A stretch of 30,169 bases of DNA, taken from positions 1 through 30,169 of the IMG/VR virus record IMGVR_UViG_3300031721_000027; one strand, written 5' to 3'. Position 1 is the stretch's first letter, and every line of letters starts with the position of its first letter. The DNA is from a virus. Positions 1-30,169 of this stretch are shown here, in pieces. The notes under the pieces were generated by a model. It did not search any database. It worked only from the letters and a program-made list of their open reading frames with translations, and was not told the origin of the DNA. Both the position numbers and the translations under genes were made by a program.

Positions 1-546
1 GCGGTAGGCGAAGGTGCTATAGGTTTTCATGCTAATGGTAGTTTAGCCATGAATCCAATTGGAATTACTATGAGTAACCAAGCTAGTGGGGGTACTTTCT
101 CGTACAATACTGATGCTAGCTCTCTTGAATTCTCAACTTTTAGAAATAATGGTACTCAAAAAGGAGCTATTGTTACAAATGCTAATGCAACTGCTTATCA
201 AACAAGTTCAGATTACAGATTAAAACAAAATGTAGATTATGATTGGGATGCAACAACTGAATGTAAGAAATTAAAACCTTGTCAATTCAAATGGATTGGT
301 GATGTTGCAATAGAAGATGGTGGTGGTGCTGCAGCACCAATTGTTACAGGATTTCTTGCACATGAATTACAAGCAGTAGTTCCTGACGCAGCTAGTGGTG
401 TAAAAGATGCAACTGAAACCTATATAAATGATGATGGTGATAGCGCCACTCGAATAAAACCACAAGGAATAGACCAAGCTAAAATTATAGCTATACTAAC
501 TAAAACTATATTAGAACTTGAAGCTCGCATTACAGCACTAGAATAA
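1..546 (+). CDS. Tail fibre protein, 3' end only, with C-terminal S74 intramolecular chaperone domain
   Basis: The reading frame is open from the first base, so the gene starts outside the window; the ATG at 49 is internal. The last ~115 residues carry the hallmarks of the peptidase S74 chaperone domain: SSDYRLKQNV (Ser codons at 205-210), ECKKLKPCQFKW, and a helical tail ending ILELEARITALE. In known families this domain trimerises the fibre and then cuts itself off at the Ser of the SDxRLK motif; self-cleavage here is inferred. Nearly the whole visible piece is repeated at 15651-16202, at the end of the 1780-residue fibre, with long identical nucleotide runs. The gene lies just upstream of gp8, where T4 has other baseplate wedge genes, so it probably encodes a second receptor-binding fibre. 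The N-terminal attachment region is not visible. Confidence 0.85.
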   Translation, partial: AVGEGAIGFHANGSLAMNPIGITMSNQASGGTFSYNTDASSLEFSTFRNNGTQKGAIVTNANATAYQTSSDYRLKQNVDYDWDATTECKKLKPCQFKWIGDVAIEDGGGAAAPIVTGFLAHELQAVVPDAASGVKDATETYINDDGDSATRIKPQGIDQAKIIAILTKTILELEARITALE

Positions 547-576
547 AAAATCATTTTATATTATCAGTTTAAAAGA

Positions 577-584
577 CATAAATA
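577..584 (+). promoter_or_regulatory. Probable late promoter box (CATAAATA) before gp8
   Basis: CATAAATA differs from the T4 late box TATAAATA only at the first base, which is a tolerated position in T4-like phages. It lies 18 nt before the gp8 start, and an AAAGG ribosome site follows at about 590. The position, between the end of one gene and the start of the next, supports the call; a chance match in AT-rich DNA is possible. Confidence 0.5.
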
Positions 585-602
585 AGATAAAGGTAAAAAA
601 CA

Positions 603-2102
603 ATGTCGGCAATCATTACAGAAAAATTTAGACAACATAACGCAGATCAGTTTTTAGAGTCTTTTACAGAAGCCTCTCCAAACAGATATTATTTATTTTT
701 AGGAAAGTCTACACCATTTACTAGTAGTACAACTGGTGGTTCAGATGGTATTCCTCCAATTCCCGGCGATAGTCCTCAAGAAGAATTTCGTGCATGGGAC
801 GCTATGTTGGCTGCAAAGAATATTCCTTCAAGTGATATTACAAATGCGCTTCCTCGTAGGAACTGGGCAAATGGTACAATCTATGATATGTACCAACACA
901 ACTATAATTCAAGCACTACTGCGACATCAGGTGCGACAAACCTTTATGACTCAACATTCTTTTTTATGACTTCTGCATTTAATGTTTATAAAGTACTTGA
1001 CAATAATGGTGGTACTGCTTATAATGGTGCAGAACCAACAGACACAAGTAACTCTCCTGTTGCGATTGGTGGATATATTATTAAATATATGTACACCATT
1101 TCTCAGTCTGATTCTTCAAAATATATAACTACAGACTTTATACCAGTTTCTACTAATAGCACTGTTTCGGCTGCCGCAACTGATGGTGCTATCGAATCAC
1201 TTAAAGTGACTGTTGGGTCTGGTTACACAAACGGAACATACTTTGCCGCAATTTACGGAGATGGTACAAGTGCTGGAACAGCTTCTGGTGCAATTGTTAG
1301 AATTACAGTTTCATCTGGTGCAATTGTTTCATACGGACTTACTGCTGGAACAGATACAACTATTAATACTGCCGGAGCTGGTTATACTTTTGGTTATGTA
1401 AATCTTGCAGATGCATTTATTTTCTCTGATGTTGGATTATCATCTTCTACTTCATTAGGAAGTGGTGGAACTGGTGGTGAAATTGAAGTTATTATTTCTC
1501 CTAATGGTGGTCATGGATTTAGTGCAATCACAGAACTTGGTGGTCATTATCTTATGACTGCAACAACACTGACTGCTGCTGAGGGTGATGACTTTACTGC
1601 TGGAAATGACTTTAGAAGTGTTGGTCTTATTGTTGACCCAACACTTTTCGGTACTACAACTGTTGCAACTAGTACGACATTCAGACAAACTTATGTTGTT
1701 AAACTTGCATCACACACAGGAACATTTGAACCTGATGAAGTAATTACACAGGCAACAACTGGTGCATCTGGTAGAGTAGTTGAGTGGGATCCTACATTGG
1801 GTCTGCTTTATTACGGACAAGAAAGTTACAAAGGATATGGAACAAATGCTACAAGTGGTGCATATGTTGCGTTTAGTGGTGCAAATTTAATTACAGGTGG
1901 AACATCTACTGCAAATGGAACACCATCAACTACTACTGAATCAATAACACTTGAATCTGGTTCTACACTATCTCTTACTACTGGTTATGCAACACCAGAA
2001 CTTCAAGAGTATAGTGGCAATATAATTTATTTAGAAAACAGAAAACCAATTCAACGTGCTTCTGACCAAACGGAAGATATAAAAATTATAATTGAATTTT
2101 AG
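603..2102 (+). CDS. 8: Baseplate wedge subunit gp8
   Basis: A structural subunit of the baseplate wedge. The N-terminus (SAIITEKFRQHNADQFLES), the PRRNW motif at residues 84-88 (PRRDWG in T4 gp8) and the C-terminus IIYLENRKPIQRASDQTED match T4 gp8, which ends with a very similar YMENRPPI...DQTEE stretch. At 499 residues it is much longer than T4 gp8 (334). The excess is a Gly/Thr/Ser-rich, beta-strand-like insertion at roughly residues 190-440, with repeats such as GSGYTNGTY and an HTGTFEPDEVITQ motif that recurs in the next gene. The start follows an AAAGG site. The stop codon overlaps the AGGAAA ribosome site of the next gene, so the two are very likely co-transcribed. Identity is secure from both ends; the role of the insertion is unknown. 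Confidence 0.92.
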   Translation: MSAIITEKFRQHNADQFLESFTEASPNRYYLFLGKSTPFTSSTTGGSDGIPPIPGDSPQEEFRAWDAMLAAKNIPSSDITNALPRRNWANGTIYDMYQHNYNSSTTATSGATNLYDSTFFFMTSAFNVYKVLDNNGGTAYNGAEPTDTSNSPVAIGGYIIKYMYTISQSDSSKYITTDFIPVSTNSTVSAAATDGAIESLKVTVGSGYTNGTYFAAIYGDGTSAGTASGAIVRITVSSGAIVSYGLTAGTDTTINTAGAGYTFGYVNLADAFIFSDVGLSSSTSLGSGGTGGEIEVIISPNGGHGFSAITELGGHYLMTATTLTAAEGDDFTAGNDFRSVGLIVDPTLFGTTTVATSTTFRQTYVVKLASHTGTFEPDEVITQATTGASGRVVEWDPTLGLLYYGQESYKGYGTNATSGAYVAFSGANLITGGTSTANGTPSTTTESITLESGSTLSLTTGYATPELQEYSGNIIYLENRKPIQRASDQTEDIKIIIEF

Positions 2103-2110
2103 GAAATCAT

Positions 2111-5100
2111 ATGTCGCAACTTACAAATATAAATGTATCACCATATTATGATGACTTTGATAAAACAGATGATTTTCATAGGGTGTTATTTCGGCCAGGC
2201 TTTTCTATTCAGGCGAGAGAATTAACAACACTACAATCAATCCTTCAAAATCAAATAGAACAACATGGCAGTCATTTGTTCAAAGAAGGTTCTGTCGTAA
2301 TTCCCGGCCAAGTATCTTATTCTAATGCTTATTATTCTGTTGCACTTGAATCCACATTCGGTAGTGAAGATGTAAGACCAAGCCAATACTATAATGCAAC
2401 AACACCTGTTACACTCACTGGTGCAACCTCTGGTGTTAAAGCACAAGTTGTGGGATTCGCTGAAGGTTCTACTACTTCTCAACCATATCTTTATGTTCAG
2501 TATATTCAGACAGGTGATGATAATAATACTAGTGTGTTTTCAGATAGCGAAAACATTATTTCCGATTCTATTATTACACACACAACATCTTATGCTTCTA
2601 ATGTTGCATCAGCAACAACCTTTTCCTCAAGCGCTTCTGGAGTTGGTTCTGCGGTAACTGTTGAGGCTGGGGTATATTATATTCGCGGTTCTTTTATAAG
2701 AAACGAAAAACAAACAGTAGTACTAAGTAACACATCAAAAACTGTTACATCTAGAGTTGGTTTCATTATTAACGAAACTTTAGTTAATCCAGAAACAGAT
2801 GCAACTTTAACCGATAATGCAACTGGTTCAAATAACTATGCTGCTAAAGGCGCACACAGATTAAAAATTACTTTAACTCTATCTACACTAGATTCAGATT
2901 CAGTTGCTGATTCTAACTTTGTTGAATTGATTAGAACAACAACTGGTAGAGTGACTCAACTTACACGAGGAACAGATTATGCTGTTCTTGGTGACACTCT
3001 TGCTCGTAGAACATTTGACGAGTCTGGTGATTATACTGTAAGACCCTTTCAATTTTCATTAGGCGAATCTATTGATAATGATTACTTGGGCGAAACCAAC
3101 GCGGGTATCTATAGTTCTGGTAACACAACTGACGGTGGTAATACTGCTAGTGAATCATTACTTGCAGTTACAGTTTCGCCAGGCAAAGCATATATCAAAG
3201 GATACGAAGTAGAAAAAACCGCTTCTACTTTCTTAGATTTAAACAAGGCTAGAGATTTTAATACAATCAATGCTGGTGTTACAACCTCTGAGATGGGTAA
3301 CTTTGCATTTATCAGTAATTTATTTGGTTCTCCAGACATTGGTAATATCTCTGGTGAAACAACTCCATATGACGAAATTGAATTACGCTTAGATTTTACT
3401 TCAACTAGGGGAACTTCCTCTGGTGGTGAAATAATTGGTCTTGCAAGAGCTCGTGCAATTGAATATTTCTCTGGTACTATTGGTACTACTGCTGCAGAAT
3501 ATAAGTTATACTTATTTGATGTACGAATGATTACATACTTACAACTAAATGATTTGCCTTCTCCAACCCTGATTGTAAATTTTGCAACTGGTGGCGTACA
3601 GATTACTGGTGTAACTTCTGGTGCTACTGGATTCCTTTATTTAACACCAAACCAATTGTTGGGTCAGGAAGCTAAAAGACTTGCATTGACTAATGTTGTT
3701 GGAACATTCGTAAAAGGCGAAAAACTTATTTCATCTGATTCTGCTGAGACTGGTGGAATTATTGAAAACGCGACAAATGCAGATTTAACTATTGTTAGTA
3801 TTGAAGGTCGAGATGCAATTACTACTCACAGATTCAATCAAGCAAGATCAGTATTTCATTCACCATCTGGGTCAGCCAATTTCTCAGCTGATTTAGTTAT
3901 GAGTCTTATTGATGAAAACCCTATACAGAAACTAGATGCTAAAGATGCAGATGGACTAGACGCAGACGGTAGATTTCAGGCTGAAGATGGTTCTTCTAAT
4001 CTGGCTCTTGAGTCACAAAAATTTGCAAGACTTATTGAACCTGAGAAAAACTTATCTGTATTCAAACTTCCAAAAAGTCCAATTAAGACTCTTTTAACTG
4101 CAACAAATACTGGTGCAAGTGATACTCAATTTGTTGTTCGCAGACAGTTTGTTGGAACAACCAATTCATCCGGTGCGGTTACATTCACTGCTGGAACTAA
4201 CGAAACATTCAATGCATTTTCGACAAAAGATTATACTCTATCAATCAGTGTTGCTGGTGATGGTTCTGGTGCTGTTGGAGATATTGTTTCTATATCTGGA
4301 ATTTCTGGAACTGGTACTGGGTCAGTAACAATCACGAACAGTTCTGTTTTTGGTGCTAGTGCGAAGGTTAAGTTTATTGGTACAATAACAAGAACCTCTG
4401 TTCAACCAAAAACAAAAACAACTAATTTGATGAAGGAACTTAAAGTTCTTGCGGCAGATGTAGATGGTTCATATGGTATTCGGGCAACGGACAAAGATAT
4501 TTCTCTTGGTCGTGCTGATGCATTTAAACTTGTTGGTGTATTTGATTCACAATCAGACTCTACCGATGCAACTGCTCCAGAATTAACACTTACAAGTATT
4601 ACCGGAACTTTCCTCAGAGGAGAAAAGATTACTGGTTCTTCTTCTACTGCAATAGCAAGAATTATTGACACCACTAGTCCAATGTCATATGTCTTGACAG
4701 ATGGTTTTGGTGCTACAGACTTTACCACAGCTGATACAATCACTGGTACATCTTCGGGTGCAACTGCTACTGTAACTGTTGTAACATCGGGTAGTGAAGT
4801 TATTACATCAAGATTTACTTTTGACTCAGGAATGAGAGATAACTTCTACGACATCTCACGAATTGTGAGAAAAGTTTCTGCCGCTGCACCTATAGGAAGA
4901 TTACTCGTAGTATATGACTTCTTCTCTCATGGTGCTGGAGATTGTTTCACTGTTGATTCATACACTGGTGTTGCCGGACAAATGGAGTATGATGATATTC
5001 CAACATACACAGGAACAAAAGTAGATCCAGATAGCCCAACGCCATCTGGTCAGTTCCAACTTGCAAACTCTTATGACTTTAGACCTACAGTTCAAAACAT

Positions 5101-8100
5101 CACTGGTGCATCAACTACATTATCTGTTGTAGATCAAATTACAGCAAACTCATTCAGTTTTAATTTCCGTCAGTTCACTGGAACTGGTGGTGTTACAGTT
5201 GATATGCCACAACCAACAAGTAACATTCAATCTGACTTTGAATTTTATCTAGGTAAAAAGGCTGCTTTATTCTTAACCACTACTGGTGAGTTCAAACTTA
5301 TTGAGGGAGTTTCAGCTGAAGAGCCTTCTCCACCTAAAGGAATAGACAATGCAATGAAACTTGCAAGTTTATCTATTCCGGCATATACATTTAGTCCAAA
5401 GGATATAAGCCTTCAAAGATATAAGACTCAAAGATTTACTATGCGAGACATTGGTAGACTTAAAGATAGATTAGAAACTATCGAATCTATGACTGCACTT
5501 TCTCTTTTAGAAAGAGATGCAGAGTCTTTTGAAATTCAAGATGCAAATGGACTTAACCGATTCAAGTCTGGATTTGTTGTGGATAACTTTGCTGGACATA
5601 GAGTTGGTGATACTATAAATTCTGATTATCAAATCGCAATTGACCCAGCTAATAATGAAGCAAGACCAGTTTGTATTATGAGAAATGCAGAGTTGATTGA
5701 ATTAGCAACTACTGATTCTGATAGAACTACTGTTGGTTATCAAAAAACTGGTGATTTGATTACATTACCCTATACTAATAAAACTCTTGTTGACCAACCT
5801 TATGCGACTAGAGTTGAAAATGTACAACCATACATTAATGCTTCTTGGGTCGGACAAATACAATTAACTCCAGATAGTGATAACTGGTTTGAAACTGAAA
5901 CAGCTCCTGATTTGATTATCAATGTTGATGGTAACTTTAGTTCTGTTGTCAATGCAAATAGAAATAATCTGGGAACAATTTGGAACGCTTGGGAAACTCA
6001 ATGGAGTGGTGTTGTAAGCATCACGCCGGGCGAACTGCAAAATACTTCTGGAGCTGGACGAATCCCAAATTTTATCTGGCAGAGAGGTATTCAGACAGTA
6101 CGGTCTGATCTTAGAAGAACTGGTTTAAACACTACAGTTGTAGAAAATGTTGTAGAAGAATCTACAGGCAATAAAATTATATCAAGAGCAGTAGTTCCAT
6201 TTGTTCGTCCTAGAGAGATTACCTTTGTAGGACAAGGATTCTTACCAAACACAAGACTTTATCCTTTCTTTGAGGGTAAAGATGTTAGTGCATATGTTAC
6301 TCCTGCTTCATCTACATATACGACAGACACTACAATCGTTGCTGGAAGTCCATTGATTGCTCAAACTTCAGGAAAGGTAGAAGGCACTTTCAATATTCCA
6401 GATTACAAATTTAGGGGACAACGATCTGTTCCTAAATTTAAAACAGGTGAAGTAGAATTTAGACTTACATCTAGCGCAACAAACCAAAGAGCTGGACTTG
6501 GTGGTGTTACCACTGACCCAGCAACAGCAGGATCAGTAATATATGCAGCTTCAGGTATTCTTGAAACAGAACAAGAAAGTATTGTTGCAACAAGAAACGC
6601 AACCATTGTACAAACCAATGTTTCAGAAACAACAAGTAACCTAACAACAGTACTTTCACCAGCATTTGCTGACCCACTTGCTCAGACTTTTGTGACTGAT
6701 GATGAAGATGGTTCCTTTTTAACAAAGGTTGATGTTTTTGTTGCCGCGAAAGATAACACTTTACCATTGTGGGTAGAGATTAGAAATGTTGTTAACGGAT
6801 ATCCCGGCTCAAAGATTCTTCCTTTTGGTAGAAAATTATTGGAGTCATCTGAAATTAATGTTGATGACACAACTGGTACAACTGCAACAACATTTACTTT
6901 TGACTCTCCTGTTTATATACAGGGTGGTATAGAATATTGTGTGGTTCTCAGAACAAACAGTCTTAACTATTTAGTGTGGATTGCTCAGATGGGCGAACTT
7001 GATGTAAGTGGTTCTAATAGAGTTGTTTCCAAACAACCTTATCTTGGTGTTCTCTTTAAGTCACAAAACAATAAGACTTGGACATCTGTTAATCAACAAG
7101 ATTTGAAGTTCAAATTACACAAAGCAGAGTTTAGTTCATCTACAGGTGTTTGTACATTAACAAATGATAATATCGGTGATGAAGTTACAGCAGAAGATGG
7201 CGACATTGTTTATGGTCGTAGACTACAACAGAATCCAGTTAGATTAACAGACAGTTCTACGGTTGCAAAAATTACTCATGGCGATCATGGCATGTACTCT
7301 ACTTCTAATAATGTTACAATTACTGGTGTAAATTCTGGCATCTCTACTACTCTAGCAGCTGCTATTACCGCAACAGCAACTTCACTGACACTTACTTCTG
7401 CAACAAACTTTGCTGCAAGTAACAGAAGTTCTCGTTGTTATATAAAAATTGGTACTGAAATAATCTTCGGAACATTGTCTAGTACAACGATTTCAAGTTT
7501 GACACGAAGTGTTGAAGATGGAGTTGCAGTAGCTCATGCCGCGGGTGCGACAGTAGAACTTTATCAAGTGTTTGGTACTCCTCTTATTGAAATCAATAAG
7601 ACACATGCTGCACTTGCAAACATTAATATAGACTCTTATACAGTTGCTCTTACTACGGCACCAACAGTTAGTGGTGCATCTACAGATGTTGAAACTGGTG
7701 GGATTATTACTTACGCAACAGAGAACTACAGATTTGAAACAGTTAAGTCAAATATTTCTCTATTAGAGTTGCCTAGTACAAAAATTAGTGCTCAACTTAA
7801 AACGACTACTGCAACAAGTCCGAGTGGTTCAGAAACTTCATTTATTAAAGACACAACCTTTAGTGCTATTTCACTAGATGAAACATTCAACATAGACACT
7901 TCTTCTATGGTCTGTTCTAATGTTAATGAAACAAATGAATTAGGTTCTGCGAAATCATTGACTCTACCAATCACATTATCAACAACAAATACCAGTGTTT
8001 CTCCTGTTATTGATACTGCAAGGCTATCAATGGTTCTGATAGCAAACAGAATTAATAATGTAGATAGTAGTTCAGATGTTTTCCCCACATCAGAATTTTC

Positions 8101-8509
8101 AGCAATGACAGAACCAGATGGGGATGGTAACGCAGCAATCTATATTACTAAAAAGGTTTCTCTGGAAAATCCTGCTACTTCTATAAGAATGTTCTTTGCT
8201 GGACATAAGACCAATACTTCTGAATTTAAAGTATTATTTAAAATATTACGATCAGACCAATCTGATGACTTTGATGACTTGGGTTATGTGTTCTTTAATG
8301 ATGATGGAAGTCCAGATAAGACTGTTGCTGCTTCATTGGGTAAAACTAATTTCCAAGAATATGTTTATACTGCTGGAGTTAAAGATGACGATACTGGAGA
8401 ACCACTTCCAGAGTTTAGTCAATTTGCAATCAAGATTGTAATGCAAAGTACAGACGCAGCTAACCCCCCACGAATTAAAGACCTTAGAGTCTTAGCACTG
8501 GCTACATAA
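2111..8509 (+). CDS. Giant DUF4815-type virion structural protein (baseplate/tail fibre region)
   Basis: A 2132-residue protein. The N-terminus (NVSPYYDDFDKTDDFHRVLF, then SIQARELTTLQSILQNQIEQ and HGSHLFKEGSVVIPG) matches the DUF4815 family of marine T4-like phages. Later landmarks seen in such proteins are a likely helical segment at about 1103-1140 (RFTMRDIGRLKDRLETIES), a PNTRLYPFFEGKDVSAYV motif near 1380, and DPLAQTF near 1520, followed by a beta-rich domain. Between these are several GTF-x2-GE-x-I / TSGAT repeats of about 40-50 residues. Start: AGGAAA ribosome site, 8 nt after gp8. It occupies the place of T4 genes 9 and 10, so a role as a baseplate-attached adaptor or fibre is likely, but this is inferred from position and family. 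No enzymatic motif was recognised. Confidence 0.8.
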   Translation: MSQLTNINVSPYYDDFDKTDDFHRVLFRPGFSIQARELTTLQSILQNQIEQHGSHLFKEGSVVIPGQVSYSNAYYSVALESTFGSEDVRPSQYYNATTPVTLTGATSGVKAQVVGFAEGSTTSQPYLYVQYIQTGDDNNTSVFSDSENIISDSIITHTTSYASNVASATTFSSSASGVGSAVTVEAGVYYIRGSFIRNEKQTVVLSNTSKTVTSRVGFIINETLVNPETDATLTDNATGSNNYAAKGAHRLKITLTLSTLDSDSVADSNFVELIRTTTGRVTQLTRGTDYAVLGDTLARRTFDESGDYTVRPFQFSLGESIDNDYLGETNAGIYSSGNTTDGGNTASESLLAVTVSPGKAYIKGYEVEKTASTFLDLNKARDFNTINAGVTTSEMGNFAFISNLFGSPDIGNISGETTPYDEIELRLDFTSTRGTSSGGEIIGLARARAIEYFSGTIGTTAAEYKLYLFDVRMITYLQLNDLPSPTLIVNFATGGVQITGVTSGATGFLYLTPNQLLGQEAKRLALTNVVGTFVKGEKLISSDSAETGGIIENATNADLTIVSIEGRDAITTHRFNQARSVFHSPSGSANFSADLVMSLIDENPIQKLDAKDADGLDADGRFQAEDGSSNLALESQKFARLIEPEKNLSVFKLPKSPIKTLLTATNTGASDTQFVVRRQFVGTTNSSGAVTFTAGTNETFNAFSTKDYTLSISVAGDGSGAVGDIVSISGISGTGTGSVTITNSSVFGASAKVKFIGTITRTSVQPKTKTTNLMKELKVLAADVDGSYGIRATDKDISLGRADAFKLVGVFDSQSDSTDATAPELTLTSITGTFLRGEKITGSSSTAIARIIDTTSPMSYVLTDGFGATDFTTADTITGTSSGATATVTVVTSGSEVITSRFTFDSGMRDNFYDISRIVRKVSAAAPIGRLLVVYDFFSHGAGDCFTVDSYTGVAGQMEYDDIPTYTGTKVDPDSPTPSGQFQLANSYDFRPTVQNITGASTTLSVVDQITANSFSFNFRQFTGTGGVTVDMPQPTSNIQSDFEFYLGKKAALFLTTTGEFKLIEGVSAEEPSPPKGIDNAMKLASLSIPAYTFSPKDISLQRYKTQRFTMRDIGRLKDRLETIESMTALSLLERDAESFEIQDANGLNRFKSGFVVDNFAGHRVGDTINSDYQIAIDPANNEARPVCIMRNAELIELATTDSDRTTVGYQKTGDLITLPYTNKTLVDQPYATRVENVQPYINASWVGQIQLTPDSDNWFETETAPDLIINVDGNFSSVVNANRNNLGTIWNAWETQWSGVVSITPGELQNTSGAGRIPNFIWQRGIQTVRSDLRRTGLNTTVVENVVEESTGNKIISRAVVPFVRPREITFVGQGFLPNTRLYPFFEGKDVSAYVTPASSTYTTDTTIVAGSPLIAQTSGKVEGTFNIPDYKFRGQRSVPKFKTGEVEFRLTSSATNQRAGLGGVTTDPATAGSVIYAASGILETEQESIVATRNATIVQTNVSETTSNLTTVLSPAFADPLAQTFVTDDEDGSFLTKVDVFVAAKDNTLPLWVEIRNVVNGYPGSKILPFGRKLLESSEINVDDTTGTTATTFTFDSPVYIQGGIEYCVVLRTNSLNYLVWIAQMGELDVSGSNRVVSKQPYLGVLFKSQNNKTWTSVNQQDLKFKLHKAEFSSSTGVCTLTNDNIGDEVTAEDGDIVYGRRLQQNPVRLTDSSTVAKITHGDHGMYSTSNNVTITGVNSGISTTLAAAITATATSLTLTSATNFAASNRSSRCYIKIGTEIIFGTLSSTTISSLTRSVEDGVAVAHAAGATVELYQVFGTPLIEINKTHAALANINIDSYTVALTTAPTVSGASTDVETGGIITYATENYRFETVKSNISLLELPSTKISAQLKTTTATSPSGSETSFIKDTTFSAISLDETFNIDTSSMVCSNVNETNELGSAKSLTLPITLSTTNTSVSPVIDTARLSMVLIANRINNVDSSSDVFPTSEFSAMTEPDGDGNAAIYITKKVSLENPATSIRMFFAGHKTNTSEFKVLFKILRSDQSDDFDDLGYVFFNDDGSPDKTVAASLGKTNFQEYVYTAGVKDDDTGEPLPEFSQFAIKIVMQSTDAANPPRIKDLRVLALAT

Positions 8510-8510
8510 A

Positions 8511-8738
8511 ATGGCAGAATTTTTACAAGTAGAAGGAAAAAGAGATTTAGTTAGAGATACTAACTCTGGCGCAATTATAAATAATAATCGTAGTGCATAC
8601 GATATGGCAAGACGAAGAGCATCTGAAGCAAAAAAGCAAAGAGATGAAATTCGTACTGCGACAAGACACATAAATAGTTTAAAGTGTGAGATGCACGAAA
8701 TTAAATCTATGTTAGAAACTTTATTGGATAGAAACTAA
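8511..8738 (+). CDS. Small conserved protein with C-terminal coiled coil
   Basis: A 75-residue protein of unknown function. The N-terminal part (FLQVEGKRDLVRDTNSGAII) is compact and polar. The remainder is rich in Arg, Lys and Glu with a heptad-like tail (INSLKCEMHEIKSMLETLL), consistent with a short coiled coil. The start lies one base after the stop of the giant structural gene and has no clear ribosome site of its own, so translation is probably coupled. Its stop shares a base with the start of the next gene (TAATG). Similar small proteins sit among structural genes in marine T4-like phages, from memory of the family. It could be a minor virion or assembly protein; I cannot say which. Confidence 0.75.
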   Translation: MAEFLQVEGKRDLVRDTNSGAIINNNRSAYDMARRRASEAKKQRDEIRTATRHINSLKCEMHEIKSMLETLLDRN

Positions 8739-9352
8739 TGTCAATATCATCATCAGAAATTACAACCTCAGCTACCCTAGAACAATTTAGGGTTCAGTTT
8801 AACAATCTGGTTACAGATGTATTAGGTTTTGAAAGTGGTACTTCCAATTTTGCAAATGTGTCTGTTGCAGAAGATGGTAATATTACATTTGAGGGTGCAA
8901 CAAATAATGGTTTTGAAACCACACTAACTGCCGCTGACCCGACTGCTGACAGAACAGTCACACTTCCAGATGCTACTGGAACATTGTTAATGACAGGTGC
9001 TACGCTCGATGGCGTTGGTACTGCTTTGTCATTCGGTGATAGTGGAGCAGCAACTGATGCAAGATTAAGATTCGGTGCAGCTTCAGATATGGATATCTAC
9101 CATGATGGTACAAATTCATTCATAGACAATAAAACTGGTATATTAAAAATTGCAACTGCAACTTCTGGTATTGCTATTACTATTGGACACACAACATCAG
9201 AAACCACAATTGCAGATAATTTAACCGTAACTGGAACTGCAAATATTGTGGGTGCATTATCATTAAATGGAACAGCAATTACAGCTAGTGCGGCAACAAT
9301 AAATAACTCTGCATCTATAGGTTTAACAACTGCATTGGCAGTTGCACTATAA
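8738..9352 (+). CDS. Fibre-like structural protein
   Basis: A 204-residue Ala/Thr/Gly-rich protein with no enzymatic motif. The N-terminal helix-like segment (TSATLEQFRVQFNNLVTDVL) may be an attachment part. It is followed by beta-repeat vocabulary shared with the fibres downstream: ADRTVTLPDATGTLLMTG (compare GDRTISLPNVSGT in the 1780-residue fibre) and MDIYHDGTNSFIDNKTG. Near the end it has a GTANIVGALSLNGTAITAS segment like the start of an AELN-type repeat, but it stops there without an S74 domain. It overlaps the preceding stop codon (TAATG). It is probably a short tail fibre or fibre connector, or it may supply a spacer between longer fibres. The structural assignment is fairly firm; the position in the particle is unknown. 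Confidence 0.7.
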   Translation: MSISSSEITTSATLEQFRVQFNNLVTDVLGFESGTSNFANVSVAEDGNITFEGATNNGFETTLTAADPTADRTVTLPDATGTLLMTGATLDGVGTALSFGDSGAATDARLRFGAASDMDIYHDGTNSFIDNKTGILKIATATSGIAITIGHTTSETTIADNLTVTGTANIVGALSLNGTAITASAATINNSASIGLTTALAVAL

Positions 9353-9378
9353 AAGACTAGAGTAATAGAGGAAGTAAA

Positions 9379-9705
9379 ATGGCACAGGATTTTGAACGAA
9401 ACATTGCAAGGAATATCGGAACATCGGCAGTTACTATCTTTACAGCAAATAGTGATGATGCGATTGTTGGTATTAACTTAGCGAATGTAACAGTAGGACA
9501 AATTAAAATAAGTGTATATGTAACCAATAGTGGTTCTGATTTCTATATAATTAAGGATGTACCTATCCCTAGTGGTGCGGCATTACAAGTACTTGATGGT
9601 GGAGCTAAATTCGTATTACAAAGTGGTGATGCACTAAAAATTCAGTCAGATACAGCTAGCTCCTGTGATGCTTGGGTAAGTCGCGTAGACACAATCAGTT
9701 CATAG
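9379..9705 (+). CDS. Small virion-type protein of unknown function
   Basis: A 108-residue protein preceded by a strong AGAGGAAG ribosome site. Alternating hydrophobic and polar residues (VGQIKISVYVTNSGSDFYII, AALQVLDGGAKFVLQSGDAL) suggest a small beta-sandwich of the kind found in phage structural or decoration proteins. There is no signal peptide, membrane helix or catalytic motif. It lies between two fibre-like genes in the same orientation with 9-26 nt spacing, so it is probably made late and may be a fibre accessory or joint protein. I recognise the general type but not a named family. Confidence 0.65.
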   Translation: MAQDFERNIARNIGTSAVTIFTANSDDAIVGINLANVTVGQIKISVYVTNSGSDFYIIKDVPIPSGAALQVLDGGAKFVLQSGDALKIQSDTASSCDAWVSRVDTISS

Positions 9706-9714
9706 GAGTAAAGA

Positions 9715-10812
9715 ATGCCTTATATAGGTTCGGGTTTAAAATTTGGAGGATTTGTATCTACAATCAAAGATACATTTGCTGGTGACGGAAGCGCAACATC
9801 TTTCACACTGTCAAGGGCAGTAATAAGTGCCTTTGACTTAGAAGTGTTTGTGGGCAATGTGCGACAAAATCCAGATGTTGCTTATACTGTGTCTGGTACA
9901 ACTCTTGCATTTACTGGAACTCCAGCTAATGGTGAAGTAATTTATGCTGTTCATCAAGCTGGTTCATTGTCTACTATTACACCAAATTCAAACTTAGGTT
10001 CAAAAGATTATTCAATTAGTGGCGATCTTAGTCTTCTTGTTGATAACACATCTGCACTTAGTTTTGGTGCAGATTCAGAAATTGCTCTAACACATGTCGC
10101 AGATACAGGATTATTATTTAAGAATAAAAACACATCTGGTAACTCCGGTATTGGTGCGGTTCTTACTTTCCAAACTGGTGATACTGATATTGCCGCAAAT
10201 AATGTTTTAGGTGAAATAAAATTCCAAGCTCCTGATGAGGGTACTGGCACAGATGCAATTTTAATTGCTGCTGGTATCGCAGCGGTATCAGAAGGTGACT
10301 TTAGTTCTTCAAACAACGCAACTAAACTTTCATTTAGAACTGCTGCTTCTGAAGCAGCTTCTGAGAAAATGTCTTTAAGTTCTGGTGGTAATCTAAGTTT
10401 TGATGGTAACTTAATAATGGGTTCTGCTACTGTTACAGAGGCACAAGCAGAAATACTTGATGGTGCTACATTAACGACAGACGAACTAAACATTTTAGAT
10501 GCAAGTGCTGGTAATACTGCTATTGCTTCTGATATCGCAACTAGCGCAGGCGCGATTACATCAAACAATTTTAAAATTAAACATACTCTTACTTTAAATG
10601 CAACACTATCTGATAATGCAGAACATGCAGATATTGTAGTTACAAACAATAAAGTATTAGCAACATCTGTTATTATAGCAAGTGCAAGTGTAGATGCTCA
10701 CATAAACATTCATACAATTGCAGCAGGGTCATTTAGAGTGCGTATCACTAATAAATCTGATGGAAACTTCGCAGATGACTCGACTTTGATTTTAAATTAT
10801 AGAATATTATAG
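9715..10812 (+). CDS. Tail fibre-like protein, 365 aa
   Basis: The N-terminal ~85 residues (DTFAGDGSATSFTLSRAV, VFVGNVRQNPDVAYTVSGTT, GEVIYAVHQAG) form a beta domain common at the start of phage fibre proteins. The middle shares modules with the 1780-residue fibre: SALSFGADSEIALTHVADTG is almost the same as its FGADSDVTLTHVADTG, and EILDGATLTTDELNILDAS is a variant of its paired AELN-x-LDG motif. The C-terminal ~80 residues (VVTNNKVLATSVIIASASV, FRVRITNKSDGNF) form a different beta-rich end, with no S74 chaperone. The start has a clear AGGAG site. It probably forms a separate trimeric fibre or a fibre segment that works with the long fibre downstream. Confidence 0.75.
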   Translation: MPYIGSGLKFGGFVSTIKDTFAGDGSATSFTLSRAVISAFDLEVFVGNVRQNPDVAYTVSGTTLAFTGTPANGEVIYAVHQAGSLSTITPNSNLGSKDYSISGDLSLLVDNTSALSFGADSEIALTHVADTGLLFKNKNTSGNSGIGAVLTFQTGDTDIAANNVLGEIKFQAPDEGTGTDAILIAAGIAAVSEGDFSSSNNATKLSFRTAASEAASEKMSLSSGGNLSFDGNLIMGSATVTEAQAEILDGATLTTDELNILDASAGNTAIASDIATSAGAITSNNFKIKHTLTLNATLSDNAEHADIVVTNNKVLATSVIIASASVDAHINIHTIAAGSFRVRITNKSDGNFADDSTLILNYRIL

Positions 10813-10833
10813 AATACTTGGTATTTCCTCTCT

Positions 10834-10841
10834 TATAAATA
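10834..10841 (+). promoter_or_regulatory. Late promoter box TATAAATA before the 1780-aa fibre gene
   Basis: An exact TATAAATA lies in the short gap between two fibre genes, 18 nt before the ATG at 10860. An AAGGGGAAC ribosome site lies between box and start. Layout and sequence match T4-type late promoters read by the phage sigma-like factor gp55; that factor is not encoded in this window. Confidence 0.8.
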
Positions 10842-10859
10842 CTAACAAAGGGGAACTCC

Positions 10860-13800
10860 ATGCCTTCATCAAAATTTGAGTTGGATTCAGACATTGCTAG
10901 CCTGTTTAAGGACTTGGAAAAAGTTGCAAGTACTACTCAAGTTACCGCACCTCATGTTCCTAAAATACAATCAGAAGATTTTACTGAACTTTTCAGTGGG
11001 TTAAATGATGCCCATGAAGAAGCGAAGATTGAAGTTGAACTAAAATTATCTTCAGATGAAAAAGATAAACTAGAAGCATTCTCTAATCTTGTTGAAACCT
11101 TTGACGAGATTATCCAACCAGAACCAGAAATCCTACCTGAAGTTATTCAAGAAAAAGTTGTCGAACCAATTGATGAAAGTGGAAAACTCCAAGCACTTGA
11201 ACAACTATTCTCTGAATTAGTTGAACCAGAACCAGTAGTGGAGATGGTTGAAACACCTAAAGAGATTGTTGTTGATGAGATCAAGGTAGAAGCTTTAATT
11301 GAAGAACCTACAATTGTAGAGAAGAAAGCAGACCTTGTAGATAAGGCTATTGCACACCTTGATGGTATGCAAGAGAAGACTGAGCTCAAAGAAGAAGTTG
11401 CTCAGATTGCAACTTTACGAAAAGAATTTGATAACTTCAGATCACTCATTGCACAACAGATATCATCAACACAAATGTCTGGTGCTGGTGGTGGTGAAGT
11501 TAGACTTGAGTTTTTAGATGATGTTAATAGAGCTAGTTCAACGGTAGATGGTAAGTTTTTACAGTATCAAGCATCGTCTGGTAAGTTTATTGGTGCAGAT
11601 GCTTCTGGTGGATCATCAGCTGCTGATGACTTAACTGCTGGTGATGCCGCAGTTACTTTAACAACATCTTCTGGCAACATTACAATAGATGCCGCTGCCA
11701 ACAACAGTGATATTATTTTCAAGGGAACAGATGGTGGTTCTGATATCACTATGCTCACTCTTGACGGTAGTGCTGACGGTGCAGCTGCATTTAAATCAAC
11801 GGTTACTGCAACAGGAATTATAATTGGTTCGACTGCTGTTACATCAACAGCTGCTGAACTGAATATTCTTGATGGTGTTACATCGACAGCTACAGAACTA
11901 AATTTTCTTGATGGTTCAACAGCAAATAGTGTTGTAAACTCTAAAGCAGTTGTTTATGGTTCATCTGGAGAACTGGCAGGAACACTATCTACAGTTGCAC
12001 AGACAAATGTTACTTCACTAGGTACTTTGACCGCATTGACTATTGACAATGTTGTGATTAATGGTTCTACTATTGGACACAGTGACGACACAGACTTGAT
12101 TACCGTTGCAGATGGTATCGTAACAGTTGCAGGCGAAGTGCAAATGACCACCTTAGATATTGGTGGCACAAATGTTACATCAACTGCGGCTGAACTAAAT
12201 GCTTTAGACGGAATTACAGCAGTAGTTGGAGAACTTAATGCTCTTGATATTGGCACAACAGCAATAGGTACTGCTGTTGCTTCTAAAGCAGTTATATTAG
12301 ATTCCAGTAAAGACTACTCAGGTATAAGAAATCTTACTGTAAGTGGAGAATTAGATGCAGCCACTGGAGACTTCTCTGGTGCAGTAGATATTGCTGGAGA
12401 CCTTACATTGTCAGCTGGTGCAGATGGCGCCCTTACATTTGGTTCTGCCAGTTCAGTTAAATTTGGTGATAACAATGCCGCATCTTTAGTCTTTGAAGAA
12501 GCTGACAATGCGTACATGACCTTTGTAACAACCAACTCATCAGAAGCAGTTAAGTTTGATAAAGCACTAGACATTAATGCGGCTGTTCAAATAGATGCCA
12601 CTTTAACAGTTGGTGTTGATGATACTGGTTACGATTTCAAACTATTTGGTGCAACATCTGGCGCACATATATTGTGGGATGCATCTGATGATGCATTAGA
12701 AACAGCCGGTGGTGCAACAATTAATATCATAAAAGATAAACTAAAAATTGCTGGTACTGCGGTTACTACAACTGCTGCCGAATTGAACTTCTTAGATACT
12801 GCAGCTGCTAACTCTGTAGTCAATAGTAAAGCAGTTATCTACGGTTCATCTGGTGAACTTGCTGGTCTTCTTTCTACTGCCGCCCAAACTAATGTGACAA
12901 GTCTTGGTACTCTCACAGCGTTGACCGTTGATGATGTTGCTGTAAACGGCAAAGTCATCACAATGACAGGTTCTAGTAACGATACTGCGGTATTTACTGC
13001 CGAGGCAAATGGTGCGTTAAGTATTGTTACAACAGACGCTGGTGGTGCAGCTGGCAATATTCAAATTACTGCTGATGGTACTGCTGAACTTGCAGGCACT
13101 ACAGTTACTTTAGATTCTGGTGGAAATATTGTTCTTGATGCAGATGGTGGTACGATTACCTTTGCAGATGCGAGTTCTTCATTAGGTACGATTACTTCAA
13201 GTGGTTATTCGGGTACAGCTGCTGTCGCAACAACAGTCACAATAACAGATAACGAAGATACAAATGAAGAGAATGTTCTGGTATTTGTTGCTGGAGCAGA
13301 TGCAGACGGTGGTAATGTAGGACTTGAATCAGATGGAAACTTAAAATATAATCCAAGTACAGGTACATTGTCTGTTACAAATATGGTTGTTTCGGGAACT
13401 CAAACAATTGTAGACTCTGTAACAATGAATGCGAGTAATGCAGTTATATTTGAAGGTTCAACTGCTGATGCACACGAAACTACACTAACAACTATAGATG
13501 CAACAGGTGACAGAACAATATCTTTACCTAATGTATCTGGTACAATACCTGTTCTTGCAGCTGCAAGTGCGACTGCAATTACTTCGACTCCTGCTGAACT
13601 GAATAAACTTGATGGTGCAACTGTTGTGGTTGGAGAAATTAATGCATTAGACTTAGGAAGTACCGCTGTTGGTACAGCGATAGCTTCTAAAGCAGTTATA
13701 TTAGATTCCAGTAAAGACTATGCAGGCATAAGAAATCTAACAATCTCAGGAGAGATAGATGCGGCAACAGGAGATTATTCTGGTGCTGTTGACATTGCAG

Positions 13801-16202
13801 GCGCAACAACAACCGCAGCTATAACTGCAAGCGGTATCATAAAAACTGATGATTCTACTGCGGCAACTTCTACTACAGACGGTTCATTGCAAACTGATGG
13901 TGGTCTATCAGTAGTATTAGACGCAGTTATTGGTGATGACTTACTTATGCTTAGTGATGCATCAGTCATTCATTTTGGTGCTGACAGTGATGTAACTCTT
14001 ACGCACGTTGCAGATACAGGATTACTCCTAAACGGCACAAGTGTGATTCAGTTCAATGATGCATCTCAAAATATTGGTGCTCCAAGTAACGCAATCCTAG
14101 ACATCAATGCGACAGACGAAGTAGAAATTAATGCAACTCTAATTGATGTCAACGGAAACCTAGATGTTTCTGGTACAGGTGTCATTGCAGGCGCAGTCAC
14201 TACTGCGGCTTTAACCGCAAGTGGTATTATCAAAACAGATGATACTACAGCAGCAACTTCTACAACTGATGGTTCACTACAAACAGACGGTGGTTTATCT
14301 GTAGCTGCTGATGCAATCATTGGTGATGATGTTAAACTATTATCTGATAGCGCAGTCCTAAGTTTTGGTGCTGATGCAGAAGTTACTTTAACACACGTTC
14401 ATAATGATGGACTATTACTTAATACTGATATGCAACTTCAGTTTAGGGATAGTGCAATCAATATCAGGTCAGACGCAGATGGTGATTTGGATATTAATGC
14501 AGATGACGAAATAGAACTCAATTCAACCCTAATAGATATCAATGGTAATGTTGAAATTAGTGGAACACTTGCACAAGCAGATGCCATAACAATGGCTACA
14601 AATAAAAAGATAATATTTCGTGATGCTGCAATTCACATTAGTTCAACCGCTGATGGTGATTTATCCATTGCTGCTGATGATGAAATAGATATTACTTCAA
14701 CCTTAATAGATATCAATGGTAATGTTGAAATTAGTGGTACTGCGGCCATCGTAGGTATTGCTACATTTACTGATGATATCATCATAGGTGATGGAAAAAC
14801 TATTGGTTCTGCAAGTGATGTAGATGCTATGACCATTGCTTCTAATGGACAGGTAACATTCACACAAACTTTAATTGGTACAGCCTTAGATATCTCAGGC
14901 GATATAGATGTAGACGGAACTGCTAATTTAGACATAGTAGATATAGATGGTGCTGTAGATATGGCTTCTACCTTAGCGGTTGCAGGAGCAACTACAACTG
15001 CGGCTTTAACTGCGAGTGGAATTATCAAAACAGATGATAACACTGCTGCTACAAGTACAACAGATGGTTCATTGCAAACTGATGGCGGTTTATCAGTAGT
15101 TTTAGATGCTGTTATTGGTGATGATTTATTCTTACTTAGTGATGCAGCTGTTCTTAACTTTGGTGCAGACTCAGATGTAAAACTAACACATGTTGCTGAC
15201 ACAGGACTTCTTTTAAATGGTACATCAGTAATTCAATTCAATGATGCATCACAGAGTATTGGCGCTCCAAGTAACGCAATACTTGATATCAATGCAACTG
15301 ATGAAATAGAACTCAATGCAACTCTAATTGATGTCAACGGAAACCTAGATGTTTCTGGTACAGGTGCCATTGCAGGTGTATTAACAGCAAACGCAGGTGT
15401 TGTTGTAGACGAACTTACTATTGATGCTGACACCATTACAGCTACAGATGACTTCATAATAGATGCAGCAGGTGACATAACACTTGATGCAGGGGGCGGA
15501 GATGTAAATTTTGCTGATGATGGAACAGGTTTTGCATTTATTGCTAGAACTGGTAATAATGTCATATTTGGTAATCCTGTTTCAGATGGTAACATATTAA
15601 TTCAAGGAAGTGACGGAGGAACTGGTCAAGTTTACATTGAAATAAACCCAGGCGTAAACGAAGGTGTTTATGCTTTTCATGCCAATGGTGCGGGTAGTAG
15701 TGGAAATCAACTTGGACTGACTCTATTTAACCAAACGAACGGCCCTACTTTATCGCAGAATACGAGTGCTAGCTCTTTTGAATTCCAAACTTTTAGAAAT
15801 AATGGTACTCAAAAAGGAGCTATTGTTGGAAGTGCTAATGCAACTGCTTATCAAACAAGTTCAGATTACAGATTAAAACAAAATGTAAATTATAGTTGGG
15901 ATGCAACAACTGAGTGTAAAAAATTAAAACCTTGTAGATTTAAGTGGATTGGTGATGTTGCAATAGAAGATGGTGGTGGAGATGCAGCACCAATTGTTAC
16001 AGGATTTCTTGCACATGAATTACAAGCAGTAGTTCCTGACGCAGCTTTTGGTGTAAAAGATGCAACTGAAACATATATAAATGATGATGGTGACAGTGCC
16101 ACCCGAATAAAACCACAAGGAATAGACCAAAGTAAAATTATCAGCATCTTAACCAAAACAATACAAGAACTTGAAGCTCGGATTACAGCGGGTGGACTTT
16201 AG
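10860..16202 (+). CDS. Long repeat-built tail fibre with S74 chaperone, 1780 aa
   Basis: The N-terminal ~200 residues are acidic, rich in Glu, Pro and Val, with helical stretches. They are followed by GAGGGEVRLEFLDDVNRASS near 215-235, an entry motif typical of marine phage fibres. Residues ~250-1600 are repeats: paired AELN-x-LDG motifs followed by alternating block types near 11836, 12174, 12766 and 13582 (nt), then a ~130-residue module in three copies starting near 13800, 14200 and 14988. The S74 domain starts about Ser1667-Ser1668 (SSDYRLKQNV) and is probably self-cleaved after trimer formation. This end is a near copy of the gene at 1-546. The gene lies just upstream of gp13, the place of wac (fibritin) in T4, so it could be a collar or a tail fibre; receptor-binding tail fibre is more likely. 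Confidence 0.85.
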   Translation: MPSSKFELDSDIASLFKDLEKVASTTQVTAPHVPKIQSEDFTELFSGLNDAHEEAKIEVELKLSSDEKDKLEAFSNLVETFDEIIQPEPEILPEVIQEKVVEPIDESGKLQALEQLFSELVEPEPVVEMVETPKEIVVDEIKVEALIEEPTIVEKKADLVDKAIAHLDGMQEKTELKEEVAQIATLRKEFDNFRSLIAQQISSTQMSGAGGGEVRLEFLDDVNRASSTVDGKFLQYQASSGKFIGADASGGSSAADDLTAGDAAVTLTTSSGNITIDAAANNSDIIFKGTDGGSDITMLTLDGSADGAAAFKSTVTATGIIIGSTAVTSTAAELNILDGVTSTATELNFLDGSTANSVVNSKAVVYGSSGELAGTLSTVAQTNVTSLGTLTALTIDNVVINGSTIGHSDDTDLITVADGIVTVAGEVQMTTLDIGGTNVTSTAAELNALDGITAVVGELNALDIGTTAIGTAVASKAVILDSSKDYSGIRNLTVSGELDAATGDFSGAVDIAGDLTLSAGADGALTFGSASSVKFGDNNAASLVFEEADNAYMTFVTTNSSEAVKFDKALDINAAVQIDATLTVGVDDTGYDFKLFGATSGAHILWDASDDALETAGGATINIIKDKLKIAGTAVTTTAAELNFLDTAAANSVVNSKAVIYGSSGELAGLLSTAAQTNVTSLGTLTALTVDDVAVNGKVITMTGSSNDTAVFTAEANGALSIVTTDAGGAAGNIQITADGTAELAGTTVTLDSGGNIVLDADGGTITFADASSSLGTITSSGYSGTAAVATTVTITDNEDTNEENVLVFVAGADADGGNVGLESDGNLKYNPSTGTLSVTNMVVSGTQTIVDSVTMNASNAVIFEGSTADAHETTLTTIDATGDRTISLPNVSGTIPVLAAASATAITSTPAELNKLDGATVVVGEINALDLGSTAVGTAIASKAVILDSSKDYAGIRNLTISGEIDAATGDYSGAVDIAGATTTAAITASGIIKTDDSTAATSTTDGSLQTDGGLSVVLDAVIGDDLLMLSDASVIHFGADSDVTLTHVADTGLLLNGTSVIQFNDASQNIGAPSNAILDINATDEVEINATLIDVNGNLDVSGTGVIAGAVTTAALTASGIIKTDDTTAATSTTDGSLQTDGGLSVAADAIIGDDVKLLSDSAVLSFGADAEVTLTHVHNDGLLLNTDMQLQFRDSAINIRSDADGDLDINADDEIELNSTLIDINGNVEISGTLAQADAITMATNKKIIFRDAAIHISSTADGDLSIAADDEIDITSTLIDINGNVEISGTAAIVGIATFTDDIIIGDGKTIGSASDVDAMTIASNGQVTFTQTLIGTALDISGDIDVDGTANLDIVDIDGAVDMASTLAVAGATTTAALTASGIIKTDDNTAATSTTDGSLQTDGGLSVVLDAVIGDDLFLLSDAAVLNFGADSDVKLTHVADTGLLLNGTSVIQFNDASQSIGAPSNAILDINATDEIELNATLIDVNGNLDVSGTGAIAGVLTANAGVVVDELTIDADTITATDDFIIDAAGDITLDAGGGDVNFADDGTGFAFIARTGNNVIFGNPVSDGNILIQGSDGGTGQVYIEINPGVNEGVYAFHANGAGSSGNQLGLTLFNQTNGPTLSQNTSASSFEFQTFRNNGTQKGAIVGSANATAYQTSSDYRLKQNVNYSWDATTECKKLKPCRFKWIGDVAIEDGGGDAAPIVTGFLAHELQAVVPDAAFGVKDATETYINDDGDSATRIKPQGIDQSKIISILTKTIQELEARITAGGL
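11836..13800 (+). repeat. Alternating fibre repeat blocks I-II-I-II
   Basis: Within the long fibre, block I (AELN-x-LDG, then ANSVVNSKAV-x-YGSSGELAG and TNVTSLGTLTALT) starts near 11836 and 12766. Block II (AELN-x-LDG, then ASKAVILDSSKDY and IRNLTVSGELDAATGDFSG) starts near 12174 and 13582. A 38-nt run is identical between the two block II copies (12279-12316 and 13683-13720), which points to duplication of a I+II unit. Confidence 0.8.
13800..15375 (+). repeat. Three copies of a ~130-residue fibre module
   Basis: Each copy begins with a TTAALTASGIIKTDD-like segment, continues through TTDGSLQTDGGLSV, a FGAD...LTHV segment and an I/LELNATLIDVNGN segment, and ends in a NLDVSGTG-like or NVEISGT-like sequence. 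Copies start near 13800, 14200 and 14988. The outer two are closest: a 52-nt run is identical at 14130-14181 and 15315-15366. A shorter fragment of the module's end is repeated between copies two and three, near 14630-14740. Confidence 0.8.
15651..16202 (+). repeat. Duplicated S74 fibre end, matching 1-546
   Basis: This stretch aligns with positions 1-546 in the same orientation about 15.65 kb away. Identical runs include 54 nt (181-234 with 15834-15887) and 63 nt (331-393 with 15984-16046). Differences cluster in the linker before the chaperone and at the extreme C-terminus. It is both a dispersed direct repeat and part of the long fibre gene. Confidence 0.9.
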
Positions 16203-16208
16203 TTAATG

Positions 16209-16216
16209 ACTAAATA
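16209..16216 (+). promoter_or_regulatory. Possible variant late promoter (ACTAAATA) before gp13
   Basis: ACTAAATA lies in the gap between the fibre gene and gp13, 19 nt before the gp13 ATG, and an AAGGAAG ribosome site follows. It differs from TATAAATA at two positions, but the same octamer recurs at 24108-24115 before gp20. Position and recurrence are the only support. Confidence 0.3.
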
Positions 16217-16235
16217 AGAGATAAAGGAAGAACAA

Positions 16236-17051
16236 ATGGCTATTCCAAGTTCAAAAGTAACACTAAAAACATATTGTCTTAGAGCTCTAGGATTTGGTGT
16301 TATTGATATCAATGTATCAGATGACCAAATAGATGATAGGTTAGATGAAGCATTGCAATACTTCTCACAATATCATTACGATGGTATTGAGAAGATGTAT
16401 CTTAAACATAAAATAACTGCGGCTGATAAAACTAGAGCGCTTAGCAATACAACTACTACTGCAACAGATTCAATAGATAGTGATGCAACGGCATCTTTCA
16501 CAGAAGGAAACAATTTCATTCCAATGCCACAGGCGGTGGTTTCTGTATTAAGTATCTTTCCATTTGATGATGTTGCAACAAACAATATGTTTGATATTAG
16601 GTATCAACTTAGACTAAATGACTTATATGATTTTAGTTCTACTTCTGTTGTGCATTACCAACAGACAATGCAACACTTAGATTTCCTTTCACACATTCTT
16701 GTTGGTGAGAAACCTGTTCGTTTCAACCAACATCAAAATCGTCTATACATTGATATGGATTGGACAAATGATATTAGTGAAGATGAGTTTGTAATTATTG
16801 AGTGTTATCGTAAGATTGACCCAGCATCATATACTGATATATTTGATGACATCTATCTAAAAAGATATGCAACTGCTTTGATTAAAAGACAATGGGGTGC
16901 AAACCTTTCCAAGTTTAGTGGTGTCGCAATGTTAGGTGGTGTTACAATGAATGGGGAAACTATCTTTACACAGGCACAAGATGAGTTAAACAAACTAGAA
17001 GAACAAATCCAATTATCATTTGAAACACCAATTGATTATATGGTAGGATAA
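16236..17051 (+). CDS. 13: Neck protein gp13 (head completion)
   Basis: gp13 joins gp14 at the portal after packaging and closes the filled head before tail attachment. The 271-residue sequence (T4 gp13 has 309) has the features of marine T4-like gp13: KVTLKTYCLRALGFGVIDIN and DDQIDDRLDEALQYFSQYHY near the N-terminus, DIYLKRYATALIKRQWGANL in the last third, and LGGVTMNGETIF near the end. It follows an AAGGAAG ribosome site and is followed after 4 nt by gp14, the same pair as in T4. No membrane segment or catalytic motif is visible, as expected. Identity is well supported by sequence pattern and by the gp13-gp14-gp15-gp16-gp17 order. Confidence 0.92.
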   Translation: MAIPSSKVTLKTYCLRALGFGVIDINVSDDQIDDRLDEALQYFSQYHYDGIEKMYLKHKITAADKTRALSNTTTTATDSIDSDATASFTEGNNFIPMPQAVVSVLSIFPFDDVATNNMFDIRYQLRLNDLYDFSSTSVVHYQQTMQHLDFLSHILVGEKPVRFNQHQNRLYIDMDWTNDISEDEFVIIECYRKIDPASYTDIFDDIYLKRYATALIKRQWGANLSKFSGVAMLGGVTMNGETIFTQAQDELNKLEEQIQLSFETPIDYMVG

Positions 17052-17055
17052 CCAA

Positions 17056-18057
17056 ATGGCAGTTAATAGTGCATTTCATACTAACAACCTATCCTCTATT
17101 TCTACGGAAAGAGCTTTGTATGCTGACTTAGTTAAAGAAGCAATACAAATCCATGGCCATGATGTGTTTTATGTTAATCGTACAACTGTTGCTCTTGATA
17201 GTGTTCTTGGTGAAGATGCACTTTCCAAATTTACAAACGCACAACCTATCGAAATGTATATAGAAGATGCAGAAGGTTTCGGTGGCGACAAAGAAATTAT
17301 AACACAGTTTGGTTTAGAAAACCGCAACGAAATTACTTTTGTTGTTTCCAAAGAACGCTTCCAAGAACTGGACAGCCAGATTACACTAGAGAGTGGAACA
17401 GGTACTACAGGTGGTTCTATTGTATTGGAAACAGCTACAACAGACACAACAGTGGCTGGGTCATCCGTATTAACTGTTGTAAATAATAACAACTTTTATA
17501 TAATACAAGACACCGCACTAACTGATGCAGACAGACCAGTTGAAGGTGACTTAGTTTTTCATCCTGTTCTGGAGAAGATGTTTGAGATTAACTTTGTAGA
17601 CCACGATGAACCATTCTATCAACTAGACAATAATCCTGTTTACAAATTGCGATGCAAACAGTTTGAATATAGTTCAGAGGATATGGCAACTGGTATTGAA
17701 GCTATTGATGCAATTGAAGATGCCTTATCAGTTGACTCAAGAGCATTCCAGTTTACATTAGAACAAGAAGGAACATTCAACGAAGACATTAGACTAGAGT
17801 TCTCACTTGACGGACTAGTGTTAGAGGAAACAGACGGTGATAATATCGTTGCTGAAGATGATACACATGGTGGTGCTATCCAGTTAGAAAATGCTGCTGA
17901 TAGTGGTGACGCTGAGTTCCTAATTTCAGAAGACTATATAATAGGTGATTACAATATAGATAAAACAGCACAAAATGAATTGTTCGATGAACTTGATGAT
18001 ACCGTCTTAGATTTCTCAGAATCAAATCCATTTGGTGATATAGGGAGTAGTACATAA
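17056..18057 (+). CDS. 14: Neck protein gp14 (head completion)
   Basis: gp14 forms the neck ring with gp13 and is the docking surface for the tail. The N-terminus (VNSAFHTNNLSSISTERAL, EAIQIHGHDVFYVNRTTV) and FGLENRNEITFVVSKERF match the family. At 333 residues it is longer than T4 gp14 (256), as is usual in marine relatives. A Thr/Gly/Ser-rich stretch at about residues 112-145 (GTGTTGGSIVLE) looks like an inserted loop or small beta domain, and the C-terminal ~90 residues are strongly acidic. The start follows GGTAGGATAA, 4 nt after gp13. The stop (TAA at 18055-18057) shares its last base with the gp15 ATG, so translation is probably coupled. Confidence 0.92.
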   Translation: MAVNSAFHTNNLSSISTERALYADLVKEAIQIHGHDVFYVNRTTVALDSVLGEDALSKFTNAQPIEMYIEDAEGFGGDKEIITQFGLENRNEITFVVSKERFQELDSQITLESGTGTTGGSIVLETATTDTTVAGSSVLTVVNNNNFYIIQDTALTDADRPVEGDLVFHPVLEKMFEINFVDHDEPFYQLDNNPVYKLRCKQFEYSSEDMATGIEAIDAIEDALSVDSRAFQFTLEQEGTFNEDIRLEFSLDGLVLEETDGDNIVAEDDTHGGAIQLENAADSGDAEFLISEDYIIGDYNIDKTAQNELFDELDDTVLDFSESNPFGDIGSST

Positions 18058-18866
18058 TGCTAGGACAATCATTTTACCACGAAACAGTAAGAAATGTAAT
18101 CGTTGCTTTTGGAACGATGTTTAACAATATTCAGATTGTTCGCAAGGACAATACTGGTGCAGTAACTCAGGCAATGAAAGTGCCACTTGCGTATGGGCCG
18201 AAACAAAAATGGTTAACTAGATTAGACCAAGACCCATCACTTGCCACATCAACTGCAATTACTTTACCAAGACTAGGTTTTGAAATTGGTTCATTGACAT
18301 ATGATCCAACTAGAAAAATGAATCGTGTTCAGAAATTCAAGAAAGTAAAAGCTTCTGGTGCTGACGCAGGAAAACTTGACTCACAATATATGCCTGTTCC
18401 ATATAATATGGACATTACATTATATGCCATGGCAAAAAACTCTGATGATGCACTACAGATTGTAGAACAAATTCTTCCTTATTTCCAGCCTGATTATACA
18501 ATCACAATAAATGACAACTTGGGTATGGGTATCAAAAAAGATATTCCTATTATCTTAACATCTGTTGGTTATGAAGATAGTTATCAAGGAGATTTTGAAA
18601 GTCGTAGAGCAATCATTTATACTTTATCTTTTACAACTAAGTTTTATCTATATGGCCCTGTCACTTCTTCAAGTGTTATCAAAACCGTACAGGTAGACCA
18701 GTTTGCAAATCTACCAGAAGTTGCACCCACAAGAGAACAAAGATATACCGTTACACCTTCTCCATCAACCGCTGATGCCGATGATGACTTTGGTTTCAAT
18801 GAAACATCATCATTCTTTGAAGATGCAAAAACTTATGACCCTGTTTCTGGTACAGATAAAAAATAA
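18057..18866 (+). CDS. 15: Tail terminator / sheath stabiliser gp15
   Basis: gp15 caps the tail tube and sheath and connects the tail to the neck. The sequence (GQSFYHETVRNVIVAFGTMF, YGPKQKWLTRLDQDPS, LTYDPTRKMNRVQKFKKV) has the conserved blocks of the gp15 family, and its 269 residues match T4 gp15 (272). The end (residues ~225-269) is a low-complexity acidic tail (TADADDDFGF) that is probably disordered. Its ATG overlaps the gp14 stop and a GGGAG site lies upstream. gp16 follows after 8 nt. Assignment is firm from sequence and from position between neck and terminase genes. Confidence 0.93.
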   Translation: MLGQSFYHETVRNVIVAFGTMFNNIQIVRKDNTGAVTQAMKVPLAYGPKQKWLTRLDQDPSLATSTAITLPRLGFEIGSLTYDPTRKMNRVQKFKKVKASGADAGKLDSQYMPVPYNMDITLYAMAKNSDDALQIVEQILPYFQPDYTITINDNLGMGIKKDIPIILTSVGYEDSYQGDFESRRAIIYTLSFTTKFYLYGPVTSSSVIKTVQVDQFANLPEVAPTREQRYTVTPSPSTADADDDFGFNETSSFFEDAKTYDPVSGTDKK

Positions 18867-18874
18867 GGATTATT

Positions 18875-19297
18875 ATGAAGGACACCGAGCAAATCATTGG
18901 TGACGCTTTGGGAATACTTGACTTTGACCCTGATAAAAAAGAAATCAAAGAACACAAGGATCTCCCTCGTGTTATACCACCTACCAACGAAGATGATGTT
19001 GATAATGACTACAAGTATCAAAGAGAAAATCTTTACAACTTAATTGAACGAGGTCAAGATGCAATTGATGGTATCTTAGAGCTTGCAAAAGAATCAGAGC
19101 ATCCAAGAACCTATGAGGTTGCACTGAATGGTATCAAACAGGTTGCAGAGGTTACAGAGAAACTTGCAGACCTTCAAGAAAAAATGAGAAAGTTAAAAGA
19201 AGTTCCTAACAACGCGCCTAAGAGTGTGACCAATGCATTGTTTGTTGGTTCTACTGCGGAATTACAAAAGATGTTAAAGGGTAAACCTGATGACTGA
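18875..19297 (+). CDS. 16: Terminase small subunit gp16
   Basis: The small terminase forms a ring that recognises phage DNA and regulates the gp17 motor. The central helical pair (YQRENLYNLIERGQDAIDGI, ELAKESEHPRTYEVALNGIK) is the diagnostic gp16 coiled-coil core and closely resembles T4. The last part (NALFVGSTAELQKMLKG) is the conserved C-terminal segment. It has 140 residues against 164 in T4. The start follows AAGGATT. The end overlaps the gp17 start by 8 nt, typical for this gene pair, which suggests a fixed production ratio of the two subunits. Confidence 0.93.
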   Translation: MKDTEQIIGDALGILDFDPDKKEIKEHKDLPRVIPPTNEDDVDNDYKYQRENLYNLIERGQDAIDGILELAKESEHPRTYEVALNGIKQVAEVTEKLADLQEKMRKLKEVPNNAPKSVTNALFVGSTAELQKMLKGKPDD

Positions 19298-20933
19298 AAC
19301 AACTTATCTAGGAAACCCTTTACTCAAAAAGGCAAATGTATCTCAAGATTGGACTGAGGAGCAATTGCGTGAATATTCAATTTGTATGGAAGACCCTCTA
19401 TACTTTATTCAAAATTATGTAAAAATTGTTTCTCTTGATTTGGGTTTAGTGCCTATCAAGATGTATGACTTCCAAAAAGAAATGGTTGGTACATTCCACA
19501 ACAATCGCTTTACTATTTGCAAACTACCTCGTCAGTCTGGTAAATCTACCATTATGATTTCATATATTTTGCACTATGCATTATTTAACGATAGTGTTAA
19601 TATTGCAATCCTTGCAAACAAAGCGTCAACCGCAAGAGACTTATTGGGTAGGCTGCAACTTGCATATGAAAACTTACCTCAGTGGTTACAACAAGGGATT
19701 ATGTCTTGGAACAAGGGTTCTCTAGAATTAGAAAACGGATCTAAGATACTTGCATCTTCTACTTCTGCTAGTGCGGTTCGTGGTGGTTCTTATAATATCA
19801 TCTTCCTTGATGAGTTTGCATATGTTCCCTCTAATGTAGCAGAACAATTTTTTAGTTCTGTGTATCCCACAATCTCATCAGGTAAAACTACGAAAGTCAT
19901 GATAGTAAGCACCCCTCATGGTATGAATATGTTTTATAAACTATGGGTAGATGCCGAAGAAAAGAGAAATAGTTATATTCCTGTTGAAGTTCACTGGAGT
20001 GAAGTGCCCGGCCGTGATGAAAAATGGAAGAAAGAAACCATTGCAAACACGAGTGAACAACAATTTAACACAGAGTTTGAATGTGAGTTTCTTGGTTCTA
20101 TTGATACACTCATATCTCCAACAACTCTAAAAAGATTAACATATAGAACACCAATTCAATCTAATGCTGGACTAGATGTTTATGAACAACCCAAAGAGGG
20201 TAATACATACCTATTGACTGCTGATGTGTCCAGAGGGGTCGCTAACGACTACTCAGCGTACATTGTGTTTGATGTTTCGCAAGTTCCGTATAAGGTGGTT
20301 GCAAAGTTCAGAGATAACGAAATTAAACCATTACTGTTCCCACAGAAAATACATCAGGTTGCAAAGGCATATAATACAGCATTTGTTCTAATTGAAGTAA
20401 ATGATATTGGAGAACAAGTCGCAAACGCTATGCAGTTTGATATGGAATACGACAACCTTATTATGGCATCTATGCGTGGTCGTGCTGGTCAAATACTGGG
20501 CGGTGGTTTTTCTGGAGGTAAGGCTCAGTTGGGTGTAAGGACAACCAAAGCAGTCAAGAGAATAGGGTGTTCTAATCTAAAACAATTGGTTGAGGACAAT
20601 AAACTTATCATAGAAGATTTTGATACAATCAACGAACTATCTACATTTATTGTCAAAGGTTCATCACACGAAGCAGACGATGGATGTCACGATGATATGG
20701 TTGCGTGTTTGTTTATCTTTGCGTGGGTGACCGATCAAACTTATTTTAAAGAACTTACTAATAACGATATTAGACAACAGATGTATTTGGAAAACCAAGA
20801 CCAATTAGAACAGGACATGGCGCCATTTGGGTTTGTGGTTGATGGATTAGAAGATGATAATAACGGAACTGCTATAGATGAATATGGAACTAAGTGGAGT
20901 CCAATAGTTAGAACTTATGATACTAACTGGTAA
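19290..20933 (+). CDS. 17: Terminase large subunit gp17 (packaging ATPase and nuclease)
   Basis: gp17 is the ATP-driven motor that pumps DNA into the prohead and cuts it. Visible motifs: Walker A RQSGKST (residues 81-87), Walker B IIFLDE (170-175, catalytic Glu175), coupling motif STPHG (207-211), and the RNase H-like nuclease triad Asp312 (TADVSRG), Glu369 (LIEVND) and Asp468 or Asp469 (CHDDM). Length is 547 residues (T4: 610). The ATG overlaps the gp16 end, with AAAGGG upstream. All key residues are present, so the enzyme should be active. The gene ends 5 nt before the stop of a minus-strand gene, with no visible terminator between them. No intron or inserted endonuclease interrupts it. Confidence 0.97.
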   Translation: MTETTYLGNPLLKKANVSQDWTEEQLREYSICMEDPLYFIQNYVKIVSLDLGLVPIKMYDFQKEMVGTFHNNRFTICKLPRQSGKSTIMISYILHYALFNDSVNIAILANKASTARDLLGRLQLAYENLPQWLQQGIMSWNKGSLELENGSKILASSTSASAVRGGSYNIIFLDEFAYVPSNVAEQFFSSVYPTISSGKTTKVMIVSTPHGMNMFYKLWVDAEEKRNSYIPVEVHWSEVPGRDEKWKKETIANTSEQQFNTEFECEFLGSIDTLISPTTLKRLTYRTPIQSNAGLDVYEQPKEGNTYLLTADVSRGVANDYSAYIVFDVSQVPYKVVAKFRDNEIKPLLFPQKIHQVAKAYNTAFVLIEVNDIGEQVANAMQFDMEYDNLIMASMRGRAGQILGGGFSGGKAQLGVRTTKAVKRIGCSNLKQLVEDNKLIIEDFDTINELSTFIVKGSSHEADDGCHDDMVACLFIFAWVTDQTYFKELTNNDIRQQMYLENQDQLEQDMAPFGFVVDGLEDDNNGTAIDEYGTKWSPIVRTYDTNW

Positions 20934-20938
20934 AGATA

Positions 20939-21241
20939 TTAAAGAAACTCAATTAAATCGTTGTCAAGCTTAATCCAACAATTAGAACAGACAACTTTAC
21001 ATTGATTCATTAGTTTATGAACTTCTTTTCTACTTTCGTCATTAGCACCAACACGTTTTGTTTGTTTACGAATTAATACATCATGCGGATAAAGTTTAAG
21101 GCACACAGTCTCGCTTTCTCCACAATGAATACAAAATTCATCACCAAGATGGTTGTTTAACCAAGACACCCTCTTTTGATAGTTTCTACGGGCTACTTTT
21201 TTTATAGTTTCTTTATATTTTTCGTAGTGTTCGTTTGTCAT
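20939..21241 (-). CDS. HNH-like zinc-finger protein, catalytic site incomplete
   Basis: The only gene on the minus strand, 100 residues. The first ~30 residues are basic and helical (YKETIKKVARRNYQKRVSWL). Then come CIHC (Cys37, Cys40) and CSNC (Cys85, Cys88), a zinc-binding pair as in HNH endonucleases, with YPHD (His53) between them. The final His of a normal HNH motif (C-x2-C-H-x3-H) is absent; here it reads CSNCWIKLDND. It may be a diverged or inactive HNH nuclease, or a DNA-binding protein; small free-standing HNH genes are common in T4-like phages. The ATG is the only usable start: an in-frame stop lies 10 sense codons upstream with no other start codon between. There is no ribosome site, and TATAAATA ends 5 nt before the ATG. 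The 3' end faces gp17. Confidence 0.75.
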   Translation of the reverse strand: MTNEHYEKYKETIKKVARRNYQKRVSWLNNHLGDEFCIHCGESETVCLKLYPHDVLIRKQTKRVGANDESRKEVHKLMNQCKVVCSNCWIKLDNDLIEFL

Positions 21242-21246
21242 GGTAC

Positions 21247-21254
21247 TATTTATA
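21247..21254 (-). promoter_or_regulatory. Late promoter box TATAAATA (minus strand) for the HNH-like gene
   Basis: On the minus strand the box reads TATAAATA, then GTACC, then the ATG of the HNH-like gene. In T4 late promoters this box is centred near -10, so transcription would begin at or next to the ATG, giving a message with little or no leader. It is divergent from the gp18 promoter, with 43 nt between the two boxes. Confidence 0.65.
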
Positions 21255-21297
21255 AGTTTTACAGCATATAAAACCTAGTTTTTAGAAACTTAGTTTT

Positions 21298-21305
21298 TAT
21301 AAATA
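21298..21305 (+). promoter_or_regulatory. Late promoter box TATAAATA before gp18
   Basis: An exact box, 43 nt before the gp18 start, with a leader containing a strong AAGGAG ribosome site at 21335-21340. The intergenic DNA between this box and the divergent one contains two near-identical TAGTTTTTA stretches (about 21277 and 21291). Probably drives the gp18-gp19-gp20 group. Confidence 0.82.
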
Positions 21306-21348
21306 AAAGGAAATAAAGGGTAATCGTTTAGATTAAGGAGTAAAAATT

Positions 21349-23568
21349 ATGTCATTTTTAGTCTCGCCTGGCGTTAGTGTCAGAGAAGTAGATTTAACAA
21401 ATGTAGTTCCAGCTGTTGCAACCTCTGTTGGTGCAATCGCCGGTGCGTTTCAAAAGGGCCCAGTTGGTTCTGTAACAACCATTACATCAGAAGAACAACT
21501 GGTGCAAATATTCGGAAAACCTCAAACGGCAAGTAATCAGTTTGAAACATTTTTTTCTGCTACAAACTTTTTACAGTATGCAGATAATTTAAAAGTAGTA
21601 AGAGCAGAAAGTGCAATACTAAATGCTGGTGCAAACTCTGGAATACTTATTCGTGACGATGACCACTATCAAGCATCTTTTGAAGATGGTTCTGGTTCTC
21701 ATGGAGAGTGGGCCGCAAGGACTGCTGGAACTCATGGTAACGGAATTGGTGTAGATATCTGTCCAAGTGCAAGAGCATTTGCACAACCATTAGGTTCATT
21801 GAACTTAGTGAATGGTGCTGGTGCAGTTGGTGACTTATCAATTACAGTTGATAACCAAGATGCAGCTCTTGCGGTAATCGCAGTTGGTGATATCATTTCT
21901 TTCCAAACTGCTTCAGTTGTTGTTGGAGTAGTTGCTGGTGCAATCACAGTTGCTACTAAAAACTTAGTAGTTGACGGAAACTCTGGTACAATCGTAGTTG
22001 GAGATAGAGTACTCGGTGCTGGTATATCTGATGGAGATGTAGTTGTTAAAGTTGTAACAATAACCGACCAACAGAACCTTGTACTTGATAAAGCAATCAC
22101 AGTTGCAGATAACGCCCCTCTTGTATTTTCAAAAGATACACAAGTAGAATCTAAAGGTGAAGAATATGAAGTAAGTTCAGTTTCTTCTGAAACTTTAACA
22201 ATTCGTTTACTTGATGACCCTGCTGGTGCTGGTTTACAAACAATCATTCCAGACAATTCACTTATCACAAGACGTTGGAGATTTTCTGACTTATTTGATG
22301 AGGCGCCGGGCACATCTGCATGGTCTACTGAAAATGCTCGTGGAGAAAAGGACGAAATTCATGTTCTAGTTTATGACACAGTTGGTGATATCACAGGATT
22401 TGCAGTAGGTGTTGCTGGACAAAGAACAAGTTCAGTAATAGAAAGATTTACAAATATGTCAAAGAACCCAAATGCTAAAACAGCACAAGGTTCTAACAAC
22501 TATTACTCAGATGTTATCTTCGCACAATCACAGTTTATTTACTGGACAGATCATTTAGCTGCTGGTTCTAACTGGGGAACAGATATCGCATCTGGTACAG
22601 ACTATACACTAGTAAGTGGTGTTGATGTTTCTACATTAACTGGTGGAACAGATGACTTTGCAACAACTAATGGTGAGATTACACTTGCATATGATAAGTT
22701 TCTAGATACAGAATCATTAGATATTAACTTAGTTATAGGTGGTTCTTCAAGTGTTACTGCTGATACAGAAGCAAATATGGACACTCATGTAACAATGATT
22801 ACCGCTCTCGTGGAAACTCGTAGAGATTGTGTAGGATTTGTTTCTCCATATCGTGGTGCTACAGTAGGAATCGCAAATTCAATTACTGCAACTAAAAATG
22901 TTGTAGATGGTTTCAATACTTGCCCAAGTTCATCTTATATGGTTTTCGATAGTGGTTATAAGTATATGTACGATAAGTACAACGATGTATTCCGTTTCGT
23001 ACCTTTGAATGGTGATACTGCTGGTCTTTGTGCTTTCACAGACCAAATTGCAGATTCATTCTTTTCCCCTGCTGGTTTCAATAGAGGAAATGTTAGAGGT
23101 GCGGTAAAACTTTCGTTCAACCCAACTAAGGCAGAACGAGATCAACTTTACAAGGCAAGAATAAATCCTGTTGTCAATTTCCCAGGCCAAGGTGTGGTTC
23201 TGTTTGGTGACAAGACTGCTCTTTCAAAACCAAGTGCATTTGATAGAATCAATGTAAGGCGTTTGTTCTTACTTCTTGAAAAAGCAATTTCAACTGCTGC
23301 TAAATTCCAACTCTTTGAGTTCAATGATGAGTTCACAAGAGCACAATTTAGAAATCTAGTTGAACCATTCTTGAGAGATATTCAAGGAAGAAGGGGTATC
23401 ACAGACTTTAGTGTTATTGCAGATGGAACAAACAATACTGGTGAGGTCATTGACCGAAACGAGTTTGTTGCAGACATCTTCATTAAACCTGCTAGGTCTA
23501 TCAACTTCATATCACTTAACTTTGTCGCTGTAAGAACAGGCGTAGCATTTACTGAAGTAGGAGGCTAA
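21349..23568 (+). CDS. 18: Tail sheath protein gp18
   Basis: The contractile sheath subunit. The N-terminus (FLVSPGVSVREVDLTNVVPA), TSEEQLVQIFGKP, LFDEAPGTSAWS, and the C-terminal sheath domain (AAKFQLFEFNDEFTRAQFRN, GRRGITDFSVIADGTNN) are characteristic. At 739 residues it exceeds T4 gp18 (659). Residues ~200-262 form a Val/Asp-rich stretch (TIVVGDRVLGAGISDGDVVV) that looks like an extra beta domain in the outward-facing part of the subunit. A strong AAGGAG site precedes the start and a late promoter lies in the 107-nt gap upstream. The stop is followed by gp19 after 1 nt. Identity is certain; only the role of the extra domain is open. Confidence 0.96.
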   Translation: MSFLVSPGVSVREVDLTNVVPAVATSVGAIAGAFQKGPVGSVTTITSEEQLVQIFGKPQTASNQFETFFSATNFLQYADNLKVVRAESAILNAGANSGILIRDDDHYQASFEDGSGSHGEWAARTAGTHGNGIGVDICPSARAFAQPLGSLNLVNGAGAVGDLSITVDNQDAALAVIAVGDIISFQTASVVVGVVAGAITVATKNLVVDGNSGTIVVGDRVLGAGISDGDVVVKVVTITDQQNLVLDKAITVADNAPLVFSKDTQVESKGEEYEVSSVSSETLTIRLLDDPAGAGLQTIIPDNSLITRRWRFSDLFDEAPGTSAWSTENARGEKDEIHVLVYDTVGDITGFAVGVAGQRTSSVIERFTNMSKNPNAKTAQGSNNYYSDVIFAQSQFIYWTDHLAAGSNWGTDIASGTDYTLVSGVDVSTLTGGTDDFATTNGEITLAYDKFLDTESLDINLVIGGSSSVTADTEANMDTHVTMITALVETRRDCVGFVSPYRGATVGIANSITATKNVVDGFNTCPSSSYMVFDSGYKYMYDKYNDVFRFVPLNGDTAGLCAFTDQIADSFFSPAGFNRGNVRGAVKLSFNPTKAERDQLYKARINPVVNFPGQGVVLFGDKTALSKPSAFDRINVRRLFLLLEKAISTAAKFQLFEFNDEFTRAQFRNLVEPFLRDIQGRRGITDFSVIADGTNNTGEVIDRNEFVADIFIKPARSINFISLNFVAVRTGVAFTEVGG

Positions 23569-23569
23569 A

Positions 23570-24103
23570 ATGGCTAGTATAGATGACTTTAAAGCAAATC
23601 TGATTGGTGGTGGCGCTAGAGCCAACCAATTCAGAGTAACAATGACACCACCTTCTGGTATCGCTATTGGATTAGATGTTCGTAGAACTTCATTCCTCGT
23701 AACTGCTGCTCAATTACCAGCATCTACATTGACTGAAATTCCAGTTCCATTCAGAGGTAGAAATATCTACATCACAGGTGATCGTCCAGCACCTGAGACT
23801 TGGAATGTTACTGTATACAACGATACTGATTTTATGATTAGAAACGCGATGGAATTATGGCAGAATGGTATTAACAGTTATGTTGATAACACTGGTGTAA
23901 TTTCTCCTTCTGATTATCAAACAGATTTAACTGTTGAACAATTAGACAGAGATGATACAGTTCTAAAGAGTTATATCTTCAGAAATGCGTTTCCAACTTC
24001 AATTGCTGCAATCGAACTATCGAATGCAGAAGCAACTGAGATTGAAACATTTGAAATAAACTTCAGATATCAACACTTTGAACCTTCAGGTGTGAGTTTC
24101 TAA
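23570..24103 (+). CDS. 19: Tail tube protein gp19
   Basis: The subunit of the inner tube through which DNA is injected. It has 177 residues (T4: 163). The opening (DDFKANLIGGGARANQFRVT), the SFLVTAAQLPAS segment, PFRGRNIYITGDRPAPETWN and the end (EIETFEINFRYQHFEPSGV) match the family. The AGGAGG ribosome site lies inside the last codons of gp18 and the ATG is 1 nt after its stop, so sheath and tube are made from the same message. No unusual features. It is followed by a 39-nt gap before the portal gene, where a possible variant promoter lies. Confidence 0.95.
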   Translation: MASIDDFKANLIGGGARANQFRVTMTPPSGIAIGLDVRRTSFLVTAAQLPASTLTEIPVPFRGRNIYITGDRPAPETWNVTVYNDTDFMIRNAMELWQNGINSYVDNTGVISPSDYQTDLTVEQLDRDDTVLKSYIFRNAFPTSIAAIELSNAEATEIETFEINFRYQHFEPSGVSF

Positions 24104-24107
24104 ACCT

Positions 24108-24115
24108 ACTAAATA
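24108..24115 (+). promoter_or_regulatory. Possible variant late promoter (ACTAAATA) before gp20
   Basis: ACTAAATA lies in the 39-nt gap before gp20, 27 nt upstream of its ATG, and is followed by a GTAGGAGA ribosome site. It is identical to the octamer before gp13 (16209-16216). It has two mismatches to TATAAATA, so this is weak evidence. Confidence 0.3.
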
Positions 24116-24142
24116 TAACACAAGGTAGGAGATTAACATATA

Positions 24143-25774
24143 ATGGCTGAATTATTTGGTTTTAAATTTGAAAAAGTGTCCGACACTGGCTCTCAAGAAA
24201 GGTTTACTGAACCCAGTTCAGAAGACGGAACTCTTGAGGCTGCCGGTGGCGGGTTTTATGGACAACTGTTAGATACAGACGGTAGAGAACGAACCGAGCA
24301 CGACTTGATTCGTAGATATCGTGATATAGCACAACAACCTGAGTGCGATAGTGCAATTGAAGACATTATCAACGAAGGTATTGTTGCGAATGAAAAAGAT
24401 CAAGCGATAGCAATTGTTCTTGATAGACTTGCATATCCTAAAAAGATTAAAGATCGTATCAGAGAAGAATTTGATACGGTTTTAGAGCTTCTTGATTTTG
24501 ATACAAAAGGACACGACATCTTTCGTAGATGGTATGTAGATGGTCGTCTTTTTTATCACAAGGTTATTGACCAGAAGAATCCAAAAAAAGGTGTTGTAGA
24601 AGTAAGATACATTGAACCTAAAAAGATTCGCAAGGTTAAAGAAGTAAAGAAAGATATAAAGTCTGGCACTAGTGTCACACTTATTAGAAATGTAAATGAA
24701 TATTATCTTTATAATGACAAGGGACTTAAAACAGGAACTACTGAGGGAATAAAAATATCTCCAGACAGTATTACCTATGTTCCATCTGGTTTAATTGACC
24801 AGAACAAAGGTCATGTTCTTTCTTATCTAAACAAAGCAATCAAACCTGTCAATCAGTTGCGTATGATTGAGGACTCTCTTGTTATCTATCGGGTATCAAG
24901 GGCTCCAGAAAGACGCATCTTTTATATTGATGTTGGTAATCTTCCAAAGATTAAAGCAGAGCAATACCTCAAAGATGTTATGAACAGGTATCGCAACAAA
25001 TTGGTATATGATGCATCTACTGGTGAAATCAGAGATGACAGAAATCAAATGTCAATGCTAGAAGATTTCTGGTTGCCTCGTAGAGAAGGTGGTCGTGGTA
25101 CAGAGATAACTACTCTTGCTGGCGGTTCTAATCTTGGCGAGATTGATGACATTACATACTTTAAAAAGAAACTATTCCAATCACTAAATGTACCTATTTC
25201 TCGTTTAGAAGCAGAATCAGGATTTAGTCTTGGTCGTTCTACAGAAATTACTAGAGATGAGTTGAAGTTTACTAAGTTCGTACAAAGACTACGAAAAAAG
25301 TTTACTCCCCTTTTCACTGATATTCTAAAGACACAGCTTATTCTTAAAGGTGTAATTACATTAGAAGATTGGAAAAAGATTTCACAACACATTCAGTATG
25401 ACTTCTTACAAGATGGTCATTTTGCAGAACTTAAAAGAGCTGAGTTGTTAGAAAACACAATCAATTCTTTAGGTAGTATTGAGTCTTATATCGGTACATT
25501 CTTTAGTAAAGAGTGGGTACAGAAAAATGTCCTTAACTTTACTGAAGCAGAGATTGAAGATATGCAAGATCAGATTAATAGAGAAGCAGGACTTGACCCC
25601 GAAGAAGGTGGAGTTGATTTACCAGTTGGTTCTGATGGTATTACAAGATACCCATCAGTTGACGGAAATCCTTTACCGGCAGATGATGCTGCTAAGTTTC
25701 AAGGTCAGCAAACCGCAGACGACAAAGCTAAGTTAGCATCAATTGGTAATAAAGAAAATGGAGAAGAAAAATGA
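24143..25774 (+). CDS. 20: Portal vertex protein gp20
   Basis: The dodecameric portal that initiates head assembly and is the channel for DNA. It has 543 residues (T4: 524). Family blocks seen: LIRRYRDIAQQPECDSAIED, IINEGIVANEKDQAIAIVLD, DTKGHDIFRRWYVDGRLFYH, YIEPKKIRKVKEVKK, SRAPERRIFYIDVGNLPKIK, EIDDITYFKKKLFQSLNVPI and SGFSLGRSTEITRDELKF. The C-terminal ~70 residues are acidic and probably flexible. The start has a GGTAGGAG site. The stop overlaps the start of the next small gene (ATGA at 25771-25774). All recognisable regions are intact and identity is secure. Confidence 0.96.
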   Translation: MAELFGFKFEKVSDTGSQERFTEPSSEDGTLEAAGGGFYGQLLDTDGRERTEHDLIRRYRDIAQQPECDSAIEDIINEGIVANEKDQAIAIVLDRLAYPKKIKDRIREEFDTVLELLDFDTKGHDIFRRWYVDGRLFYHKVIDQKNPKKGVVEVRYIEPKKIRKVKEVKKDIKSGTSVTLIRNVNEYYLYNDKGLKTGTTEGIKISPDSITYVPSGLIDQNKGHVLSYLNKAIKPVNQLRMIEDSLVIYRVSRAPERRIFYIDVGNLPKIKAEQYLKDVMNRYRNKLVYDASTGEIRDDRNQMSMLEDFWLPRREGGRGTEITTLAGGSNLGEIDDITYFKKKLFQSLNVPISRLEAESGFSLGRSTEITRDELKFTKFVQRLRKKFTPLFTDILKTQLILKGVITLEDWKKISQHIQYDFLQDGHFAELKRAELLENTINSLGSIESYIGTFFSKEWVQKNVLNFTEAEIEDMQDQINREAGLDPEEGGVDLPVGSDGITRYPSVDGNPLPADDAAKFQGQQTADDKAKLASIGNKENGEEK

Positions 25775-25950
25775 GTGCAGATAACTTTGTAGGATCACTA
25801 CAACAAAAAGATATGCTGGGAGCAGAAGATGCTTTCAAAACAGCAATGTCATCAAAAATAGGTGACGCACTAGAAGACAAAAGAAAAGAAGTAGCTGGTT
25901 CTTTTATTAAGAACCACATACCAGAAGTTGAGGAAAATGAAACAGTTTAG
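25771..25950 (+). CDS. 67: Prohead core protein, gp67-like, 59 aa
   Basis: A short gene starting in the ATGA overlap with the portal stop. The 59-residue product begins MSADNFVGSLQQKDMLGAED, continues AFKTAMSSKIGDALEDKRKE, and ends VAGSFIKNHIPEVEENETV. It lies exactly where T4 gene 67 does and resembles T4 gp67 in its pattern of a short helix with the A-A-x2-x-F, ALxEEx and SFxI positions followed by an acidic tail. T4 gp67 (80 residues) is an internal core protein needed for head shape that is cut by the gp21 protease. Homology is judged by eye on a short sequence, but position supports it. The next gene overlaps its end by 14 nt. Confidence 0.75.
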   Translation: MSADNFVGSLQQKDMLGAEDAFKTAMSSKIGDALEDKRKEVAGSFIKNHIPEVEENETV

Positions 25951-26182
25951 CAACTTAATTAAATCTCTACCAGAGAAAGACGAACACAAAAAGTCTAAGG
26001 AGTATAAGAAATTAGCTCCAAAGATGAAGGGTGCTGTGGACGAGATTTTTAAGAAAATGGACGCTAAACCTTCAGATTTCCTAAATACTTTTGAAAAGAC
26101 TATTAACCAAGTATCCAAGAAATATAAAGTGCCAGAAAGAGTGCTTATGGGATACTTTGAAAAAGAAATGTTATCATTTTAA
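25937..26182 (+). CDS. Small basic prohead-region protein (gp68 position), 81 aa
   Basis: The ATG at 25937 is chosen because GAGGAAA lies immediately upstream; a TTG nine bases earlier would add three residues but has no better site. The product is rich in Lys (FSNLIKSLPEKDEHKKSKEY, KKMDAKPSDFLNTFEKT) and mostly helical, ending VPERVLMGYFEKEMLSF. It overlaps the gp67-like gene by 14 nt in another frame, showing tight packing and probable translational coupling. It sits where T4 has gene 68 (141 residues, prohead core), but it is shorter and I cannot show homology. A core or scaffold-binding role is inferred from position only. Confidence 0.7.
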   Translation: MKQFSNLIKSLPEKDEHKKSKEYKKLAPKMKGAVDEIFKKMDAKPSDFLNTFEKTINQVSKKYKVPERVLMGYFEKEMLSF

Positions 26183-26193
26183 GGAGTTAGACA

Positions 26194-26613
26194 ATGGCAT
26201 TTACCACAAGAACATTAAGAGATACAGTTGTCAACGCTCCCGGCGCTGGCGGAAAAGTTACTATCTTAGTTAATATTGATAATGATACAACTACAACCAA
26301 TGCTATTTTAGATGCAAGTGCATTAGACGGACACGCCAATGGTGCAAAATTACACATTCTGAGAATTTGGTGGGGTTTAGTACAAGGATCTGCTGATGAT
26401 GATACAGGTCATGCTGCAATTATTGAACAAGGCGATTCAGATATAACATTAATTGACCTTGCTGGAAGTGGCCATTATGATGGTTCTGCTGGCGCGATTG
26501 AATCTGCTGCAACAAATACTGGTGCAACCTCTGGTGATATGGAACTATCTTGTCAAGGTACATCAGGTTTTGTATTGATTGAGTTTAGAAAAGATGAAAA
26601 CTATACTACATAA
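26194..26613 (+). CDS. Unknown protein inserted between prohead core and protease genes, 139 aa
   Basis: It has a strong AAGGAG ribosome site 11 nt after the preceding stop. The sequence is Asp/Gly/Ala-rich with beta-strand-like segments (GKVTILVNIDNDTTTTNAIL, KLHILRIWWGLVQGSADD, GFVLIEFRKDENYTT), and no signal peptide, membrane helix or known catalytic motif. T4 has no gene at this place. Given the neighbours, it may be a head decoration, core or minor capsid protein. Its composition resembles virion proteins rather than enzymes. I do not recognise a named family and cannot assign a function. Confidence 0.7.
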   Translation: MAFTTRTLRDTVVNAPGAGGKVTILVNIDNDTTTTNAILDASALDGHANGAKLHILRIWWGLVQGSADDDTGHAAIIEQGDSDITLIDLAGSGHYDGSAGAIESAATNTGATSGDMELSCQGTSGFVLIEFRKDENYTT

Positions 26614-26625
26614 GGAAACAGAACT

Positions 26626-27288
26626 ATGGCATATACAATGAAGTTAATTTCAGAACATGTCGAGTCTGATACTGACTATCTTATCGAAGAAAAAGAAAAC
26701 GGCAAGAAAGATTATAAGATAAAAGGTATTTTCATGCAAGCAGACATTAAGAACCGTAATGGTCGTCTGTATCCCATGAACATTCTCAGTAAAGAAGTAA
26801 AACGATATAACAAAGAGTATATCGAAGAAAAACGTGCTTTCGGAGAGTTGGGTCATCCAGATGGGCCAACGGTTAATCTTGAGAGAGCATCACACATGAT
26901 TACTGCACTTTATCCAGACGGTAAAAACTTTATTGGTGAGGCTAAGATTCTTAGCACACCAATGGGTGAGATTGTAAAATCGCTTATGGATGATGGTGCA
27001 AAACTAGGTGTTTCATCTAGGGGTATGGGTAGTTTAGACCAGAAAAATGGGGCTAACATCGTGAGAAGTGACTTTTACCTAGCAACAGCAGCAGATATTG
27101 TTGCTGACCCATCTGCTCCCAACGCATTTGTTGAGGGTATTATGGAAGGTAAAGAGTGGGTCTGGAACAACGGTTTGATTTTAGAAGCCGATGTTGCCAA
27201 GATCAAAGAGGACATTGAAAGGAACCACAGGAAAGGCAACACTGGCGCGGATGCGTTAGCCTTTGCTAAGTTTCTTCAAAAACTTTAG
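26626..27288 (+). CDS. 21: Prohead core protease gp21
   Basis: The serine protease that digests the scaffold and trims capsid proteins during head maturation. It has 220 residues (T4: 212). Motifs: DIKNRNGRLYP near 40-50, His77 in GELGHPDG, Ser130 or Ser131 in GVSSRG, and DFYLATAADIVADPSAPNAF, which holds the likely Asp of the active site. This is the herpesvirus-like prohead protease fold of the T4 family. The start follows a GGAAAC site, 12 nt after the previous gene. The C-terminal helix (EDIERNHRKGNTGADALAF) is typical. Catalytic residues look complete, so it should process gp22 and gp23 here. Confidence 0.94.
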   Translation: MAYTMKLISEHVESDTDYLIEEKENGKKDYKIKGIFMQADIKNRNGRLYPMNILSKEVKRYNKEYIEEKRAFGELGHPDGPTVNLERASHMITALYPDGKNFIGEAKILSTPMGEIVKSLMDDGAKLGVSSRGMGSLDQKNGANIVRSDFYLATAADIVADPSAPNAFVEGIMEGKEWVWNNGLILEADVAKIKEDIERNHRKGNTGADALAFAKFLQKL

Positions 27289-27291
27289 TTT

Positions 27292-27299
27292 TATAAATA
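27292..27299 (+). promoter_or_regulatory. Late promoter box TATAAATA before gp22
   Basis: An exact TATAAATA immediately after the gp21 stop and 40 nt before the gp22 ATG. The leader carries an AAAGGAG ribosome site. It would allow scaffold to be made in larger amounts than the protease and portal upstream. Confidence 0.8.
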
Positions 27300-27339
27300 A
27301 CTGTAACATATTGTAATAGACAAAAAGGAGTTAATCCCC

Positions 27340-28638
27340 ATGGCAAATGAATTAGACAAAACCATTGAGGAATTAGAGGCAGAAGTAATTGGTGAGCTTG
27401 AAGAAGCTAATGGCCAAGACGCCCCTATGAAATCAGCGGCTGCTGCCGATAAAATGGATACTGTAGATGGTGAGGTCGAAGATACGGGCGCACCAGTTAC
27501 TAGTCCATCACAAAAAGATTCTCCTGCTAAAAAGATCGCTAGTAAAGTGAAACAAGTAAGCGGAGATGCTCAACAAAAATCACAAGGTGCTCCAGATAAA
27601 ATGGATACACCAAATGATGGACAAAAGAAAGTTGCTAAACCACTCGCTGCTGGATTTTCAGCAGAGGGAGAAGAAGTAATATCAGAAATGGACAAAATGG
27701 AAGACGAAATGCCTTCAATGAAAACTAAGAAAGATGCTATCAACGCAATGTATGAAAAGATTGCTGAGATGGAAAAGATGCCTGCTGAGAAAGCAAAGCA
27801 ACTTGCTTCATCCTACTTAAAAGCAGGAATGGGCATGTCATACGGAAAAGAAACAGAAGAAGAAAAAGTCAAAAAGGAATCAGTCGAAAATCGTCTGAAG
27901 TCTATTGATGTTTCTGAACATGTTGAAGCCTTAATGACAGGTGAGGGTGACCTTTCTGAAGAATTTAAACGCAAAGCCGCAACAGTTTTTGAGGCTGCTG
28001 TTAAATCCAAAGTTCGTTCTGAAGTTGAAAGAATGGAAGACGAATACAAATCTGAACTGGAAGAAAATATTACCACAACTAAAGGTGAGTTAACTGAAAA
28101 AGTTGACACTTATCTTAATTATGTTGTTGAAGAATGGATGAAAGAGAACGAGTTGGCTATCGAAAGAGGCTTAAAAGGCGAAATCGCTGAAGACTTTATC
28201 TCAGGTTTGAAACAATTGTTTGAAGACCACTACGTTGATGTTCCAGATGAAAAGTACGATGTGCTAGAAGCACAGTCAGAAAAGATTTCTGAATTAGAAG
28301 GTAAGATTAATGAGATGATGGAATCCAACATCGAAATTAAATCTGCAAACGCCTCTCTAGTGAAAGAGTCTGTCATGTCAGAGGTTTCCTCAGACTTGGC
28401 TGATACCGAAATTGAAAAGTTTAAGTCGCTTATCGAAGATGTTGACTTTGTTAACGAAACATCTTATCGTGAGAAACTTGGTACATTGAAGGAAAGTTAT
28501 TTTCCTAATGGTGTAACACCTCATGCAGATACAGCTACAGAAACACTTGATGATGTAGACTCTGGCATCGCACAGGACATTGACACAACTCAATCAATGG
28601 CATCTTATATGTCGGCAATTGGTCGAACTGTTAAATAG
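27340..28638 (+). CDS. 22: Prohead scaffolding core protein gp22
   Basis: The main internal scaffold around which gp23 assembles, later degraded by gp21. It has 432 residues against 269 in T4, as often in marine relatives. Residues ~1-120 are low-complexity, Lys/Glu/Asp/Ala-rich, with a repeated DKMDT motif (in AAAADKMDTVDGE and GAPDKMDTPNDGQ). Residues ~120-350 are long charged helices (EYKSELEENITTTKGELTEK, VVEEWMKENELAIERGLKG), consistent with coiled coil. The end (YFPNGVTPHADTATETLDDV, MASYMSAIGRTVK) is the conserved gp22 tail. Several Leu/Ile-x-Glu triplets fit the known gp21 cleavage preference. It lies between protease and major capsid genes as in T4. The start follows AAAGGAG. Confidence 0.93.
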   Translation: MANELDKTIEELEAEVIGELEEANGQDAPMKSAAAADKMDTVDGEVEDTGAPVTSPSQKDSPAKKIASKVKQVSGDAQQKSQGAPDKMDTPNDGQKKVAKPLAAGFSAEGEEVISEMDKMEDEMPSMKTKKDAINAMYEKIAEMEKMPAEKAKQLASSYLKAGMGMSYGKETEEEKVKKESVENRLKSIDVSEHVEALMTGEGDLSEEFKRKAATVFEAAVKSKVRSEVERMEDEYKSELEENITTTKGELTEKVDTYLNYVVEEWMKENELAIERGLKGEIAEDFISGLKQLFEDHYVDVPDEKYDVLEAQSEKISELEGKINEMMESNIEIKSANASLVKESVMSEVSSDLADTEIEKFKSLIEDVDFVNETSYREKLGTLKESYFPNGVTPHADTATETLDDVDSGIAQDIDTTQSMASYMSAIGRTVK

Positions 28639-28655
28639 TGCAAAATTAACAATTT

Positions 28656-28663
28656 TATAAATA
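28656..28663 (+). promoter_or_regulatory. Late promoter box TATAAATA before gp23
   Basis: An exact box 25 nt before the ATG of the major capsid gene, with a strong AAAAGGAGA ribosome site between. It lies after the gp22 stop. This is the expected place for the strongest late promoter in a T4-like phage. Confidence 0.85.
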
Positions 28664-28688
28664 GTAGAATACTAAAAGGAGAAACAAA

Positions 28689-30023
28689 ATGTTTCAGACA
28701 GAACATCTACAAGAAAAGTGGCAGCCAGTCCTTCAGCACCCTGATCTTCCTGAGATCAAGGATAGCTACAAGCGCGCCGTCACTACAATCATCTTGGAAA
28801 ACCAAGAAAAAGCTCTAAGAGAAGACAAGAACTTCTTAAACGAAACAGTATCTACCAACTTTGTTGGTGGTAATGCTTCACTAGATACATGGGATCCCAT
28901 TTTGATCTCTCTAGTAAGACGCTCTATGCCTAATCTTATCGCATACGACATCTGTGGTGTACAACCTATGACAGGCCCCACAGGACTTATCTTTGCAATG
29001 CGTGCTCGTTTCGCATCAATGGACGGTGCTGAAGCACTTGCCGATGAAGCATTCCCAGATATATCTAACCAAAACGCTGCCGGTACTATTGGTGGTGGAG
29101 ACATTGGTGCAACTGAAACCAACCCTGCTACATTGAATGACAGTCCTTCAGCTGGTACTTACACAAGTGCTACTGGTCAGACTACAGTTCAAGGTGAAGC
29201 ACTTGGTGATTCAGGAACTAATGCTTTCGGTGAAATGGCGTTCTCAATTGAGAAGCACACTGTTACTGCTGTAACTCGTGCCCTTAAAGCTGAGTACACT
29301 ATGGAACTTGCACAAGACCTTAAAGCAATTCATGGTCTTGACGCAGAAACCGAACTTGCAAATATACTTTCATCTGAAATCCTCGCTGAAATTAACCGAG
29401 AAGTTGTTCGTAACATCTATGTATCTGCTGTTAAAGGTGCTCAGGTTAACACAACTACTGCTGGTATTTTCGATTTGGACACCGACTCAAATGGTCGTTG
29501 GTCAGTTGAGAAGTTTAAAGGTTTGATGTTTGCAATTGAACGAGATGCTAACGCTATCGGTCAACAAACTCGCCGCGGTAAAGGTAATATGTTACTAGTA
29601 TCTGCTGATGTTGCTTCTGCACTTCAAATGGCTGGTGTACTTGATTACACTCCTGCATTAAACAACAACTTGAATGTTGATGATACTTCAACTACATTCG
29701 CTGGTGTTATGAATGGTCGTTATAAAGTGTATGTTGATCCATACTCTGCTAACGTATCTAGTTCACAGTACTATGTTGTTGGTTATAAAGGTACTTCACC
29801 TTATGACGCTGGTATGTTCTACTGCCCATATGTTCCATTACAAATGGTTCGTGCGGTTGGTGAAAATACTTTCCAACCAAAAATCGGCTTCAAAACTCGT
29901 TACGGAATGGCTGCAAATCCTTTCTCAACTGGTACTGTCGCTGCTGGTTCAAATGGTGCGATTGCTATATCATCTGCAACCAACAAGTACTACAGAAAAG
30001 TAAAAGTTTCAAACTTGATGTAA
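28689..30023 (+). CDS. 23: Major capsid protein gp23
   Basis: The main shell protein of the head (HK97-type fold). It has 444 residues (T4: 521). Diagnostic blocks: WDPILISLVRRSMPNLIAYD, ICGVQPMTGPTGLIFAMRAR, HTVTAVTRALKAEYTMELAQ, DLKAIHGLDAETELANILSS, YKVYVDPYSANVSSSQYYVV and FYCPYVPLQMVRAVGENTF. The N-terminal ~52 residues are charged and probably removed by gp21; Leu50-Asn51-Glu52 fits its Leu/Ile-x-Glu rule. It has a strong ribosome site, its own late promoter, and a strong terminator just after it. Identity is certain. Confidence 0.97.
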   Translation: MFQTEHLQEKWQPVLQHPDLPEIKDSYKRAVTTIILENQEKALREDKNFLNETVSTNFVGGNASLDTWDPILISLVRRSMPNLIAYDICGVQPMTGPTGLIFAMRARFASMDGAEALADEAFPDISNQNAAGTIGGGDIGATETNPATLNDSPSAGTYTSATGQTTVQGEALGDSGTNAFGEMAFSIEKHTVTAVTRALKAEYTMELAQDLKAIHGLDAETELANILSSEILAEINREVVRNIYVSAVKGAQVNTTTAGIFDLDTDSNGRWSVEKFKGLMFAIERDANAIGQQTRRGKGNMLLVSADVASALQMAGVLDYTPALNNNLNVDDTSTTFAGVMNGRYKVYVDPYSANVSSSQYYVVGYKGTSPYDAGMFYCPYVPLQMVRAVGENTFQPKIGFKTRYGMAANPFSTGTVAAGSNGAIAISSATNKYYRKVKVSNLM

Positions 30024-30047
30024 GACTTGTTTTTAAAGTACTTAAAG

Positions 30048-30072
30048 AGGAACCTTCGGGTTCCTTTTTTTT
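30048..30072 (+). terminator. Intrinsic terminator after gp23
   Basis: A 7-bp perfect stem AGGAACC / GGTTCCT closed by a TTCG tetraloop and followed directly by seven T residues. It lies 24 nt after the gp23 stop codon. This is the clearest factor-independent terminator in the window and separates the capsid message from the next gene. Confidence 0.92.
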
Positions 30073-30086
30073 GTCTTTTTTTTCTT

Positions 30087-30094
30087 TATAAATA
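30087..30094 (+). promoter_or_regulatory. Late promoter box TATAAATA before the last gene
   Basis: An exact box between the gp23 terminator and the next ATG at 30100, with only TAAGT between box and start. There is no ribosome site. The spacing is the same as in front of the minus-strand HNH-like gene, which suggests a leaderless or nearly leaderless transcript. Confidence 0.7.
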
Positions 30095-30099
30095 TAAGT

Positions 30100-30169
30100 A
30101 TGACAACAGACTCATCACCACTCAATAGACAACCAGACAAGTTAGACTACGCTAGTCCAACCCAGTTTC
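30100..30169 (+). CDS. Start of a gene cut by the window edge
   Basis: The reading frame stays open to the end and gives MTTDSSPLNRQPDKLDYASP followed by TQF. The start is supported by the TATAAATA box 5 nt upstream and by the terminator of the previous gene just before it. The LDYASPTQF segment resembles the N-termini of baseplate or tail proteins in marine T4-like phages, where a tail or baseplate gene often follows gp23, but 23 residues are too few for an assignment. Confidence 0.55.
   Translation, partial: MTTDSSPLNRQPDKLDYASPTQF

Follow-up and report, generated by a model that had tools for sequence, protein, structure and literature searches.

How do two fibre genes of a single phage genome, standing at opposite ends of a block of baseplate and fibre genes, come to end in almost the same S74 chaperone tip? 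The question is raised by the window, a 30,169-base linear IMG/VR fragment of a T4-like marine myovirus, an uncultured ocean phage (Table 1). It opens on a cut fibre gene; next come gp8, a giant gene, several small ORFs of the fibre region and a fibre gene of 1780 aa, after which the neck, terminase, sheath, tube, portal, protease and capsid genes follow, several of these last being named from sequence and order without a search match. T4-type structural genes stand in T4-like order, with gp8, the terminase small subunit and the head-tail adaptor recognised by profile. The capsid protein shares 73% amino-acid identity with Pelagibacter phage Mosig, 71% with Methylophilales phage Melnitz and 67% with Pelagibacter phage HTVC008M, and by its sequence the virus is assigned to the T4-like myoviruses of the pelagimyophage kind. 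The giant gene takes the position of Mosig's VrlC-annotated gene adjoining gp8. Small fibre-region ORFs follow the giant gene in the same order at loci L074, L075, L082 and L087, and the third of them in the window matches a tail fibre family (phrog_18673). Between the large terminase and sheath genes, a 100-aa ORF on the minus strand (20939-21241), also present in contig G002, contains Cys/His pairs and possibly encodes a small zinc-binding or HNH-like protein.

Table 1. Features of the window that bear on the two fibre tips
Feature	Coordinates	Strand	Evidence
Left fibre gene F3, 3' end: S74 tip, open at contig edge	1..546	+	ORF open at 5'; Pfam S74 (PF13884) at 208-390
Left-tip tract with right-tip bases in the window, not in G001	166..343	+	20/26 columns match right tip; 55-nt run inside tract
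gp8-like baseplate wedge protein	603..2102	+	PF09215, E 1.2e-21; phrog_438, E 6.9e-128
Giant structural gene, VrlC position of pelagimyophages	2111..8509	+	phrog_358, DUF4815
Three small fibre-region ORFs	8738..10812	+	ORFs 8738-9352, 9379-9705, 9715-10812
Right fibre gene G, repeated shaft segments and S74 C-terminus	10860..16202	+	1780 aa; PF13884 at residues 1668-1728; repeat families D1, D4, D5, D6
Cassette common to HTVC023P-type podovirus contigs	15373..16189	+	L022, 99.2% over 15373-15879 (507 nt); G005/L014, 91.3% over 15373-16189 (820 nt)
Right repeat copy shared with left fibre gene (F3 end and tip)	15460..16189	+	84.3% over 733 nt to G001 16285-17011
S74 chaperone domain of right tip	15861..16043	+	PF13884; SDYRLK motif at domain start
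gp13-position neck/adaptor gene, directly 3' of right tip	16236..17051	+	phrog_211 head-tail adaptor

The whole left gene is known only from contig G001 (IMGVR_UViG_3300028548_003841, locus L073), where F3 is an 847-aa fibre, the third of three fibre genes bounded by the gp7-position gene and gp8. With 99.7% identity over window 5-8469, G001 is by its sequence a sister strain of the same virus. A simple misassembly of the window's left end, a danger raised in an earlier note on this DNA, is unlikely, since this independent contig holds the same join between tip and gp8 in its interior. A large cluster of fibre genes separates gp7 from gp8 at only a minority of loci: where gp7 is detectable, at 56 gp8 loci among L073-L152, the two genes lie within 300 bp in 31, and gaps exceed 3 kb in only four (L073, L121, L124, L134). 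Fibre gene F2 of this cluster measures 504 aa in G001 (12617-14131) and 634 aa in G002 (IMGVR_UViG_3300028548_003294, 12636-14540, locus L153) and G004; the difference, 390 nt and in frame, lies between shaft repeats, and fibre length may vary through recombination of such repeats. The shaft of fibre G (window 11827-15361) carries dispersed repeats of the four families listed in Table 1, and parts of it match the F1-F3 shafts at up to 87% identity, a second homology network besides the tips.

The record contains exactly two S74 domains, which score 34.6 and 30.9 bits against a curated Pfam cut-off of 22 and take C-terminal positions, close to the end of G on the right and ending the 847-aa fibre of G001 on the left. 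The tips, described in the earlier note as near-identical at 1-546 and 15651-16202, are present there and share 86.8% of their DNA over 532 nt (9-536 and 15659-16189), far beyond chance. The two identical runs reported with them exist as well, although they measure 55 nt (15833-15887 on the right, 180-234 on the left) and 64 nt (15983-16046 and 330-393) instead of 54 and 63. The greater difference ahead of the tip is likewise confirmed, identity between the copies being 60-65% in two 60-column blocks at about 15638-15757 and 80-96% in later blocks. The repeat is real but reaches further than first drawn: homology begins at about 15460, because the left copy of G001 also aligns there. Averaged over seven tips from seven contigs, identity is 0.83-0.87 at 15460-15519, 0.64-0.68 at 15700-15789 and mostly 0.83-0.97 at 15850-16149.

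S74 is an intramolecular chaperone that acts in cis, and in endosialidase F its S-D-x-R-L-K motif holds the cleavage residues. The form S-D-Y-R-L-K is invariant in 27 aligned tips, and the S74 end is probably cleaved at this motif. A prediction of cleavage from the conserved motif has also been made for DT57C-type fibres (PMC4728585). The proposal that two fibres share one chaperone can be kept only in the sense of a shared sequence type, as each gene carries its own copy. The best fold match of the tip is PDB 3gw6 (probability 0.97, E 5e-3, 13% identity), but the TM-score is 0.25 and the monomer model is weak (pLDDT 69, pTM 0.37) and does not allow the variable segment of the tip to be located. 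A match by sequence is the chain of an L-shaped tail fibre, PDB 8hqz (E 5.6e-5).

The comparison of near-identical strains shows where the tips change. Between the left copies of the window and G001, 23 of 542 sites differ in the tip (5-546) and only 6 of 7,923 after it (547-8469; Fisher p = 7e-23). At 20 of the 26 differing alignment columns the window bears the base of the right tip, and these columns mostly cluster in the left-tip tract of Table 1. The long identical runs are partly due to this tract, because the 55-nt run is only 27 nt long in G001. At the level of contigs this is the pattern of gene conversion: the tract in the window's left tip matches the right tip and the downstream flank is unchanged relative to G001, the upstream flank of the tract lying outside the window. 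The right tip behaves alike, differing from G002 at 17 of 741 sites in the tip and 4 of 6,996 outside, and from G003 (IMGVR_UViG_3300006947_000281) at 14 of 741 and 4 of 3,515. The excess of tip differences in such near-identical strains is 17- to 58-fold, expressed as an odds ratio. The gp13-position protein next to the tip is 100% identical in G002, G003, L003, L005, L021 and L025.

Mosaic patches, whose breakpoints the earlier note suggested looking for in related genomes, appear at contig level in L021, L025 and G005; all relatives are metagenome contigs, and the tip is the place where assembly is least reliable. L021 has G001-type bases and then right-tip sequence again, and L025 has podovirus-type bases and then right-tip sequence again. 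In the last ~70 nt (16131-16202) locus-specific bases resume, which indicates that the exchanged stretches stop short of the gene's end. In a PHI-type permutation test, p is 0.0005 for ten tips and again for seven tips from seven different contigs; for a third set, in which a shorter row for the window's left tip replaces L003, it is 0.12. These patterns support recombination of parts of the tip. A tree of the S74 part places the right tip with the podovirus contig G005, apart from the left tip, whereas a whole-tip tree joins all three, and an AU test of these conflicting trees rejects neither (p = 0.19 and 0.49). The grouping of the right tip with the podovirus was accordingly dropped as support, and no branching order is claimed.

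Sharing of the cassette is not confined to this virus. Besides the matches in Table 1, contig L243 departs from G002 at about three sites over its last ~400 nt, and G005 is a mosaic relative to the right tip, with blocks of 96-100% identity beside blocks of 68-73%. The portals of L243 and G005 are of the HTVC023P type (HTVC023P, HTVC027P), and the cassette is thus found in two phage families; the fibre gene of L022 and its neighbours resemble those of G005. From these comparisons, the S74 cassette looks like a pooled module that is traded among fibre genes and across phage families. The earlier proposal that the tip forms a swapping site is supported by the PHI-type result and by the cassettes common to podoviruses. 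Among isolate phages (INPHARED) no close relative of the tip cassette was found, the best match having 49% amino-acid identity. At L009, L011 and L013 (G011), from related phages whose gp13-position protein is 89% identical, a gene sharing the N-terminus of fibre G is preceded by an S74 tip, and at L011 and L013 the two are immediate neighbours; this constitutes a third placement of the cassette. Translations at the 3' end of L016 and in L052 end in STRLNSSHSQQ and GRASCRERV, which we take to be sequencing-adapter read-through, and the ends of these contigs may be contaminated.

We consider it likely that both tips are allelic forms of a single S74 fibre-tip cassette, kept in circulation within a pool of marine phages by homologous recombination, provided that the contigs are, as we infer, faithful at the tips. 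The cassette would occupy two fibre loci of the T4-like phage, one flanked by the gp7-position gene and gp8, the other by the giant gene and the gp13-position gene, as well as the fibre genes of HTVC023P-type pelagipodoviruses. S74 would fold each fibre trimer in cis and then probably be cleaved off, presumably by itself. It would stay conserved because it must fit any fibre body and, since it tolerates different bodies, S74 and the conserved 5' stretch could serve as homology arms around the variable segment (~15640-15790). Homologous recombination in co-infected cells would then move this segment, presumably the receptor-binding part, between fibres and phages. Tracts of tens to hundreds of bases would pass between the loci and between co-infecting phages, and the copies would for this reason be near-identical in patches.

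The competing explanation that survives best, although we hold it unlikely, is that the repeat is genuine but the mosaics, the hotspot and the contigs that join F3 to the right tip and the gp13-position gene arose from collapsed or misjoined repeats. L021, L022, L025, L048/G004 and L243 begin or end in or beside the tip, as would be expected from assemblers breaking at repeats, and with contigs as the only data the mosaic consensus may stem from assembly. Exact stretches common to the left and right copies reach 64 nt in the window, 76 nt in G001 and up to 99 nt in G004, which is enough for small-k graphs; an exact-overlap misjoin between known copies would, however, require k ≤ 99. Against mixing by assembly, the alleles and the mosaic of G005 are its own and lie well inside a contig of 46.5 kb.

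The same alternative bears on G002 and G003, two contigs from different metagenomes that read gp7, F1, F2, F3, right tip and gp13-position gene onward, gp8 and VrlC being missing in both. This is the structure expected from the 15.6-kb deletion between the tips that the earlier note had predicted; the note held that selection must act against the deletion, but these two contigs, unless misjoined through the repeat, suggest that it may occur. On its left side G002 matches G004 at 99.8% identity and on its right side the window at 99.7%, and the stretch from gp8 through the body of fibre G is absent. A plain fusion of the G001 fibre with the window's right tip was rejected as the junction, because the last 137 nt of the F3 body in G002 and G003, absent from G001 and G004, are an allele of podovirus contigs, 100% identical in L008, L010 and L018 and running on into an R-type tip start in L243. 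The tips of G002 and G003 represent one allele common to both and contain 21-mers that occur in 0 of 13 compared contigs. The occurrence of one junction in two metagenomes, the podovirus-type end of F3 and the unique 21-mers count for a real event and against mixing by assembly. An exact gp8-start pattern was present in one contig and an exact gp13-start pattern in six, which is suggestive only. Assemblers often misjoin at repeats such as these tips. This tendency counts against a real deletion, as do the 24 other gp13 loci that retain gp8 or VrlC upstream and the standing of both as core genes of pelagimyophages (PMC7029224). G002 and G003 may thus be real defective recombinants or assembly misjoins. 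It is rather doubtful, though worth serious consideration, that tip recombination in nature is frequent enough for block-less genomes to be among the DNA sequenced from two or more ocean samples. Should they exist, such genomes might be defective and complemented in co-infection, or the block might be carried elsewhere, an equally tentative suggestion.

It is improbable that the tips are ordinary old paralogues held alike by purifying selection on the chaperone, without exchange. By the NG86 method, the left and right tips have a dS of 0.29 overall, with a dN of 0.051 and a dS of 0.31 in the S74 part and a dN of 0.30 and a dS of 0.25 in the part before it; dN/dS is accordingly about 1.2 before S74 and 0.16 inside it. 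The low ratio inside S74, together with the conservation of S74 across phages, is consistent with such selection, but synonymous sites agree in long runs, and both the excess of tip differences between near-identical strains and the PHI-type result argue for exchange. As a scale, other genes of the window have a dS of 0.31-1.1 to their nearest relatives and of 0.00-0.01 between strains of the same virus. The least probable origin is a recent duplication of the whole C-terminal cassette within the genome, the main reading of the earlier note: for all that two copies stand in one record, share long identical runs and join with G005 in the whole-tip tree, the synonymous comparison that the note itself proposed yields a divergence far above that between strains, the right copy has nearer kin in podovirus tips than in the left copy (dS 0.01 for L022, 0.205 for G005), and the window's left copy resembles the right tip more than the left copy of the sister strain does, so that of "recent duplication or gene conversion" only the exchange of tracts, as in the left tip, is retained.

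If the circulating cassette is real, the S74 end works as a common connector by which phages of different families, apparently infecting the same abundant ocean bacteria, can trade fibre tips, and the pair in the window shows this connector at work inside one genome and across families. Tip swaps probably alter which bacteria a phage can bind. The tip is a short, PCR-sized target for measuring the recombination rate of host-recognition parts, and it could be used to ask whether a phage tolerates a recombination hotspot at which an error removes essential genes. Viral contigs that cross S74 tips also warrant checking for repeat-driven misjoins.

Several known systems share parts of this arrangement. 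The intramolecular chaperone of endosialidases (PDB 3gw6) and the PDB 8hqz chain place a chaperone at the C-terminus as the window tips do, whereas sequence identity to 3gw6 is low and no enzymatic domain was recognised here. In the host recognition cluster of pelagimyophages, the right fibre gene falls into the hypervariable VrlC-gp14 island; neither a further cluster of fibre genes between gp7 and gp8, nor a pair of S74 tips, nor exchange with podoviruses is described in the available part of that account (PMC7029224). Gene transfer between Podoviridae and Myoviridae of pelagiphages, the same partner groups, has been reported, but the HTVC023P-type transfer moved a curli operon and not a sub-gene tail-fibre tip cassette (PMC9599517). 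The Alteromonas phages A5 and V22 show that host-recognition modules are shared by morphologically distinct marine phages; there, a whole module with a separate chaperone gene is involved, as opposed to partial tracts around an in-cis S74 chaperone (PMC10579305).

The closest precedent is provided by ltfA and ltfB, which encode the lateral tail fibres LtfA and LtfB of the T5-like phages DT57C, DT571/2 and DT530 (PMC4728585). As in the window, each genome has two fibre genes that both end in pfam13884 (S74), with C-termini related at the nucleotide level and forming long direct repeats. The DT57C genes are adjacent and form one branched fibre, whereas in the window about 15.65 kb, including gp8 and the giant gene, separates the copies. 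Deletions that fuse the DT57C-type genes have been sequenced in DT530(1), where the event was ascribed to homologous recombination, and in DT571/2-ABF, and they serve as a precedent from the laboratory for the loss of sequence between a pair of S74 fibre genes (PMC4728585). The structure of G002 and G003 is the one expected of such a deletion, although both are metagenome contigs in which a misjoin is possible. In the T5-like phages the deletion merely fuses two fibre genes; in the T4-like window, with about 15.6 kb including gp8 and the giant baseplate gene between the copies, such an event would be expected to kill the phage or leave it crippled.
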